A DNA stretch of 64,000 nucleotides from Herbinix sp. (GTDB taxonomy: Bacteria; Bacillota; Clostridia; Lachnospirales; Lachnospiraceae): contig JAQZBN010000015.1 of NCBI GenBank assembly GCA_029238935.1, forward strand, positions 1 to 64,000, in the 5' to 3' direction. The notes under the pieces are model-generated. The model was not told the origin of the DNA. It searched no databases and was given only the letters and a program-made list of their open reading frames with translations. The translations under genes were made by a program, and so were the position numbers. This document shows positions 1-64,000 of this stretch, piece after piece (position 1 is the first letter of the stretch; every line of letters starts with the position of its first letter).

Positions 1-103
1 TACGCAAAAGAATACGACAGTCTTTCGTAAATACAACTCCGTATACTTGCTTAATTTCAAGATTTGATGGAACATTTCCAGGATGCCACGTTATAACAGC
101 CAT
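1..103 (-). CDS. NUDIX hydrolase, N-terminal fragment (runs off the window)
   Basis: Only the first 34 codons are present; the rest lies beyond base 1. The translation starts MAVITWHPGNVPSN and continues through QVYGVVFTKDCRILLR, which is the usual first beta-strand of NUDIX-fold proteins (an aromatic-G-V/A-V-F pattern followed by D/N-G-R-ILL). The NUDIX box itself would be outside the window, so the assignment rests on this short opening. A strong GGAGGGGG ribosome site sits about 10 bases before the ATG, so the start is clear. The ORF track missed it because it is cut by the edge. Substrate cannot be inferred. Confidence 0.6.
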   Translation of the reverse strand, partial: MAVITWHPGNVPSNLEIKQVYGVVFTKDCRILLR

Positions 104-195
104 AATTTATTAACCCCCTCCAATATAATCTATTCGTATGTTATATAAATAATCTATACTTCACTATTGACACCAATTGTGACAGACATATAAAG

Positions 196-223
196 ATTAT
201 ACCACAATTTTACATTTATTCAA
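196..223 (-). promoter_or_regulatory. Sigma-A-type promoter of the NUDIX gene
   Basis: On the minus strand a TTGAAT -35, 16-base spacer and perfect TATAAT -10 preceded by TGG lie about 90 bases before the NUDIX start. The remaining upstream sequence to base 392 is AT-rich and I see no other feature in it. Confidence 0.5.
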
Positions 224-392
224 ACATTTAAAGAACTGAAAATATAAATTATTTTTATTCTATTTCAAATATTTCATAATAATCATCTTGTCTAGCAACA
301 ACTTAATCTGGTACATTGAAGTCTATAGATTGGTTATAATAATTTAGTGATAATTCTATATTAACTCATAATTTATAATGTGTTCATATAAA

Positions 393-976
393 TTACCAAT
401 TAAACGGCCACAAATGAGAAATGGTATAAAGTCGTCTTAATGAACGTAAGCCTTTTGATTCAGTATTAAAAGGATACTCGTAATCCTGAATACCTAGATT
501 TCGACACTCATAAAGAAATTTATTATGTAGGGTTGTGACTCTCATATTTTTTCTAAAGTTATTTCCTTATTTCCGAAATAATTATCAGCTATGAACGTAT
601 CTAATAGAGAGTATTTTACTAAGAGTAATTCGAATAAACCTACTGCAGAAGTGGTTCCACTGCTATTTGATACACGTTTGTATTTTTCTATGTGAAAGTA
701 AGGAATTAATGCAGCATATCCTTAGAGTTCATTTGTTATTGGATTTATCTTACAGCATTTTGCTACAAATTTGTTTATTGTAGCTTTATCAATTCGTGTT
801 TCCTCTTCAATAGTGGTAACATTCACACCGTCAATATACATATCAACCGCATTTTTACGGTTTAATAATATCTCTCTATTCTCCTGACTTAACTCTAAAG
901 AAGATTTGTAAATTATAGTTTGTGGAAGCTTTGTGTCCGACGACAAGTTTGTAATCGGACACAAAACTGGTAACAT
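393..976 (-). pseudogene. Decayed Mu/TnsB-type integrase (transposase) N-terminal remnant
   Basis: The 84-codon ORF at 722-976 is followed in the same frame, after a TAA, by GYAALIPYFHIEKYKR and SGTTSAVGLFELLL, and then, after a TGA and a frame change near base 544, by LHNKFLYECRNLGIQDYEYP and SKGLRSLRRL. Joined together these match the pattern of the N-terminal region of Mu-transposase/TnsB-like rve integrases: 'R..A...Y..G..v..I...T.i....i.......C....ng...GyaALIPy..i..Y.R' and later 'lh..Fl..cr..Gi...dYPf.t...G.rSL.r'. The DDE catalytic domain is absent, replaced by AT-rich sequence. Thus at least one nonsense codon, one frameshift and a C-terminal truncation. The ATG at 976 has no good ribosome site. 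Family assignment is from recalled motif patterns, not a search. Confidence 0.5.
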
Positions 977-988
977 CAGGGGCTCTTA

Positions 989-1199
989 TTATATATTTAA
1001 TTTTAAATAATGCATTAATAAAAATTCAGCTCCAGAATCGTAGCCTTCTAAGCGCGTCTGGAAGATCATTCATATCTCCTTCAGAAAAATGATGCTCATT
1101 TATCATTAATCAGCCATCAATCTGCTGTTTTCCTATCATCCAAGCAGGTCTTGCATCACTAAAGAAATCCTTCATAAAATTGATATCTTGAAAGGTAGG
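989..1199 (-). pseudogene. Unrecognised decayed reading frame
   Basis: A minus-strand frame begins just after a TAA at 1200-1202 and reads FQDINFMKDFFSDARPAW, IGKQQIDG, stop, LMINEHHFSEGDMNDLPD and LRRLRFWS, then a stop; in the next frame it continues GAEFLLMHYLKLNI to a TAA at 989. The amino-acid composition looks like real protein broken by a TGA and one frameshift. I cannot name the family. It lies directly upstream of the transposase remnant and in the same orientation, so it may be part of the same dead element. Confidence 0.3.
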
Positions 1200-1222
1200 T
1201 TAGTCCTATAAAAAGTTTAGAT

Positions 1223-1720
1223 TTAACTTCTGTTTACTTTGATTTTTAGGAAAACCACGAACAAGAGCAATGCTGCTATCGTGAGATTTGCTGATATAAT
1301 AGTCTTAGGAATGGATATCGGTAAATCTTTCGGATGACCTCTTTCTACAATCTCAAGTGATTTTACATGAAAGTCGGCTTCACCTCCATGATCTTTGCAG
1401 GCACGGCGAAATTCACCGATGCATTTTACTGTATCACCGTTATTTTTATAATTGCCATAGAATGAAATTTTATCTACCTCTTCCTTGCTTATCCATATTC
1501 CGATAGCATTACTTCCATCGTTTACATTGATCCAGAAATAATCTCCACGAGACATGCTTTCACCGATTGCTTCACCTTGGATTACAACCTCCTGCTTGTC
1601 AAGTTCCTTAGCATTCTCAATTAAATCGTTGATCTTGGTAACTTCTTCTGCTTTTGCAGCAACTGGATAGGTGGATATCGTTAACAACAGAAATATTAAT
1701 GTCTTAATAAATTTATGCAT
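1223..1720 (-). CDS. Exported, membrane-anchored OB-fold protein linked to TrkH
   Basis: This 165-residue protein has a cleavable-looking signal peptide (about residues 1-24, ending VAAKAEE), a central domain of about 100 residues with the pattern of a small OB-fold nucleic-acid/ligand-binding domain (EVVIQGEAIGE, FWINVNDGSNAIGIWI, GDTVKCIGEFRRAC), and one transmembrane helix at about 143-160. It should therefore sit on the outer face of the membrane. Its start lies inside the end of trkH (25-base overlap) and uses an AGGGGGTG site, implying translational coupling. The overlap suggests an accessory role in potassium uptake, but that is context only; no catalytic motif is visible. Confidence 0.6.
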   Translation of the reverse strand: MHKFIKTLIFLLLTISTYPVAAKAEEVTKINDLIENAKELDKQEVVIQGEAIGESMSRGDYFWINVNDGSNAIGIWISKEEVDKISFYGNYKNNGDTVKCIGEFRRACKDHGGEADFHVKSLEIVERGHPKDLPISIPKTIISANLTIAALLLFVVFLKIKVNRS

Positions 1721-3228
1721 TTTCTTTTAACACCCCCTATAAAGAAACCAATCATCGCAAAGATAGATAAGAATTCCAATCTGCCCAAATACATAGTAAT
1801 AATATAATACACCTTCATGACAGCCGGCATAGAAGGTGAAGTTACGCCGATTGATAACCCGACATTACCAGTAACAGATGCGGATTCAAAAGCAGCCGCT
1901 GAGATTGGATAACCATAAAAAGCTCCAATCATTGTACCGACAGTAAAAGTAATCATATAGCAACATATGATGATTGCCGAGGATTTAATAATGCTGTCCT
2001 CCAGAATCCTGTCCTTGATGTGATGGAATTTGTAAACCTTCATACTTCTTTCCGAGGAGAGCAGCTTTTTCACATCCATAATCAGGCCTTTAAATACGAT
2101 TCCTACTCTTAGCCCTTTGAAACCTCCTGCAGTTGAACAAGCAGAGCCGCCAATCAACATGGCTAGTATCATGATTAAAACGCCAAAATCACCCCATTCC
2201 AGTGCAAACTGCCTAGCATAAACTGTGCCAAAGCCAGTTGTTGTATGTGCGGACAGTACGTTGAATAGGACTCTCCGAAAGCCAGCAACAGCGTCCGGGT
2301 AGACATTTAATCTAGCCAATTCGTAAAGCGCAATCATACATGCTGCAAATGACGTTGCTAAAAAGCTTTGAATCTCAATATTTTTTATGAATTCCTTACG
2401 CTTCCCCTGCCATATCGCATAGTGGAGTCCAAAATTAAAGGAACCAAGTATAAATATTACCATAGAGACTGTTTCATATGAAATACTATGGTAATACATG
2501 ATATTCTGTGAATTGGGGGCAAAGCCTCCAGTGCTCCAGGAGGAAGCAAACATAAAAAGTGCATGCATTAGTGCCGATATGGGCTTTAAACCTATCAGTA
2601 TCCCGATTATCCATAGAGCTAAGGTTCCGATCACGAGGTATACCATACTAATTTTCCATATAATCTTTGCTGTGCCTTTAACGTTGGGAACCAATTCAAT
2701 ATCTTTAGCTTCACCGACATAGATTTTATAGGCTCCTCCGACTTCTTTCGTCAAAAATGTCAAGGCGAGTACTACCATGCCTTGACCACCTATAAAGGTT
2801 AATATATGTCTCCACATGTTAAGTGCATACGACAGATGGTCCAAATCCTGGGTAAGTGCCAGACCAGTTGTTGTAAAACCGCTCATAACATCAAAGCAGG
2901 CATCCAGCAATGAATTTGTATGCCCACTTAAGCGGTATGGGATTGCGCAGATTATAGTTAATACAATCCATGAAAAAGCAGCAATTACAAAACCATGTTT
3001 CCATTGAAAGCTTGGTCTACTGTTCTTTCTTCCAAATCCGAATAATACCATACTAAATCCTATAATAAAGGCAATTGCACAGCTGATTATAAAATCAAGC
3101 ATCGGATTCCACTCTTGGAAAACAGCTGCAGTAATAATTGGAAGAAGCATTAATGCTGCAACAATAATTACGATGTATCCTGTATAATAACTGATAATCT
3201 TTGCGTTTGGCAATTTCATCATTTCCAT
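1696..3228 (-). CDS. trkH: Trk/Ktr-type potassium uptake channel subunit
   Basis: A 510-residue polytopic membrane protein carrying the four selectivity-filter repeats of the SKT superfamily: GFTTTGLALT, SSWSTGGFAPNS, HTTTGFGT and SVTGNVGLSIG. The length and the opening helices match clostridial TrkH. It would form the K+-conducting pore that is gated by the cytoplasmic RCK proteins encoded just upstream (3313-4655). The chosen ATG at 3228 has GAGGTGA seven bases before it. Downstream it overlaps the OB-fold protein gene. An 84-base gap separates it from trkA, with no terminator visible, so one transcript is likely. Confidence 0.92.
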   Translation of the reverse strand: MEMMKLPNAKIISYYTGYIVIIVAALMLLPIITAAVFQEWNPMLDFIISCAIAFIIGFSMVLFGFGRKNSRPSFQWKHGFVIAAFSWIVLTIICAIPYRLSGHTNSLLDACFDVMSGFTTTGLALTQDLDHLSYALNMWRHILTFIGGQGMVVLALTFLTKEVGGAYKIYVGEAKDIELVPNVKGTAKIIWKISMVYLVIGTLALWIIGILIGLKPISALMHALFMFASSWSTGGFAPNSQNIMYYHSISYETVSMVIFILGSFNFGLHYAIWQGKRKEFIKNIEIQSFLATSFAACMIALYELARLNVYPDAVAGFRRVLFNVLSAHTTTGFGTVYARQFALEWGDFGVLIMILAMLIGGSACSTAGGFKGLRVGIVFKGLIMDVKKLLSSERSMKVYKFHHIKDRILEDSIIKSSAIIICCYMITFTVGTMIGAFYGYPISAAAFESASVTGNVGLSIGVTSPSMPAVMKVYYIITMYLGRLEFLSIFAMIGFFIGGVKRKCINLLRH

Positions 3229-3312
3229 AGCATCACCTCATAAGGATGAAAGATATTATAAACAGGATAAGGAGATAAAAACCCACCATAATAACTTCAT
3301 CTAGTATTCCTT

Positions 3313-4005
3313 TTATATCCTCTTTCCTAATAACCATTTTTTGTTACCCCCATTATATAAATCTGATACGATAATTGATAGAATTGTTTTATTGGTTATA
3401 ATAACAACCTTATCACCAACCAGAATTATTGAATCTCCTCTTGGATAAATTACATTATCACCACGTAATATCGATACAAGTACGCATTCATTCGGCAGTT
3501 TCAAATCTCTGACAGGCTTATTGCTCCAGGGATTGTGCTCCTTAATGGTTAGCTCCGCCAGTATCATAGCTCCCCGTTCAAAAGTATTAATAATCTGATA
3601 ATCTTCCTTATCAAATGAATTTTCGATCAGATTAGCTATTACCTGAGTGCTGCAGACAGTATTGTCAATACCAAGATTTTTAAACATTACCGTATTCTTA
3701 GGATTATTAACCCGAGCAATGGTTTTCTTCGTATTGAAGCTTAACTTTGCTATCTGGCAAATCACAAGATTTTCTTCATCTGCACCTGTTACTGCTGCGA
3801 TTATCTCAGCACTTTCAATTCCTGCATCCTTAAGTACCTCTAGATTCGTTCCATCCCCACAGATGATATCAGCGTTAAAGTCTTCGGCGATTTTCAAGCA
3901 GGTATCCTTATCTCTTTCAATTAAAATAACTTCATAGTCTCTTTCCCTCAGTGTTTTAAAAAGATTATATCCAATTTTACCGCCGCCGATTATTATAGTC
4001 TTCAT
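3313..4005 (-). CDS. trkA: TrkA-family K+ channel regulator, second single-RCK copy
   Basis: About 230 residues: an N-terminal Rossmann nucleotide-binding domain (IIIGGGKIGYNL, acidic residue at the end of beta-2 in ILIERD, and CGDGTNLEVLKDAGI) followed by a TrkA-C domain from about residue 145. It binds NAD(H)/ATP-type ligands and gates TrkH. I chose the ATG at 4005 rather than the ORF-track start at 4023 because AGGAG lies 7 bases upstream and because it makes an ATGA overlap with the stop of the preceding trkA. E. coli TrkA carries two RCK units in one chain; here two adjacent genes each supply one. Confidence 0.88.
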   Translation of the reverse strand: MKTIIIGGGKIGYNLFKTLRERDYEVILIERDKDTCLKIAEDFNADIICGDGTNLEVLKDAGIESAEIIAAVTGADEENLVICQIAKLSFNTKKTIARVNNPKNTVMFKNLGIDNTVCSTQVIANLIENSFDKEDYQIINTFERGAMILAELTIKEHNPWSNKPVRDLKLPNECVLVSILRGDNVIYPRGDSIILVGDKVVIITNKTILSIIVSDLYNGGNKKWLLGKRI

Positions 4006-4655
4006 AATAAATTCTCCTTGCATAAATAATTAATTAATTTCCCCTTATCCTTAACCGCTACTGTACAATACATTCGAATTCCCTTCATAACGCTATCATT
4101 CTTCCTCGGTAGGCTCAGCTTTCCATCCTTCAAAAGCCCGGATATTATGCAATGAAACTTATTCTCAAGCTCGCTCACCGTTACTTTCTTCTCTCTATTC
4201 ACCAACAGATCAATAATTTCATAATTATCATCCAGTGACGTAACTACATCCATACTACTTATCGGTAGTCTACTTTTAATCATATCAATCTCATACTGGA
4301 TCGGATTAATCGTACTAATCCCGAGTTTGTTATAAAAATAATTTTTTTCTGGATCGTTAACTCTTGCAAAAATCTTAGGGACCTGAAAGATTTTTGCTGC
4401 AATCATGGATACTGTTATATTTATGTTGTCATCCGGCGTAACTGCAATTAAGGCGTCTGCCTGATTGATACCGGCTTCCATAAGTTTATCGCTGTCAAAC
4501 TCAATACCTTTGATTTTCTGACCGTTGAATCCACTTCCTAAGTTATTAAGCTTATTTTCATTACGGTCAATAACGCAGATATCGTTACCCTCATCGGATA
4601 AATCTTTTGCTAATTTACTACCAAATCTTCCACAACCGATAATAATGATATACAT
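4002..4655 (-). CDS. trkA: TrkA-family K+ channel regulator, first single-RCK copy
   Basis: A Rossmann domain opens with IIIIGCGRFGSKLA and ends beta-2 with VIDRNE; residues 50-130 carry the usual EFDSDKLMEAGI and ALIAVTPDDN blocks, and a short TrkA-C region follows. Two starts are possible, 4673 (MEWEKAM...) and 4655 (MYIIIIG); the second has GGGAG six bases upstream and begins exactly where the family begins, so I prefer it. Its TGA overlaps the ATG of the other trkA, implying fixed stoichiometry. Together they probably assemble the gating ring for TrkH. Confidence 0.85.
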   Translation of the reverse strand: MYIIIIGCGRFGSKLAKDLSDEGNDICVIDRNENKLNNLGSGFNGQKIKGIEFDSDKLMEAGINQADALIAVTPDDNINITVSMIAAKIFQVPKIFARVNDPEKNYFYNKLGISTINPIQYEIDMIKSRLPISSMDVVTSLDDNYEIIDLLVNREKKVTVSELENKFHCIISGLLKDGKLSLPRKNDSVMKGIRMYCTVAVKDKGKLINYLCKENLL

Positions 4656-4681
4656 AGCTTTCTCCCATTCCATTCTTTCTT

Positions 4682-5035
4682 CTAACTTTTGCTACCTCCA
4701 GGTATATTCATGTCTTCATCCGTTTCCTCTCCGAAATTTACCGGTATACTCTTATAAAGGAACAATGTACTAACTCGCTCCAGGTTTTCACTAGCGGGTT
4801 TATACGTAGGATTAAGAACATATGCTACCCGGTAATGCTTTCTTGCTAGGTCGTTGTTGTCTATGAATTCATACCATATACCGAGCAGATTATGGGGCTG
4901 TGCCGCATTTGGATCCGTAATGCAAGCTTCCATAATATATTGATACGCTTCCTTTAATTCATACTTTTTAAGTTTGCTGGTAGCTTCCTTTAAAAGTAGG
5001 TCTAGTTTATTTGTAACTAATTCCATATCACTCAT
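4682..5035 (-). CDS. Small TPR-repeat protein heading the trk transcript
   Basis: A 117-residue soluble protein with two or three tetratricopeptide helices: EAYQYIMEACITDPNAAQPH and LGIWYEFIDNNDLARKHYRV followed by a proline-ended third unit. TPR domains are protein-docking scaffolds; the partner is not evident. It is the first gene of the run TPR-trkA-trkA-trkH-OB-fold with gaps of only tens of bases, so it may help assemble or tune the Trk complex. Start at 5035 has TTGGAGG seven to eight bases upstream. No signal peptide or membrane segment. Confidence 0.7.
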   Translation of the reverse strand: MSDMELVTNKLDLLLKEATSKLKKYELKEAYQYIMEACITDPNAAQPHNLLGIWYEFIDNNDLARKHYRVAYVLNPTYKPASENLERVSTLFLYKSIPVNFGEETDEDMNIPGGSKS

Positions 5036-5198
5036 ATCAAATCCTCCAATTCATATATCATGTATAAAAGATTAAATCAAATTATATAAGTTTTGTGTAA
5101 GGATTCGAGAAGTAGTATAAGGTTTTCATTAAATTCTTCATGTACTATTAGTAATATGAAATTCTATCAAAGGAACTTCACAGGATTACCAATAAGAT

Positions 5199-5237
5199 AA
5201 AAAAATACCCTGGCAATATCTTTACTGCCAAGGTATT
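5199..5237 (-). terminator. Intrinsic terminator after the KdpE/KdpD pair
   Basis: On the minus strand AATACCTTGGCA pairs with TGCCAGGGTATT (one mismatch, 10-base loop) and is followed by seven T residues, just past the stop of the response regulator gene. It separates the two-component operon from the Trk operon. Confidence 0.85.
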
Positions 5238-5249
5238 TCTCTGCTTTTG

Positions 5250-5945
5250 TTATTCATCTATCATTCTGTAGCCGACACCGATTTCAGTGATGATATATTC
5301 GGGCTGAGACGGATCCTGCCCTAATTTTCTTCGTAGATTTCCCATGCATACACGTAGGGATTGCGTATCATTCGGAAGCATTCCTCCCCAGATATTCGCG
5401 GCGATGAACTTATGGGAAAGAACCTTCCCCTGGTGCTGTGCTAATAATACTAATACTTTATATTCATTCGGCGTGAGTCTTATCTCATTATTGTTCAGCC
5501 AGACACGGTGCTTATCTGTATCAATCATTAGGTCTTTGATTTTAAATAAAGAGCTAGCAGTTTCATTCTGAGTGTTCACATTCGATTTATGCCTTAAGAT
5601 TACGCGTATCCGTGCCAACAACTCAGGAACACTAAACGGTTTTGTCAGATAATCATCTGCACCGGCATCTAGTGCTTCTACCTTTTCCCGGTCATGACCT
5701 CTCGCAGATATTATAATGATTGGCATTTGTGAGATGGTCCTTAATTTCTTTATTACTTCAATTCCATCCATATCTGGCAATCCAAGATCCAGAACCATGA
5801 TATCCGGATTTCTCGAAACCGCTAGCATAAGCGCCGTTGCCCCATCATAGGCATCAATACATTTATAGCCTTGTATCTCAATTGAAATACGTAAAAAGCT
5901 TCTGATTGACTTTTCATCGTCAACGACTAAAATTAATGGCTCCAT
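5250..5945 (-). CDS. kdpE: KdpE-type response regulator
   Basis: 231 residues, OmpR/PhoB class. The receiver domain shows D9-D10, phospho-acceptor D53 in VLDLGLPDMDG (typical of KdpE), T/S near 80 and K102 in LTKPFS. The C-terminal winged helix ends with ITEIGVGYRM, again close to KdpE's. It should respond to the adjacent KdpD-like kinase and control potassium-uptake genes. No kdpFABC is in the window; the Trk operon directly downstream is the obvious candidate target. Its ATG overlaps the kinase end by 26 bases and has AGGAGGTG upstream. Confidence 0.85.
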   Translation of the reverse strand: MEPLILVVDDEKSIRSFLRISIEIQGYKCIDAYDGATALMLAVSRNPDIMVLDLGLPDMDGIEVIKKLRTISQMPIIIISARGHDREKVEALDAGADDYLTKPFSVPELLARIRVILRHKSNVNTQNETASSLFKIKDLMIDTDKHRVWLNNNEIRLTPNEYKVLVLLAQHQGKVLSHKFIAANIWGGMLPNDTQSLRVCMGNLRRKLGQDPSQPEYIITEIGVGYRMIDE

Positions 5946-7494
5946 CCTGCAACACCTCCTCTGTTGTAATATAAAATGTTACCACCGCACCATGGGGTTC
6001 GTAATTGCGAATCGTTATGTCCCCACCATGTGCCTGAATAATAGTCTTGCATAGCGATAATCCAAGCCCCATTCCTTTTCGATTTAGCAGATTCACAGAA
6101 GTTTGATGGTAACGGTCAAATAAACCCACCAGATCACTTTGAAGAAGTCCAGGTCCATTATCCTTAACCTCGAATATAACCTGTTTTTCCTTTCGATATA
6201 AAGAAATAGTTATCACTGTTCCTTCTGGTGAATAGTTGATTGCATTATTCAAAAGATTAACTATAACCTGACGGATTAATATAGCATCTACTTTTATAAG
6301 AATTATTTCCTCGGGTATCTTTACTTGAATATTATAATTCAATGCATGTTTTTTAACATGTGTTACTGCATCGGTTATAATTTCCTCCGCAGCTTCCTCT
6401 TCAAGATTCAACTTAACTTTACCTGCTTCAAAACGCGTGGTCTGTAGAATGTTTTCCACAATTTCACTCAGCCAATCTGCATCCTCATAGATACTCTGAA
6501 GGAAGTTCTTTCTTACTTCATCGTTAATTTTATCGTAATTATCACGGGCTGTACTTGCTAGTCCCATAATACCGGCTAAAGGTGTCCTGAAATCATGGGA
6601 GATGGACCTGAGCATATCAGCTCTTAGTCGCTCTTTCTGCATCTCGATTTGAACCTTCTGCTCTTTCTTTACCAAATCCTGACGATCCAATACAACCGCT
6701 ATCTGAGGAATAATAACATCAATAAACCGGCTTTGTGTCTGCGTAAGAACTGAATTATCCGGTAGCGATATACCAACAGTCCCTAAAACACCACTCTGGC
6801 TGACTATAGGCTTATAATAAGCGATTGCTTCAGAAAATAAATTCGTACCATGACCACAAGCACTACCAGTTTGATATGTTTCGTTACAGGCTGCCTGATC
6901 GATCTCTCCGGTGAAATCATCTTTACCACAGAAATAGCTGCAAATCATATCATGCTCCTGACCATAAATTTTTACACTCACATTAGCTTTCAGCTGGTTT
7001 GCAATTTCTTCTGCAGAAGTCTTAGCCAGTTCCTCCTCACTTTTAACATCCAATAGCTTTTTTCCGATATAGTATAAGGATGAGATATATTTTTCTCTGT
7101 CCTCCACTTGCTGTCGTTCCAATTTCACACGATTTGTCAGCATATTTGTGATAAAACCGACGATCAGCATCACGATAAAGGTAATGATATAACTTGGGTT
7201 ATTAACTTTTAAATTATAATAGGGCTCCGTAAAAAAGAAGTTATATAGAAGCACTGCACACACCGAGGAAGTAAAGCTGAAAATAAAATCCTCAGCATAA
7301 TAAGAGAACAAAAATATACCAAGAAGATATATCATGACAATGTTTGATTCAAACATCTTAATATGGAAAAATATTATAGAAATCACCGTACAGATGAACA
7401 TAATAAGGAACATTAATAATATCATTTTAATCATCTTTTTGCTCTTAATTTTATTATCAGGATTTTTTTTATTCAATTTGTTATGAAACAGCAT
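5920..7494 (-). CDS. kdpD: Short KdpD-like sensor histidine kinase lacking the N-terminal KdpD/Usp domains
   Basis: 524 residues, versus about 890-900 in full-length KdpD. Residues ~20-125 form the DUF4118 four-helix membrane domain; ~140-265 a GAF-like domain; then HisKA with phospho-acceptor His in SHDFRTPLAGIMG, and an HATPase with N box (VIVNLLNNAINYSPEG), G1 (DNGPGL) and G2 (GMGLGLSLC). What is missing is the cytosolic Walker-type KdpD sensor domain and the Usp domain. It therefore probably senses through the membrane/GAF part. GAGGTGA precedes the ATG at 7494, so the short form is the real product rather than a truncation. Confidence 0.85.
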   Translation of the reverse strand: MLFHNKLNKKNPDNKIKSKKMIKMILLMFLIMFICTVISIIFFHIKMFESNIVMIYLLGIFLFSYYAEDFIFSFTSSVCAVLLYNFFFTEPYYNLKVNNPSYIITFIVMLIVGFITNMLTNRVKLERQQVEDREKYISSLYYIGKKLLDVKSEEELAKTSAEEIANQLKANVSVKIYGQEHDMICSYFCGKDDFTGEIDQAACNETYQTGSACGHGTNLFSEAIAYYKPIVSQSGVLGTVGISLPDNSVLTQTQSRFIDVIIPQIAVVLDRQDLVKKEQKVQIEMQKERLRADMLRSISHDFRTPLAGIMGLASTARDNYDKINDEVRKNFLQSIYEDADWLSEIVENILQTTRFEAGKVKLNLEEEAAEEIITDAVTHVKKHALNYNIQVKIPEEIILIKVDAILIRQVIVNLLNNAINYSPEGTVITISLYRKEKQVIFEVKDNGPGLLQSDLVGLFDRYHQTSVNLLNRKGMGLGLSLCKTIIQAHGGDITIRNYEPHGAVVTFYITTEEVLQDGAINFSR

Positions 7495-7827
7495 AAAGTC
7501 ACCTCATTATTTTATAATCCAATGCTCTCAATTTTAAGTCATCGTTTGAAAACAATGGAATTTATAAACTATTATAACATCCTTAACCTTATTATGCAAA
7601 AGCAAAAGAACTGGCAACTAGATAGGTTACTGCTTCTAAGGTAAACAGATTGATAAAATCACATATCTCATAAAACTTTTAATAATAACTTTTTCAAACA
7701 TTTATGTCAAAGAAACCTGATTTGCGAACTTTTATTTCAAGACTCTACTTTTTCGAAGTTATCATATCTACATGAAATGTATTCAAGGAAAATCTACTAT
7801 CCTTATCTAAAATAATGTTATCATTGT
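7495..7827. other. Intergenic region: kdpD promoter, otherwise nothing recognised
   Basis: This 333-base AT-rich gap holds the kdpD promoter (separate entry). I looked for a cyclic-di-AMP (ydaO) riboswitch, which often precedes potassium genes, and did not see its conserved blocks. No open frame of interest on either strand. Confidence 0.5.
7571..7599 (-). promoter_or_regulatory. Sigma-A promoter of kdpD-kdpE
   Basis: Minus-strand TTGCAT, 17-base spacer, perfect TATAAT, about 77 bases upstream of the kdpD ATG. Confidence 0.65.
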
Positions 7828-8967
7828 TTACAGACCTAGTTTCAGAGAAAAATCATTCATTGCCTTTGAAATCTTAATCTGCTGTGGACAGACCTCTTCA
7901 CAACTTCTACATCCTATACAAGCACTAGGTTTTTTCTCATCCGGAAAAGCCATTAATGCCATAGGAGCTAGGAAGCCTCCCCCTGTATAACTGTGTTCAT
8001 TATACAAAGCTAAGAGCGATGGAATATTAAGTTCTTTTGGACAATGACTCGTACAATACCGGCAAGCGGTACAGGGAAGTATTTTCTTTTTCAGCATTCC
8101 ATCTGCGATTTCTAAAAGGATCTCTCTTTCCTCTTCAGTTAGGTTTTTTTCTTTCTCAAAAGTATCAATGTTTTCTTTTAATTGTTCGTAATTAGACATT
8201 CCAGATAGAACCACTTTTACACTTGGTATAGAAAGTAAAAAACGGAATGCCCATGCAGGTATCTTCTCATCCGGTCGTAAGGCATTTAACTTGGATTCGT
8301 CCTCTTCTGATAATTTACATAGACTTCCACCACGAAGTGGTTCCATAACCCACACAGGTATATGATATTTTTCTGACAGCTCAACTTTTGCTTTTGCATC
8401 CTGGAAAGTCCAGTCAAGATAATTCAATTGAATCTGGCAAAATTCCATCATAGGTCCATACACCTCAAGAAAACGTTTCATGACATCATATCTTCCATGT
8501 ACAGAAAAGCCAAGATGATGAATGCGTCCGATTTCCTTTTGCTTAACTAAATAGTCAAAAATTCCATACTTCGGATCCAGATAAGCATCTATATTCATCT
8601 CGCAGACATTGTGGAACAGATAGAAATCAAAATACTCTACTCCGCATTTTTTTAGTTGATCTTCAAAAATCACCGAAACCTTTTCCCAATTGGAAGGATC
8701 ATAACCTGGAAATTTTGTCGCTAGATAATAACTATCCCTAGGATATTTACTTAATGCTTTTCCAATAGAGATCTCGGATTGTCCATCGTGATATCCCCAG
8801 GCTGTATCATAGTAATTAATTCCGTGATCCATTGCATAGGCAACCATTTTATCTGTCTCAACTTCATCAATGTTTGCATAAATTCCGTCCATTACCGGAA
8901 GGCGCATCGCTCCCATGCCCAAGGCAGATATTTTTAACTCTTGGAAATCTTTAAAGATCATTTTCAT
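7828..8967 (-). CDS. Aldo/keto reductase with C-terminal 4Fe-4S ferredoxin domain
   Basis: 379 residues. The first ~280 form an AKR barrel with the catalytic tetrad recognisable: Asp and Tyr in YYDTAWGYHDGQSE, Lys in LATKFP, His in FYLFHNV. The last ~80 hold two cysteine clusters, CTACRYCTSHCP and CIGCRSCEEVCP, predicting two [4Fe-4S] clusters. Such fused AKRs are common in Clostridia; the substrate is unknown but the cofactor set suggests electron exchange between NAD(P)H and ferredoxin-like carriers. AGGAG lies 3 bases before the first ATG and 9 before a second (8961), so the real start may be two codons later. A divergent MerR gene and MerR-type promoter lie upstream. Confidence 0.85.
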   Translation of the reverse strand: MKMIFKDFQELKISALGMGAMRLPVMDGIYANIDEVETDKMVAYAMDHGINYYDTAWGYHDGQSEISIGKALSKYPRDSYYLATKFPGYDPSNWEKVSVIFEDQLKKCGVEYFDFYLFHNVCEMNIDAYLDPKYGIFDYLVKQKEIGRIHHLGFSVHGRYDVMKRFLEVYGPMMEFCQIQLNYLDWTFQDAKAKVELSEKYHIPVWVMEPLRGGSLCKLSEEDESKLNALRPDEKIPAWAFRFLLSIPSVKVVLSGMSNYEQLKENIDTFEKEKNLTEEEREILLEIADGMLKKKILPCTACRYCTSHCPKELNIPSLLALYNEHSYTGGGFLAPMALMAFPDEKKPSACIGCRSCEEVCPQQIKISKAMNDFSLKLGL

Positions 8968-9165
8968 TCACTCCTTTAATTTATTATCTTTATATTATCT
9001 TTCCATATAAAATTAGTACAATCATTTGGTCAAGTATAACTTGATCCCGTATTTTTCTTTACCGTTTACACCTTTTTCAGAAACATCAAGAACTATATTC
9101 TTGCAAATATATATTGATATTCATTCACTTTTTAAGCATCTCTCTGAGTGATATTAACCAATAAC

Positions 9166-9294
9166 TTATATGAATTGATCTAAAATTTTCTTGTATTCAG
9201 AAGGTGTAAATACAGCCGAAAAGGGTATATTCATGTTCTCCATGGATGACGTTTTTTCTAATAAGATCAACTGTTTTTCTTGAAAAGTTGTCGC
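9166..9294 (-). other. Short open frame, possible gene remnant upstream of the reductase
   Basis: The frame runs from just after a TGA to a TAA and reads TFQEKQLILLEKTSSMENMN then PFSAVFTPSEYKKILDQFI. There is an internal ATG at 9234 with GGAGA upstream, which would give a 22-residue peptide. The sequence looks like the end of a normal soluble protein rather than noise, but I do not recognise it. It lies directly downstream of the MerR-type promoter, so it would be the first thing transcribed from it. Confidence 0.25.
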
Positions 9295-9315
9295 TCATGA
9301 AGTATTATGATATCA

Positions 9316-9346
9316 ATCATATAACCTAAACCTAACTTTAGGTCAA
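9316..9346 (-). promoter_or_regulatory. MerR-type promoter with 19-bp spacer and dyad operator
   Basis: Minus strand: TTGACC, a 19-base spacer, TATGAT. The spacer and the edge of the -35 contain the dyad ACCTAAA-N6-TTTAGGT (9324-9343). Over-long (19-20 bp) spacers with a dyad between -35 and -10 are the hallmark of promoters activated by MerR-family proteins, and a merR gene starts 40 bases away in the opposite direction. It points toward the aldo/keto reductase. Confidence 0.75.
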
Positions 9347-9386
9347 TAGTTTTTTTGCTTTTTTTTATATTTTATTGGAGGTAATT

Positions 9387-9830
9387 ATGGCATATACAAT
9401 TGGTGAAGTTTCAGAAATGCTCGATATTTCTATTTCGACTCTACGATATTATGATAAAGAAGGATTGCTACCATTAGTAAATAGAACAACCGGAAATATT
9501 CGTGTTTTTGAAGAAACAGATATAGAATGTTTAAAAATGATTGAATGCTTAAAGACTACAGGAATGCAGCTAAAAGATATAAAACTATTTTTCCAATGGT
9601 GTGAAGAAGGGGATTCTACCATTGAAAAACGTTATAAACTATTTATAGAACAAAAAGAAAAGACAGAACGACAAATTGCACTCCTTCAAAAGGCTCTTGA
9701 TCGCGTAAATTATAAATGTGAATATTATAGAATTGCTAAAGAACGGGGAACTACAAATGATCCTGGATTACGTGAAGAACTGGCTATGAAGTTTCTTACA
9801 AAAGATAGTGATACTGCTGAGAATAAGTAA
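9387..9830 (+). CDS. MerR-family transcriptional regulator
   Basis: 147 residues. The N-terminal winged helix-turn-helix is classical (YTIGEVSEMLDISISTLRYY, DKEGLLPLVNRTTGNIRVF), followed by a long coiled-coil dimerisation helix (about 80-125) and a short C-terminal effector region with one Cys in NYKCEYY. The real start is the ATG at 9387 with TTGGAGG just upstream; the ORF-track start at 9375 is an in-frame TTG that is part of the ribosome site. Proteins of this subtype often sit beside aldo/keto reductases and respond to electrophiles or carbonyl stress; the effector here is unknown. It is one of only two plus-strand genes in the window. Confidence 0.88.
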   Translation: MAYTIGEVSEMLDISISTLRYYDKEGLLPLVNRTTGNIRVFEETDIECLKMIECLKTTGMQLKDIKLFFQWCEEGDSTIEKRYKLFIEQKEKTERQIALLQKALDRVNYKCEYYRIAKERGTTNDPGLREELAMKFLTKDSDTAENK

Positions 9831-10146
9831 TATACAAGTAATTTATATATGAGATTAAAGAAAAGATAGATCAATTAAGTTAGTCACCCAGAAACCATCC
9901 TTTTTTTGTAATACCAAACAGAGAATAACTTCTAGGTCTTGTTATCATTGTAATGGCATCATTGGATTATACCATAATTTAACAGTCAATCAAATATTAA
10001 ATAGAATTAGTATAATTATATATTTAAATCCAATTTTTTATCAAAGCATACCCTTCAATGACATAATTTAGCTCGAAGAAACAGATGGCTATATCAGATA
10101 ACCATCTGTAAGTCACGAAATATATGTAATTATGAACTGTAAGAAC
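9831..10146. other. Intergenic region between convergent merR and hemerythrin genes, with a hairpin
   Basis: A 316-base AT-rich gap. The only structure is a hairpin at 10081-10109 (ACAGATGG, 13-base loop, CCATCTGT). On the minus strand it follows the hemerythrin stop by about 40 bases and is followed by TTTCTTC, so it may be a weak terminator for that gene. Nothing else recognised. Confidence 0.4.
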
Positions 10147-10569
10147 TCACGAAATACTGGTTTTGACTATTGAATACAACTCTTTTTCTTCTCTTTCAAA
10201 ACGTTCTTTTAATACACGTAAGACCTTCTTGGCATCGTCTAAAAATTCTTCAATTTTATCATTGATATGTTTTTCTATATGATATCTGCAGTTGAAAATT
10301 GTATACTCATCCACGATATTTCCCATCTCATGAATATACAGATTTGTGAGAGTTATAACACCATCATCCTTACAATTAAGTAAATAAGGATATAAAAATA
10401 GATCATCCTCTAATAAATGAATTCGAAACAAAGCAGTTAACTTAGACATATGAAATGCAATTTCAGAAGTATCCAATTCCTGTTTTTCTTTCGCAATCTC
10501 AGTGTCCAAGAAGTTTAATTCCTCCTTTATTGCATTGTGTTGCCGATTAAGATTATGTAAGCTTATCAT
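10147..10569 (-). CDS. Hemerythrin-like (HHE cation-binding) protein
   Basis: A 140-residue all-helical protein. The spacing of histidines and acidic residues (LNRQHNAIKEEL, FRIHLLEDDLFLYP, a mid-chain IHEMGN and final EREEKELYSIV) fits the four-helix hemerythrin/HHE fold that binds a diiron centre and O2, NO or related ligands. Bacterial single-domain members act in oxygen or nitrosative stress sensing or iron handling; which applies here is not visible. The ATG at 10569 is preceded by AAGGAGGTACAT. It is separated from neighbours by about 300 bases on each side and looks monocistronic. Confidence 0.7.
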   Translation of the reverse strand: MISLHNLNRQHNAIKEELNFLDTEIAKEKQELDTSEIAFHMSKLTALFRIHLLEDDLFLYPYLLNCKDDGVITLTNLYIHEMGNIVDEYTIFNCRYHIEKHINDKIEEFLDDAKKVLRVLKERFEREEKELYSIVKTSIS

Positions 10570-10823
10570 ATGTACCTCCTTATATTAATATTTTTTTGCC
10601 TTATTATTGTATTAATAAAAGCTATGTCATAATTATAAGTCATACAGATACGGGTATGTGTTGCTAAGGCTACATTTAGTTATTTCTTCCATTCGACGAT
10701 AAACCTATACCAAAATATAACATCTAAGTCTATTTAGTTCCATATCCTCAATTGAAATTATGTAAAGATTTTTCAATAAATATATTATGAGAGGATAAGG
10801 AGAAATAAAAAGAGCAGAAATTC

Positions 10824-11189
10824 TTAGAATTTCTGCTCTCCTACAATTCGTTCCAGTTCCATGATTTCAGCACGGGATAAATCTTGATTTTTCACATACT
10901 CTGTCAAAAAAGAACTCAAGGAACCATTATATAATTTATTAAGTAATACTTTTGTTTCTATGTTCTGTACCGTACGTTTGGAAATAAGTGCTTTACAAAG
11001 GAAACCAGGATCTTCCCGTTTAATTGCACCTTTTTCAATCAAACGATTAATCACTGTGTATGTCGTATTTTTTTCCCAACCAATATATTCTTTGATAATT
11101 TTTGAAATATCCTTGGCCGCTAAAACTTTGTTGGACCACAGTAATTCCATAATATTTAGTTCACCCTCATGAAGACGTATTTCCACCAT
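10824..11189 (-). CDS. BlaI/MecI-family transcriptional repressor
   Basis: 121 residues, the usual size for the family. The N-terminal winged helix (LHEGELNIMELLWSN, AAKDISKIIKEYIGW, KNTTYTVINRLIEKGAI) is typical, and the C-terminal helices form the dimerisation arm. BlaI proteins bind TACA-N-TGTA dyads and are normally inactivated by cleavage triggered by a BlaR1/M56 protease; no such partner gene is next to it. The upstream region carries four matching dyads, so autoregulation is likely. RBS AAAGGAGTG is about 9 bases before the ATG. Its regulon beyond itself is not evident. Confidence 0.85.
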   Translation of the reverse strand: MVEIRLHEGELNIMELLWSNKVLAAKDISKIIKEYIGWEKNTTYTVINRLIEKGAIKREDPGFLCKALISKRTVQNIETKVLLNKLYNGSLSSFLTEYVKNQDLSRAEIMELERIVGEQKF

Positions 11190-11224
11190 AAAATAACACT
11201 CCTTTTACCCCTTATAAAATCAAT

Positions 11225-11411
11225 CTACATACGTAGAAAAAACTACAAAATAGCTATTTACAAATTTTATTTGGATATTTATCTTTAAACCTGATTACAT
11301 GTAGTCTCAAGTAGCAAGTATGAAATAATGTTAAGAATGTTTAGTAAAATAAGTATCTTACAACTGTAGAATAAATCTTTGTTAAAGTAAAAAACATATC
11401 TACAACAGTAG
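11225..11411. promoter_or_regulatory. Cluster of four BlaI-type operator dyads
   Basis: CTACATACGTAG at 11225-11236, TTACATGTAG around 11296-11303, TTACAACTGTAG around 11359-11368 and CTACAACAGTAG at 11400-11411. Each fits the TACA/TGTA half-site pattern known for BlaI/MecI operators, two of them with one mismatch. They are spread at roughly 30-70 base intervals between the promoter and the blaI-type gene. Confidence 0.6.
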
Positions 11412-11427
11412 AAATGCTTACATTATT

Positions 11428-11456
11428 ATACTATATGATGATATTTTATTTGTCAA
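11428..11456 (-). promoter_or_regulatory. Promoter of the BlaI-type repressor gene
   Basis: Perfect TTGACA with TAGTAT at 17 bases, or a perfect TATAAT at 20 bases. The first operator dyad (11400-11411) lies just downstream of the expected start site. The implied leader before the repressor ATG is about 230 bases and contains the other three dyads. Confidence 0.5.
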
Positions 11457-11480
11457 CTATTTTCGAAGCGATATCTAGAG

Positions 11481-12782
11481 TTAGAGGCAGAATACTGCAT
11501 AATAGGGAACGTATTTTACCTGATTGGAAAGCTCAAAATTCTTAGATGATATCTTAACGGAGTATGGAAAATCAATCTTTTGCTTTAGAATACTAATGCT
11601 CTTTGATCTTGTATTATCGTTAGTAAATAATTCAACGGGGATTACAACATCCTCTTTTCGTATTACAAATTCTATTTTTGCCATAGAATTCGAATCCCAA
11701 AACCATAAGGGATACCCCTTCGTATGAAGAACCTGAGCAACATAATTTTCAAGAACTGCTTTGGATATGTAGTTTTGAAGATCCAATGTCTTTTGTTCTG
11801 CTATTTGAGATGTTAGCAAACCGATATCAGGTAAATAGAGTTTAAAGTTTGGACTCAAATCTTCTACAAGATCATATGGATTACTATTCATTAAATTAGT
11901 CTGAATTAAATATTCGTCCGGTATTTTATGGCATCTTAATATGTAGTTATGGTCCTCTAGAAATTCGATCGCCTCTTTATACATCGAATATGTAGTGCCT
12001 TTTCGTATCAATTTATATTGAAACTTCTTATTTTCTTTTAAAAGTTGGTGAGGAATACTTTCAAGAACTTGATTTATTTTTAAAGCGTCACTTTCCATAG
12101 TATTTTTAGATATGATCTGATGGTATGAGTTCAGCAAAAAGCCTTGCTGCTCTGCTACATTGATGGGTGAGGATAAGCTGATATATTCATTTACAACACC
12201 AGGCATACCTCCAATTTGAAGATAAAGCTGATGCAGAGCTAGAAGTTCATTATGTACGATTTCAGGTACCTTTTTATTTGCTTCATAATGATTACTAATC
12301 GCTTCAATATACCATTCATTACCTGTTGCTCTTAAAAATTCATCAAATTCCATTGGATAAAGGGTAAGTTTACTGAAGGCCAGCTCTTTAAAACATACAT
12401 CCTTGATTGGTTCACTTATAATAGTCATGATAAATGGAAAGTTTATTTGATCTTGATATAAATTCGTTAAATCCTGTATTGTTCTACAATAATTTATTTC
12501 ATCTAATATTAAGATTCGTTCATTTACATTGCTATTCTTAGCCACGATATGAAAATGGTTATATAGATCAAGCCAAAATTGTTCAGGGGATTTCTTTTGT
12601 AATAAGTTCGAAAGTGCTGGTTCTCGCTCAAAGTTTAAGTAAAAGACATCCTGAAAAAAGGACTTCGCAAAATCATATGCTAAATATGTTTTACCAACGC
12701 CCTTTGCTCCTGATAGTAATATGGGTTGTCTATTTATTGATGTCTTCCATTCGATTAATTTATCAATCAATTTTCTCTTCAA
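11481..12782 (-). CDS. AAA-type ATPase with DUF4143-like C-terminal domain
   Basis: 433 residues. The N-terminal ATPase has Walker A GAKGVGKTYLA (about residue 24) and Walker B ERILILDEINYC; the C-terminal third resembles DUF4143, including the PD-(D/E)XK-like stretch GYPLWFWDSN...IEFVIRKEDVVIPVEL. This family is widespread and poorly understood; some members are suggested to be mobile or defence-associated, none with a settled role. Start is TTG at 12782 with AAGGAG eight bases upstream. It begins 12 bases after rluD, so it is a tail gene of the lspA-rluD transcript. No transposon ends seen around it. Confidence 0.7.
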   Translation of the reverse strand: MKRKLIDKLIEWKTSINRQPILLSGAKGVGKTYLAYDFAKSFFQDVFYLNFEREPALSNLLQKKSPEQFWLDLYNHFHIVAKNSNVNERILILDEINYCRTIQDLTNLYQDQINFPFIMTIISEPIKDVCFKELAFSKLTLYPMEFDEFLRATGNEWYIEAISNHYEANKKVPEIVHNELLALHQLYLQIGGMPGVVNEYISLSSPINVAEQQGFLLNSYHQIISKNTMESDALKINQVLESIPHQLLKENKKFQYKLIRKGTTYSMYKEAIEFLEDHNYILRCHKIPDEYLIQTNLMNSNPYDLVEDLSPNFKLYLPDIGLLTSQIAEQKTLDLQNYISKAVLENYVAQVLHTKGYPLWFWDSNSMAKIEFVIRKEDVVIPVELFTNDNTRSKSISILKQKIDFPYSVKISSKNFELSNQVKYVPYYAVFCL

Positions 12783-12794
12783 TGGAATTACTCC

Positions 12795-13736
12795 TTAAGA
12801 TGATCTTCTAAGTTTTTCTAGTAAAGCTGTAAAATAATCGGGTAGCGGTGACATAAATTCTACGTACTTTCCTGTGGTTGGATGAATAAAACCAAGGATA
12901 CCGGCGTGTAAAGCCTGTCCCTCCAGATGGAAGGGATCCTTGTTAGGTCCATATACGGTATCTCCAACAAGCGGATGCCTGATACTTGCCATATGAACTC
13001 TTATTTGATGGGTACGGCCGGTTTCTAAAGAGCATTCAATATGAGCATATTTTTGATTGATATTTTCTACCACAATATAATTCGTTGCTGCGAATTTTCC
13101 ATTCTTATGGTTAATCCCCATTTTCTTTCGATCCTTAGGATCTCTACCAATCGGTGCTTCTACCCTTCCATTGTTTTCATGAAATGCTTGATATACAATG
13201 GCTTGATATTTTCTATTAATACTGTGTGCTTTTAATTGCTCAGCAATCGACTGATGTGCTTTATCATTTTTACATGCAACGATGACACCGGTTGTATCTC
13301 TATCAATACGGTGCACAATTCCTGGTCGCATGATTCCATTGATACCTGACAATTGCCCTTGGCAGTGATATAACAATGCATTGACCAAAGTACCACTCTC
13401 ATGACCAGCTGCAGGATGAACTACTAGGCCTTTCTGCTTATTCACTATAATGAAATCTTGATCTTCATAGATAATATCAATCGGAATATTTTCAGGTACG
13501 ATATCCGCAATCTTTGGTTCAGGCAAATTAATTAAGATATTGGACCCTGTTTTTACCTTTGTATTTGATTTTACTGGCTTATCATCCATGTGAACCCTAT
13601 TATCCTCAATTAACTTTTGAATATAGGTTCTTGTGAGATCCTCTTGTTGAAGGGATATAAATTTATCAATACGATTTCCGTCATTTTCATCATCTACCGT
13701 CAATTCAATCATCTGGTCTAATACTTCATCATCCAT
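12795..13736 (-). CDS. rluD: RluA/RluD-family 23S rRNA pseudouridine synthase
   Basis: 313 residues: an N-terminal S4 RNA-binding domain (RIDKFISLQQEDLTRTYIQK) and the catalytic domain with the family signature GIVHRIDRDTTGVIV, where the Asp is the nucleophile, then EAPIGRDPKDR and GRTHQIRVHMA. It would isomerise uridines in helix 69 of 23S rRNA if it is a true RluD. The order lspA-rluD is the standard Firmicutes arrangement. An AAGGA lies 11 bases before the ATG, a little far but acceptable. Confidence 0.9.
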   Translation of the reverse strand: MDDEVLDQMIELTVDDENDGNRIDKFISLQQEDLTRTYIQKLIEDNRVHMDDKPVKSNTKVKTGSNILINLPEPKIADIVPENIPIDIIYEDQDFIIVNKQKGLVVHPAAGHESGTLVNALLYHCQGQLSGINGIMRPGIVHRIDRDTTGVIVACKNDKAHQSIAEQLKAHSINRKYQAIVYQAFHENNGRVEAPIGRDPKDRKKMGINHKNGKFAATNYIVVENINQKYAHIECSLETGRTHQIRVHMASIRHPLVGDTVYGPNKDPFHLEGQALHAGILGFIHPTTGKYVEFMSPLPDYFTALLEKLRRSS

Positions 13737-13786
13737 GGTGTTAAAATCCTTTCTTAGGTATCTTGAATACGTTAAGTATATCCTTA

Positions 13787-14299
13787 TTACTCGGATTTTT
13801 TCTTGATTCTACGAAACATCTGATCCAAAAAGGCAAAATCTTCGTCTTTATAGTAAAACACAGCCAGAAGAAATAGCAATACACAGGTAACCGTAAGATA
13901 ACAGTCAGCTATATTAAAGATTGGAAAATCAATTAATTCAAAATAAATAAAATCTGTTACATAACCGATCAGAGCTCGATCAATTAGATTACCAATTGCA
14001 CCAGCCATGATGAAAACGAATACTATTCGAAGTACATTGAACTTTTTCTCAGCAGGTATTTTAAGAAATACATACACGAGCAGTGATAAAATCACCAAGG
14101 TAAGTACAATTAAAAAAGGTACCTTTCCACTCATAATCCCCCAAACAGCTCCATCATTTTCATGGTATTGAAGCTTAAGAACATTAGGAATAATAGATAA
14201 CGGTCCATCTTCTTGTAACGTGGTTCTGGCCCAGTATTTCGATATTTGGTCAAAAGAAATTAGGACTAGAAAGAATAATAAAGGTTTAATTTTTTTCAT
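13787..14299 (-). CDS. lspA: Lipoprotein signal peptidase II
   Basis: 170 residues with four transmembrane helices. The two catalytic aspartates are visible in GNLIDRALIGYVTDFI and FPIFNIADCYL. It removes signal peptides from prolipoproteins at the membrane; the D,D-carboxypeptidase at 20219-21193, which has a lipobox, is one likely substrate. The ATG at 14299 follows TTGGAGGAAGT. Placed between aroB and rluD with short gaps. Confidence 0.93.
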   Translation of the reverse strand: MKKIKPLLFFLVLISFDQISKYWARTTLQEDGPLSIIPNVLKLQYHENDGAVWGIMSGKVPFLIVLTLVILSLLVYVFLKIPAEKKFNVLRIVFVFIMAGAIGNLIDRALIGYVTDFIYFELIDFPIFNIADCYLTVTCVLLFLLAVFYYKDEDFAFLDQMFRRIKKKSE

Positions 14300-14318
14300 A
14301 CTTCCTCCAATTAATTTA

Positions 14319-15407
14319 TTATTGTAATACCGATTTTACTGCTTGTCGTAATTCATCCTCCGTAACGGAGTTATCTATGACGGCTTTACCAATTTTTACT
14401 AGCAAGATAAATTTAATTTGACCTAAGTCCATCTTTTTATCAAGCTTAGAAACCTGAAGAACTTCTTCAATATCTAGCTGATCGGTTGATATAGGTTGAC
14501 GATAATTTTGAATTGTCCGAAGAATATCCCTATATTCGTCTGATGTTATATAACCTCTTTGCATGGAAAGGTAAGATGCAGCAGCCATACCGATCGATAC
14601 GCATTCTCCATGAAGTAATGTGAAATTCTTTAGTTTTTCTATGGAATGACCTAACGTATGACCAAAGTTAAGTAATGCACGGTCGCCTAGTTCCTTCGGA
14701 TCCTCTTCTACTACATTTTTCTTGATGAAACAGCTTCGTTCAATCATCTCTTCCAGAGTATGATATTCCTTGGACTTTACCTCATTTACATGAAGTTTGA
14801 GCCATTGATAATAGGAAGTATCTTTTATTAATCCATGCTTAATAATTTCTCCCATACCGGAATAAAATTCAGCATCCGGTAACGATTGTAAAGTACCTAA
14901 ATTCATGTAAACAAGCTTGGGTTGATGAAATGCTCCTACCATGTTTTTATATGCCTTAAAATCGACCCCTGTTTTACCGCCGATGCTGGAGTCAACCATA
15001 GAGAGTAAGGTAGTGGGAATTTGAATAAACCGAACTCCTCTCAGATAAGTTGCAGCAACAAAGCCAGTTAAGTCGCCTACGACACCACCTCCAAGCGCAA
15101 TTAAGCAATCGTTCCGATCAAAAGCATGGTGTATTAAATGTTCGTAGCAGGCATTTACTGTATCCAGGTTTTTATTTTTTTCACCGGATGGAAAAACATA
15201 TTTATATACTTCTTTGGCAATTGGTTGAATGTGCTTTCTACATTCTTCCAAATAGAAGCTACTGACTGTTTGATCCGATACAATCATAAAACGGCGATTT
15301 TCCAATTGGATGGATCGAAGCGCTTCTGTTAATCCATTAAAATCTGGTTGTATCAGTATCTGATACGATGGTTCTTGTTCGTAATATACAGTAATCGGTT
15401 GTCTCAT
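14319..15407 (-). CDS. aroB: 3-dehydroquinate synthase
   Basis: About 362 residues. NAD+- and Zn-dependent second step of the shikimate pathway. Seen: GEKNKNLDTVNACYEHL, GGGVVGDLTGFVAATYLRG, TTLLSMVDSSIGGKTGVD, and the metal ligands Glu in GMGEIIKHG, His in NFGHTLGHSIE and a further LLHGECVSIGM. The ORF track begins at a TTG (15434), giving nine extra residues not typical of the family; the ATG at 15407 (MRQPITV) fits AroB better. However, its AAGGAGGA ribosome site is 45 bases away, on the other side of a hairpin (see 15417-15450). It sits where Bacillus has divIVA/ileS between ylmH and lspA. Confidence 0.92.
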   Translation of the reverse strand: MRQPITVYYEQEPSYQILIQPDFNGLTEALRSIQLENRRFMIVSDQTVSSFYLEECRKHIQPIAKEVYKYVFPSGEKNKNLDTVNACYEHLIHHAFDRNDCLIALGGGVVGDLTGFVAATYLRGVRFIQIPTTLLSMVDSSIGGKTGVDFKAYKNMVGAFHQPKLVYMNLGTLQSLPDAEFYSGMGEIIKHGLIKDTSYYQWLKLHVNEVKSKEYHTLEEMIERSCFIKKNVVEEDPKELGDRALLNFGHTLGHSIEKLKNFTLLHGECVSIGMAAASYLSMQRGYITSDEYRDILRTIQNYRQPISTDQLDIEEVLQVSKLDKKMDLGQIKFILLVKIGKAVIDNSVTEDELRQAVKSVLQ

Positions 15408-15416
15408 AAAAAAATT

Positions 15417-15450
15417 GCATAACTGCAAACTCAATGAGAAGAAGTTATGC
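15417..15450 (-). promoter_or_regulatory. Hairpin between the aroB Shine-Dalgarno and its ATG
   Basis: Minus strand: AAGGAGGATA, then GCATAACT, an 18-base loop, AGTTATGC, AATTTTTTT and the ATG. Folding the 34-base hairpin brings the Shine-Dalgarno to about 12 bases from the ATG. The stem plus T7 also looks like an intrinsic terminator, and the sequence ATG-AAA-GAA-ATA-AGG-AGG-ATA-GCA-TAA just ahead could be an eight-residue leader peptide. It could thus be a split ribosome site or an attenuator. Confidence 0.5.
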
Positions 15451-15533
15451 TATCCTCCTTATTTCTTTCATCTATCTATGCTAAGGAATAAATTCATTGG
15501 CAAAATACCATAGTTTATATGCCTTATTTATAG

Positions 15534-16298
15534 TTATACATACAAAGATATCTTTACACCAATTCTACCTTTTTTTGTTACTTTAGAAGTACCCTGATAT
15601 ATAAACTTCCCCATTCCACGGACGGAAACAATATCCTGTTCTTTTAAGGTATAGCTATTGGATATTACTTCTTTCCCATTCACAAACACTTTTCCACCTT
15701 CTATTAACCCAATCAGACTACTTCTCGAGGTTTGAAATGCTACAGATAAAATACTATCCAACCGAACGGAGGAAACAGTACCTGTTAGTTCCTTGACATT
15801 TGGGCGATAGTCAAAGTCCTGAGCCTCTATGAGAGAACAGGAAACTACAGTGTGCTTTACTTTATTTAAGTTATCTGCAATAAAAGAACTGATGGAAGTA
15901 CTGCAGAATAAATACCCTTCATTTTCATTGATTAGGATATCTCCAATTTTAGAACGGTCCAACCCCAGATTAAGTATTGCTCCAAGAAAATCCCTATGTG
16001 TAAGTGTATCACTAAACTTTTTATTGGTAGGAATAATCTTAACACAACGAATAGGATAATCAACATCCGTTTCATCAGAAATATCGTAATCACCGCAAAA
16101 ACAAAGTATTTTCCTTTCGGCTTGCGAATAACCACCGTAAGTAAAATACTTTATCATGGATAATTCATGCTTCATGCTATAAAAAATGTTTTGTTCATTA
16201 AGATTGAGAAAATCAGTAAAAACACAGATCCCTCTTTGATCCGCTGCAGTAGCTAGATCTTGATAACGCTTCCGTAAAATTTGCTCATCCTTGTCCAT
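15534..16298 (-). CDS. ylmH: YlmH-family S4-domain RNA-binding protein
   Basis: About 254 residues: an N-terminal YlmH domain (FTDFLNLNEQNIFY, HRDFLGAILNLGLDRSKIGDIL) and a C-terminal S4 domain (LDSILSVAF, SRSSLIGLIEGGKVFVNG, DIVSVRGMGKF). YlmH homologues bind stalled 50S/peptidyl-tRNA complexes in ribosome rescue and are encoded in the dcw-adjacent ylm cluster. I take the ATG at 16298, which has AAAGG five bases upstream; the ORF-track GTG at 16304 overlaps that site. It starts 15 bases after sepF. Confidence 0.88.
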   Translation of the reverse strand: MDKDEQILRKRYQDLATAADQRGICVFTDFLNLNEQNIFYSMKHELSMIKYFTYGGYSQAERKILCFCGDYDISDETDVDYPIRCVKIIPTNKKFSDTLTHRDFLGAILNLGLDRSKIGDILINENEGYLFCSTSISSFIADNLNKVKHTVVSCSLIEAQDFDYRPNVKELTGTVSSVRLDSILSVAFQTSRSSLIGLIEGGKVFVNGKEVISNSYTLKEQDIVSVRGMGKFIYQGTSKVTKKGRIGVKISLYV

Positions 16299-16312
16299 AT
16301 TCACCTTTATGT

Positions 16313-16876
16313 TTAGAATTTACTATGAAATGTCGGTGGTTCGAAACCACTTTCCTGAATTAAATCAAGGTAATCTCCAGAGATATCCACGGTATCTGGT
16401 GAAACAATAAAAATACTATTGGAGATACGGTGTAATTTACCATTAATGGCGTATACAGAACCGGATACAAAATCCATGGTACGTTGAGCCAATTTATCAT
16501 CAAAACCTTCTAAATTAATAACGGTAGCTCTTCCAGTTAAAAGCATATCACAAATTTCCTGTGAATCCTCAAAAGAAGTTGGTTTCATGATGCAAACTTC
16601 AAGTCCCTTAGAAGTAGTACGTATCGGAACTACCTTATTAATAGCACTTTTCTCCATCTTAGGCATCCTTTCCTTCTTAACATCACTGGTTATAGGAGTT
16701 ACAGGGTTTTCTTTTTTCGGAGCATCATCATAGGATTCGATCTTTGAAGATTTTCTAGCAGAGCGATTTGCACGCTTTTCATCTTTCTCAGCTTCCTCAT
16801 TCAGATACTCTTCATATTCATCATCATCTTCCGTTAATTTCATAGAATTTAAAAAGTTTTTAAATATATTAGCCAT
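16313..16876 (-). CDS. sepF: Cell division protein SepF
   Basis: 187 residues. An amphipathic N-terminal helix (MANIFKNFLNSMKL) that would bind membrane, a charged linker of about 75 residues rich in K/E/D, and the C-terminal SepF domain (CIMKPTSFEDSQEICDMLL, ATVINLEGFDDKLAQRTMDF, GSVYAINGKLHRIS, IFIVSP). It tethers FtsZ filaments to the membrane at the septum. RBS TAGGAG. Lies between ylmE and ylmH, as in Bacillus, but ylmG is missing. Confidence 0.95.
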   Translation of the reverse strand: MANIFKNFLNSMKLTEDDDEYEEYLNEEAEKDEKRANRSARKSSKIESYDDAPKKENPVTPITSDVKKERMPKMEKSAINKVVPIRTTSKGLEVCIMKPTSFEDSQEICDMLLTGRATVINLEGFDDKLAQRTMDFVSGSVYAINGKLHRISNSIFIVSPDTVDISGDYLDLIQESGFEPPTFHSKF

Positions 16877-16911
16877 TGATATATTCTCTCCTATCTATAC
16901 GTTCTTCCATG

Positions 16912-17628
16912 CTAGTGATATGATCGTTCACCAAAGATGCCTGTCCCAACACGAACCATAGTAGCACCCTCTTCGATGGCAACTTCGAAATCTCCGGTCA
17001 TTCCCATTGAAAGAATATCCAAAATCAAGTTATCATTACCATTATTATCGATGTTTTTTGATTTTATGTCAACATTTAATTCTCGCAATTTCTTAAAATA
17101 CATCCTATTTTTTTCAGGATTTTCAACAAATGGTGCTATTGTCATTAGCCCTCTCACTCGAATATGAGGTAATTTTAGGATTTCTTCGATAAGAGGCTGT
17201 ACTTGATCTGCGGTTACACCGAATTTTGTCTCTTCCTCTGCTATATTTACTTCAATAAGAATATCAGAGATGATATTCTTTTTCGATGCTTCTTCTTCAA
17301 TTTGTAATGCCAGTCGAAGGGAATCAACTGAGTGGATTAAGGCTACCTTATCTATGATATATTTAACCTTATTTCGTTGAAGATGTCCTATTTGGTGGAA
17401 GTAAATAGGTTCTTTCAGTTCATTGTTTAATTCCTCATATTTATCAACTAATTCCTGAACTTTATTTTCACCATAATGACGCATTCCTAGCTCATAAGCT
17501 TCACGAATCATGGAAGTAGGCTTTGTCTTACTGACAGCAATTAATGTTACCTCAGAGCGATTTCTCCCAACACGGTCACAGGCAGCTTGAATCCGCTGCT
17601 CAACTTCTAACAAATTTTCGTTTATCAT
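16912..17628 (-). CDS. ylmE: YggS/YlmE-family pyridoxal-phosphate homeostasis protein
   Basis: About 238 residues of a single PLP-binding alanine-racemase-like barrel. The PLP lysine is in LIAVSKTKP; other family blocks are GENKVQEL, YFHQIGHLQRNKVKYI, VHSVDSLRLA and the phosphate-binding SMGMTGDFEVAIEEGATMVRVG. It buffers cytosolic PLP rather than catalysing a defined reaction. The ATG at 17628 has GGAG eight bases upstream; the ORF-track GTG (17637) is inside that region. First gene of the ylmE-sepF-ylmH run. Confidence 0.92.
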   Translation of the reverse strand: MINENLLEVEQRIQAACDRVGRNRSEVTLIAVSKTKPTSMIREAYELGMRHYGENKVQELVDKYEELNNELKEPIYFHQIGHLQRNKVKYIIDKVALIHSVDSLRLALQIEEEASKKNIISDILIEVNIAEEETKFGVTADQVQPLIEEILKLPHIRVRGLMTIAPFVENPEKNRMYFKKLRELNVDIKSKNIDNNGNDNLILDILSMGMTGDFEVAIEEGATMVRVGTGIFGERSYH

Positions 17629-17746
17629 CAATAACACTCCGATCTACAAATAATGGAAATAATTATTTTGAGTTTTAGATTAATAAAAATCACATAGTAG
17701 GTAAAAATCTATAATTACAAATTATAGATGATAGGTTAAAAATAGA

Positions 17747-19132
17747 TTAATAGATAATCTCTTGTTCTATTGCAGTCGAACTGTCTAAAGCGATATGATC
17801 ATAAGCCGATATACCATTGCTCGTATTTTTCTTAACGATATAGTACTCTTCATTCTGAGTTAATATTTCAATTCTTCGAAATACGGCATAACCCATATTA
17901 ACATTATAAACACCAGTTAACTTTTCCGTAACATTTAATTGATATCGATCAGATCCGGTAGCCGATCTAATCCAAGTACCAGGTTCAAATAAAGCTTTAT
18001 CAATATAAGCAAATTCTTCATCCTGATAATAGATATCTGTCTCTACAAAAGGTAGTGTAACATCACCTTTCTCGCTATAACTTTCTTTTATAAGTCCATC
18101 AGAATTACTATTACCACCCTTTGTCAAGTATTCTATCGGTACTAAATAGAAATCTTTTTCTACAATTGATGATAAAGGTATTTTTAAACCATCTGTAGCT
18201 GTAAAAGAGAGCTCAACATCCAGGTAACGATCATCAATATAACGGGAGATAAATTTGTTTAAATCTAGCTTAGCATAATAAGCTTGTCCATTTTGAAATA
18301 AACTAAATTTAGCTTTTGCTTTAAAATCATCTTTTAAAATTGTAAAATCTATGTACTCTGTATCTTGGTAGGATTGATACTGTTCCGGGGTTATTGGAAG
18401 TATAATTGACCAATCTTCCCCTAATACTAATTTATATACTGGACTGTTGGTGGTAAGCATTTCAGTTGATTTTAACTTTGTCTTCTGATATGCTTCCTGA
18501 TTGAACATTTCTATTGTTATATTTTCAGGCTTTAGTCCTTCAAAATTATCCATGTAATATGTAATAATACCACTTTTATTAGAATTAACCATGTGATATG
18601 ATGTGGTGATTCCAGTTTCCTCCTCAATTTGCTGCTTGTTGCTAATCATAGTTTCACTGAGCAACTGTGCTACTATATCACTGGCTTCCTCCTTTAAATC
18701 ATATGTTTTATAAAAAGTATCCTCGCTATAGGATTGGTAAAATAAATGAAGAGTATTTGTGACTTCATCCCGATTTGCTTCTGACAATGTTACGGTCGTT
18801 TCTCCATTCGCAAATACATCGTATATTTCACCACTATCGTCAACAGAGTAGATTGGTTCTTCTTTTCCAATACGATCACCATCTTTTCTGTAATAACCGA
18901 TATAACCAGCTTCACTAGAATAATAGATTTCCTCATTCCTTAATACTAATCCTGTGAACTCTGTATCCATAATATTGGAACCTTCTTGAACTTCATATAT
19001 CGTGATATGCTCTTTTGTCATGTAGATATATACATTAATTGCAATATAGATAAATAAAAAGATAAAAATTATTATCCCTATATTAATACTTCTTCTTTTG
19101 CGAAATTTAACTACTTTATTATTCTCACTCAA
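17747..19132 (-). CDS. HlyD-like membrane-anchored periplasmic-adaptor-type protein
   Basis: 461 residues. A short basic N-terminus is followed by one transmembrane helix (about 16-38), then a large extracytoplasmic region. EYEFTGLVLRNEE-like sequence (here EFTGLVLRNEEIYYS) and GYIGYYRKDGDRIGKEEPIY resemble the lipoyl/barrel-sandwich segment of HlyD adaptors, and later blocks are beta-rich. The gene is commonly found beside ylmE-sepF in Lachnospiraceae, so a cell-envelope or division role is plausible, but no transporter partner is present. Start is TTG with AGGAGG upstream. Confidence 0.65.
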   Translation of the reverse strand: MSENNKVVKFRKRRSINIGIIIFIFLFIYIAINVYIYMTKEHITIYEVQEGSNIMDTEFTGLVLRNEEIYYSSEAGYIGYYRKDGDRIGKEEPIYSVDDSGEIYDVFANGETTVTLSEANRDEVTNTLHLFYQSYSEDTFYKTYDLKEEASDIVAQLLSETMISNKQQIEEETGITTSYHMVNSNKSGIITYYMDNFEGLKPENITIEMFNQEAYQKTKLKSTEMLTTNSPVYKLVLGEDWSIILPITPEQYQSYQDTEYIDFTILKDDFKAKAKFSLFQNGQAYYAKLDLNKFISRYIDDRYLDVELSFTATDGLKIPLSSIVEKDFYLVPIEYLTKGGNSNSDGLIKESYSEKGDVTLPFVETDIYYQDEEFAYIDKALFEPGTWIRSATGSDRYQLNVTEKLTGVYNVNMGYAVFRRIEILTQNEEYYIVKKNTSNGISAYDHIALDSSTAIEQEIIY

Positions 19133-19338
19133 ACTTTCGCCTCCTATTCACGTACATATCTATTATACTTAAATTTGTACAATTTTGAAACCCCTTTTCT
19201 ATCATTTTTTACATCAACTTATAGTTAAAACATAACATTCTCTTTCGTTGATTTCGAACAAACATGCATAAAATTTAAAAATCAGGTAAACATATAATCG
19301 TAGAGATATGATAGAAGTAAAAAAGGAGGGATCTTCAT

Positions 19339-19536
19339 TTGAAAACACTAGATTATATTGCTCTCGCTCTTGTAGTAGTTGGTGCAGTGAATTGGGGCTT
19401 AATCGGATTTTTTGATTTCGATCTTGTAAGAATGATCTTCGGAGATATGACCTTTGTATCCAGAGTTGTTTATGCATTAGTTGGTATCGCTGGTTTATAT
19501 TCTTTAAGCTTCTTTGGAAGAGTTAGAAATGATTAA
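19339..19536 (+). CDS. DUF378 small membrane protein
   Basis: 65 residues with two hydrophobic helices; the sequence DYIALALVVVGAVNWGLIG followed by GLYSL is the DUF378 pattern (Bacillus YuzA-like). Function unknown. Start is a TTG with AAAGGAGGG upstream, and an intrinsic terminator follows, so it is a self-contained plus-strand transcript. The minus-strand ORF at 19214-19477 is its shadow. Confidence 0.85.
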   Translation: MKTLDYIALALVVVGAVNWGLIGFFDFDLVRMIFGDMTFVSRVVYALVGIAGLYSLSFFGRVRND

Positions 19537-19548
19537 TACCCATAAAAT

Positions 19549-19580
19549 AGGAGCGGCCAAAAGGCACGCTCCTTTGTTTT
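19549..19580 (+). terminator. Intrinsic terminator of the DUF378 gene
   Basis: AGGAGCG-GCC, AAAA loop, GGC-A-CGCTCCT, followed by TTGTTTTC. It lies 12 bases after the DUF378 stop. Only about 20 bases separate it from the end of the convergent minus-strand gene, so it may work in both directions. Confidence 0.8.
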
Positions 19581-19599
19581 CTATTCGATTGTCTTTATG

Positions 19600-20019
19600 T
19601 TATAAAGATACAATTACATTCTTCTTTGCGCTTTCTGGAAGATTATTCAAATTCACAGAGATACTGATAATGAAATTAACTTGGAAACGTTCCGATAACT
19701 TTTCTAATTTAGATAGAACATATTCCATAGTATCCGCACTCGTATAAGCTATTTTTAAAAAGCTATCTAAATATACTGCTTGCAGATCATGGTCTTCAGA
19801 GATAATACCACTGATAAAACCTAGAAATTCATGTTGATTCTCAATAAAATAATCCAATACATTCACTAACCTAATTTTATTACTGAGTTCGTACATATGC
19901 TTATTGCTTTTGTCAAGATAAACAATACTTCCTTTGGCTGCTCGGACTTCCGAGTTAGCTTTTTCGATAAGAATTTTTGTTTTACCCTTACCTTTCTCAC
20001 CTGCAATTATCTGTATCAT
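19600..20019 (-). CDS. Small P-loop protein of unknown function
   Basis: 139 residues with an N-terminal Walker A motif GEKGKGKTKIL and a beta-alpha nucleotide-binding pattern (GSIVYLDKS, HDLQAVYLDSFLKIA, VNFIISISVN). The second acidic strand AVYLDSF could serve as Walker B. It looks like a reduced ATPase of a type seen in Lachnospiraceae genomes; no family function is known to me. It stands alone with its own promoter and a GGAGGAG ribosome site, and no partner gene in the same direction within 200 bases. Confidence 0.65.
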   Translation of the reverse strand: MIQIIAGEKGKGKTKILIEKANSEVRAAKGSIVYLDKSNKHMYELSNKIRLVNVLDYFIENQHEFLGFISGIISEDHDLQAVYLDSFLKIAYTSADTMEYVLSKLEKLSERFQVNFIISISVNLNNLPESAKKNVIVSL

Positions 20020-20117
20020 TGTAATCTCCTCCTTATGATGGGCGCAACGAATGTTTTTTTTGCGGTGCCAATAATTAAATTGTACTTTTTGTATAAAATT
20101 CCGGTATTTATATTTTA

Positions 20118-20146
20118 ATTATAGTATACATGTAACGAAAAAACAA
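20118..20146 (-). promoter_or_regulatory. Sigma-A promoter of the small P-loop gene
   Basis: TTGTTT, 17-base spacer, perfect TATAAT, about 100 bases before the ATG at 20019. Confidence 0.55.
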
Positions 20147-20218
20147 CTATAAATTTCTAAACAAAGAAAATAAATACTTTCATTTTATATGTAGGAATGT
20201 TGGTTTATTACGTATTTT

Positions 20219-21193
20219 TTATTCAACATTTTCTTTTAATAGTAAATGAGACATCTGTGAATATAAAGAACTACTATCTTCTGCATTTAAAATCACAGAG
20301 ATGCAATCATGATCCTCTTGGTTCTTACTTAATAAAATTAAGCAATTACCAGCTTTTGATGTAGTACCTGTTTTACCACCTAAAACTTGAATGTTCAAGG
20401 GAATATCAACAGTACCAGTCAAATACTGATTTGTAGTTTGAAAGGATTTCGTTTGATCAATACCGTCTTGGGTACGATAAGTAGCTGTATATTCTTTCAA
20501 TTCAATAATAGAACGAAAGGTATCGTATTTAATCAGTTCATTAAATATGAGATATAAATCATAAGCTGTGGTATAATGATTTTCATCATGTAAACCATGA
20601 GGATTGATAAAGTTTGATTCTGTTGCACCAACTTTTCGTACCTCATCATTCATCATCTCTGCAAAAGCTGCTTCACTACCACCTACATGTTCTGCAATTG
20701 CTAAAGCAGCATCATTTCCGGAATAGATTAAAAGGCTATGCAGTAACACATCCATCGTGACAACATCGCCTTCTTTCCATCCACATAGTTTAGCTCCTGG
20801 TTCTGTTATATGAGAAGCATTATAACTGATGGTCACAGAATCTGTTAATTCTGCATTTTTTAATACCACCAAAGCTGTTGCTAGTTTTGTAAGACTAGCA
20901 GGATATAATCTGTCATATACATGATCAGCATAAACTATTTCATTTGTAATTGTGTCCACACTTAAAACTGCTTTGCTGGTTAGGGTGTTGTCTCCACCAA
21001 CATTATTTTCATTCTTAACGATAGCCAGATTCTTCCCGTAAAAATCATTATTATCCGCATTGATATAAAATCCGGTATCATAATTTATGACGGATTGACT
21101 CTCGTAATAGGGTAGAAATGTCTCTGTGGATTTTTGACACCCATTAAGCAATAACAGCGTTGGAATAATAATACGAATTATTTTTATCTTCAT
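20219..21193 (-). CDS. Lipoprotein D-alanyl-D-alanine carboxypeptidase (PBP5/DacA type)
   Basis: 324 residues, serine peptidase S11. The three active-site motifs are present: SxxK in YPASLTKLATAL, SxN in IYSGNDAALAI and KTG in GGKTGTTSKAG. The N-terminus is a lipoprotein signal (LLLLNGC), so the enzyme is probably anchored by lipid rather than by the usual C-terminal amphipathic helix, which is absent; the chain stops soon after the KTG region. It trims the pentapeptide of peptidoglycan outside the membrane. Lies 15 bases after mgsA. Confidence 0.88.
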   Translation of the reverse strand: MKIKIIRIIIPTLLLLNGCQKSTETFLPYYESQSVINYDTGFYINADNNDFYGKNLAIVKNENNVGGDNTLTSKAVLSVDTITNEIVYADHVYDRLYPASLTKLATALVVLKNAELTDSVTISYNASHITEPGAKLCGWKEGDVVTMDVLLHSLLIYSGNDAALAIAEHVGGSEAAFAEMMNDEVRKVGATESNFINPHGLHDENHYTTAYDLYLIFNELIKYDTFRSIIELKEYTATYRTQDGIDQTKSFQTTNQYLTGTVDIPLNIQVLGGKTGTTSKAGNCLILLSKNQEDHDCISVILNAEDSSSLYSQMSHLLLKENVE

Positions 21194-21208
21194 AGTGAAT
21201 TAACCTTC

Positions 21209-21607
21209 TTATGATTTAAAAATATCTCTCCAATCCAAGTCACCACGATCCAAGGCTTTGATTAAAAGCTCTGCAGTTGCAAGATTCGTTGCCAAGGGAA
21301 TGTTATGTTTATCACATAGCTGAAAAATATTATTAACATCCGGTTCATGAGATTTGGGAGTCAATGGATCTCTTAAGAATATGACTAAATCGATTTGGTT
21401 ATGTTCGATTTGTGATCCTAATTGTTGTTCACCGCCAAGATGTCCGGCAAGATACTTGTGAACACTTAAATTAGTAACCTCCTCAATCAAACGACCTGTG
21501 GTACCGGTTGCATAAAGATTATTCTTGCTAAGAATACCTCGGTAAGCAATACAAAAGTTTTGCATCAGTTTCTTTTTTGCATCATGAGCAATCATCCCTA
21601 TATTCAT
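21209..21607 (-). CDS. mgsA: Methylglyoxal synthase
   Basis: 132 residues, the whole family length. Opens with [25 protein letters not shown] forms the phosphate-binding loop, and [10 protein letters not shown] and [17 protein letters not shown] hold the catalytic Asp/Arg. Converts dihydroxyacetone phosphate to methylglyoxal and phosphate. In other clostridia mgsA follows rodA after minCDE; here rodA is missing and a 430-base gap precedes mgsA. RBS AAGGGGGT. Confidence 0.93.
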
Positions 21608-22037
21608 GTTGTTACCCCCTTATCTTCTTTTTGTGTACTAAATTTAGAACATTCCAATGAAAAAAGTATGCCTAATTCTTCTGTTCTCTTCTTTGTATCA
21701 TACTAAATACATAATAATGATTTATTTAATCCTATGATTGAATCATAACCAATAAAACCATGTTTTTACAATCATTATAAAAGAAAATTTATATTTTAAG
21801 AATTATTACATACCTAGCTCGGAAGGCTGAAGCATCTTTATTAAGATACAGCCAACACTGAGCATAGTCAATGGTCAAAACGATTTCCCTTTACAAAATC
21901 AATCAAGATAAAACAAGTACAATGTAATAAATTACTATTACTATGATAGGAAGAAAGTAGTAATAATGGAGAGTTACAACATTAACCGATACATAATAAC
22001 ATTGTCTTATAAAATCTGATTTTGAACGTTAGTGATA
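21608..22037. other. Gap between minE and mgsA with a possible promoter and two dyads
   Basis: 430 bases without a gene; the place where many clostridia keep rodA. I see no recognisable rodA fragments. It holds the promoter at 21843-21871, a dyad at 21825-21853 (GGCTG/CAGCC and ATCTT/AAGAT arms) that overlaps this promoter, a weaker dyad at 21931-21964 (ATTACTA/TAGTAAT), and the 13-mer ATGATTGAATCAT at 21734-21746, which recurs at 40578-40590. Confidence 0.4.
21843..21871 (-). promoter_or_regulatory. Possible promoter of mgsA
   Basis: TTGACT, 17-base spacer, TATCTT. The leader to the mgsA start would be about 230 bases. The -10 lies within a dyad, which could be an operator. Confidence 0.45.
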
Positions 22038-22313
22038 TTATTTTTTAGAGGACTTCATATCTTTGATTGGAATGTTTGCAAATAAAGCGGGTACTGTACC
22101 ATTATTTGAATCAGATTCCGTCTGAGTAATCTTAATATCAAGTCCTTCTAAATCTATTTCAATATATTTGGAAATTACGGCTATAATATCATTCTTAATT
22201 TGTTCCATAATTTCCGGGGAGCAGCCTGCTCTGTCTGAAACCAAAACAAGTTTTAACCTATCCTTTGCAATGGTGCCGGTACCCTTTCGTTTAAAAAAAT
22301 CTGCGAAGCTCAT
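22038..22313 (-). CDS. minE: Cell division topological specificity factor MinE
   Basis: 91 residues. N-terminal membrane/MinD-interacting segment (FFKRKGTGTIAKDRLKLVLV) and C-terminal dimer domain (IIAVISKYIEIDLEGLDIKI). It stimulates MinD ATPase and drives Min oscillation. The stop lies before the 430-base gap; the start is 13 bases after minD with a GGGGGG ribosome site. Confidence 0.93.
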   Translation of the reverse strand: MSFADFFKRKGTGTIAKDRLKLVLVSDRAGCSPEIMEQIKNDIIAVISKYIEIDLEGLDIKITQTESDSNNGTVPALFANIPIKDMKSSKK

Positions 22314-22326
22314 TTATACGTCCCCC

Positions 22327-23118
22327 CTAATTCTTCCTTTGTTTACCAAACAGTTTACCAAAAATACCTTTCTTTTCATTAAGATCTAAGAAAGGAACAT
22401 CCTCTCCGGTAATTCTCTTTGAGATGTTCATGTATGCTCTTCCTGCGAGGGAATCGGATCCTACCAGAGGTTCACCTTGATTTGTCGAGATAACGATATT
22501 TTCATCATCTGGAACTATACCAATCAAATCTACGGCCAGTATTTCACATACATCCTCACTGGACATCATGTCCCCACGCTTTACCATATCCATACGAATA
22601 CGGTTAACAATTAGGTGAGTTTGTTTCATGTCATTTGCTTCCAACAGTCCTATGATGCGGTCTGCATCACGTACTGCGGAAACTTCAGGTGTAGTAACAA
22701 CTAATGCTCTATCTGCACCGGCTATTGCATTCTTAAAACCTTGTTCAATTCCAGCAGGACAGTCCATTAATATGTAATCAAATTCATCTTTCAGCTCTTC
22801 TGCTAATTTTTTCATCTGCTCCGGTGTTACAGCATTCTTATCTCTGGTTTGTGCGGAAGGCAATAAGTATAGATTGGGATAACGTTTATCTTTAATCAAA
22901 GCATTGCGAATTCTGCAAGTACCTTCGATTACATCTACAAGATTATATACAATACGATTTTCCAATCCCATAACAACGTCTAAATTCCTTAAACCGATAT
23001 CGGTATCAATCAATACAACTTTCTTGTCCAGTTTAGCAAGGCCGGTTCCAACATTGGCTGTAGTCGTTGTCTTACCAACGCCACCTTTTCCTGATGTTAC
23101 TACAATAACTTCACCCAT
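22327..23118 (-). CDS. minD: Septum site-determining ATPase MinD
   Basis: 263 residues. Deviant Walker A GKGGVGKTTTTAN at residue ~10, switch I DTDIGLRNLDVVMGLE, switch II LMDCPAGIEQGF. The C-terminal amphipathic membrane helix is recognisable (GIFGKLFGKQ). It recruits MinC to the membrane to block FtsZ assembly away from midcell. Second gene of minCDE. Confidence 0.97.
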   Translation of the reverse strand: MGEVIVVTSGKGGVGKTTTTANVGTGLAKLDKKVVLIDTDIGLRNLDVVMGLENRIVYNLVDVIEGTCRIRNALIKDKRYPNLYLLPSAQTRDKNAVTPEQMKKLAEELKDEFDYILMDCPAGIEQGFKNAIAGADRALVVTTPEVSAVRDADRIIGLLEANDMKQTHLIVNRIRMDMVKRGDMMSSEDVCEILAVDLIGIVPDDENIVISTNQGEPLVGSDSLAGRAYMNISKRITGEDVPFLDLNEKKGIFGKLFGKQRKN

Positions 23119-23157
23119 TTAATTTCCTCCAACTATATTAAATTCATTTATTCCGCT

Positions 23158-23823
23158 TTATAAGTTGATATCATTAATGATATTTTTGTTCAGCGGTTCA
23201 ATATAAATATTACCATCTTCTAAAAATGCAATCTTTGCTTCCTTCGCTTCATCCTTCATTGGTTTATCAGGAGCTCTGGCAATCGTATCTGCAATTCTAA
23301 TCTGAGTGGGGATCATGTCGAGTGCTACAACAAAGGAATTGGTATTTCCACATGCACCAGCAAAGGCGGTTCCCTTGAGGGAACCCAGTACAATGATATT
23401 ACCTTTCGATACTACCCTTGCACCGTGGTTCACGTCCCCTATGATAACAACGCTAGTTTCAAATTCTAAAGATGCTCCAGAACGAAGGATTCCCTTATAA
23501 AACTGCCCTGTATTATTATTTAAGTCCATCAACTTCTGTTCTAGGGTCTTTTTAAAAAGTTCTTCCTTATCGGGGTCATTCTCGATCACGCATACGACAT
23601 GCATGTCCGAATTTTCACTGATGACGTCCAGTACTTCTTTCTGTTGTTCATTCGTCAGCTTACGTCCTTCAAAACTGATTGCCATTTTAGCATTTTCGAA
23701 GAATTTACCGGATTCTCTGAACTTTTCGGCAATTAAATGTTTTAACTCCTCAAATTCAATTTCAGGATTTAACACAACGACGATGCCATATTTATTTCCC
23801 TTTATAATTACTGAATTATTCAT
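23158..23823 (-). CDS. minC: Septum site-determining protein MinC
   Basis: 221 residues. The first ~100 form the FtsZ-inhibiting MinC-N domain; the second half is the right-handed beta-helix (SGASLEFETSVVIIGDVNHG, ARVVSKGNIIVLGSLKG, AFAGACGN, VVALDM) that binds MinD. RBS AAAGGAG. Its start is 78 bases after PBP2, so mreBCD-PBP2-minCDE looks like one transcription unit. Confidence 0.95.
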   Translation of the reverse strand: MNNSVIIKGNKYGIVVVLNPEIEFEELKHLIAEKFRESGKFFENAKMAISFEGRKLTNEQQKEVLDVISENSDMHVVCVIENDPDKEELFKKTLEQKLMDLNNNTGQFYKGILRSGASLEFETSVVIIGDVNHGARVVSKGNIIVLGSLKGTAFAGACGNTNSFVVALDMIPTQIRIADTIARAPDKPMKDEAKEAKIAFLEDGNIYIEPLNKNIINDINL

Positions 23824-23901
23824 ATCATTCTCCTTTTTTAGAACCTCATGCCTGCCACAGAAGATTGAAAGAACATGAAAAGCTAAATATTTATTGGTAT
23901 T

Positions 23902-26754
23902 TTAATCAGAGAAAGTATCGTTATTTGCTTCAGGCACGGTAACTTCACCACCTACAACATCATCCGGTTCCTCTAAATTATAATAATATTTATATATATC
24001 GCGGACTAACTCAGCAGCGTTACTGGAGGTATTGCCATTCGGTATTACTGCAGTTACAGATATCTCAGGATTTTGGTATGGTGCATAGGATACAAACAAA
24101 GCATTATTCAGGTTAACTTTACTAATCTGAGATGTTCCTGTTTTTCCAGCCACAGTGACACCAAAATTTTTATAGAGTTGATATACAGATCCACCAGGGG
24201 CGTTCACTACAGAGTACATTCCGCTTTGAACCGTATCCCAGGTACTTTCTTTCACATTTGATAAATCCTGATATACCGCTGCATCGTTGTTTACGATCAC
24301 TTGTCCGTCTTTATCTACGATTTTATCCATAATAGTTAGATTATAACAAGTTCCACGGTTTGCCAAGGTGGTTACATATCGAGCCAATTGAACTGGAGTA
24401 TAAACATTACTGCCTTGTCCAATCGCAGATCGTACGGGGTCCTTATCGGAAACATGAGGTTCTGCTTCACTTAATTCAATACCGGAAGTTACATCTAACC
24501 CAAACAAGGAAGCATATTTTGCCAATCGTTCCAAACCATATTGCTCCTTAAATTTACCGGTACTATCAACACTGAGTGAGAATCCCATCTCATAGAAGAA
24601 AAAGTTACAGGATACTTTTAATGCATCAACAATATTAACGGAACCATGGGAGCCTGGGTAAATATGACACTTTGCCGGTGGATTAATCCTCGTAAACTCT
24701 CCTAAGTCAAGAATTCGATCCGTTGGCGATATGATTCCTTCTTCTAAAGAAGCTACCGAGGTAAGCATTTTAAATGTAGATCCAGGTGCAGTTCTCTGGT
24801 AAGTAGGTCGATTCATTAATGGATAAGAAAGATCATCTAATAATTGGTTGTAATAATCTGAGTCAACCTTATTCGCCAATAGATTATTATCATAGCTAGG
24901 GTAAGTAACAAGAGCAAGAACATCTCCATTCCTTACGTCGGTTACAACTAAAGAGCCACTACATGGCTCTAATGCCAACATAGCAGGTGTTATCTCCAAG
25001 GATATTAACTTGTCCTTCATAAAATCATAAGGAGAATAATGACCTGACTTTAAACTGTCAACTGTTTCCTTATTATATTCTAACACACCTTGCTCGAATA
25101 ATAAAAGACAAATTTCTGTTCCTGATAATTTGTACGAAAATACTAAATTACGGTAGATTTTTTTATTGAATGTGCCATCATCTTTAAGAATATCCTTCGT
25201 ATAGGAGATTAATTTGGTATATAGCTCTTCCGCACTATAATATTCATCGCCAACGTTTAATTTCGATAAGTCAATCCAGTTTTTCGAAATTGCATATTGC
25301 AGAAAGCTACTTAAACTGATTTTATCGTTACGATAATCCATTGTTGTAGGATCATCGATCGGTATTTGTTTTGTTAAGAGTATCTCCTTATCCCCTAATA
25401 CTTTATAGAAATAGTCGAGATAATCCTCCATATCGCCGGTAGTATTACTTGTTTTGGTGTTATCAAAAGCAAGCAATGAATCTAGCTGAGCAAAAATGGT
25501 TTGCATTTGTGATTGGAATTTTTGATATACTTGATGTTCTAAATCGGATGAATCCGGATCAGAAAAACGATGAATATCAATAATATTATTATTAATCAAT
25601 GCATTATATACTTCATAGATCGGTGTTAAAATGTCAGCAGCGCTTTCACCTTTTGAACCGTAATTCATATCTGGACGTAATTTGCCGATCAGGATTCCGG
25701 CTATTTTTTTCTCCAAAATATGGTAAGCAGCCTTTTGAAGATCACTGTCAATGGTTAGATATAAATCATTTCCTGCAGTGGGCTCTGTTCGGTCAACTAC
25801 TTCGACGACTTTACCAAAGTTATTGACGGTAACAATTTCACTACCCTTAGTACCACTGAGGTATTCCTCATATTCTTTCTCTAATCCGGTTTTACCGATA
25901 ATATCAGAGGAATTATAGTTCTCGTTTTTTGCTTCTTCATAACCAGCCAATTCATCAGCACTGATTAAACCGGTATAGCCGAGCATATGAGCAAAATATG
26001 GACTATCGTAATAATATCGCTTTGATTGCTGTTTAATCTCTACACCGGGCAAAAGGGCACTGTCTTCCATAATTGCGGCCACAGTTTCTTCACTTACACT
26101 TGAGGCAACAGTAATCTGTAAATATTTTGGGTAATTCAATAACAAAGCATAACGTACTGCCATGATTTTTATAGCTTCTTCTGTAGTATAATCATCAGAA
26201 ATGTCAAACATATTGGTTATATTCTTCTGTCCATGTTTTAAAAACTCAAATACTTCTTCCGGTGTTGCATTTTTCTGCTCTTCTGTTAATTGATTATCTT
26301 CCAGTACATAGGTAAATGCATTTTTTAAAAATCGAGTTAACGCGGAATCTTTTACCGTAAACTCTAATTCACCTTGTTCATTTTTTATGATGTAGAACTC
26401 AGTATCCAATGTAGTACCATTTTCTTCTATAATATTGATTAATCTTAGTATTACTTCATTCCGTTGTTCATTGGAAGTTAATTCTGTACTATCTTCAATC
26501 ATAACAGAATAGGATAATACATTTGTTGCTAAGAGCTTTCCCTTTCGATCATATATATTACCACGGGTGCTCTTAATCTCCCGGCTTTTGGTTTTTTTGA
26601 AATTTTGTTCGGCTACTTCTGTCGGCCCTTGAACAATCTGTAAGACAAATAACCGATTAATTAAGATAGCAATTAAGGCTATATAAATAAGGGCTATTGG
26701 TAGAAGCCTTGAAGTTAATATCTTTTTTAATTTTTCTACTACTATGTCTAGCAA
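23902..26754 (-). CDS. mrdA: Penicillin-binding protein 2 (elongasome transpeptidase), long form
   Basis: 950 residues; PBP2s are usually 600-700. One transmembrane helix near 17-35, a dimerisation domain (SREIKSTRGNIYDRKGKLLA), then a transpeptidase domain with SxxK in APGSTFKMLT (about residue 659), SxN in KVSCNFFFYE and KTG in AGKTGTSQ (about 868). The extra length is one block at about residues 360-590, rich in acidic, Tyr and Asn residues, between DLQKAAYHILEKKI and GSLVVTDVRNGDVLAL. TTG start, sharing GAGGAGGCATAA with the end of mreD. It builds lateral-wall peptidoglycan with MreBCD; the partner RodA is not in the window. Confidence 0.92.
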   Translation of the reverse strand: MLDIVVEKLKKILTSRLLPIALIYIALIAILINRLFVLQIVQGPTEVAEQNFKKTKSREIKSTRGNIYDRKGKLLATNVLSYSVMIEDSTELTSNEQRNEVILRLINIIEENGTTLDTEFYIIKNEQGELEFTVKDSALTRFLKNAFTYVLEDNQLTEEQKNATPEEVFEFLKHGQKNITNMFDISDDYTTEEAIKIMAVRYALLLNYPKYLQITVASSVSEETVAAIMEDSALLPGVEIKQQSKRYYYDSPYFAHMLGYTGLISADELAGYEEAKNENYNSSDIIGKTGLEKEYEEYLSGTKGSEIVTVNNFGKVVEVVDRTEPTAGNDLYLTIDSDLQKAAYHILEKKIAGILIGKLRPDMNYGSKGESAADILTPIYEVYNALINNNIIDIHRFSDPDSSDLEHQVYQKFQSQMQTIFAQLDSLLAFDNTKTSNTTGDMEDYLDYFYKVLGDKEILLTKQIPIDDPTTMDYRNDKISLSSFLQYAISKNWIDLSKLNVGDEYYSAEELYTKLISYTKDILKDDGTFNKKIYRNLVFSYKLSGTEICLLLFEQGVLEYNKETVDSLKSGHYSPYDFMKDKLISLEITPAMLALEPCSGSLVVTDVRNGDVLALVTYPSYDNNLLANKVDSDYYNQLLDDLSYPLMNRPTYQRTAPGSTFKMLTSVASLEEGIISPTDRILDLGEFTRINPPAKCHIYPGSHGSVNIVDALKVSCNFFFYEMGFSLSVDSTGKFKEQYGLERLAKYASLFGLDVTSGIELSEAEPHVSDKDPVRSAIGQGSNVYTPVQLARYVTTLANRGTCYNLTIMDKIVDKDGQVIVNNDAAVYQDLSNVKESTWDTVQSGMYSVVNAPGGSVYQLYKNFGVTVAGKTGTSQISKVNLNNALFVSYAPYQNPEISVTAVIPNGNTSSNAAELVRDIYKYYYNLEEPDDVVGGEVTVPEANNDTFSD

Positions 26755-26756
26755 TT

Positions 26757-27263
26757 TTATGCCTCCTCATTTCTGGTTCGATTTAATCGCATATTTATCA
26801 TATGTAGCAGCTTATACAAAAAAATCGAGATTACAACGGTATAGATAACCTCCGGTAATATCATACGTCTTAAATAGTATAAGATATTTAATCGGCTTCG
26901 TAATAAAAACTCAAAGATATAATAAAGGAAGCCGTAGATTAAATCACTTACAGCAACGAAGATGATCGGTAGGGTGTAATCATCTTCAGAATATATCTTA
27001 TGAGAAAAGCCGACGAAATAACCAATCAGCATATAGAACAATGCATAGAGACCAACCACATTGCCAAAGCTTAAGTCTACTAATAGACCGCTAAAAAGGC
27101 CTACAAAGAGACCGGTCATTCTGCCTCGCATATAAGCCGTTGATACTACTAATATGAGTAATAGGTTTGGCATTACCTTCGCCATGGCGATGTAATGAAA
27201 CATGGTACTCTGGATTAAAAAACATATTATAATCTCAATTGCAATTACAATCAATCGTTTCAC
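26757..27263 (-). CDS. mreD: Rod shape-determining membrane protein MreD
   Basis: 168 residues, about five transmembrane helices, with GRMTGLFVGLFSGLLVDLSFG in the usual MreD position. GTG start; stop three bases before the PBP2 start. Anchors the MreB-MreC-PBP2 elongation complex in the membrane. Confidence 0.88.
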   Translation of the reverse strand: MKRLIVIAIEIIICFLIQSTMFHYIAMAKVMPNLLLILVVSTAYMRGRMTGLFVGLFSGLLVDLSFGNVVGLYALFYMLIGYFVGFSHKIYSEDDYTLPIIFVAVSDLIYGFLYYIFEFLLRSRLNILYYLRRMILPEVIYTVVISIFLYKLLHMINMRLNRTRNEEA

Positions 27264-27281
27264 AAAATTACCTACTTTTTA

Positions 27282-28133
27282 CTAATCTATTAGGGGTTCT
27301 TTCAGCTCTGTTATAATAAGAACCTCTTCCAACCGTTCGAAGTCGACTACTGGGGTAAGATATGCTGTTTTTGTCATATTACTTGGATCTAGTTTGATAT
27401 CACTGATATATCCAATCAAGATACCCTGTAAAAAATTCGGGCTGATATGTGAAGTTACCACTTCATATCCGTCAGCAATCTCAGCATCCTTACTAATTAA
27501 TTCAACTCTTATTTTGCCTGAATCCAGAAGCTCAAGATCTCCTTTTACAAAACAGGTATCTGCTGTTTTTAAAAACATACCACTGACATTACTTTTGTCA
27601 TCAATGATTGATCTGACAATGGAGTAATTTTGATGTACCTCGGTAATAATTCCAGCTAAGCCATTGCCTGCTAAAACATTATTATCTACTTCCAGCCCAT
27701 CCTCACGACCCTTGTCTATGGTAAAAACATTATACCAGTTGTTAGAGTCTTTACTAATTACTCTAGCAGCTACTTTTGGATAATCAGCATATTTTTGATC
27801 TAGTTCATATAACTTACGTAAACCGTCTAATTCATACTTGTCCTGTAAAAGGATTTTATTTTCATAAGTTAATACACTGACCTGATCTTTTAATTTTTCA
27901 TTTTCTTCGAGTAAGTCATTCATACTTTTCAAAGTATCCATCTTATCGGTTATAAAACTTCCAATTGAATTAATACCTCGCTGCATCGGTGAAATCACAG
28001 TACCTACTGCCGATTTCAACGGTGTTAATTTTTCACCATATCGAAAAGATATAAAAATCAAACAGATACAAAGTATAATGCACACGATAAGAACATGTTT
28101 GGGATTGATATGGATTTTTGTTCTTCGTCTCAT
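27282..28133 (-). CDS. mreC: Rod shape-determining protein MreC
   Basis: 283 residues: short basic N-terminus, one transmembrane helix (about 13-29), a coiled coil at about 60-95 (MNDLLEENEKLKDQVSVLTY) and the beta-rich MreC domain (AARVISKDSNNWYNVFTIDKG, GLEVDNNVLAGNGLAGII, LQGILIGYI). Outer-face scaffold linking MreB to PBP2. RBS AGGAGATAAT. Confidence 0.92.
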   Translation of the reverse strand: MRRRTKIHINPKHVLIVCIILCICLIFISFRYGEKLTPLKSAVGTVISPMQRGINSIGSFITDKMDTLKSMNDLLEENEKLKDQVSVLTYENKILLQDKYELDGLRKLYELDQKYADYPKVAARVISKDSNNWYNVFTIDKGREDGLEVDNNVLAGNGLAGIITEVHQNYSIVRSIIDDKSNVSGMFLKTADTCFVKGDLELLDSGKIRVELISKDAEIADGYEVVTSHISPNFLQGILIGYISDIKLDPSNMTKTAYLTPVVDFERLEEVLIITELKEPLID

Positions 28134-28155
28134 ATTATCTCCTATATCTATTTTA

Positions 28156-29178
28156 TTAATTTAGTATTGTTGTTTGTCTTAAGGTCCCTGCAAGGGAAGA
28201 TAGCTTATGATCCTCCATGATTTTACCTAAGCCGTTTACTACGGTATTAGCCGGATCACTGCAAATATTGATTTTTAAATCAGTTTCCTGACGGAGTAAA
28301 TCATCAAGTCCCGAAATCTGAGCAGAACCTCCGGTGATATAGATGCCGCTGTCAATAATATCGGAAGAAATTTCCGGAGGAGTTCTCTCTAATATTATTT
28401 TTATCGCATCTATAATAGAATATAGATATTCGTAGATAGATTCATATACTGTATCAGAACTGATTTCCATTTCTGTCGGCAGACCGTTTACAACGTCGCG
28501 GCCAAATACTTTAATTGATGCTTGGAATGAACTAAATGCACAGGCGAGCTTTTTCTTAATATTCTCTGCTGTTTTGTCCCCGATTAAGAGGTTGTATTTT
28601 CTCTTAACAATATTTTTAATTGCTTCGTCAATCTTGTTACCGCCAACCGGTATTAACTTACTGAGTACAATCCCGCCCAGAGAAAGTATCGATACTTCTG
28701 TGGTGTCCGCACCGATATCAACAATCATAACACCTTTTGCTGTGGTGATATCAAGACCGGCACCGATGGCATCAGCGATTGGTTTTTCTACTATCTTAAT
28801 TTTACCTGCTTTCATATTGGAGCTGGCAATTAAATCATAGAAGGATCTACGTTCTACTTCAGTAATATCAGTAGGGGTAGCCACAATAAAATCCACAGAA
28901 CCTAAACGACGATTTTTATTAATACGTAACATTAAATGATTTAACATTGCTAGCATGTTTGCAACATCTGCGATTACACCATTTCGTACCGGATAAGTAA
29001 CTAAGATATTGGATGGTGCTTTTTCATACATCTCGAAAGCTTCATTACCGGTAGCTATGATCGTTTTACGATCGGCAATTGCGATGATATTCCGCTCATC
29101 AAGTACAATTCCATCACCCTTCTTGTAAATTTTTATCGTGCTTGTACCAAAATCTATTCCATATGCTTTTGACGACAT
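28156..29178 (-). CDS. mreB: Actin-like cell-shape protein MreB
   Basis: 340 residues, actin fold: phosphate-1 YGIDFGTSTIKIY, connect and phosphate-2 GVMIVDIGADTTEVSIL, adenosine motif IYITGGSAQISGLDDLL. First gene of the mreBCD-PBP2-minCDE unit. The phosphate-1 threonine-rich LGTANT pattern of Bacillus MreB is replaced by FGTSTI, within the range for clostridial paralogues. RBS TAGGAGG. Whether another MreB exists elsewhere in the genome cannot be told. Confidence 0.92.
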   Translation of the reverse strand: MSSKAYGIDFGTSTIKIYKKGDGIVLDERNIIAIADRKTIIATGNEAFEMYEKAPSNILVTYPVRNGVIADVANMLAMLNHLMLRINKNRRLGSVDFIVATPTDITEVERRSFYDLIASSNMKAGKIKIVEKPIADAIGAGLDITTAKGVMIVDIGADTTEVSILSLGGIVLSKLIPVGGNKIDEAIKNIVKRKYNLLIGDKTAENIKKKLACAFSSFQASIKVFGRDVVNGLPTEMEISSDTVYESIYEYLYSIIDAIKIILERTPPEISSDIIDSGIYITGGSAQISGLDDLLRQETDLKINICSDPANTVVNGLGKIMEDHKLSSLAGTLRQTTILN

Positions 29179-29241
29179 AGTTAATCCTCCTATTACTAAC
29201 TAAAATTAAATAATCAAACAGGGATAAGACTAGTCAAGTAA

Positions 29242-29937
29242 TTATATGAGTCCCTGTTCTTTTAAACTAATATATCTATTATCACCAATAATAATATGAT
29301 CCATAAGTGTTATGCCGATTAAATTACCAGCTTCTTTTATTCTCTTAGTAACTCGAATGTCTTCTGAGCTAGGGGTTGGATCACCACTAGGATGATTGTG
29401 TAAGAGAATGATATTAACAGCCTCATATTTTAATGCTGACAGAAATACTTCCCTCGTAGGCATAATTGAGGTGTTGACGGTACCAGTGGAAATGACCATA
29501 TCTTTGATGATTCTATTCTTCGAGTCCATCATCAGTAGAAGAACCTGTTCCGTTGTCAGATGACGCATGTCCTGCATAAAGTAATCAGCCACTGATTGTG
29601 GAGTGACAAGTTTTAATTGCTCTTTATGTGTTTCTTTCGCCATTCGCTTGGTGAGTTCTGCAATGCAGAGTAGCTGAAGTGCTTTTACTCTGCCGATACC
29701 ACTAATGGTTCTTAACTCTTTCATCGTTACGTAATTTAGACCTTTTAAGCCTTTGTAAGTGGTGCTGTTTAAAATATGAATTGCCAGATCAACGGAACGT
29801 AAATTTTTGGTACCGGTACGAATAATCACAGCAAGTAATTCTGCATCGGTTAAAGCTTGCGCTCCATAGGTTTCACATTTTTCATATGGTTGTTCAGAAG
29901 AAGGAAGTTCCTTCACGGTTAAATAATTTGTATTCAT
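29242..29937 (-). CDS. radC: RadC/YeeS-family JAMM-domain protein
   Basis: About 231 residues. N-terminal helix-hairpin-helix (MKELRTISGIGRVKALQLL) and C-terminal JAMM/MPN+ metal site with HNHPSGDPTPSSED and an upstream Glu. Once thought to act in DNA repair; the true activity is unsettled. In Firmicutes it habitually precedes mreB, as here. I use the ATG at 29937; the ORF-track TTG (29949) is inside the TTGGAGGG ribosome site. Confidence 0.9.
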   Translation of the reverse strand: MNTNYLTVKELPSSEQPYEKCETYGAQALTDAELLAVIIRTGTKNLRSVDLAIHILNSTTYKGLKGLNYVTMKELRTISGIGRVKALQLLCIAELTKRMAKETHKEQLKLVTPQSVADYFMQDMRHLTTEQVLLLMMDSKNRIIKDMVISTGTVNTSIMPTREVFLSALKYEAVNIILLHNHPSGDPTPSSEDIRVTKRIKEAGNLIGITLMDHIIIGDNRYISLKEQGLI

Positions 29938-30006
29938 GATACCCTCCAATTACTTCTCTCTCCAAGAAATCAGTTGGTTCATGATTAGTGGTTCTACAGA
30001 AAATGA

Positions 30007-30282
30007 TTATATCCTTTTATAAACAAATATAGATGCAACCGCACCTATAATACTAGCAACGGTAATTCTTATCTGCAGACCAAAGCTTATGGTAATAACG
30101 CCAAGATTTAATCTTACGATATTATCCTTTCCCGGATCGCCGATACCAAAATCCATACCATAATTCAACCAGCTTAATCCTTTCATCTCCTTTGTTAAGT
30201 AGCCTAAAAAGCTACCGATTACAATACCAGCAAGAATAAGTAAGAATAATGCCCAGTTGTTTTTGCCGTATGTTTTTGCCAC
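30007..30282 (-). CDS. DUF4321 small membrane protein
   Basis: 91 residues with two or three transmembrane helices and a polar loop (WLNYGMDFGIGDPGKDNIVRL). The layout and the neighbourhood next to radC-mreB fit DUF4321 of Clostridia; function unknown. GTG start with AGGAGG upstream. It precedes radC on the same strand and may be part of the shape operon. Confidence 0.7.
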   Translation of the reverse strand: MAKTYGKNNWALFLLILAGIVIGSFLGYLTKEMKGLSWLNYGMDFGIGDPGKDNIVRLNLGVITISFGLQIRITVASIIGAVASIFVYKRI

Positions 30283-30427
30283 GGTTTAGCGCCTCCTTCC
30301 GGTTATTTCAGTAAATGTTATAATCTCCCATAATCATAATCAGAAAATTATTATACTACATTTTATCACAAGAATGGTAATTTGTATATAAAAAATATGG
30401 AAGGAAAGCCAAGCGAAGTTAATCATA

Positions 30428-31717
30428 TTACAGCATAATCAGTCCTTGTTCGTATAATTTTTGAACGGACATCATGATACCAAATTTTGCATGATACCAG
30501 GTTAAACCTCCCTGAAAGAATACAGTATAAGGGGGTTTAATCGGTGCGTCAGCGGAAAGCTCAATGGATGAACCCTGTACAAAAGCACCGGCAGCCATAA
30601 TTACGTCGCATTGATAACCAGGCATTGCCCATGGTTCCGGAGATACATAACTATCCACAGGGGCAGCTGCTTGAATACCCTTGCAGAAAGCAATGACTGC
30701 TTCTGCTGAATTTAATGTTACTGCCTGTATGATATCAAAACGATCCTCGGTACCGTTCGGATGTACTTTATACCCTAGTTTTTCATAGACATTTGCTGCA
30801 AAGATGGCTCCTTTTAATGCACCGGATACAACCTGAGGTGCCAAGAATAATCCTTGAAATAATAAAGCATTCAATCCAAGAGTAGCACCAACTTCCTTTC
30901 CGAGACCGGGAGCAGTTAATCGATATGCTGCATTCTCAATGTATTCTGTCTTGCCCACAATATAACCACCGATGGGAGCAAGTCCACCACCGGGATTTTT
31001 TATCAATGATCCAACACACATATCTGCCCCTACTTCAGTTGGCTCATGAAGATCTACAAATTCACCGTAACAATTATCCACCATACAAATGATATCTGGT
31101 TTCAGCTCTTTTAAAAAGGCAATCAATTCACCTATTTTCTCTACGGATAGGGTTGGTCTGTCTGCGTATCCTTTTGAACGTTGAATGGTAGCTAATTTCG
31201 TTTTTTCATGCACAGCTTTTCTGATTTGCTCCCAGTCAAAGTTTCCGTCCGGCAGGAGATCCACCTGGCGATAGGTGATACCAAATTCAGCGAGGGATCC
31301 CTTCGTCTTAGTAATTCCGATGACACCCTCCAGCGTATCATAGGGTTTACCAACTGGTGATAAAATCTCATCTCCAGGCCTTAAATTACCGGATAGAGCT
31401 ACCGTAAGTGCATGGGTACCACTGATTAACTGGGGTCGAACCAATGCGTCCTCTGCATGAAAAACATCGGCGTATACTTTCTCTAAGGTATCTCTTCCAA
31501 TATCATTATATCCATAGCCGGTAGTAGCTGCAAAATGTACGTCACTAAGACGATTATCCTGCATGGCTTTTAACACCTTCATTTGATTTATTTCTGCATT
31601 ATAATCAATTTGAGCAAAACGTTCTCTTAATGTTTCTTCTGTGGACTGACAAAATGCTATCACCTTCGGATCAATCCCTAAAGACTCATATGTTTTGTTT
31701 ATTTCATTTGTATTCAT
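30428..31717 (-). CDS. ynbB: PLP-dependent 'aluminium resistance' / methionine gamma-lyase-family protein
   Basis: 429 residues, fold-type I PLP enzyme. The probable Schiff-base lysine is in VGSLIKNPGGGLAP; DNCYGEFVD and FAATTGYGYNDIGRDTLEKV are typical of the YnbB group. The name comes from an old plant-related annotation; the likely chemistry is C-S lyase or related, not proven. It is usually next to miaA/hfq/mutSL in Firmicutes, which matches here (miaA is about 580 bases upstream). RBS AAAGGAGGCATG. Confidence 0.85.
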   Translation of the reverse strand: MNTNEINKTYESLGIDPKVIAFCQSTEETLRERFAQIDYNAEINQMKVLKAMQDNRLSDVHFAATTGYGYNDIGRDTLEKVYADVFHAEDALVRPQLISGTHALTVALSGNLRPGDEILSPVGKPYDTLEGVIGITKTKGSLAEFGITYRQVDLLPDGNFDWEQIRKAVHEKTKLATIQRSKGYADRPTLSVEKIGELIAFLKELKPDIICMVDNCYGEFVDLHEPTEVGADMCVGSLIKNPGGGLAPIGGYIVGKTEYIENAAYRLTAPGLGKEVGATLGLNALLFQGLFLAPQVVSGALKGAIFAANVYEKLGYKVHPNGTEDRFDIIQAVTLNSAEAVIAFCKGIQAAAPVDSYVSPEPWAMPGYQCDVIMAAGAFVQGSSIELSADAPIKPPYTVFFQGGLTWYHAKFGIMMSVQKLYEQGLIML

Positions 31718-32294
31718 AAAATCATGCCTCCTTTAATTCCAACTGCTTTTATACCCTTAGAGAGCATAATTTTATCAGGGAATGTAGTATTGTTAAGTAC
31801 GATCAGTGAATCTTACGTTTACTTTCTTAGTAAATTTTCGATGGTTATACATTGTTCTACTGATGTAGACTGTAAAATTTTTATTATTTATTAGGTACAT
31901 TAGCCAAAGTTTTTTCTTTATAAAAGTTTTAGCTCTCGTATTCGTAATTAAGATTATATTGGAATTATTCAATATTGAAGTTATTTCAATATTGTAGTTA
32001 TTTTTATATTGTAATTATTTTTATTGTAATTATCTTAATATTGTAATTATTTTATCTTGTAGTTAATATTATTTTGCATTTATCTTTGTACTTGATTTTA
32101 CTTTGTAATTAATTTACTTTGTAATTAATTTACTTTGTAATTGATTTACTTTGTAATTGATTTTACTTTATTTTAATAAGCACCACAAGAGCACCAAACG
32201 ATCTATTTAAAACCATTACTGTAAAATTACTATCCAATGTATAGTAAAAATCATTTCATTACATTAGTTTACATAATATTTTTACGTATTCTAT
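31718..32294. other. 577-base AT-rich gap with a degenerate repeat tract
   Basis: No gene on either strand. From about 31960 to 32176 the sequence is made of TTGTAATTATTTT-like units that become an exact 16-bp tandem repeat at 32100-32163 (listed separately). The flanks have no recognisable promoter, RNA or terminator. Confidence 0.6.
32100..32176. repeat. 16-bp tandem repeat, four full copies plus a partial
   Basis: Copies at 32100, 32116, 32132 and 32148: ACTTTGTAATTAATTT twice, then ACTTTGTAATTGATTT twice, then ACTTTATTTTAA. Looser copies with the core TTGTAATTA/TTGTAGTTA extend upstream to about 31975. Confidence 0.9.
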
Positions 32295-33242
32295 TTATAA
32301 AATTATTTTTTTCTCTTTTAGAATATGAATCATGGCATCCGGTATTTCTGCATCAGATGGATACTGATCCTTATCTAGCCAAAGTACATCCTTTTCTCGT
32401 TTAAACCAGGTAATTTGTCGTTTGGCAAAATGCCTGGTTTCTTTCTTTATGATATCGATCGCTTCCTCTAGGGTACACTCCCCATCCAAATGGCTGAGCA
32501 GTTCCTTATATCCTAATCCTTGCATGGAAACAAGATCTTTTGTATAACCCATGGCTGCCAGTGTCTTTACTTCCTCAAGCAAGCCTTTTTCCATCATAAG
32601 ATCTACTCTATGATTAATGGTATGATAAAGTTTAGCTCGATCTTTTGTTAAAACAAAATAACAGAATTGATAGGGAGAGGTCTTAGTTCTTTGCTCTGCA
32701 TTATGGGTTGAGATTTGACCACCGGTCTGGTGAAGGTATTCTAAGGCACGGATGACTCTTTTTATATTATTAGGGTGAATCGCAGCTGCACTCTCCGGGT
32801 CCGACTTTTCCAGAAGATTATGCAAATACTCATTTCCGTGTTCTTTCGCTAATATTTCTAGTTCACTACGGTAGCTGGTATCAGTTTCATTTTCTGTAAA
32901 ATCAATATCGTATAATACCGCTTGAATATAAAAACCTGTCCCCCCTACGATAATCGGAATCTTTCCTTTTCCATATATTTGTTCCATAGCACGCTTGGCA
33001 TATTCTTGAAATTTAACGACATTAAATTCATCTTCCGGCTTTAATATGTCAATGAGATAATGTGGAACACCGGACATCTCCTGCGGTGTAATTTTTGCTG
33101 TTCCGATATCCATAAATTGATATACCTGCATGGAATCAGCTGAAATAATTTCTCCATGAATCATCTTAGCTAATTGGATCGAGAGTGCTGTTTTTCCGAC
33201 AGAAGTAGGTCCGGTTAAAATTATTAATGGCTTTTTATCCAA
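32295..33242 (-). CDS. miaA: tRNA dimethylallyltransferase
   Basis: 315 residues. P-loop GPTSVGKTALS, substrate block ADSMQVYQFMDIGTAK, VPHYLIDILKPEDEFNV, VGGTGFYIQAVLYDIDF and KRVIRALEYLHQTG. Adds dimethylallyl to A37 of tRNAs reading UNN codons. TTG start with GAAGGT upstream; 14 bases after mutL. Confidence 0.95.
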   Translation of the reverse strand: MDKKPLIILTGPTSVGKTALSIQLAKMIHGEIISADSMQVYQFMDIGTAKITPQEMSGVPHYLIDILKPEDEFNVVKFQEYAKRAMEQIYGKGKIPIIVGGTGFYIQAVLYDIDFTENETDTSYRSELEILAKEHGNEYLHNLLEKSDPESAAAIHPNNIKRVIRALEYLHQTGGQISTHNAEQRTKTSPYQFCYFVLTKDRAKLYHTINHRVDLMMEKGLLEEVKTLAAMGYTKDLVSMQGLGYKELLSHLDGECTLEEAIDIIKKETRHFAKRQITWFKREKDVLWLDKDQYPSDAEIPDAMIHILKEKKIIL

Positions 33243-33256
33243 CTAAGTACCTTCTT

Positions 33257-35347
33257 TCATATAATACGTTTAAATTTTTTCTCTAATTCATATTGACTCA
33301 TAGAGACAATGACAGGTCTTCCATGGGGACAATGATAAGGATTTTCTAGGGTTAAAAGTTCTTTTATTAATGCATTTGCTTCATCATAGGATAAGACATG
33401 ATTGGCCTTAACTGCTGCTTTACACGAAAGGGAAGCAGCCCGTTCCAGAACTGCATTCGGTGTAGCGCTGCTAATTTCATCGGTTAAATCATCAATGAAT
33501 TCTAAAAGAAGTTCCTTCTCAGAAATGTCAAATACATCTGCCGGAACAGCTCGAACGGAAAACTCATTGCCTCCAAAAGGTTCGATTTCATAGCCAAGAC
33601 TCGATAAGGTATCTTCATATTTTCGGAGTGCTTCCTGTTCTCGTATACTTAAGGTAAGCACGATTGGCGGTAATAGCATCTGAGACTGAAAACTCTTAGT
33701 CTGAACTGTTTTCATTAATCTTTCAAATAATACTTTTTCATGAGCAGCATGTTGATCGATGATAAACAGTTCCTTTCTATATTCAACTAGCCAATAGGTT
33801 GCAAATACTTGCCCAATGATACGATGTTCTTCTATCGCTTTCTGAGATAAGAACGGTGCACTGCTGCTATTCTCCTCATCGGAAAACAGAGACAATTGCT
33901 TTACCGACGATGAAGATGCATTAGGATCTGTTAAAATTGTTTCAGTTTCAGATGAATGCTTCATTGGCGATGAATGAGTATCCGTGTTTTTCTCCATATA
34001 TTGACTATTCTGCAAAATAGCTGTTGATCTTGGTGGCACAATAGGATTTACAACCTTATCTACATGGATGGATTGGTCTGTTGAAGTGTTACTTTTAGAA
34101 TCTTTGGCTGAAGTATTTAAACTAGCCTTTTCGGGATAAGTACTTTGCTCCATGAATTGGTTTTGATTATATGAGGAAAACTCTCTTGGTATTGCTTGCT
34201 CGTAGACTCTTTTTATTTCCGGTAAGGGATTCTTTCCATTGGAAGAATAATGGGGTAAAGGTATGTTTTTCCTACGGTTTTCCTCAAAAGGCTCCGGTAG
34301 CTGTTCCAGGGTCTGTTTTTCCTCTTTTTGTTTTATTAGTGTAATATCGGGGATTAATTCTTTCCCGGCAAGAGCATTCTTTAAGGTCTCTATCAAAGCT
34401 TGGTAAACCTCATCACTGTTTTTTAAACGAATCTCCAGCTTTTGCGGATGTACATTCACATCAATTTGCATTGGATCAATGGAAAGATAAAGGGAAGTAA
34501 AGGGATACTTATGCTGCATTACATATGGTTTATAAGCATCTTCAATTGCTCTTGTGATAACAGGACTTTTAATATAACGTCCATTAATAAAATAATTCTC
34601 AAAATTACGGTTCCCTCTATTGATTACTGGTTTTCCTATAAATCCTTCGATCGTTAGTTCTGAGGATTGATAAGATATAGGCAGTAAATTCTTTATTATG
34701 TCCCTTCCATAAATATGGTAAAGGATATCTTTACTACTATTATTGCCGGAAGATTGCATCTTAACTTGATTATTCATAATAAATTTGAAGGAAACCGCCG
34801 GATGGGAAACAATCAGCCGTTCCATCAAATCACAGATATATCCGGCTTCGGTGACTGGTGATTTTAGAAACTTTCTTCGGGCCGGAGTATTATAAAATAA
34901 ATTCCGGACCAGAATGGTAGTTCCACCGGGACAACCAATTTCCTCCATCGATTTCTCAACACCGCCTTCCATGATATATCGGTAACCATGGAGGGAGGAG
35001 GAAGTTTTTGTGATCAGTTCTACCTGTGCCACTGCTGCAATACTAGATAATGCTTCTCCTCGAAAACCAAGACTGGTTACCGTAAGAAGATCCTCCGCTG
35101 ACTTAATCTTACTGGTGGCATGACGAAGAAAGGCAAGTGGGATATCTTCCTTACTAATCCCTGCTCCATTATCCGTAATGCGGATGAAGCTTAGGCCCCC
35201 TTCCTTGATTTCAACAGTTATTGCATTCGCTCCGGCATCCATGGAATTTTCTATCAGTTCCTTAACGACAGCACTGGGACGTTCAACTACTTCTCCGGCA
35301 GCTATTTGATTAATTGTAGACTCATCTAATAAATGAATGAAGGACAT
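33257..35347 (-). CDS. mutL: DNA mismatch repair protein MutL (endonuclease type)
   Basis: 696 residues. The GHKL ATPase motifs are in the first 110: VVKELIENSMDAGA, ITDNGAGIS, TSLGFRGEALSSIA. A low-complexity Ser/Asn-rich linker spans ~350-490. The C-terminal endonuclease site of non-E. coli MutLs is intact: DQHAAHEKVLFERL, SCKAAVKANHVL and CPHGRPVIV. It therefore nicks DNA itself, consistent with no mutH. Follows mutS by 10 bases. Confidence 0.97.
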   Translation of the reverse strand: MSFIHLLDESTINQIAAGEVVERPSAVVKELIENSMDAGANAITVEIKEGGLSFIRITDNGAGISKEDIPLAFLRHATSKIKSAEDLLTVTSLGFRGEALSSIAAVAQVELITKTSSSLHGYRYIMEGGVEKSMEEIGCPGGTTILVRNLFYNTPARRKFLKSPVTEAGYICDLMERLIVSHPAVSFKFIMNNQVKMQSSGNNSSKDILYHIYGRDIIKNLLPISYQSSELTIEGFIGKPVINRGNRNFENYFINGRYIKSPVITRAIEDAYKPYVMQHKYPFTSLYLSIDPMQIDVNVHPQKLEIRLKNSDEVYQALIETLKNALAGKELIPDITLIKQKEEKQTLEQLPEPFEENRRKNIPLPHYSSNGKNPLPEIKRVYEQAIPREFSSYNQNQFMEQSTYPEKASLNTSAKDSKSNTSTDQSIHVDKVVNPIVPPRSTAILQNSQYMEKNTDTHSSPMKHSSETETILTDPNASSSSVKQLSLFSDEENSSSAPFLSQKAIEEHRIIGQVFATYWLVEYRKELFIIDQHAAHEKVLFERLMKTVQTKSFQSQMLLPPIVLTLSIREQEALRKYEDTLSSLGYEIEPFGGNEFSVRAVPADVFDISEKELLLEFIDDLTDEISSATPNAVLERAASLSCKAAVKANHVLSYDEANALIKELLTLENPYHCPHGRPVIVSMSQYELEKKFKRII

Positions 35348-35357
35348 GATCTACCTC

Positions 35358-38063
35358 TTATATTCTATCTTTTAGTTTCTCTTGCAACTGATACATTTTA
35401 TTAAGTACTTCAATTGGAGTTAGCCGCATCAGATCCATATCCCTAATCTCCATCAGAATATCTTCCTGATTGGTAAATTGAAAGATAGAAAGTTGATCCG
35501 GATGTTTCGCTTTTTTCTCTTTCTTTAACTTCTTAGAAGAAGTTTCCACCATTTCCTCCTGGAATAATTCTTCCTGAACATACATATCTTCTTCACAAGC
35601 AGATGGAGCAGGACTTAAATTCTTCGCCTTTAATGCTAGGTCATTGCCGGTTAGCTCTACTACTATTTCCGAAGCCCGCCGAAGCACCGTTGCAGGTACA
35701 CCAGCTAATTTAGCAACTTGAATTCCGTAACTTTTATCAGCACCGCCCTTAACAATCTTACGAAGAAACACAATGTCCTCTCCCTGTTCTTTGACAGCGA
35801 TACAATAATTATTTACTCCTTCAAGTCGGCCTTCCAGTTCGGTAAGCTCATGATAATGAGTAGCAAATAAGGTTTTCGCTCCTAAGATATTAGGGTTACT
35901 GATGTGCTCTACCACAGCCCATGCGATACTTAAACCGTCAAAGGTACTGGTGCCACGGCCAATCTCATCAAGAATCAGAAGAGAGTTTTTCGTAGCATTC
36001 CGTAATATATTCGCAACCTCGGTCATCTCCACCATAAAGGTACTTTGTCCTGAGGCTAAATCATCGGAAGCACCTACTCTAGTAAAAATTCTGTCAACGA
36101 TACCGATTTGTGCACTATCGGCTGGAACAAAGCTTCCAATCTGAGCCATTAATACGATCAGAGCAGTCTGTCGCATGTAGGTTGATTTACCTGCCATGTT
36201 GGGTCCGGTAATAATAGATACTCTGTTGTGTTTATTATCCAGTAGGGTATCATTGGCTACAAACATATCATGGGAAATCATGCGTTCTACAACTGGATGC
36301 CTACCATTCTTGATATGGACAGATCCACCAGTATTCATGACAGGTTCCACATAATTATTATGTTCTGCAGTCAAAGCTAAGGAAGCAAAGACGTCGATCT
36401 TTGCAATCGCTTTTGCACTAGTTTGAATTCGTTTCACTTCATCTGCTATTTGATCTCTGATTTCACTGAATAAATTATATTCTAGAGTAAATAATTTATC
36501 TTCTGCACCTAAGATGATATCTTCTAATTCCTTTAGTTCCGGTGTAGTGTAACGTTCAGCATTAGCCAGTGTCTGTTTACGTATCCAATTATTTGGAACA
36601 AGGTTTTGATAGGAATTGGTAACTTCAAGATAATAACCGAAGACGCGGTTGAATTTAATCTTTAAATTCTTGATACCGGTTGCTTCTCTCTCCTTTGTCT
36701 CCAAATCCATGAGCCAAGTCTTTCCTTCCGTCTTAGCACTGCGAAGCCGATCAACCTCATCGTGATAACCCTCTTTAATGATTCCTCCTTCTTTGACACC
36801 AAGAGGAGGTTCTTCGATCATGGAATTATTAATCAATAAACAGATATCCTCCAGGGTATCAAGCTCCTCATAGATATCTTTTAATAAACCATGATCAAAT
36901 CCTTGGAGTAAGAATTTGATATGGGGAAGCATGGAAAGAGAGGTTTGAAAAGCGATCAAATCCCTTGGTCCGGCACTTTTATAACTGATTTTTCCCATGA
37001 GTCGTTCTAAATCATAGATTGGATTTAAATACTCCCTGATTTCTTCCCGTATGATCATATTTTCTTTTAGTTCACGAACAGCTTCATGACGAGCTTTGAT
37101 CATATCGTAATCAATCAAAGGTTGTTCCATGAAGCTTCGAAGTAATCGTGCTCCCATGGCTGTTTTGGTTTTATCCAACACCCAGAGAAGGGAACCTCTT
37201 TTTTGCTTTTCTCGCATGGTTTCAATTAATTCTAGATTCCTTACGGTAGAGCTATCTAAAAGCATAAATTTATCATAAGTATAAGGAGTTATTCTAGTGA
37301 TATGGGTTAATGAAATCTTTTGTGTTTCATTTAAAAATTGCATGATACATCCGGCAGCAATTACCCCAATGGTATAATCTTTCAAACCAAGTCCATCCAG
37401 AGTTGATACACTAAAGTGTTCTCTTAAAGCTCTTAGACAGAGTGCATCGTCAAAATACCATGGCTCCAAAGGGGATACCGCAATTTGGCTGATGTTCTTT
37501 AAGGTTTGAATATCAAATCCACTGACTAAGAAAGATGCATTGCATATAATCTCGGAGGGAGACCATTTATAGATCTCATCCATTAATTTACGATCGTTAT
37601 CAACCTCAGTAACATAGTAATCTCCGGTTGTAACATCTACAATAGAAATACCGTATACATTAGTTGTATGTACAACAGCCATCAGATAATTGTTCTTCGT
37701 CTCATCCAATACCTGTGTATTTAAATTCGTACCAGGTGTAACAATACGAACGACTTCTCTTCTTACAATTCCTTTTGCGGCCTTTGGATCTTCCACCTGT
37801 TCACAGATTGCTACTCGATAACCGCGGCTGACCAATTTACTTAAATAGCTCTCCACTGCATGGTAAGGGACACCGCACATCGGTGCTCGTTCTTCCTGTC
37901 CAATGCTTTTACCCGTTAGTGCTATCTCCAATTCTTTTGAACAAGTATGAGCATCTTCAAAGAACATCTCATAAAAATCACCTAATCGATAAAATAATAT
38001 GCAGTCCTTGTACTGCTCCTTAATCTGCATATATTGCTGCATCAGGGGGGTTAATTGTGTCAT
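35358..38063 (-). CDS. mutS: DNA mismatch recognition protein MutS
   Basis: 901 residues. Mismatch-reading Phe-X-Glu in LGDFYEMFFEDA, connector, lever and clamp regions, then the ATPase with TGPNMAGKSTYMRQ, Walker B/signature SLLILDEIGRGTSTFDG and FATHYHELTELE. The tail near 820-850 is a charged linker before the dimerisation helices. Binds mispairs and recruits MutL, encoded next. RBS AAAGGAT. Confidence 0.97.
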   Translation of the reverse strand: MTQLTPLMQQYMQIKEQYKDCILFYRLGDFYEMFFEDAHTCSKELEIALTGKSIGQEERAPMCGVPYHAVESYLSKLVSRGYRVAICEQVEDPKAAKGIVRREVVRIVTPGTNLNTQVLDETKNNYLMAVVHTTNVYGISIVDVTTGDYYVTEVDNDRKLMDEIYKWSPSEIICNASFLVSGFDIQTLKNISQIAVSPLEPWYFDDALCLRALREHFSVSTLDGLGLKDYTIGVIAAGCIMQFLNETQKISLTHITRITPYTYDKFMLLDSSTVRNLELIETMREKQKRGSLLWVLDKTKTAMGARLLRSFMEQPLIDYDMIKARHEAVRELKENMIIREEIREYLNPIYDLERLMGKISYKSAGPRDLIAFQTSLSMLPHIKFLLQGFDHGLLKDIYEELDTLEDICLLINNSMIEEPPLGVKEGGIIKEGYHDEVDRLRSAKTEGKTWLMDLETKEREATGIKNLKIKFNRVFGYYLEVTNSYQNLVPNNWIRKQTLANAERYTTPELKELEDIILGAEDKLFTLEYNLFSEIRDQIADEVKRIQTSAKAIAKIDVFASLALTAEHNNYVEPVMNTGGSVHIKNGRHPVVERMISHDMFVANDTLLDNKHNRVSIITGPNMAGKSTYMRQTALIVLMAQIGSFVPADSAQIGIVDRIFTRVGASDDLASGQSTFMVEMTEVANILRNATKNSLLILDEIGRGTSTFDGLSIAWAVVEHISNPNILGAKTLFATHYHELTELEGRLEGVNNYCIAVKEQGEDIVFLRKIVKGGADKSYGIQVAKLAGVPATVLRRASEIVVELTGNDLALKAKNLSPAPSACEEDMYVQEELFQEEMVETSSKKLKKEKKAKHPDQLSIFQFTNQEDILMEIRDMDLMRLTPIEVLNKMYQLQEKLKDRI

Positions 38064-38128
38064 GATTTTTATCCTTTCAGTGTTTTAATTACAGGATCAA
38101 CCACAATTCGTGGTAAATCGCGAAAAAG

Positions 38129-38173
38129 AAACCATTACAATTATAACATAACGTCTTCTAATTGCAATGGTTT
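38129..38173. other. Hairpin between rnhA and mutS
   Basis: AAACCATT-AC-AATT pairs with AATT-GC-AATGGTTT across a loop of about 17 bases; a smaller dyad ACCAC-AATTC-GTGGT lies at 38100-38114. Neither has a T-run on the minus strand, so termination is doubtful; they could be processing or regulatory elements ahead of mutS. Confidence 0.4.
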
Positions 38174-38198
38174 GTAAATCATACGTTTGTTTCGAGTC

Positions 38199-38675
38199 TT
38201 ATTCTAAAACAAAATCATCGGATAAATCCTTACCATCCGCTGCAGTGGTAGCCAGTATGTCGCAGCGTTCATTCATCGGATGTCCCGCATGTCCTTTCAC
38301 CCAACAGTAGGTTACTTTATGAGGTTCCATGGCTTTTAGCAATCGCTTCCACAGATCTATATTCTTCACCGGTTCATTCTTACCTCGTTTCCAGCCTTTC
38401 TTAATCCAGCTATCCAACCAATGTTCATTGAAAGCTTTCACCAGATATTGTGAATCAGAATAAAGTGAGACCTCACAGGGTTTTGTCAAAGCTTCTAAAC
38501 CAATGATAGCAGCCATAAGTTCCATTCGGTTATTGGTTGTCTTCTTAAAACCACCACTATATTCTCTGCTATGCTCTACCCCTTTTGAATCTATAAATAC
38601 GATGATGGTACCATATCCGCCCGGTCCTTCTGGGTTTCCCCGTGCAGAACCGTCGGTGTAGATGTTAACATTCAT
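38199..38675 (-). CDS. rnhA: Ribonuclease HI
   Basis: About 158 residues. The DEDD catalytic set is visible: Asp in IYTDGSARGNPEG, Glu in NNRMELMAAI, Asp in LYSDSQYLVKAF, Asp in NERCDILAT; the basic handle GWKRGKNEPVKN is present. Degrades RNA in RNA-DNA hybrids. ATG at 38675 chosen because GGAGG lies 5 bases before it; the ORF-track ATG (38687) overlaps that site. Confidence 0.95.
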   Translation of the reverse strand: MNVNIYTDGSARGNPEGPGGYGTIIVFIDSKGVEHSREYSGGFKKTTNNRMELMAAIIGLEALTKPCEVSLYSDSQYLVKAFNEHWLDSWIKKGWKRGKNEPVKNIDLWKRLLKAMEPHKVTYCWVKGHAGHPMNERCDILATTAADGKDLSDDFVLE

Positions 38676-38718
38676 TTTAACCTCCATTTAAAGTAAGCCT
38701 TATTCTATTCCATAGTTA

Positions 38719-40392
38719 TTAAGTAATATTGATCCATTCCCCAGTGGTCTGAAATTGTTCTGCCGCTTGTTCCGCTGATTGAATAATTTCATCGGAATAG
38801 CCCAGTAACCGGAGCAATTTGATTGCATTTTTTGATACTGCCCGTCCCGGATACAATTTATAGTCAAATATAATACGATCCTCTTTAATCTGCTCTTGAA
38901 AATGATAATTAGAATAATATTTTTCCAAAATATGAGTTAATTCAATATCATGAGTGGCTGCAAATATTAATGTGTTATTTTGGGCCAGGGAAGCTAATAT
39001 ACGGGAGGAAGCAGCTATTCTTTCTAGTGTGTTTGTTCCTCTAAGGACCTCGTCCACAAAACAAAGAGTTGGTATTTCTGGATTGACCCTGTCAAGGATC
39101 CGCTTTAATGATTTTATCTCAACGATATAATAGCTTTCTTTCTGAAAGATACTATCCCTTAGGGCCATGGAGGAATAGATCTGAAAAAAGCTTGCTTTAT
39201 AGCTAGTAGCAATGGCAGTGTAAATAGATTGTGATAGGATTGCATTGATTGCAAGAGTTTTTATAAAGGTTGATTTTCCGGAGGCATTAGAACCAGTAAT
39301 TAATACACTGCGGTTTTCTTTGATTGAATTTGTAACAGGAGATTCAATCAGTGGATGATAGAGATCGGTAACTTCAATCCTTGGCTTTGTATCCTTTACT
39401 AACTCCGGTTCACAAGTGTAATCCATCATCTCTCGAAAAGAAGCTGCGGCAATCATACTATCTAAAAAGCCAACTTTTTCAAACATCTGATTTAAGGTAT
39501 CTCTATTCTTTTTCAAAAACTGAAGCATGGAATTAAACTTCATAATATCAACGTGAAATAACATACGGAAATAGTCTATAAAGATATCGGTGATATTTCC
39601 GGTAACGCTTTTTGAAGTCAGCATCCCGGCACCTCTCTGAAAACTTTTAAATACATCCGCTTCTTGTTTAATAGACGCAAAATATTCCTTAAGTTCCGGG
39701 ATATCTAATTTACTAATTCCTTTCACACCTTCTAATAAACGCAGAATTAACGAGAAAACAGATAAATACAACTCTATCTCTGCTTTTCTTTTGTAATACC
39801 TTAGAATATTATTTGTAATAAATGCTAAAGTTAAAAAGCCACCCAGGGGAGGATTTACAAACACAAAGATCAGGGAAGCAATTAACCCGAAAGCCATGAT
39901 ATAATGGGGAATATTACTTTTTTGCTCTAGGTCATTTAAGCGGTTAATGTATTCGTATACGGATATCGTTCGTAATTTACCAATTTTAGCTAGTGCTACC
40001 TGTAACTCAATCCGTTTACTCTCCTGTGACTGAAATAATTTAATAATACGATCTCTTTCTTTTAATTCCTCTACGGAATAACTAGGCTTTCGGAGCATTG
40101 CATATAGGTATTCTTCTCCCATGGAACTTTTCGTATTATTGATTAACATAAAAATTTGATCCATGTCAACATCATTCCATGTAATATCATCAACATCAAG
40201 GCGATCATCCATGTGCTCATTATAATAAGCCTGTAGAGACTGAAACTTCTCACTGGTATATTCCTCAGAGGGCACATCACCCCACTCGTTTTTGAATTGG
40301 ATCTTTAACTTTTGGATATTATTTTTTTCGTTATAATAACTCCAAATAATAAGAAATAATAATCCGATAAGTATTGAAATAAATATCTCCAT
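38719..40392 (-). CDS. Membrane-anchored MutS-like ATPase (MutS-V domain)
   Basis: 557 residues. An N-terminal transmembrane helix (about 3-19), a central pair of hydrophobic segments (about 170-205), lever/clamp-like helices, and a MutS domain V with Walker A TGSNASGKSTFIKT, Walker B CFVDEVLRGTNTLERIAAS and a HxH-like FAATHDIELTHILEKY. No mismatch-binding domain I, no Smr nuclease, so it is neither MutS nor MutS2. Homologues exist in many Clostridia and Bacteroidetes with no assigned role. It lies directly upstream of rnhA and mutS. RBS GGAGAACT. Confidence 0.8.
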   Translation of the reverse strand: MEIFISILIGLLFLIIWSYYNEKNNIQKLKIQFKNEWGDVPSEEYTSEKFQSLQAYYNEHMDDRLDVDDITWNDVDMDQIFMLINNTKSSMGEEYLYAMLRKPSYSVEELKERDRIIKLFQSQESKRIELQVALAKIGKLRTISVYEYINRLNDLEQKSNIPHYIMAFGLIASLIFVFVNPPLGGFLTLAFITNNILRYYKRKAEIELYLSVFSLILRLLEGVKGISKLDIPELKEYFASIKQEADVFKSFQRGAGMLTSKSVTGNITDIFIDYFRMLFHVDIMKFNSMLQFLKKNRDTLNQMFEKVGFLDSMIAAASFREMMDYTCEPELVKDTKPRIEVTDLYHPLIESPVTNSIKENRSVLITGSNASGKSTFIKTLAINAILSQSIYTAIATSYKASFFQIYSSMALRDSIFQKESYYIVEIKSLKRILDRVNPEIPTLCFVDEVLRGTNTLERIAASSRILASLAQNNTLIFAATHDIELTHILEKYYSNYHFQEQIKEDRIIFDYKLYPGRAVSKNAIKLLRLLGYSDEIIQSAEQAAEQFQTTGEWINIT

Positions 40393-40723
40393 AGTTCTCC
40401 GTTCTGTCTATAGCTTTGACTTAATGTAGTATATTTCCAGTTGTTTTCCTGAATATGACTATTATAAATATCTGGATACCTTCTGTCAATCCTTATGAAA
40501 TTATTATCGTTATCCATAAAGGCGATTATGTTATCCTACATCTGTTTTTATAAAGCTTTTATTTTTGCTTTCAACGTATGATTGAATCATTATGTTCATG
40601 TGTATTATTGTTTAATCATAAATCGGTAGTATTTCAGATGAGAAATTATATGGAATACTTCACTACTACGAAGGAGAAACAAAAAAGGATGCCGAAGCAT
40701 CCTCTTTAATCTAATATTTCATA
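40393..40723. other. Gap between MutS-like gene and NlpC/P60 gene
   Basis: 331 bases. It holds the NlpC/P60 terminator (40681-40704) and the 13-mer dyad ATGATTGAATCAT at 40578-40590 upstream of the MutS-like gene. The 70-codon ORF at 40305-40517 overlaps the MutS-like start in another frame and has no sign of being real. Confidence 0.5.
40681..40704 (-). terminator. Intrinsic terminator of the NlpC/P60 gene
   Basis: Minus strand GGATGC-TTCG-GCATCC followed by six T residues, about 20 bases after the stop. The TTCG tetraloop makes it very stable. Confidence 0.93.
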
Positions 40724-41794
40724 TCAATCATTGATATAACGAACTATCTTCACAGGACTTCTATAATACATATTGGAGATCTTAATTCCTGTTCTTGGAT
40801 TACTTGCATGGATTACCTGACCATTACCGATATACATAGCAACGTGATTGATGTATCCGGAAGAGCTATTACCGTAGAATACTAAATCACCAGGCTTAAT
40901 GTTTGCAGCCTTTATTGAGGTACCGCCTCTTGCCTGATCCCTGGAAACACGTGGGATGTAGATACCATATAATTTATATAAGGCCTGTGTATAACCGGAA
41001 CAGTCAACACCAACACCTAAGGTTGTTCCGCCCCATACATAACGATCACCCAGATATTTTTTGGCTGTAGTTACTAAGTTTGCACGTAAGGAGGATACTC
41101 CAACACCGAATTCAAGTTCATCAATGGATACAGCCTTTGGTAATTCATAGGATAAGTCAACAAACTCTTTCGCTACATAACCTACAACATCACTATCAAG
41201 ACTTACTTTAACCCATTTTGGAAAATCTTTATCATAGGTTGCTACGTATTCTTCTTCGACGTATAACTCTTCTCCCTTTGCAACCTGCTCTAATACTTCG
41301 GAATCAACGGAAGCACTTTTTCTTACATTTAAACCGTTGGTATTGGAGGTTGCAATAAAGCTAGCTACTTTCTTTGCTCTTGTTGATGCTTCTTCACCAG
41401 TAATAAGAAACTGACTCTTTACATAACCGGTAACTTTACCGGATTTAATCTTTGTCCAACCATCTTTATTGGGTTCAAGGATGATACATCCACCATTTTT
41501 AGGAAGCTTTCCAACTAATTTCTTATCCTCTCCTGGTCCTTTTCGGATATTAAGATTGTCACTTACATTAGCAATAGCAATATTTTCGAAACCTGGCATT
41601 GCGATTCCATAAGTTGATAATGAGGATATTAAATCTTTCGTATTTTCAGTTGTCGTACTGTGGTACGCTTTATCTAACGGAACTGCAATTCCGGCTACTG
41701 CTACTTCCATAGCGGAAGCCTGTAGGGTATTTGCTGTATATAAAACTGCCCCTGTTGCAAAAACCAAGGAGAATTTCAGAAGCTTACTGTTCAT
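40724..41794 (-). CDS. Secreted SH3b-NlpC/P60 peptidoglycan endopeptidase
   Basis: 356 residues: signal peptide (about 1-28, ending TLQASAMEV), two bacterial SH3 domains (about 76-135, ANVSDNLNIRKGPGEDKKLVG; and about 150-215, GLNVRKSASVDSEVLEQV) and a C-terminal NlpC/P60 domain with catalytic Cys in VDCSGYTQALY (about residue 262) and His in YINHVAMYIGNG. It cleaves peptide stems in the cell wall during growth or separation. Monocistronic: own strong promoter and terminator. Confidence 0.93.
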   Translation of the reverse strand: MNSKLLKFSLVFATGAVLYTANTLQASAMEVAVAGIAVPLDKAYHSTTTENTKDLISSLSTYGIAMPGFENIAIANVSDNLNIRKGPGEDKKLVGKLPKNGGCIILEPNKDGWTKIKSGKVTGYVKSQFLITGEEASTRAKKVASFIATSNTNGLNVRKSASVDSEVLEQVAKGEELYVEEEYVATYDKDFPKWVKVSLDSDVVGYVAKEFVDLSYELPKAVSIDELEFGVGVSSLRANLVTTAKKYLGDRYVWGGTTLGVGVDCSGYTQALYKLYGIYIPRVSRDQARGGTSIKAANIKPGDLVFYGNSSSGYINHVAMYIGNGQVIHASNPRTGIKISNMYYRSPVKIVRYIND

Positions 41795-41892
41795 CCTATA
41801 TTGCCTCCTAATATGTTCTTATTGGTTATAGAATTATGTACTGACATCTATATAATAATATATTACATAAATGTTAAATTTATTACGTTATT

Positions 41893-41921
41893 ATTGTACC
41901 AAACCCTAACAATTTTGTCAA
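41893..41921 (-). promoter_or_regulatory. Strong sigma-A promoter of the NlpC/P60 gene
   Basis: Perfect TTGACA, 17-base spacer, TACAAT, about 100 bases before the ATG. Confidence 0.8.
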
Positions 41922-41970
41922 CTCTTTGTCACAATTATTTTAAAATATGGTCAATCTTAACAAAACTAAC

Positions 41971-42016
41971 AAAAAAAAGCAACCGTGTAACGATAAATCG
42001 CTACTACGGTTGTTTT
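41971..42016 (-). terminator. Intrinsic terminator of spoIVA
   Basis: Minus strand CAACCGT-A-GTAGCGA, TTTA loop, TCGTTAC-ACGGTTG, then C and eight T residues, about 35 bases past the spoIVA stop. Confidence 0.9.
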
Positions 42017-42047
42017 ATTATGGTTAAAATATTTCATAAATTTTAAA

Positions 42048-43520
42048 TTATATAATGATGCAGATAAGGCCACCATTGCTATCATTGATGATTTTCTGCA
42101 TGGTTTCCTGGAGTTTTAACTGGCTTTCATCGGTTAGTTTATTAACTTTTGCATTAATACCGTCTTCTACTAATTGACGAATTGTTTTACCAAAGATATT
42201 AGTATCCCATATACCATCCGGATTTTGCTTTGAATTCTCATTAATATAATTTACCAGATCCTTCGCTTGCTCTTCACTACCTACAATCGGAGCTACCTCG
42301 GTAATAATATCAGCTTTTATCATATGGATGGAAGGAGCAGAAGCTTTAATCTTCACACCGTATTTATTTCCATGTTTCATAATCTCAGGCTGCTCTACGG
42401 TAATTTCCTCTTTGATTGGAGAAACTACGCCGTAGCCTTTGGTACGAACTGACTCAGTGGCATAAGCAACTTTTTCAAATTCCTGTTTCTTTGCAGCTAG
42501 TTCTTTTAATGTAGAAATCAGTTGATATTCTCCGTTAATCGGTACACCGATTAAATCACTCAGGATCTTATAATAATAAGCATCGTCAAATTCAACATTA
42601 ACCTGAACACTACCATCCTGCATATTAACCTTATCAATCTTAAACCGTTTTACAAATTGGCTATCGGTGTTAAAATTACTGGTTTTTGCATCCTTAATCT
42701 GACTGATTCTCTGGAATAAGGATTTGATGGATGAAAGTAAATCAACCTTTAACCAATGATCCTGAGGAAGCATTTCTGCCCATTTAGGCATATAGAAATC
42801 AAGCTCAGTGATTGGGAATACGGCAAGAATATTTTCCATAATCTTATGGATATCTTCTTTTTTTAGCTGTTCGCAGTTCACTGGCATAACGGTAACATCA
42901 TATTGATTACTTATCTCTTCCGCCATTTTTACTGTCTCATTCGAATATGGTTTATTTGTGTTTAATAGCACGATAAAAGGTTTTCCAAGACGTTTTAATT
43001 CTTCAATTGTTCTTTCTTCCGGTACTCTGTAACTCGTTCTTGGGAGATCACCAAAACTTCCATCCGTAGTGATTACAATACCGATGGTTGAGTGATCATT
43101 AATAACCTTTTTCGTTCCGATTTCTGCAGCCTGGGTAAATGGAATTTCATGATCAAACCAAGGAGTTTTTACAAGCCGTTCATGATCATTTTCAATATGG
43201 CCAGCAGCTCCGTCAACCATGTAGCCAACACAGTCAATTAATCGAATTTTAACTTTAGTATCGTCGTCAAATGTTATCTGAGCTGCTTCTTTGGGAATAA
43301 ACTTCGGTTCTGTAGTCATTATAGTCTTCCCGGCTGCACTTTGCGGCAGCTCGTCAACAGCTCGTTCTCTGCTATGGACATCTTCAATATTTGGTATTAC
43401 TAAGAGATCCATAAATCTCTTAATAAAGGTAGATTTTCCTGTTCTAACCGGCCCTACCACACCTATGTATATTTCACCGCCTGTCCTAGCTATAGTTAAA
43501 GATATGCAGGGCAGTTTCAT
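42048..43520 (-). CDS. spoIVA: Spore coat morphogenetic ATPase SpoIVA
   Basis: 490 residues (Bacillus subtilis 492). Walker A GPVRTGKSTFIKRF, TIMTTEPKFIPKEA, LIDCVGYMVDGA, then the conserved C-terminal half ending NDSNGGLICIII. It polymerises on the forespore surface using ATP hydrolysis and is the platform for the coat. The first 11 residues (MKLPCISLTIA before RTGGEIYIG) do not resemble the family opening (like MEKVDIFKDIAE before RTGG in B. subtilis), and there is no ribosome site close to the ATG; see findings. Located after gpsA, as in Bacillus. Its presence marks the host as a spore former. Confidence 0.93.
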   Translation of the reverse strand: MKLPCISLTIARTGGEIYIGVVGPVRTGKSTFIKRFMDLLVIPNIEDVHSRERAVDELPQSAAGKTIMTTEPKFIPKEAAQITFDDDTKVKIRLIDCVGYMVDGAAGHIENDHERLVKTPWFDHEIPFTQAAEIGTKKVINDHSTIGIVITTDGSFGDLPRTSYRVPEERTIEELKRLGKPFIVLLNTNKPYSNETVKMAEEISNQYDVTVMPVNCEQLKKEDIHKIMENILAVFPITELDFYMPKWAEMLPQDHWLKVDLLSSIKSLFQRISQIKDAKTSNFNTDSQFVKRFKIDKVNMQDGSVQVNVEFDDAYYYKILSDLIGVPINGEYQLISTLKELAAKKQEFEKVAYATESVRTKGYGVVSPIKEEITVEQPEIMKHGNKYGVKIKASAPSIHMIKADIITEVAPIVGSEEQAKDLVNYINENSKQNPDGIWDTNIFGKTIRQLVEDGINAKVNKLTDESQLKLQETMQKIINDSNGGLICIII

Positions 43521-43696
43521 TCTATGATATGGGAAATATACTAGTTCCTTAAGATTTGGAATTAATTGTTTTTTTATATATTTTATACAATTATAAAAGG
43601 AATAAAGTCTTGACCTATCTGTCTTGGTGCTATACGTTAATTCTACATTTCTCCATCTCAGGGAAAACCTTAGCTAAACATAAGATAATAAAGTAT

Positions 43697-44707
43697 TTAG
43701 TCCCATTCCAGAGTCTTATATTCTTTCCGTTTATCCCTTCCAAGAAGGTCTGCGAGTGCATCGTGAGCTGATTTATCTTCAAAGAGTACCAAATTGATTT
43801 GTTCCACAATTGGCATTTCTACATTATACTTTTTCGCCAGAGCAAGTGCTGCTTTCGCTGAATTTACACCTTCTACCACCTGATTCACTTCTTCCATGGC
43901 TTCCTTCATGGATTTACCTTGTCCCATTAAGAAGCCGGCATTACGGTTACGGCTATGCTTACTGGTGCAGGTTACAAATAAATCACCAATACCGGATAAA
44001 CCGGCAAAGGTTTCTAATTTACCGCCCATAGTAATCCCTAAGCGGCTAATTTCAGCCATACCTCTTGTCATTAAAGCAGCCTTTGTATTATCTCCATAAC
44101 CTAAGCCATCAACCACACCCGCTGCCAGAGCGATCACATTTTTTAAAGAACCGCCTAATTCAATACCTATAATATCAGGGCTAGTATAAACGCGGAATAA
44201 TTCATTCATAAACATATCCTGAATAAACTTTGCAGTTGTCTTTGTCTGAGCCCCGACAACAATGGTAGTTGGGATACCACGGCTAACTTCTTCTGCATGA
44301 CTAGGTCCTGATAAAACAGCGACGTCCGCCTGTGGGATTTCATCACGGATGACATCGGATAAGGTCATTAAAGTCTCATCCTCAATTCCTTTTGATACAT
44401 TAACAATAATCTGGTTTTCTTTTATGAAAGGAGCAGCTATCTTTGCAGTCCTGCGTATAAATGGGGATGCCACTGCCATGACGATTAAATCTTTATCGGC
44501 ACAAGATTCTTGTAAATCCAAGGTTATCTTAATGCTTTCCGGCATTTTTGCACCTGGTAAATTCTTAATATTATCCCGATTTTCATTAAGCATTTGGACT
44601 TCTTTTTCTAATGCTGACCATATTGTTACATCATGTCCGTTATTTGCTAATAAAATTGCCAAGGCACAGCCCCATGTTCCAGCTCCTAATACCGTCACCT
44701 TATTCAT
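43697..44707 (-). CDS. gpsA: NAD(P)+-dependent glycerol-3-phosphate dehydrogenase
   Basis: 336 residues. Rossmann motif VTVLGAGTWGCALAILLANNGH, SPFIRRTAKIAA, SKGIEDETL, SGPSHAEEV, GGSLKNVIALAAGVVDGLG (catalytic Lys) and GLSGIGDLFVTCTSKHSRNR. Makes sn-glycerol-3-phosphate, the substrate of PlsY encoded just upstream. RBS AGGAGGTAGCTT. Confidence 0.97.
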   Translation of the reverse strand: MNKVTVLGAGTWGCALAILLANNGHDVTIWSALEKEVQMLNENRDNIKNLPGAKMPESIKITLDLQESCADKDLIVMAVASPFIRRTAKIAAPFIKENQIIVNVSKGIEDETLMTLSDVIRDEIPQADVAVLSGPSHAEEVSRGIPTTIVVGAQTKTTAKFIQDMFMNELFRVYTSPDIIGIELGGSLKNVIALAAGVVDGLGYGDNTKAALMTRGMAEISRLGITMGGKLETFAGLSGIGDLFVTCTSKHSRNRNAGFLMGQGKSMKEAMEEVNQVVEGVNSAKAALALAKKYNVEMPIVEQINLVLFEDKSAHDALADLLGRDKRKEYKTLEWD

Positions 44708-44729
44708 AAGCTACCTCCTTTTAATCTCA

Positions 44730-45359
44730 TTATTTCGTATTGTCAATTTTTACTCTTTGTCCTAATTTGTTTTCTGTTCCATTGATTAATCGCTTAATAT
44801 TGGAACGGTGCTTAAAAAATGCCAATGCCGTATAAACTAATGCAACAATTAGCATATGTATTTCACCTGGATAAAAAATAAATACCCAAAGTGGAAGAAA
44901 CATCGATACTAATAAGGAACCAACCGATACAAATCTAGTTAAAGCAACAGAACCAACAAATAAAAGTAGTCCCAAAGGGATCATTCTGGGATCAAAAGCA
45001 ACGATAACACCACCGGTTGCTGCAATCCCTTTTCCACCTTTAAACTTTAACCATACCGGATAATTATGTCCGATCACTACACCAAGTCCAGTATATAATT
45101 CTAACAACTTAAGCACTTCTTCTCCTGGAAAGAAGAAGTGGCTTATGATTAAGATAGGTATAATTGCTTTTAGCACATCTCCTATTAAAGTCAGAGCACC
45201 TGCTTTTGCACCAAGAGTTCGCAATGCGTTCGTTGTGCCTGGGTTACCGCTTCCATACTTTGTAATGTCAACTTTATTTATTTTTCCTATAACATAACCG
45301 GTTGAAAAGCTTCCAAACAAATAACCCAATACTAAACAAATGATGATCTTAAGTAACAT
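44730..45359 (-). CDS. plsY: Acyl-phosphate:glycerol-3-phosphate acyltransferase
   Basis: 209 residues, five transmembrane helices. The three PlsY motifs are present: LFGSFSTGYVIGKI, GSGNPGTTNALRTLG and KFKGGKGIAATGGV. First acyl transfer in phospholipid synthesis. Begins two bases after der and ends 22 bases before gpsA. Confidence 0.95.
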   Translation of the reverse strand: MLLKIIICLVLGYLFGSFSTGYVIGKINKVDITKYGSGNPGTTNALRTLGAKAGALTLIGDVLKAIIPILIISHFFFPGEEVLKLLELYTGLGVVIGHNYPVWLKFKGGKGIAATGGVIVAFDPRMIPLGLLLFVGSVALTRFVSVGSLLVSMFLPLWVFIFYPGEIHMLIVALVYTALAFFKHRSNIKRLINGTENKLGQRVKIDNTK

Positions 45360-45360
45360 A

Positions 45361-46686
45361 CTAAGCGTTCTCCTTCCGTTCCCTTATAAAAAACTTAAGG
45401 GAAGTACCAGAAAAACCAAATGCCTCCCTGATTTTATTCTCGATATATCTGGTGTAAGAAAAATGCATTAATTCTTTATCATTAACAAAGATTACAAAGG
45501 TAGGAGGTTTTACTGATACCTGAGTGATGTAGTACAATCTTAAACGCTTCCCTTTATCAGATGGAGGTTGTTGCAAAGCCACTGCTTCTGTCATGATTTC
45601 ATTCAGTACACCGGTAGAAACTCTGAGGTTTTGATTCTGAATTACTACCTCAATCACTTCGAATAACTTATGCATTCTCTGACCTGTTTCAGCAGAGATA
45701 TAAATAATCTCAGCATAAGGCATAAAGGATAAAATCTCTTTGATATCATTGGTGAATTCTTTAACCGTTTGATTGTTTTTCTCGATTAGATCCCATTTAT
45801 TCACACAGATTACCATACCCTTACCGCGGTCATGGGCAATACCTGCAATCTTGGCATCCTGTTCCGTAACTCCTTCTTGCGCATCAATAACCAGAACAAC
45901 AACATCTGCTCGTTCTACAGCTGCTACGGTTCGGATGATACTAAAATGCTCCAGCTCTTCTTTGATTTTACTTTTCCTTCTTAAGCCGGCAGTATCTATT
46001 AAAATATATTCTTTTCCATTCCTTCGGATTGGTGTATCAACAGCATCTCTTGTGGTTCCGGCAATATCGGATACAATAACACGGTTTACACCAAGAAGTT
46101 TATTCACAATCGAGGATTTTCCTACATTAGGTTTTCCTACAATTGCAATTCGAGGACGTTCATCAACGGTTTCTTCTGTATTCCCGGATTTAAAGTGGCG
46201 AACAACCTCATCTAACATTTCGCCAAAACCAAGTTTTGACGATGCGGACACAGGGAATGGTTCTCCAATGCCGAGGTTATAAAATTCATATACATCTGGC
46301 ATTAGCTTTTCGAAATTATCTACTTTATTCACAACTAATACAACTGGTTTCCCAGATCGTCTTAACATATCTGCTACTTTAGAGTCAGCATCTACCAGTC
46401 CTTGTCTTACATCAACAAGGAAAATCATCACATCCGCGGTATCAATCGCTATTTGCGCTTGCTCCCTCATATAGGTTAGCATCATATCCTTGCTGTCCGG
46501 CTCAATACCACCGGTATCTATCATTGTAAATTGATAATTTAACCAAGTAACGTCGGCATAAATTCGGTCTCTGGTAACGCCGGGATAATCCTTGACAATG
46601 GAGATACGATCTCCTGCCAAAGCATTAAACAGCGTTGACTTTCCTACATTTGGTCTGCCGATTATAGCAACAATGGGTCTACTCAT
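45361..46686 (-). CDS. der: Ribosome-assembly double GTPase Der (EngA)
   Basis: 441 residues with two GTPase domains: GRPNVGKSTLFNALAG, DTGG, NKVDN in the first; GKPNVGKSSIVNKLLG, DTAGLRRKSKIKEELEHFS, NKWDL in the second; and a C-terminal KH-like domain. Works in 50S maturation. The der-plsY-gpsA-spoIVA order resembles Bacillus apart from plsY. RBS TTAGGAG. Confidence 0.97.
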   Translation of the reverse strand: MSRPIVAIIGRPNVGKSTLFNALAGDRISIVKDYPGVTRDRIYADVTWLNYQFTMIDTGGIEPDSKDMMLTYMREQAQIAIDTADVMIFLVDVRQGLVDADSKVADMLRRSGKPVVLVVNKVDNFEKLMPDVYEFYNLGIGEPFPVSASSKLGFGEMLDEVVRHFKSGNTEETVDERPRIAIVGKPNVGKSSIVNKLLGVNRVIVSDIAGTTRDAVDTPIRRNGKEYILIDTAGLRRKSKIKEELEHFSIIRTVAAVERADVVVLVIDAQEGVTEQDAKIAGIAHDRGKGMVICVNKWDLIEKNNQTVKEFTNDIKEILSFMPYAEIIYISAETGQRMHKLFEVIEVVIQNQNLRVSTGVLNEIMTEAVALQQPPSDKGKRLRLYYITQVSVKPPTFVIFVNDKELMHFSYTRYIENKIREAFGFSGTSLKFFIRERKENA

Positions 46687-46762
46687 ATTTTTTTACTCCT
46701 AATTAAAATGCATGTCTTTCTCTTCTATCTTATATCCAATCAGATTATTATTGTGGGTATAA

Positions 46763-48073
46763 TTAACTGATTATGGAATCAATGAAAGACTTTCCCTCTG
46801 ATTGTACAATACGGATAGTTGTTTGTAAAGCATTTTCCATGTCTTCCACAGTGACATCATCCAGAAGTACGCTCTCTCCATTACGTAATAAAACCTCGGG
46901 AAGCAGTAACTGATCACCTAGTGACTTGTCCTTTAGATGGTTTATTATATCCTGTCCGGTAAGCAACCCTGCTACAGTTATATCCGTGCCAAAGAAATTG
47001 TTTTGTATTGTATAAATTTGTATGGATAGATTCGGAAACTTCTCTGAGAGTCGGTTCACTAACTTTTGAATAAAAGGAGCAGCTAGCACTCCGGTTGCTA
47101 TAGAACGATTACAAACTCTATCGTCGCCTTGTAATTCATCATAATAAGCATCAAAATCATCCTGCATGGAACGAAGCATTCCAACTCCATTTTCAATCTG
47201 TGGATAATCCTCGTAATGATCTGCAGATGGAACTTGGAGTTCTGCAGTGATATACCATTCATCACTGGCATGAATCATTCGTGTTCCATAATGTTCCATT
47301 AAAATCTTCTGCCAGCGATGGATGCATTCTAAAACCTTAAGAGCATCCTCTTTATTGAACTTTTCCAGCTGTTCCAATCCTTCCCGATATTTGGTTAGAC
47401 CGACAGGCACGACCGATACGCTTTGCATCAGTGGTAAATAACGAGCTAAATCATGAATGGTTTTTTCCAATTCTTCTCCGTCATTCCAACCTTTGCATAA
47501 TACGATTTGTCCATTCATGGTAATTCCGCCGTCATATAACTTTTGCAGCTTTTCCAGAGAACTCCCTGCAAAGCGGTTATGAAGCATGCGACAACGTAAC
47601 TCTTCATTCGTTGTATGGACTGAGATGTTAATGGGGGATAATTTATAGAAAAGAATTCGATTGATGTCCTCTTCACTCATATTCGTTAAGGTAACATAAT
47701 TTCCCTGTAAGAAGGATAATCTTGCATCATCATCTTTAAAGTAAAGCGTATCTCTCATCCCCGGCGGCATCTGATCAATAAAACAAAAGATGCACTTATT
47801 ACGACAGGACCGATAATCATCCATCAAACCATCTTCAAAGGTTATTCCAAGGTCTTCCTCGTACTCTTTTTCTATCTCCAGCTCCCATTCTTCCCCATCC
47901 GGCTTTTGTATCAAAATGGTTAACTGATCATCTTTGATTAAATATTGATAATCAAAGACATCATTGATTTTGGTTCCATTAATTGCGATCAATTGATCTC
48001 CTGGAGTTAATTCCATTTCTTCTGCGATGCTTCCTATTTCTATCTCTTTAATAATGTGTGCTTTTTTTTTCAT
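46763..48073 (-). CDS. DUF512 PDZ-radical-SAM protein
   Basis: About 436 residues. N-terminal PDZ-like segment (IGSIAEEMELTPGDQLIAING), a three-cysteine radical-SAM-type cluster CRNKCIFCFIDQMPPGM, NISVHTTNEELRCRM, then the DUF512 domain. Members are widespread in anaerobes beside der; their reaction is unknown. GTG at the ORF-track start (48082) lies in the AGGTG site; the ATG at 48073 has that site six bases upstream, so I prefer it. Confidence 0.85.
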   Translation of the reverse strand: MKKKAHIIKEIEIGSIAEEMELTPGDQLIAINGTKINDVFDYQYLIKDDQLTILIQKPDGEEWELEIEKEYEEDLGITFEDGLMDDYRSCRNKCIFCFIDQMPPGMRDTLYFKDDDARLSFLQGNYVTLTNMSEEDINRILFYKLSPINISVHTTNEELRCRMLHNRFAGSSLEKLQKLYDGGITMNGQIVLCKGWNDGEELEKTIHDLARYLPLMQSVSVVPVGLTKYREGLEQLEKFNKEDALKVLECIHRWQKILMEHYGTRMIHASDEWYITAELQVPSADHYEDYPQIENGVGMLRSMQDDFDAYYDELQGDDRVCNRSIATGVLAAPFIQKLVNRLSEKFPNLSIQIYTIQNNFFGTDITVAGLLTGQDIINHLKDKSLGDQLLLPEVLLRNGESVLLDDVTVEDMENALQTTIRIVQSEGKSFIDSIIS

Positions 48074-48276
48074 AACATACACCTGTTTTTCTAATTTGTC
48101 TGCTTTTATGCAGGTTTAATTTAGTGTTACCATATTCTTGACGATAATATCCTTAAGTACGAAAACATTCCTTGGATCTCATACTGATAAGAGTAATTAT
48201 CTATTTATTTTCACGAATAAATAAATCCATTTAGTTGTCTATCTATAGGTATCTTAGCGTTAAGATCATGAACTTA

Positions 48277-49131
48277 CTATGACTGATTTTGAATCGATAA
48301 AAATGCTGCTAGGCTACCTCGTTTCCCTGCTGTTTTTCGATGAGAGAACAGCAATTCACTATTACAGGAAGTACAAACATTTGATATATAAATATGATCC
48401 GGTGTCAGTCCGGCTTCTAAAAATACTCTTTGATTGGCATACCACAAATCGCAATGATATTTTCCATTCTCTTTTTTCCGTAACATGGAGTTTGGTTCTA
48501 TTAGGGAAAAAGCATTTATAAATTCCATTGCCACTTCTTCTCCGATCTCAAAACAATCCATACAGATAGAAGGTCCTATTACAGCAATGATATCCTTTGG
48601 ATCACTATGAAATTCCTTTTCCATTGCTTCTACCGTTCGTTTTCCAATTTTTTTTACAGTACCTCGCCATCCTGAATGGGTAAGCCCTATTACTTTATTC
48701 TTCGGATCCACTAGATAGAGAGGAACACAATCAGCATAGGTTGTGGCCAGAGTAACGCCCGGGGTATTCGTTATCATTCCGTCGATTTCATCAAAATCCC
48801 GTTCTCTCCAAAGGCCTTTTCCGCAGTCCTGATCATCCACTAACCGGATATTGGTTTTATGAACCTGTTTTGAAATTACAATGGATTCTGGAGCGACTCC
48901 GATACTATTCGCAATCCTTTTGTAATTCTCTTTTACCATATCAGGATCATCTTCATATTCCCCAACTTTAAAACTTAGGTTCAAAGTGGAAAATATACCG
49001 CTACTCACTCCACCTAGTCGTGTTGAAAACCCATGACATAGAAAAGGTAACTCAGACAAAACAGGGAAGGTAATAAATGGTGTATTTTTATCAAAATTAA
49101 TTTTAGCTGTATCTGAATTAATAAAGAACAT
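48277..49131 (-). CDS. pgeF: YfiH/PgeF-family purine nucleoside phosphorylase-like (laccase-domain) protein
   Basis: 284 residues. Metal-site motifs: VISKQVHKTNI, TTYADCVPLYLVD, IGLTHSGWRGTVKKIG and VCTSCNSELLFSHRKT. Members have been called polyphenol oxidases, and E. coli YfiH is implicated in peptidoglycan precursor proofreading; others cleave purine nucleosides. Followed by yraN about 40 bases... upstream on the strand, with a 40-base gap and no terminator. Confidence 0.88.
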   Translation of the reverse strand: MFFINSDTAKINFDKNTPFITFPVLSELPFLCHGFSTRLGGVSSGIFSTLNLSFKVGEYEDDPDMVKENYKRIANSIGVAPESIVISKQVHKTNIRLVDDQDCGKGLWRERDFDEIDGMITNTPGVTLATTYADCVPLYLVDPKNKVIGLTHSGWRGTVKKIGKRTVEAMEKEFHSDPKDIIAVIGPSICMDCFEIGEEVAMEFINAFSLIEPNSMLRKKENGKYHCDLWYANQRVFLEAGLTPDHIYISNVCTSCNSELLFSHRKTAGKRGSLAAFLSIQNQS

Positions 49132-49172
49132 GAAATCATATCCCTTCTTTATGTAATATATAAAATGAAATT

Positions 49173-49523
49173 TTATATTCCATCAAATGCATTTTTTATC
49201 AGTGAGATCTCATCCCCAAGTATCACAACTGCATCAAAACGACAAGGTGTATCCTGAGGTAATTGATGAACCATAAGATAGTATTGGGCTGTGTACGTAA
49301 TCCTTCTTATCTTACCTGGTGTAATTGCTTCTGATGGAATACCGGTATTTGAATTATTTCGGTATTTGACCTCGACAAAGCATAGATATCCTTCATTTTT
49401 TGCAATGATATCAATTTCACCCATCCTACAATGAAAGTTCTTTTCTATCATTCTGTACTGATTTTTGGTAAGAAAATCAGCCGCACATTCTTCGTACCTT
49501 GTTCCGACCGCTCTTTTATTCAT
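49173..49523 (-). CDS. yraN: YraN-family putative endonuclease-fold protein (UPF0102)
   Basis: 116 residues. NKRAVGTRYEECAADFL, FHCRMGEIDIIAKNEGYLCFVEVKYR with the PD-(D/E)XK-like Asp...Glu-Val-Lys signature. Function unsettled. It overlaps the FlhB-like gene by 8 bases; the same small cluster with rnhB is common in Firmicutes. Confidence 0.88.
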   Translation of the reverse strand: MNKRAVGTRYEECAADFLTKNQYRMIEKNFHCRMGEIDIIAKNEGYLCFVEVKYRNNSNTGIPSEAITPGKIRRITYTAQYYLMVHQLPQDTPCRFDAVVILGDEISLIKNAFDGI

Positions 49524-49815
49524 CCTGCATCACAACCTTATTTTTAATGCGATCCATCTGATCAACAAACACAAACACTTCCGCTACGATATCGTATAAT
49601 TCTTGGGGAATATAGGAACCTAATTCAAGTTTGGATAAGGTTTCGGCAAGCTTTGCATCCTGATGCAGCGGAATTTGATGATCTTTTGCCTGAGCTATTA
49701 TTTTATCAGCCAGATATCCTTTTCCGGTTGCGATTACCTTAGGGGCCGCTTCCTCCGGATGATAGGACAGAGCTATCGCAGTTTTTTTCTCGTTTGGTTT
49801 ATTATTATTCTCCAT
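49516..49815 (-). CDS. FlhB C-terminal-domain homologue (stand-alone)
   Basis: 99 residues resembling only the cytoplasmic C-terminal part of the flagellar export switch FlhB (AIALSYHPEEAAPKVIATGKG, LADKIIAQAKDHQIPLHQDAKLAETL, IPQELYDIVAEVFVFV). The autocleavage NPTH loop of FlhB is not present (here SYHPEEAA). Such orphan FlhB-like proteins (Bacillus YlqH type) are encoded next to rnhB; the role is unknown. Confidence 0.8.
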   Translation of the reverse strand: MENNNKPNEKKTAIALSYHPEEAAPKVIATGKGYLADKIIAQAKDHQIPLHQDAKLAETLSKLELGSYIPQELYDIVAEVFVFVDQMDRIKNKVVMQDE

Positions 49816-49855
49816 CCGGATTCTCCTCCTTCGGGAAAGGTTTCATTTGTGAGTA

Positions 49856-50638
49856 TTATTCGGATAAAATATTCTTTAGAAAACTCTTACGGTGTATGGG
49901 AGTAATTCCCAAGGTCTTGATCGCTTCGATATGCTTCTCACAGCCATATCCTTTATGTTCAGCAAACCCATATCCGGGAAATACCTTATCATAGGCAACC
50001 ATAATACGATCCCTGGTTACCTTCGCAACAATACTTGCAGCGGCAATTGAGATACTCTTCGCGTCTCCTTTAATGATTGGAACCTGCTTGATTGCAACAT
50101 CAGGAATGGTAACAGCGTCATTTAAGAGTAAATCCGGCTTGACTGATAGATTATTGATTGCTTGCCGCATGGCTTCATAGGTAGCCTGAAGAATATTAAT
50201 TTCATCGATTCGATGAGGTGGTATACTTCCAATGCCAAAGGATACGGCAGTTGATATGATCTGGTCGTACAACTCTTCTCTACGTTTTTCGGATAATTGC
50301 TTGGAATCATTAATATACAATAGATCGCAATCTTTTGGTAAGATGATAGCGCAGGCCATAACAGGACCGGCCAAAGGACCACGCCCCACTTCATCTATCC
50401 CGCAGATAGATTGATAATCCTGATACTGTAATTCAAATTGCTTCATGGTTTCCATACGCTCTATTTCTTGTTGTGCTGCTTCATATCTATTTTTATACTG
50501 GCGACAGATCGTAACCACGCCACTTCGTTCATCTGATTCATATTGATTTAGTAAAGCAGGAATCTCATTCTCTTTTGCTTGCATAAAGGCGAGTTTGATT
50601 TCTGCAATCTTTTGCGGATGCATATTACTGGAATTCAT
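49856..50638 (-). CDS. rnhB: Ribonuclease HII
   Basis: 260 residues. Catalytic acids in CGIDEVGRGPLAGPV (Asp-Glu), NDSKQLSEKRREELY and LLNDAVTIPDV; SIAAASIVAKVTRDRIM and HKGYGCEKHIEAI follow. Cleaves at ribonucleotides in duplex DNA. An N-terminal extension of about 70 residues before the catalytic domain is usual in Firmicutes. RBS AAAGGT. Confidence 0.95.
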   Translation of the reverse strand: MNSSNMHPQKIAEIKLAFMQAKENEIPALLNQYESDERSGVVTICRQYKNRYEAAQQEIERMETMKQFELQYQDYQSICGIDEVGRGPLAGPVMACAIILPKDCDLLYINDSKQLSEKRREELYDQIISTAVSFGIGSIPPHRIDEINILQATYEAMRQAINNLSVKPDLLLNDAVTIPDVAIKQVPIIKGDAKSISIAAASIVAKVTRDRIMVAYDKVFPGYGFAEHKGYGCEKHIEAIKTLGITPIHRKSFLKNILSE

Positions 50639-50669
50639 ATGTGATTTACCTTTCTAACTATGATAAAAA

Positions 50670-51554
50670 CTATGAAGGATTTGGTTCCTTGGGTAGATCA
50701 GGAAATTCTAAGGTGATATATCCTAAACGGTTATTACGAAAATCATCCATAACAAGAAGTGCTGCTCTTTCAATATCAGGTTCTCCACCCTTTATTAAAC
50801 AGCCTCTCTTTATTGCTATTTTATCTAGTACGGAGGATGCAATTTTTTGATCGGTAACTTCTTCTGTAAGTTCTATTTCATATCGCTTCACTAATTCCGT
50901 TGGATAGTTCTTACATAAGAAAAGGATGAGCTCTAAGGATAATTCTGTGGTATTAATAATAGTATCGTTGATTGATCCTATCATCGCAAGACGCATCCCC
51001 ACTGCTTGATCTTCAAATTTTGGCCATAAAATACCAGGGGTATCTAAGAGTTCAATGTTTTTGTTAAGTCGGATCCATTGCTTTCCTTTCGTAACACCGG
51101 GTTTATTACCGGTTTTAGCAGAGGCTTTACCTACGAGACTATTAATGAAGGTGGATTTACCTACATTAGGAATTCCAACGACCATAGCTCTCATGGGTCG
51201 ATTTAAAATCCCTCTTTTTCTATCCCGTTCAATCTTTGCTGCACAAGCTTTCATTACGATATCCTGTACTTGCTTGATTCCGTTTCCGGTCTTTGAGTTG
51301 ATTGGTGCCACGAAAAACCCTTTTGCTTCAAAATATGTCTTCCAGGCTGCAGTAAATTTCGGATCAGCCATATCGGATTTATTCAGTAATATGACGCGGG
51401 ACTTATTACCTGCTAAAGAATCGATATCAGGATTTTTACTGGAAAATGGAATTCTTGCATCCACCAATTCGATCACTACATCAATTAATGTCATGTTCTC
51501 CTGCATCATTCGTTTTGCTTTGGCCATATGACCTGGATACCATTGTACGTTCAT
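50670..51554 (-). CDS. rbgA: Ribosome biogenesis GTPase RbgA (YlqF)
   Basis: 294 residues with circularly permuted GTPase order: G4 LLNKSDMADP precedes G1 GIPNVGKSTFINSL, then G2/G3 (TKGKQWI, LLDTPGILWP). N-terminal QWYPGHMAKAKRMM is the family signature. Late 50S assembly. The rbgA-rnhB order matches Bacillus ylqF-rnhB. Confidence 0.95.
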   Translation of the reverse strand: MNVQWYPGHMAKAKRMMQENMTLIDVVIELVDARIPFSSKNPDIDSLAGNKSRVILLNKSDMADPKFTAAWKTYFEAKGFFVAPINSKTGNGIKQVQDIVMKACAAKIERDRKRGILNRPMRAMVVGIPNVGKSTFINSLVGKASAKTGNKPGVTKGKQWIRLNKNIELLDTPGILWPKFEDQAVGMRLAMIGSINDTIINTTELSLELILFLCKNYPTELVKRYEIELTEEVTDQKIASSVLDKIAIKRGCLIKGGEPDIERAALLVMDDFRNNRLGYITLEFPDLPKEPNPS

Positions 51555-51576
51555 TTTATTACCTCTTATGCTTCTT

Positions 51577-52176
51577 CTATTCTTCTTCGCTTTCTTCTGG
51601 GACTAAATTTAATTTATTAACTAAGTTAAATGGTGATAGACGTAGGAAAGCTTTACCAACAATATCATCGAATAATACATTACCCATACTGGCAAATCTG
51701 CTGTCTTCGCTATTATTACGATTATCACCAAGTACAAAATATTCATTCTCTTCTAAGGTTATTTCTTCTGCTGCTAAACCGTAATTTACCATTGGTTCCA
51801 CATTAATAATATCATTGATTACTTCACCATTTATATAGATCTGATCCTCTTTAATCTGTATTCTCTCTCCGGGAAGACCGATAATACGTTTGATGTTATA
51901 ATAACTATGTTCCCTGCCACCTTGTTTAAAGACAATAACATCAAAGCGCTTAGGTTTTTGAAATCGGTAGGAAAATTTATTTATAATAATCGGATTACCA
52001 TCGCTAAGGGTGGTCTCCATTGAATCCCCCATCATCGAAGTCTTTTCTAACGCATAATAAATAATAAAATATGCTAAGAATATGACTGCAGCAATTTGTA
52101 CAATCCAGAGGAAGACTTCAAATATAATTCTTGTAATTAGTGGTTTTTTACTTTCTTTATCAAAATCAAATTCCAT
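51577..52176 (-). CDS. lepB: Type I signal peptidase
   Basis: 199 residues. One N-terminal transmembrane helix (about 18-40), catalytic Ser in MMGDSMETTL, catalytic Lys in YNIKRIIGLPGE and FVLGDNRNNSEDSRF. Acts outside the membrane on Sec-exported proteins such as the NlpC/P60 hydrolase here. Sits between rbgA and rplS, separated from rplS by a terminator. RBS AGGAAAGGG. Confidence 0.95.
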   Translation of the reverse strand: MEFDFDKESKKPLITRIIFEVFLWIVQIAAVIFLAYFIIYYALEKTSMMGDSMETTLSDGNPIIINKFSYRFQKPKRFDVIVFKQGGREHSYYNIKRIIGLPGERIQIKEDQIYINGEVINDIINVEPMVNYGLAAEEITLEENEYFVLGDNRNNSEDSRFASMGNVLFDDIVGKAFLRLSPFNLVNKLNLVPEESEEE

Positions 52177-52267
52177 ATTGGTACCCTTTCCTCTGATTAC
52201 GAAGGTATTTCATAGTAAATCTATTATAATATAATACCCTAAATATTGACATAATTATTTTTAAATT

Positions 52268-52301
52268 TTAAAAAGGGACAATTACACAAGTATTGTCCCT
52301 T
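52268..52301 (-). terminator. Intrinsic terminator after rplS
   Basis: Minus strand AAGGGACAAT, 9-base loop, ATTGTCCCTT then TTTAAAATTT, eight bases past the rplS stop. It would isolate rplS from lepB. Confidence 0.85.
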
Positions 52302-52308
52302 CGTTGTA

Positions 52309-52656
52309 CTATCTGATTGATTCTTTTACCTTAGCTCGTTTACCTACTCTATTACGTAAATAGTACAGCTTAGCACGTCTTGCTTTACCATGTCTGATTA
52401 CTTCGATCTTCTCGATGCTTGGAGAGTGAAGCGGCCAAGTCTTTTCTACACCAATACCGTTAGATGTTTTTCTAACTGTAAAGGTTTCTCTTGATCCACC
52501 GTTTTGTCTCTTAAGTACAGTACCTTCGAATACCTGTGTTCTTTCACGGTTACCTTCCTTAACTTTCGCGGAAACTTTAACCGTATCACCTACGTTAAAA
52601 TCGGTAATGTTTGATTTCAGCTGTTCAGCCTCAATACTCTTAATAATATCGTTCAT
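52309..52656 (-). CDS. rplS: 50S ribosomal protein L19
   Basis: 115 residues, full length. [84 protein letters not shown]. The 132-base gap upstream (52657-52788) may hold a leader RNA or a separate promoter (TTGCAA at about 52765), which together with its own terminator suggests rplS is also transcribed alone; I could not fit it to the published L19 leader with confidence. Confidence 0.97.
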
Positions 52657-52788
52657 TTTTGTGACCTCCTATTAAAATTAGATGTTCTTAATACGCAACT
52701 TATATATAAGAAATAATAAGTATCAGAGGACCATCTCTTCTCACAATAAAATACTTTAACATACAAGTTTCGAGATTGCAAGAACTTT

Positions 52789-53541
52789 TTAACAATCCTT
52801 TTGCAATTGCTCCAAAAATGCTCGTTCTTTTTTCGATAAATTAGCTTCTTCCAGCAATTCGGGTCTTCTCTGATGAGTTCTTAGAATTGATTGCTGTCTT
52901 CGCCATGTATCGATATTGGCATGATGACCCGATAATAATACCTCTGGTACGGTTTGTCCCATAAAATTCTCCGGTCTGGTGTACTGCGGATATTCTAAAA
53001 GATTATCCTGCAGAGATTCAAATTCTGCGGAAACATCATTATTTAAGACACCGGGAATTAGTCTTGAGATTGCATCGATCATAACCATCGCAGGAAGTTC
53101 ACCTCCGGTTAATACATAATCACCGATCGATACATAATCCGTAACAATCATGTCCAGCACTCGTTCGTCGATCCCCTCATAATGACCACATAAGAAAATT
53201 AAATCCTCTTCTTCAGCATATTCTTTTGCAGTATTCTGATGAAAAAGAGATCCCTGAGGTGTAACATAGATTACCCTGGGTTTTTTATGGTTCATATTCT
53301 TTTCCTGTATCTGTTCGGCAATCCATTGATATGCTTTATAGACCGGCTCAGCTTGCATTACCATACCGGCTCCGCCTCCATATGGGTAATCATCGACTCT
53401 CTTATGCTTATCCGAAGAAAATTCACGGATATCAATAGCCTCAATGGAAATCAGACCTTTTTCCATCGCTCTTCCGATAATGCTGGTATTTAACCCCTGC
53501 AGTACCATCTCTGGAAATAGTGTTAATACATGGTAATTCAT
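52789..53541 (-). CDS. trmD: tRNA (guanine-37-N1)-methyltransferase
   Basis: 250 residues, SPOUT fold with a trefoil knot. VLTLFPEMVLQGL, DYPYGGGAGMVMQAEPVY, CGHYEGIDERVLD, SIGDYVLTGGELPAMVMIDA, GHHANIDTWRRQQSI. Methylates G37 in tRNAs with GG anticodon ends. Follows rimM by 14 bases. Confidence 0.97.
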   Translation of the reverse strand: MNYHVLTLFPEMVLQGLNTSIIGRAMEKGLISIEAIDIREFSSDKHKRVDDYPYGGGAGMVMQAEPVYKAYQWIAEQIQEKNMNHKKPRVIYVTPQGSLFHQNTAKEYAEEEDLIFLCGHYEGIDERVLDMIVTDYVSIGDYVLTGGELPAMVMIDAISRLIPGVLNNDVSAEFESLQDNLLEYPQYTRPENFMGQTVPEVLLSGHHANIDTWRRQQSILRTHQRRPELLEEANLSKKERAFLEQLQKDC

Positions 53542-53555
53542 AAAACCGTACCTTT

Positions 53556-54062
53556 CTATATGAGACCATTCATCAAATGAACCGTTATTTTCTTTTGATC
53601 GGGATCAATATTTAAAATACATTCTTTGATCGATGGAAGTAATATTTCTTTATTCTCCGGTGTTTTTACAACATATACATCATTAGCAGCTGTGGTCAAT
53701 ACTTCGACTAAGATACCGAGTTCCTTACCATCGTCCGTAACAACAATAGAATTAATAATATCATAGATAAAGTACTCATCCGGTTCTAGCTTTACCGCAT
53801 TATCTCTGGTGATTAACAAATCCTTACCTCGATATTTTTCAACATCGTTGATATTATCAATCCCTTTAAACTTACAGATTACCATTTGCTTGAAAAATTT
53901 AACACCTTCTATTTCCATCGGGATTAAATCTTTCCCGGTATCAATAAATAAGTTCTTTAATACTTTAAAGCGATTCACATCATCTGTTGTAGGAAATACC
54001 TTCACTTCACCGCGGACACCATGGGTCGTGGTGATAACACCGACTCTAAGATAATCATTCAT
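53556..54062 (-). CDS. rimM: 16S rRNA processing protein RimM
   Basis: About 168 residues. N-terminal RimM domain ([20 protein letters not shown]) and PRC-barrel ([36 protein letters not shown]). Helps 30S head maturation around S19. ATG at 54062 chosen: AAAGGA nine bases upstream and the usual family beginning; the ORF-track start at 54095 adds 11 basic residues. Confidence 0.93.
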
Positions 54063-54175
54063 ATGCTTTTTTCCTTTACTTTTTTGTTCCTGCATTGAAA
54101 AAGAAGCTGACTACTATGTCAAATGACATAACAGACAGCCTCATTTAAAGCAGACTTAAAACTGCAACTAAGATT

Positions 54176-54406
54176 CTACTGCAGTATTTCGACTACTACT
54201 TTTTTATCATCCTTCGTTGCGGCTGCTTTCACTACAGTACGTATGGATTTTGCGATACGGCCTTGTTTTCCGATTACTTTACCCATATCATCGGCAGCAA
54301 CCTTTAATTCTACAACTATTGCTTTCTCGGTTTCCTTTTCCGTTACCACAACCTCATCGGGATGATCAACGAGTGATTTAGCAATTACTTCAACTAATTC
54401 CTTCAT
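54176..54406 (-). CDS. khpA: KhpA, small KH-domain RNA-binding protein
   Basis: 76 residues, a single KH domain with the GxxG loop in VIGKQGRIAKSIR. Pairs with KhpB in other Firmicutes to bind RNA and affect cell division. In the standard place between rpsP and rimM. RBS GGAGGTG. Confidence 0.93.
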   Translation of the reverse strand: MKELVEVIAKSLVDHPDEVVVTEKETEKAIVVELKVAADDMGKVIGKQGRIAKSIRTVVKAAATKDDKKVVVEILQ

Positions 54407-54423
54407 TTATCCACCTCCGATGA

Positions 54424-54666
54424 TTAAAGAATACCAGCAATCTTTAAAATTTTACCTACAGTATCTGTTGGTTGAGCGCCATTAGCTAACCATTTCTTTG
54501 CAGCTTCTGCATTAACATTGAAAGAACTTGGATTCTGAGTAGGATCATAAGTACCGATTTCCTCGATAAATCTACCATCTCTTGGTGTTCTGGAATCAGA
54601 AACTACTATTCTATAATAAGGAGCTTTTTTCTGTCCCATTCTCTTTAATCTGATTTTAACTGCCAT
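54424..54666 (-). CDS. rpsP: 30S ribosomal protein S16
   Basis: About 80 residues. [39 protein letters not shown] and an Ala/Lys-rich tail. ATG at 54666 with AAGGAGG; the ORF-track GTG (54675) is within that site. Confidence 0.97.
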
Positions 54667-54770
54667 TGTTTTCACCTCCTTAAATAATATAAATATTTAT
54701 TGTAATATGCTATAGGTTGTCTATGATTATTCTAACCAAAATCTAAGACTATAACATAACAATCACGAAA

Positions 54771-56114
54771 TTAAAGACCAAAAGGAAGCTTAAACTTACC
54801 TCGTTTTCCGCCTTTTCCCATCATTCCGGAAAATTGCTTCATCATCTTTTTGGACTGTTCAAATTGCTTTACTAATTTATTGACTTCACTGATGTCTACA
54901 CCGGCACCGGCTGCAATCCTCTTCTTGCGGGAAGGATTGATAATAGAAGGATTCGCTCTCTCCTGTTTTGTCATCGAATAGATGATAGCTTCTGTCATAG
55001 ATAAAGCATTTTCATCAATATCAACGTCTTTTAACTGACTACCCATTCCCGGAAGCATTCCAAGTAAATCGGTGAGTCCGCCCATTTTCTTTACCTGCTG
55101 CATCTGATCTAAGAAGTCATTAAAGTCAAACTCAGCTTTCTTCAGCTTCTTTTCTAATTCCTTCGCTTTAGTTTCATCAAAATCGGCCTGTGCTTTATCT
55201 ATTAAGGTTAAGATATCTCCCATACCAAGAATACGGGAAGCCATACGATCCGGATAGAATTGTTCTAAATCAGATAATTTCTCACCCATTCCGACATACA
55301 TAATTGGACAACCGGTCACAGAACGGATGGAAAGTGCAGCACCGCCTCGAGTATCACCATCTAATTTTGTTAAAATTACGCCATCTAAGGTCAGTTTTTG
55401 ATGAAACATTTCTGAAACATTAACCGCGTCCTGACCGGTCATAGCATCTACCACGAGCAGTGTCTGATGTACGGTTATATTTGCTTTTATATCTTTTAAT
55501 TCCTGCATCATGTCCTCATCGATATGAAGACGTCCGGCAGTATCTAACATAACAACATTAAAACCATTTTTTGCTGCATGTTCCATCGCAGCTTTTGCAA
55601 TGTTCACAGGTTTATGTTTATCTCCCATGGAAAATACACTAACACCCTGTTTATCCCCGTTAATTTGTAACTGATCAATCGCTGCAGGACGATAAATATC
55701 GCAGGCAACCAATAATGGTTTTCTTCCCTTTGATTTTAATTTACCGGCAAGTTTTGCAACGGTTGTAGTTTTACCAGCACCTTGTAAACCACACATCATA
55801 AGTACAGTGATTTCATTGGAAGGCAATAACTTTAATTCAACGGTTTCTTCTCCTAAAAGGTGAACCATCTCTTCGTTTACTATCTTAATTACCATCTGAC
55901 CAGGGGTAAGACTGTTAAGTACATCCTGTCCAACGGCTCGTTCTTGTACTGTAGCAACGAAATTTTTAACCACTTTAAAATTTACGTCGGCTTCTAGTAA
56001 AGCCATCTTAACTTCCTTCAATGCGGTTTTTACGTCAGCTTCAGAGAGACGTCCTTTACCTCGGAGGTTTTTAAATATGTTTTGCAGTTTATCTGATAGG
56101 TTGTCAAATGCCAT
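54771..56114 (-). CDS. ffh: Signal recognition particle GTPase Ffh
   Basis: 447 residues: N domain, G domain (GLQGAGKTTTVAKLAG, LLVACDIYRPAAIDQL, LDTAGRLHID, TKLDGDTRGGAAL) and a Met-rich M domain (MQQVKKMGGLTDLLGMLPG, MTEAIIYSMTKQER, MMKQFSGMMGKGGKRG). Targets membrane and secreted proteins co-translationally with 4.5S/scRNA, not found here. Six bases after ylxM. Confidence 0.97.
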   Translation of the reverse strand: MAFDNLSDKLQNIFKNLRGKGRLSEADVKTALKEVKMALLEADVNFKVVKNFVATVQERAVGQDVLNSLTPGQMVIKIVNEEMVHLLGEETVELKLLPSNEITVLMMCGLQGAGKTTTVAKLAGKLKSKGRKPLLVACDIYRPAAIDQLQINGDKQGVSVFSMGDKHKPVNIAKAAMEHAAKNGFNVVMLDTAGRLHIDEDMMQELKDIKANITVHQTLLVVDAMTGQDAVNVSEMFHQKLTLDGVILTKLDGDTRGGAALSIRSVTGCPIMYVGMGEKLSDLEQFYPDRMASRILGMGDILTLIDKAQADFDETKAKELEKKLKKAEFDFNDFLDQMQQVKKMGGLTDLLGMLPGMGSQLKDVDIDENALSMTEAIIYSMTKQERANPSIINPSRKKRIAAGAGVDISEVNKLVKQFEQSKKMMKQFSGMMGKGGKRGKFKLPFGL

Positions 56115-56120
56115 ATGCGA

Positions 56121-56495
56121 TCACAACTCCTTTAATATATCGTCTGCTAATGTATTAATATGATCTAGAAGGGTTAAGTCTTTAGTTGCATTCATGGAGC
56201 TTACGAGATCTTTAATCTGTTCTAATTTATTCTTTGCGGATTGAAAACGGCTAACCAAGGATAGTTTATTTTCATATTCCTTTAATTCCAAGCTACAGCG
56301 TTTCACAATATCATAGACGCCCTGCCTGCTTATGCCCTGCTCCAGAGCTATCTCACTAAGAGACAGATCATTAAGGACATAATCTTCAAAGATTTGTTTC
56401 TTATGTTCTTTTAGTAATTCACCATAAAAATCGAACAAAATCGATAACTGTACGATTTCATCCAATTTATCGATCTGTGGTACATTGTCTTTCAT
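56121..56495 (-). CDS. ylxM: YlxM-family helix-turn-helix protein
   Basis: 124 residues. Sigma-70 region-4-like helix-turn-helix: LFDFYGELLKEHKKQIFEDY, LSLSEIALEQGISRQGVYDIVKRC, then a coiled-coil tail. Cotranscribed with ffh in most Firmicutes; homologues stimulate Ffh/SRP assembly in streptococci. Its start is governed by the inverted repeat at 56502-56534, whose downstream arm contains the AGGTGG ribosome site. Confidence 0.92.
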   Translation of the reverse strand: MKDNVPQIDKLDEIVQLSILFDFYGELLKEHKKQIFEDYVLNDLSLSEIALEQGISRQGVYDIVKRCSLELKEYENKLSLVSRFQSAKNKLEQIKDLVSSMNATKDLTLLDHINTLADDILKEL

Positions 56496-56501
56496 AGAAA
56501 C

Positions 56502-56534
56502 ACCACCTGTAAAGTAATTTTCTTTACAGGTGGT
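56502..56534. promoter_or_regulatory. Perfect 13-bp inverted repeat over the ylxM start region
   Basis: ACCACCTGTAAAG, 7-base loop, CTTTACAGGTGGT. It begins at the base next to the -10 box and ends 6 bases before the ylxM ATG, covering both the expected transcription start and the Shine-Dalgarno. It could be a repressor site in DNA or, as RNA from the expected start, a 8-9 bp hairpin partly hiding the ribosome site. Confidence 0.8.
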
Positions 56535-56563
56535 AGTATACTTAAAATTTTATATTTTGTCAA
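56535..56563 (-). promoter_or_regulatory. Strong sigma-A promoter of ylxM-ffh
   Basis: Perfect TTGACA, 17-base spacer, TATACT; the -10 abuts the inverted repeat. Confidence 0.85.
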
Positions 56564-56587
56564 GCATTTTTTCATTGAATGAAATCT

Positions 56588-56968
56588 TTAATTTAAATCT
56601 TGCAATGCTTCTATAATAAGATGATATTCAACGGATAACATTTCATTCAAATGTTTTATAGTGGGGTATTCCTCCGAGCGAAGTGCTTCCATCATCTCGA
56701 AACATAATTTCTCCATTCGTCCAAATCCTAGATTAGCAGCAACGCCTTTTAATGTATGTAGATAAACAGCAGTTTCTTTATAGTCTTTCGAAAGCAAGGA
56801 CGTTTGGACGCCTTGAAAACTTTTATCCTGTATAAATTTCTTTAAAATATTTAGATAAAGGAGTTCATTTCCACCCAGTCTTACAAGGACGGATGGAACA
56901 TCGATACCTATAGATTTAAGATTTATAATATGATTATTGATGTCTATATCACACCTTTCTAATAAATA
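56588..56968 (-). CDS. HPt phosphotransfer domain, in frame after the hybrid kinase stop, no normal start
   Basis: The open frame begins immediately after the TAA of the hybrid kinase and in the same frame, and encodes 126 residues. GIDVPSVLVRLGGNELLYLN is the usual HPt opening, and TAVYLHTLKGVAANLGF contains the phospho-accepting His. No ATG or GTG occurs in the frame before the domain; the only listed start, a TTG at 56797, would remove half of it. An AAAGGTGTG lies just after the kinase stop. So the domain is either a C-terminal part of the kinase cut off by a mutation, made by stop read-through, or translated from a rare start (ATA/ATC/ATT). HPt identity is clear; the status as a working gene is not. 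Confidence 0.6.
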   Translation of the reverse strand, partial: YLLERCDIDINNHIINLKSIGIDVPSVLVRLGGNELLYLNILKKFIQDKSFQGVQTSLLSKDYKETAVYLHTLKGVAANLGFGRMEKLCFEMMEALRSEEYPTIKHLNEMLSVEYHLIIEALQDLN

Positions 56969-59155
56969 TTATAGCACAGTATAGAGTAAATCGTAAAACA
57001 ATTCAATATCAATCGGTTTTTCTATATGAAAATCCATTCCTGCTTCCATTGCAGCAGAGATATCTTCATTCCGATCACCTGCTGTCATCGCTATGATACA
57101 AATGCTGGTTGCATCAGGATGAAAAGACTGGCGAATTGCTTTCGTTGTATCATACCCGTTCAATTTTGGCATTTGGATATCCATTAATATAACATCATAA
57201 TAACCAGGGTTAGATTGCTCAAATAATTTAAGTGCTTCCAATCCATGATGTGCTGTTTCTATCAAAGCATTGGTGGTCTTAAGAAGCTCACAGGTAATTT
57301 CAAGATTAATCTCATTATCTTCCACAATAAGTATGCGATGACCTGTAAAATCATAATTCATGGATTTATCATGATGATGGGTCGGGGTCTCAACTACTGA
57401 ATATCCGGTTGAGATATCAAAATCTAATTCGATCACTGTCGTAGTTCCAATCCCCTGCTTACTGGTCACGTTGATACGACCTCCCATTAAGGTAACCAGA
57501 TTCTTTGTAATGGACATTCCTAATCCACTTCCGCCATACTTTTTAGCAATGGTACTATCCTCTTGCTCAAAAGGTTCATAAATATGCTTTAAAAACTCAT
57601 CACTCATTCCTATACCATTATCAGTAATAGTAAAACGAAATTGAGCTCGTCCAACACGCTTTTCAACTTCCTGAATGGTTAAGACCACTCTCCCTCCAGT
57701 GGGTGTGAACTTTAAAGAATTCGTTATTACATTAATTAAGATTTGATTTAATCGAACGGTATCACCGATGAGACAATCATCCTCTACATTGGAAGTATCC
57801 AGTACAAATTCTAATTGATTTAACTCCGCTTGGGTATTGATAATAATACACATAGCTTCAAGAAATTTTTGTAAGGAAAAGGGTTCTTTTGATATCGTTA
57901 ATTTATTACTATCAATTCGTGACATATCAAGGATATCATTAATTAAGGACAGGAGTTGCTTTGACGTCATGAACACCTTATCCAGATAGTTATTTAACTG
58001 ATTTCGATCCAAGATAGGATTGTATGCCATTTTTGTAAGCCCTATGATAGCATAAATTGGGGACCTGATCTCATGGCTCATATGAGATAAAAACTCCTTT
58101 TTTGTCTGATTCGCTTTTTGCGCATTCAATAACGCATCTTTTAATACCTGTTGTGTTTCCTTCTCCTTAGTTAAATCGGTAATCCAGAAGATATACTGAA
58201 GTTCATTCTGGTGATTCTGAATAGGGATCACACGATATCTTACCCAAATAAGCTGTTTTGTCTTTGAGTGATGAAAATTGCATTCATATTCAAACGTAGT
58301 TTCCAAGGGTTTCGTAAAGATTGTTTCGATTAATTCCTTTTCTTCATCTGCATGATAAAATAAATGCATAGGATTCTTCTGTAATGACTTATGATGTATA
58401 CCAAGAATACGATCCGTATTAGGTGATATATAATCCATTTGTTTGTTATTGAAATGATAAATCAGGAAAACATCATCAATACTCGATGTAATTAAACGGA
58501 ATAATTCCTCCCGGTATAATATACTCTTGTTTTTCATAGCCATTCGATATTCAAAGTAAATTGCGAGAATTATGATACATAAAGAAAGAGTTAAAGACAT
58601 CTCATTAGATATTAGAGAGATTTTCTGAGATTCCTTCGATAAGGAATTGATAGATTCCACCGATGTCGAAGCCATATGTTCTAATAATTCTTCTGTCGTA
58701 TCATATAAAGGAAATAACTGAGTCTCAATGATTGAAATAACTTCCAAGTATTCTTTGCTATGTAATAAAGTTAGAATGGTTTGTTGTATTTGATCGATTT
58801 TATCAAATTGTGTGACTAAATAGGAACCCATCGTCTTATCATTCTCTTCAAGAAATTGTATTAGGGGGTCTACCTTCTCATGATACTGCCGAATATACTC
58901 TTCCTCAGTAGGAACATCCGTATTTATGTCATAGGATAAGTTACGAATGTAATGAGATCGCATGTGATGTAATTCATATCGGATCTCCCATGCCGAATTG
59001 GTGATCGCATAGGTAGTTGTTGCCATTTCTTCAGTTATGCCACCCAGTGCAGTTATATTATAAATTGATGTGAAAAATGATAGGATGGAGATGATACTTA
59101 AAATAAAAGGTCCTATAAAGCTATATTCATAAAAACGTACTTTTTTATTATTCAA
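56969..59155 (-). CDS. Membrane hybrid sensor histidine kinase (PAS-HisKA-HATPase-REC)
   Basis: 728 residues. Two transmembrane helices (about 12-32 and 183-203) flank a ~150-residue helical extracellular sensor; then a PAS/PAC region (FRLITSSIDDVFLIYHF, FEYECNFHHSKTKQLIWVRY), HisKA with SHMSHEIRSPIYAIIG, HATPase (ITDNGIGMSD, GGSGLGMSITKNL) and a receiver domain with Asp in DVILMDIQMPKLNGYD and Lys in HIEKPI. TTG start with GGGGGT upstream. The HPt domain that normally ends such phosphorelays lies just past the TAA. No response regulator with an output domain is nearby, so the pathway is unknown. Confidence 0.88.
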   Translation of the reverse strand: MNNKKVRFYEYSFIGPFILSIISILSFFTSIYNITALGGITEEMATTTYAITNSAWEIRYELHHMRSHYIRNLSYDINTDVPTEEEYIRQYHEKVDPLIQFLEENDKTMGSYLVTQFDKIDQIQQTILTLLHSKEYLEVISIIETQLFPLYDTTEELLEHMASTSVESINSLSKESQKISLISNEMSLTLSLCIIILAIYFEYRMAMKNKSILYREELFRLITSSIDDVFLIYHFNNKQMDYISPNTDRILGIHHKSLQKNPMHLFYHADEEKELIETIFTKPLETTFEYECNFHHSKTKQLIWVRYRVIPIQNHQNELQYIFWITDLTKEKETQQVLKDALLNAQKANQTKKEFLSHMSHEIRSPIYAIIGLTKMAYNPILDRNQLNNYLDKVFMTSKQLLSLINDILDMSRIDSNKLTISKEPFSLQKFLEAMCIIINTQAELNQLEFVLDTSNVEDDCLIGDTVRLNQILINVITNSLKFTPTGGRVVLTIQEVEKRVGRAQFRFTITDNGIGMSDEFLKHIYEPFEQEDSTIAKKYGGSGLGMSITKNLVTLMGGRINVTSKQGIGTTTVIELDFDISTGYSVVETPTHHHDKSMNYDFTGHRILIVEDNEINLEITCELLKTTNALIETAHHGLEALKLFEQSNPGYYDVILMDIQMPKLNGYDTTKAIRQSFHPDATSICIIAMTAGDRNEDISAAMEAGMDFHIEKPIDIELFYDLLYTVL

Positions 59156-59294
59156 TTAGGTAACCCCCATACTGGAATATAGATAATCCAAAAATTTACA
59201 TTTTATGACACTAATATACCATAATATTACACATAATGTCAATGGGGGTGTTCCTATGTTAATAAAAGAAAGTTATGTTTTAGAATAATGTTAG

Positions 59295-59360
59295 AAATGC
59301 CATTCTACGCAGAGTAAATACTCTTTTGATAGGAGTAGTACCCTGCTTAGAATGACATTT
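59295..59360. repeat. Long imperfect inverted repeat between oadA and the hybrid kinase
   Basis: AAATG-C-CATTCT-AC-GCAG...CTGC-TT-AGAATG-A-CATTT, with further ACTC/GAGT pairing inside, about 66 bases. It lies 50 bases downstream of the oadA stop on the minus strand and probably ends that operon, though a T-run is better placed on the plus strand (CATTTTTTATG). Confidence 0.55.
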
Positions 59361-59409
59361 TTTATGCTTTAGCGTTTGTCTGTAACGAATAATTCAGTCA
59401 TAGAAAATC

Positions 59410-60822
59410 TTAAACGGGATAAGCTTTACTATTTGAATCAGCGTTTGTAACATCTATCCTAGTTTTTTGCGCTTGCCTGTATTTGAAGAAATCCATAGCT
59501 ACCTGAGGGAATAATGCATAGGATAATACATCCTCATCTTGTTCCTTCCAGTCAGCGATTTCTGCTTCTATTTTTTTCAACTCCGGCTCAATTAAGTCTG
59601 CCGGTCGACAAGTAATTGGTTTCTTATCACCGATTACTTTTTTCTGAACTTCTTTGTCAAACGGTTTCACCGTTTGGCCATATTCTCCGGAAAGAAGAGC
59701 TTTTGTTTCCTTCGTTACCATCTTGTAACGTTCACCTGCAAGTACATTAAGTACTGCCTGCGTACCAACAATCTGACTGGAAGGAGTTACCAACGGGGGT
59801 TCACCAAAATCTTTTCTTACTCTTGGAATTTCCTGCAATACATCATAATATCTATCTTCTGCTTTTTGCTCTTTTAACTGAGACACCAAATTGGATAACA
59901 TACCACCGGGTACCTGATATAGGAGAGTTTTAATATCTACACCCATAACTTTTGGATTTAATAAACCACTATCTAAGGCCTGATCCCGAAGTGGACGGAA
60001 ATAATCAGCAATCTCAGCTAATAATATCTGATCAAAACCAGTATCATAAGGGGTGCCTTTGAAGGTTTCAACCATAACTTCGGTAGCAGGTTGACTGGTA
60101 CCCATCGCAAATGGTGACATTGCTGTGTCAATGATGTCGCATCCTGCTTCTACCGCTTTTAGGTAAGTCATACCGCCTACACCGCTGGTATAGTGGGTAT
60201 GAAGGTCGATTGGGATTTTAACTGCGGATTTAAGAGTACTTACTAATGCAGTTGCCTCATATGGAACCAGAAGACCTGCCATATCCTTGATACAGATAGA
60301 GGAAGCACCAAGAGATTCAATCTTCTTTGCCATAGAAATATAATATTCTGGCGTATAGGCATCTCCTAAGGTATAGGAGATTGCTATTTGTGCATGACCA
60401 TTTTCTTTATTGGTTGCTTTTACAGCGCATTCTAAGTTTCGGATATCATTTAAAGCATCAAAGATACGTATGATGTCAATACCATTTGCTATTGATTTTT
60501 GAACGAAATAAGCTACAACATCGTCCGCATAATGGCGATATCCTAAGATATTCTGACCACGAAACAACATCTGAAGCTTTGTATTTTTAAAACCAGCTCT
60601 GATTTTTCTTAAACGTTCCCAAGGATCTTCTTTTAAGAAACGCAGGGATGCATCAAAAGTTGCTCCACCCCAACATTCTACTGCATGATAACCAACCTTA
60701 TCCATTGTTTCTAGAATGGGGAGCATCTGCTCCGTTGACATTCTGGTAGCAATCAATGACTGATGAGCATCACGCAATATGGTTTCGGTTATTTTAACCG
60801 GTCTTTTTATTTGTTCTGCCAT
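59410..60822 (-). CDS. oadA: Oxaloacetate decarboxylase alpha / transcarboxylase 5S-type subunit
   Basis: 470 residues, biotin-dependent carboxyltransferase. Metal and substrate motifs: TETILRDAHQSLIATRM, VECWGGATFDA, RGQNILGYRHYADDVV, catalytic Lys in SICIKDMAGLL, and metal His pair in IDLHTHYTSG. The chain ends after the PYC_OADA domain; no biotinyl domain is fused, the biotin carrier being a separate gene upstream. It would transfer CO2 between oxaloacetate/pyruvate and biotin. Annotated pumps would pair it with a beta subunit, which is absent here. RBS AGGAGGTAAGTC. Confidence 0.9.
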   Translation of the reverse strand: MAEQIKRPVKITETILRDAHQSLIATRMSTEQMLPILETMDKVGYHAVECWGGATFDASLRFLKEDPWERLRKIRAGFKNTKLQMLFRGQNILGYRHYADDVVAYFVQKSIANGIDIIRIFDALNDIRNLECAVKATNKENGHAQIAISYTLGDAYTPEYYISMAKKIESLGASSICIKDMAGLLVPYEATALVSTLKSAVKIPIDLHTHYTSGVGGMTYLKAVEAGCDIIDTAMSPFAMGTSQPATEVMVETFKGTPYDTGFDQILLAEIADYFRPLRDQALDSGLLNPKVMGVDIKTLLYQVPGGMLSNLVSQLKEQKAEDRYYDVLQEIPRVRKDFGEPPLVTPSSQIVGTQAVLNVLAGERYKMVTKETKALLSGEYGQTVKPFDKEVQKKVIGDKKPITCRPADLIEPELKKIEAEIADWKEQDEDVLSYALFPQVAMDFFKYRQAQKTRIDVTNADSNSKAYPV

Positions 60823-60860
60823 GACTTACCTCCTGTTATTATAAAACACGAATGATTGCT

Positions 60861-61289
60861 TTAACTTAATGTTACAAGAACAGTACCTGCTTCTACAGTT
60901 TGGCCTGCAGTTACATTAATACTTGCAACTGTTCCATCCTGAGGTGCAACGATTTCATTCTCCATCTTCATGGCTTCCAGAATTAAGATGACTTCTCCTC
61001 TTTTTACGGTTTGACCTTCGCTGGCTTTGATATTTAATATCTTACCAGGCATAGGAGCATTAATCTTAACACTTCCCGTAGCGCCAGATGATTTCGGTGC
61101 AGCGGCAGGTTTTGCTTCTTGAACAGGAGCAGCACTTGGTGTCGAAACAGGTGTAGGAGCAGCTACTTTTACAGGAGCTGCAACAGGAGCCTTTGCAGTT
61201 ACGCTGGATGCAGCATGAGCTGCTGCTGTACTCTCTTCAACAGAAACTTCATAGGTATTACCATTAACTGTTATTGTATAATATTTCAT
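60861..61289 (-). CDS. Biotin carboxyl carrier protein of the decarboxylase/transcarboxylase
   Basis: 142 residues. A short N-terminal beta segment ([18 protein letters not shown]), an Ala/Pro/Val-rich flexible linker (about 22-70) and a biotinyl domain with the biotin lysine in [12 protein letters not shown]. It shuttles carboxyl groups between the MmdA-type and OadA-type subunits. RBS AAGGAGG; 38 bases upstream of oadA. Confidence 0.93.
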
Positions 61290-61355
61290 TATAAAATCCT
61301 CCTTGTATGACAGGCCTACATGACGCCCGCCTTATCTTATTCATTAAGTATTCCG

Positions 61356-61742
61356 TTATTTATTTGAATTCACTTTACGAATGGAACGAACGACTAATCC
61401 ATCAGCAGGTACGAAGTCTCCGAAAGATGCGGTAATAGCAGCTGTAATTACCGCTACTAACTCGTTATCATCGATAAGTTCATTTTCTTCCTGCTCCACT
61501 ATTTGAGCTATGACATTATCCATAAAAGCCTGGTTGTTTTGATCTGACTTTGTCTTGGTAGCTTGTGAGCCAGGAAAAACCTTTACTAAATAAACCAAAA
61601 GAATAGTAAGTAATATAATAACAATAGAAATTCCCATACCAATTAAAATATAGAAGGAATTTTCTTCAAGGCGTTCAACCAGGGAGTTCGCGGAGAGCAT
61701 TGCTATCGTTCTATTCATTATTCCGGACTGTAATATTCCCAT
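61356..61742 (-). CDS. OadG-family small membrane subunit
   Basis: 128 residues: a transmembrane helix (about 31-54, ILIGMGISIVIILLTILLVY) and a charged cytoplasmic tail (SDQNNQAFMDNVIAQIVEQEENELIDDNELVAVITAAI) typical of OadG/MmdD gamma subunits of sodium-pumping decarboxylases, which tether the alpha subunit to the membrane beta subunit. The tail ending VRSIRKVNSN resembles OadG of Clostridia. RBS GAGGTGAT. Confidence 0.8.
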   Translation of the reverse strand: MGILQSGIMNRTIAMLSANSLVERLEENSFYILIGMGISIVIILLTILLVYLVKVFPGSQATKTKSDQNNQAFMDNVIAQIVEQEENELIDDNELVAVITAAITASFGDFVPADGLVVRSIRKVNSNK

Positions 61743-61758
61743 TTTTTATCACCTCATC

Positions 61759-63195
61759 CTATCTCGTTCCATGTTTTTTTACAGGTCGGGTTTCGCTCTT
61801 GGTAAATAACATCTCGAAAGAATATATTAAATGTTTTCTCACTGTGGATGGTTCTATGATACTATCCACATATCCACGACTAGCTGCAGCAATTGCACTG
61901 GACTGCAACGTAGCATAGTCAGCGGCCTTTTCTTTGATTACCTCACCTTTTTCACCTGCATACATGATCTGTGCAGCTAGATCAGCATTCATCATACCAA
62001 TTTCAGCGCTTGGTAATGCAAATACCATATCTGCACCAATATGTTTCGAGTTCATAGTAATGTAAGCACTGCCATAAGCTTCTCCAATAATCAGATTTAC
62101 CTTTGGCACGGTAGCACTGGTGAATGCATAGGTAAGTTTTGCACAAGCTTCTGCAATCGTTTTTTCTTCCTCTACGGTTGCTTTATAACCATTTACATTA
62201 GTAAGGGTTACAACAGGAATATGAAATGCGTCACAGAATTTAACAAAACGTTCTGCTTTTAGGCATCCGGCAGTCGTTAAGGAGCCATCAAAACGATCAG
62301 TTACTTTTCCTTCGCTATCCAACACTTCAGTACGATTTGCAACGGCTCCGATGGTAACACCGTTAAGACGAATGAAACCCGTAACCATATCCTTAGCATA
62401 CTCAGATTTTATTTCAAAGAAATAATGATCATCGGAGAGATCAATAAGGGCCTTCTTCGTATCCCCTAATTCTGTTTCCAGTGCAGGAACTAATCGATTT
62501 AAATCGTCGTTACACTCATCAAAAGAAGCATCATCATCATTGCTAGCCGGAAGTATGGTAATAAGATCACGAATTCTATCTAACACATCGTTTTCTGTGG
62601 CTCCAACAAAATCAACCATACCGGACTTAGCTTGAAATGTTGCAGAGGAGGTATCTAATTTTTCCTTATAATTTTTATCTAAAGTATTCGGAGAATTCAC
62701 ATACAGTTTTGCATTCTTTGCTTCCATAAAGGTAAAATCACTTAGGGATGCAAGAATAGCTAAACCACCGCCGGAATTTCCAAAGACAGCAGTTATCTGT
62801 GGTATTACTCCGGAAGCCATAACCTTCTTCGTATAAATTTCGCCAAAACCCTGTAGTGCATCGGTTGCTTCCTGAAGTCTTAGTCCTGCACAGTCAATGA
62901 TTCCAATGACCGGAGCCCCAACTTTTAGTGCAAGATCATAAATATGTGCTATTTTCTTCGCGTGCATTTCACCGACAGACCCGCCGAGTGCTGACGCATC
63001 CTGGCTATACACATAAACCAGGTTACCATCAATCACGCCATAACCGGTTATCACGCCGTCAGCAGGAACTTCTTTCTGCTGTAAATTAAAGTCTGTACTC
63101 CTTTTTGTTACATAAGCGCCGACTTCAACAAAACTATTGTCGTCAAGCAAAGAAGTAATTCTTTCTCTAGCTGACAGTTGTGCTGTATTACTCAT
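61759..63195 (-). CDS. mmdA: Methylmalonyl-CoA decarboxylase alpha / transcarboxylase 12S-type carboxyltransferase
   Basis: 478 residues with the two crotonase-like halves of acyl-CoA carboxyltransferases: SARERITSLLDDNSFVEV, GGSVGEMHAKKIAHIYDLA, NSGGGLAILASLSDF in the first; GSLTTAGCLKAERFVKFCD, TLTNVNGYKA, GEAYGSAYITMNSKHIGADM and ALPSAEIGMMNADLAAQI in the second. Slightly shorter than the usual ~510. Moves CO2 from an acyl-CoA (methylmalonyl-CoA likely) to biotin. First gene of the operon, with its own promoter and GGAGGG ribosome site. Confidence 0.88.
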   Translation of the reverse strand: MSNTAQLSARERITSLLDDNSFVEVGAYVTKRSTDFNLQQKEVPADGVITGYGVIDGNLVYVYSQDASALGGSVGEMHAKKIAHIYDLALKVGAPVIGIIDCAGLRLQEATDALQGFGEIYTKKVMASGVIPQITAVFGNSGGGLAILASLSDFTFMEAKNAKLYVNSPNTLDKNYKEKLDTSSATFQAKSGMVDFVGATENDVLDRIRDLITILPASNDDDASFDECNDDLNRLVPALETELGDTKKALIDLSDDHYFFEIKSEYAKDMVTGFIRLNGVTIGAVANRTEVLDSEGKVTDRFDGSLTTAGCLKAERFVKFCDAFHIPVVTLTNVNGYKATVEEEKTIAEACAKLTYAFTSATVPKVNLIIGEAYGSAYITMNSKHIGADMVFALPSAEIGMMNADLAAQIMYAGEKGEVIKEKAADYATLQSSAIAAASRGYVDSIIEPSTVRKHLIYSFEMLFTKSETRPVKKHGTR

Positions 63196-63253
63196 TTTCA
63201 GCCCTCCATTTTTTTCTAATGTTTATATGAAATCCAATTTTCTGCCAATTATA

Positions 63254-63282
63254 ATTGTAAAACTTTTTTCTCAATAAATCAA
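63254..63282 (-). promoter_or_regulatory. Sigma-A promoter of the mmdA-oadG-bccp-oadA operon
   Basis: TTGATT, 17-base spacer, TACAAT, about 60 bases before the mmdA ATG. Confidence 0.65.
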
Positions 63283-63321
63283 GGAAAGTTTCAAATAATA
63301 TAGTACAATCTGTATTTATCA

Positions 63322-63957
63322 TTATATATTTTCGGAAAAAACCTTTCGAATATGATCCATTGTAAAACCTTTCCGAAATAAGTAAGACATTAGCTTCTGT
63401 TTCTCCTCCTTAGGTATCTGGGTGAGCTCACCTTTATACTTTTTTGATACTGCTTTTCTGAGCGCTATTATCTCCGGTTCTTCTGGCTCCTCTTCGTTCT
63501 CAGTGAGAAGAGATAGTTCTTCCTGATAATGTTCCAGAAAAGTTTCCTTTTTAATGCCTTTTTGATACAGTTCCGATTGCATCATTAATTTACTTTTTCT
63601 TGAAACATTATTTCTGATATAATGGGAGGTATATCGGTCATCATTTATATAATCATACTCTTTCATATAAATAAGGGCTCTTTCGATGATATCCTCTGAA
63701 AATCCTGCATCTTTTAATTTCATTCGTAATTCCTGCTCAGTTCGATCCATAAATTTTAGTATTGCCAATGCTTTTTGTTTTGCTCGGGGAAAAATAGTAT
63801 TCTCTAGGATCTCATGATACACGAAAGGCGATAGTTCTATTCCTTCTAATATAGAATAATTCTCTATCTCCTTTTTATATAGCTGAAAACGAACAATACC
63901 ATCAATATAAATATTCACTTTAGACTTTTCAACTTCTTCCAAACGGGTTATTACCAT
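63322..63957 (-). CDS. recX: RecA regulator RecX
   Basis: 211 residues made of three-helix repeats. ALAILKFMDRTEQELRMKL, GFSEDIIERALIYMKEYDYINDDRYTSHYI, LMQSELYQKGIKKETF and the last repeat LMSYLFRKGFTMDHIRKV. Modulates RecA filaments; recA itself is not in the window. RBS AAAGGAC, seven bases before the ATG. Confidence 0.92.
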   Translation of the reverse strand: MVITRLEEVEKSKVNIYIDGIVRFQLYKKEIENYSILEGIELSPFVYHEILENTIFPRAKQKALAILKFMDRTEQELRMKLKDAGFSEDIIERALIYMKEYDYINDDRYTSHYIRNNVSRKSKLMMQSELYQKGIKKETFLEHYQEELSLLTENEEEPEEPEIIALRKAVSKKYKGELTQIPKEEKQKLMSYLFRKGFTMDHIRKVFSENI

Positions 63958-64000
63958 TGATATAGTCCTTTCTATATACTTAAAAAGGCTGTTTTACGCA

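Follow-up and report, generated by a model that had tools for sequence, protein, structure and literature searches.

In the hybrid kinases BarA and ArcB, domains follow one another in the order HK-REC-HPt. HptB of Pseudomonas aeruginosa (7c1i) is a single HPt domain, a helical bundle with an HTLKG motif. Weak translation starts have been described in the Bacillota, in Staphylococcus aureus: the AUA/AUU starts of ccpN, citZ and cvfC1, which carry an extended Shine-Dalgarno sequence, reach about 10-30% of the expression obtained with AUG, and AUA is the start codon of infC; the codons measured did not include AUC (PMC13009471). The locus described here lies in a stretch of 64,000 nucleotides (the window) of contig JAQZBN010000015.1 from Herbinix sp., a genome for which a single draft assembly (157 contigs, contamination estimate 8%) is the sole source.

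Along the DNA, the domain order of this locus is that of BarA and ArcB, but in all orthologues, and probably in the window too, the HPt is a gene of its own and not a domain of the kinase. The window HPt (about 117-119 aa) is likewise a single domain with the HTLKG motif and the helical bundle of HptB (TM 0.73-0.75); it differs from HptB in sequence (23% identity), in its position directly behind the presumed partner kinase and in having no canonical start codon. Like infC, ccpN, citZ and cvfC1 of S. aureus, it has a strong extended Shine-Dalgarno sequence followed by a weak AUH codon, here a candidate start. However, the S. aureus sites were mapped by ribosome profiling and are conserved for infC, ccpN and cvfC1 (PMC13009471), whereas the window HPt start is read from the sequence of one genome. 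We give a probability of about two in three to the reading that this is a two-gene phosphorelay operon, composed of an HK-REC kinase and a free-standing HPt in which a weak ATC or ATA start would have replaced ATG.

The kinase part of the locus comprises:

59213..59242, minus strand: TTGACA-18-TATATT, a promoter-like site upstream of the kinase, found by consensus scan
59155-56969, minus strand: hybrid histidine kinase ORF, TTG start, 728 aa, own TAA stop
56969..56971, minus strand: TAA, the normal stop codon of the kinase; 7/7 orthologous kinases end no more than a few residues away from it

Pfam matches to HisKA, HATPase_c and Response_reg were obtained in the kinase, which is laid out as a membrane-bound protein with a 4HB-like sensor, PAS, HisKA, HATPase_c and REC. 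Its N-terminal region carries about 150 extra aa with a weak 4HB_MCP-like match (window 58600-59155, minus strand). This region is absent from the seven orthologues, which start with a short membrane segment, and reflects either a gain in the window lineage or a loss in the orthologues.

As read from the window ORF, the C-terminus of the kinase is ...LLYTVL-TAA. Past this TAA the frame runs through 126 further codons to a second TAA at 56590-56588 (minus strand), and an intact HPt domain follows in this same frame, with the motifs quoted in the original prediction. As it had also said, the ORF reading gives neither ATG or GTG nor a usable TTG ahead of the domain; TTG and ATG first appear in frame within it. 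The features of this second part are:

56948..56960, minus strand: AGAAAGGTGTGAT, an extended Shine-Dalgarno whose duplex with the 16S 3′ end is predicted at -13.5 to -14.2 kcal/mol
56945..56947, minus strand: ATA, candidate start, 6 nt after AGG and two codons upstream of ATC
56939..56941, minus strand: ATC, candidate start, aligned with the ATG of the orthologues with no indel
56588..56947, minus strand: probable free-standing HPt gene, 119 codons long if it starts at ATA and 117 if at ATC, supported by Pfam PF01627, orthologues, AlphaFold and a PDB match

The continuation matches Hpt PF01627 with an E value of 8.9e-8 (32.7 bits, curated cut-off 24.6). The AlphaFold model (pLDDT 95.4) has seven helices, which begin at residue 3 and make up a complete helical HPt. 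Its closest PDB folds are HPts, HptB being first (E about 0.002, probability 1.00). His64, the phosphorylatable His of HTLKG, is invariant across the window HPt and its orthologues, and so are the HTLKG..AANLGF residues, all kept in the window HPt.

A kinase search of 60 relatives yielded seven clear orthologues, all from the same genus (Mobilitalea/Herbinix). These kinases are 41-52% identical to the query, have open frames of 569-587 aa and end at query residue 724-728, just after REC. Each of the seven loci has the HPt in an ORF apart from the kinase, with a start codon of its own, and in none is it fused; as in the window, a stop separates HK-REC from HPt. The HPt starts with ATG in six loci (L008-L013; in L009 the contig end cuts the HPt after about 38 residues) and with TTG in L007 (Mobilitalea sibirica). 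The gene order oadA-kinase-HPt-ylxM-ffh is common to all loci as far as the contigs reach. A profile search of 34 genomes of the genus detected exactly one such HPt gene in eight, the same eight that have the kinase locus. Further afield, 76/80 related HPts in GTDB genomes lie in short free-standing ORFs and 4/80 in long frames (five of the 80 loci belong to genomes already among the orthologues); a similar kinase is directly upstream in 13/80, five genus members among them. Because the orthologous loci are separate, gene order is shared and 76/80 related HPts are free-standing, the TAA at 56971-56969 is, on the sequences compared, the ancestral kinase stop and not a recent mutation, the HPt having been separate before the window lineage arose.

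These loci bear directly on the original prediction, which held that one in-frame TAA had cut the HPt from a hybrid kinase in which REC and HPt normally form one chain. Such a one-chain layout does not hold for this family, and the orthologues show the same stop, with an HPt that has a start codon of its own. A recent nonsense mutation splitting an ancestral HK-REC-HPt chain has in its favour the BarA- and ArcB-like layout and the four related HPts in long frames. We nevertheless find it scarcely credible, as all orthologues are already split at the same place after REC with separate HPt starts, HPts of the same family are free-standing, and the frames of HPt and kinase mostly (5/7) differ. 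A one-chain ancestor is refuted at the sampling depth used.

The frame of the HPt relative to the kinase is +2 in those five orthologues and 0 in the other two (L010 and L011), and the shared frame of the window is a coincidence, one to be expected in roughly a third of cases. This is also what counts against programmed read-through of the TAA, another proposal of the original prediction, which would produce a kinase-REC-HPt fusion alone or beside a free HPt. The window frame is indeed open for 126 codons beyond the stop, but five orthologues have the HPt in another frame, and the two with the same frame have additional stops and the HPt's own ATG between kinase and HPt. In addition, the linker holds a Shine-Dalgarno sequence and not conserved protein sequence, and a U directly after UAA is unfavourable for read-through. 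We regard read-through as very improbable. The best support goes to the third proposal, an HPt that is translated separately and uses a rare start codon.

In one locus, L016 (genome G028, 1501-2709), only the HK (PAS-HisKA-HATPase) is found at the same syntenic place; REC and HPt are both absent, the whole relay having been lost and a plain kinase left.

The sequence AGAAAGGTGTGAT, missed by the original prediction, lies between kinase stop and HPt and is followed by ATA GAC ATC. The kinase stop lies 22 nt upstream of this ribosome-binding site. Duplex energies were calculated with a standard 16S tail; a search for the 16S 3′ end with three patterns in four genomes gave no match. The -13.5 kcal/mol of the window HPt is reached by only 0.7% (minus strand) and 0.14% (plus strand) of window ATA triplets. 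By comparison, ATG-starting orthologues range from -7.3 to -12.9 kcal/mol, the TTG-starting L007 has -13.6 kcal/mol and infC of the window genome -13.0 kcal/mol. Among the HPts, the strongest duplexes are therefore those of the two with weak starts, which fits a strong Shine-Dalgarno compensating a weak start codon, in two cases only. With this site ahead of ATA/ATC and no canonical start, the window HPt has the configuration of an AUH gene. The non-canonical start is not conserved: the relatives have ATG (six) or TTG (one).

Between the two candidates, we would slightly prefer ATC, because in the ungapped alignment of protein N-termini it coincides with the orthologues' ATG: its distance from the conserved V17 position is 15 codons, the same as for the ATG of six orthologues, whereas ATA requires two extra codons. 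The DNA alignment of the start region is too diverged, and partly mis-anchored, for this choice. In the strongest register the aligned spacing of ATC is 9 nt and that of ATA 3; the AGGTG register gives 12 for ATC and 6 for ATA. In other window genes spacing peaks at 5-9 with a mode of 7, and neither codon is ideal. The infC context GGAGGTG...ATT AGC GAT TTA ATG is conserved in the genus (L131, L124-L135), window genome included, and the classical AUU start of infC is probably used there; a genome of the same order, G043 (L135), has ATA at the infC start position. Since this context shows ATT and ATA, starts of the AUC/AUA type are plausible in the clade.

The same observations could be read differently. 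If the HPt were a young pseudogene, still intact-looking after recent loss of its start codon, the absence of ATG, GTG and TTG and the non-optimal spacing of both ATA and ATC would be expected, and G028 shows that REC and HPt can be lost at this locus. The strong Shine-Dalgarno has, however, been kept, 119 codons contain no stop or frameshift, and the motif residues are intact. Rates were compared through identity ratios, codon-position differences and branch lengths instead of dN/dS, since every pair had third-position differences of about 0.6. The HPt is 35-48% and the kinase 41-52% identical to the orthologues. Identity in window pairs versus other pairs is 0.40 versus 0.43 for the HPt and 0.46 versus 0.50 for the kinase, lower by the same factor, so that the HPt/kinase ratio resembles that of the relatives. 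Differences by codon position still rank 2<1<3, and on a fixed tree the window tip branch takes 18.6% of tree length for the HPt and 15.5% for the kinase. Second-position differences in the HPt are slightly higher in window pairs (0.35 versus 0.29), a point in favour of decay. A long-dead HPt is unlikely, as similar HPt and kinase rates, the complete predicted fold and the intact HTLKG speak against it; the suggestion of the original prediction that the domain is still under selection agrees with the conserved residues, the kinase-like rates and the predicted fold. A recent start loss is possible, and the seven orthologues, at 35-52% identity, are too distant for dating the loss of ATG; on balance we consider the young pseudogene unlikely.

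We hold it rather improbable, too, that a sequencing or assembly error conceals an ATG start and a fully ordinary gene. The sequence comes from one draft assembly, and a single base change would turn ATC or ATA into ATG. On the other hand, no further signs of error are seen nearby, and kinase, HPt, ylxM and ffh all have intact reading frames.

Under the preferred reading, an operon with a weakly started HPt, kinase and HPt would be co-transcribed from the promoter-like site at 59242-59213. In the window genome the HPt start would have changed from ATG to a weak codon, most likely ATC at 56939-56941 or else ATA at 56945-56947, at which the strong extended Shine-Dalgarno would place ribosomes. 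Termination-reinitiation by ribosomes finishing the kinase may help. Use of AUC or AUA would make HPt at a reduced level. The kinase would phosphorylate its own REC, from which phosphate would pass to the free HPt and then to a response regulator.

Downstream of the HPt gene, a conserved element was observed:

56501-56563, minus strand: ylxM-ffh leader, promoter TTGACA-17-TATACT, then a hairpin at the expected transcript start

The hairpin, CCACCTGTAAAG-N7-CTTTACAGGTGG, is perfect, folds as RNA with -20.9 kcal/mol (z -4.25) and contains the ylxM Shine-Dalgarno inside its 3′ arm. Of 34 genomes of the genus, 21 contain a single exact copy, against 0/27 outside it; the reversed control sequence had no matches. 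With up to two changes allowed, the hairpin is present at the same place in 28/30 ylxM loci, with a 7-nt loop of variable sequence. A recurrent C-to-T change in the left arm leaves a G-U pair in place, while GGTG to GGCG breaks an A-U pair. An Rfam search of 54000-62000, hairpin included, returned no match. YlxM is a putative DNA-binding protein, and the element could be an RNA sequestering the Shine-Dalgarno or a DNA operator, its arms being too conserved for telling the two apart. This genus-wide hairpin is more striking than the HPt start and may be worth more attention.

As far as their sequence tells, kinase and HPt form a phosphorelay operon of the ordinary sort, and the HPt start codon is a modest curiosity. 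The locus carries the lesson that a same-frame stop between two domains is no sign of gene breakage when relatives have two genes. It also illustrates that gene callers scanning ATG, GTG and TTG find no start for this 119-codon HPt, and that such a gene can be missed. We suggest, tentatively, that the HPt step may be throttled in this lineage by AUC/AUA in place of ATG under a compensating Shine-Dalgarno, with HPt supply following IF3 and growth state. If initiation at AUC or AUA proves true, the window HPt would be among the few non-infC candidates in Clostridia.
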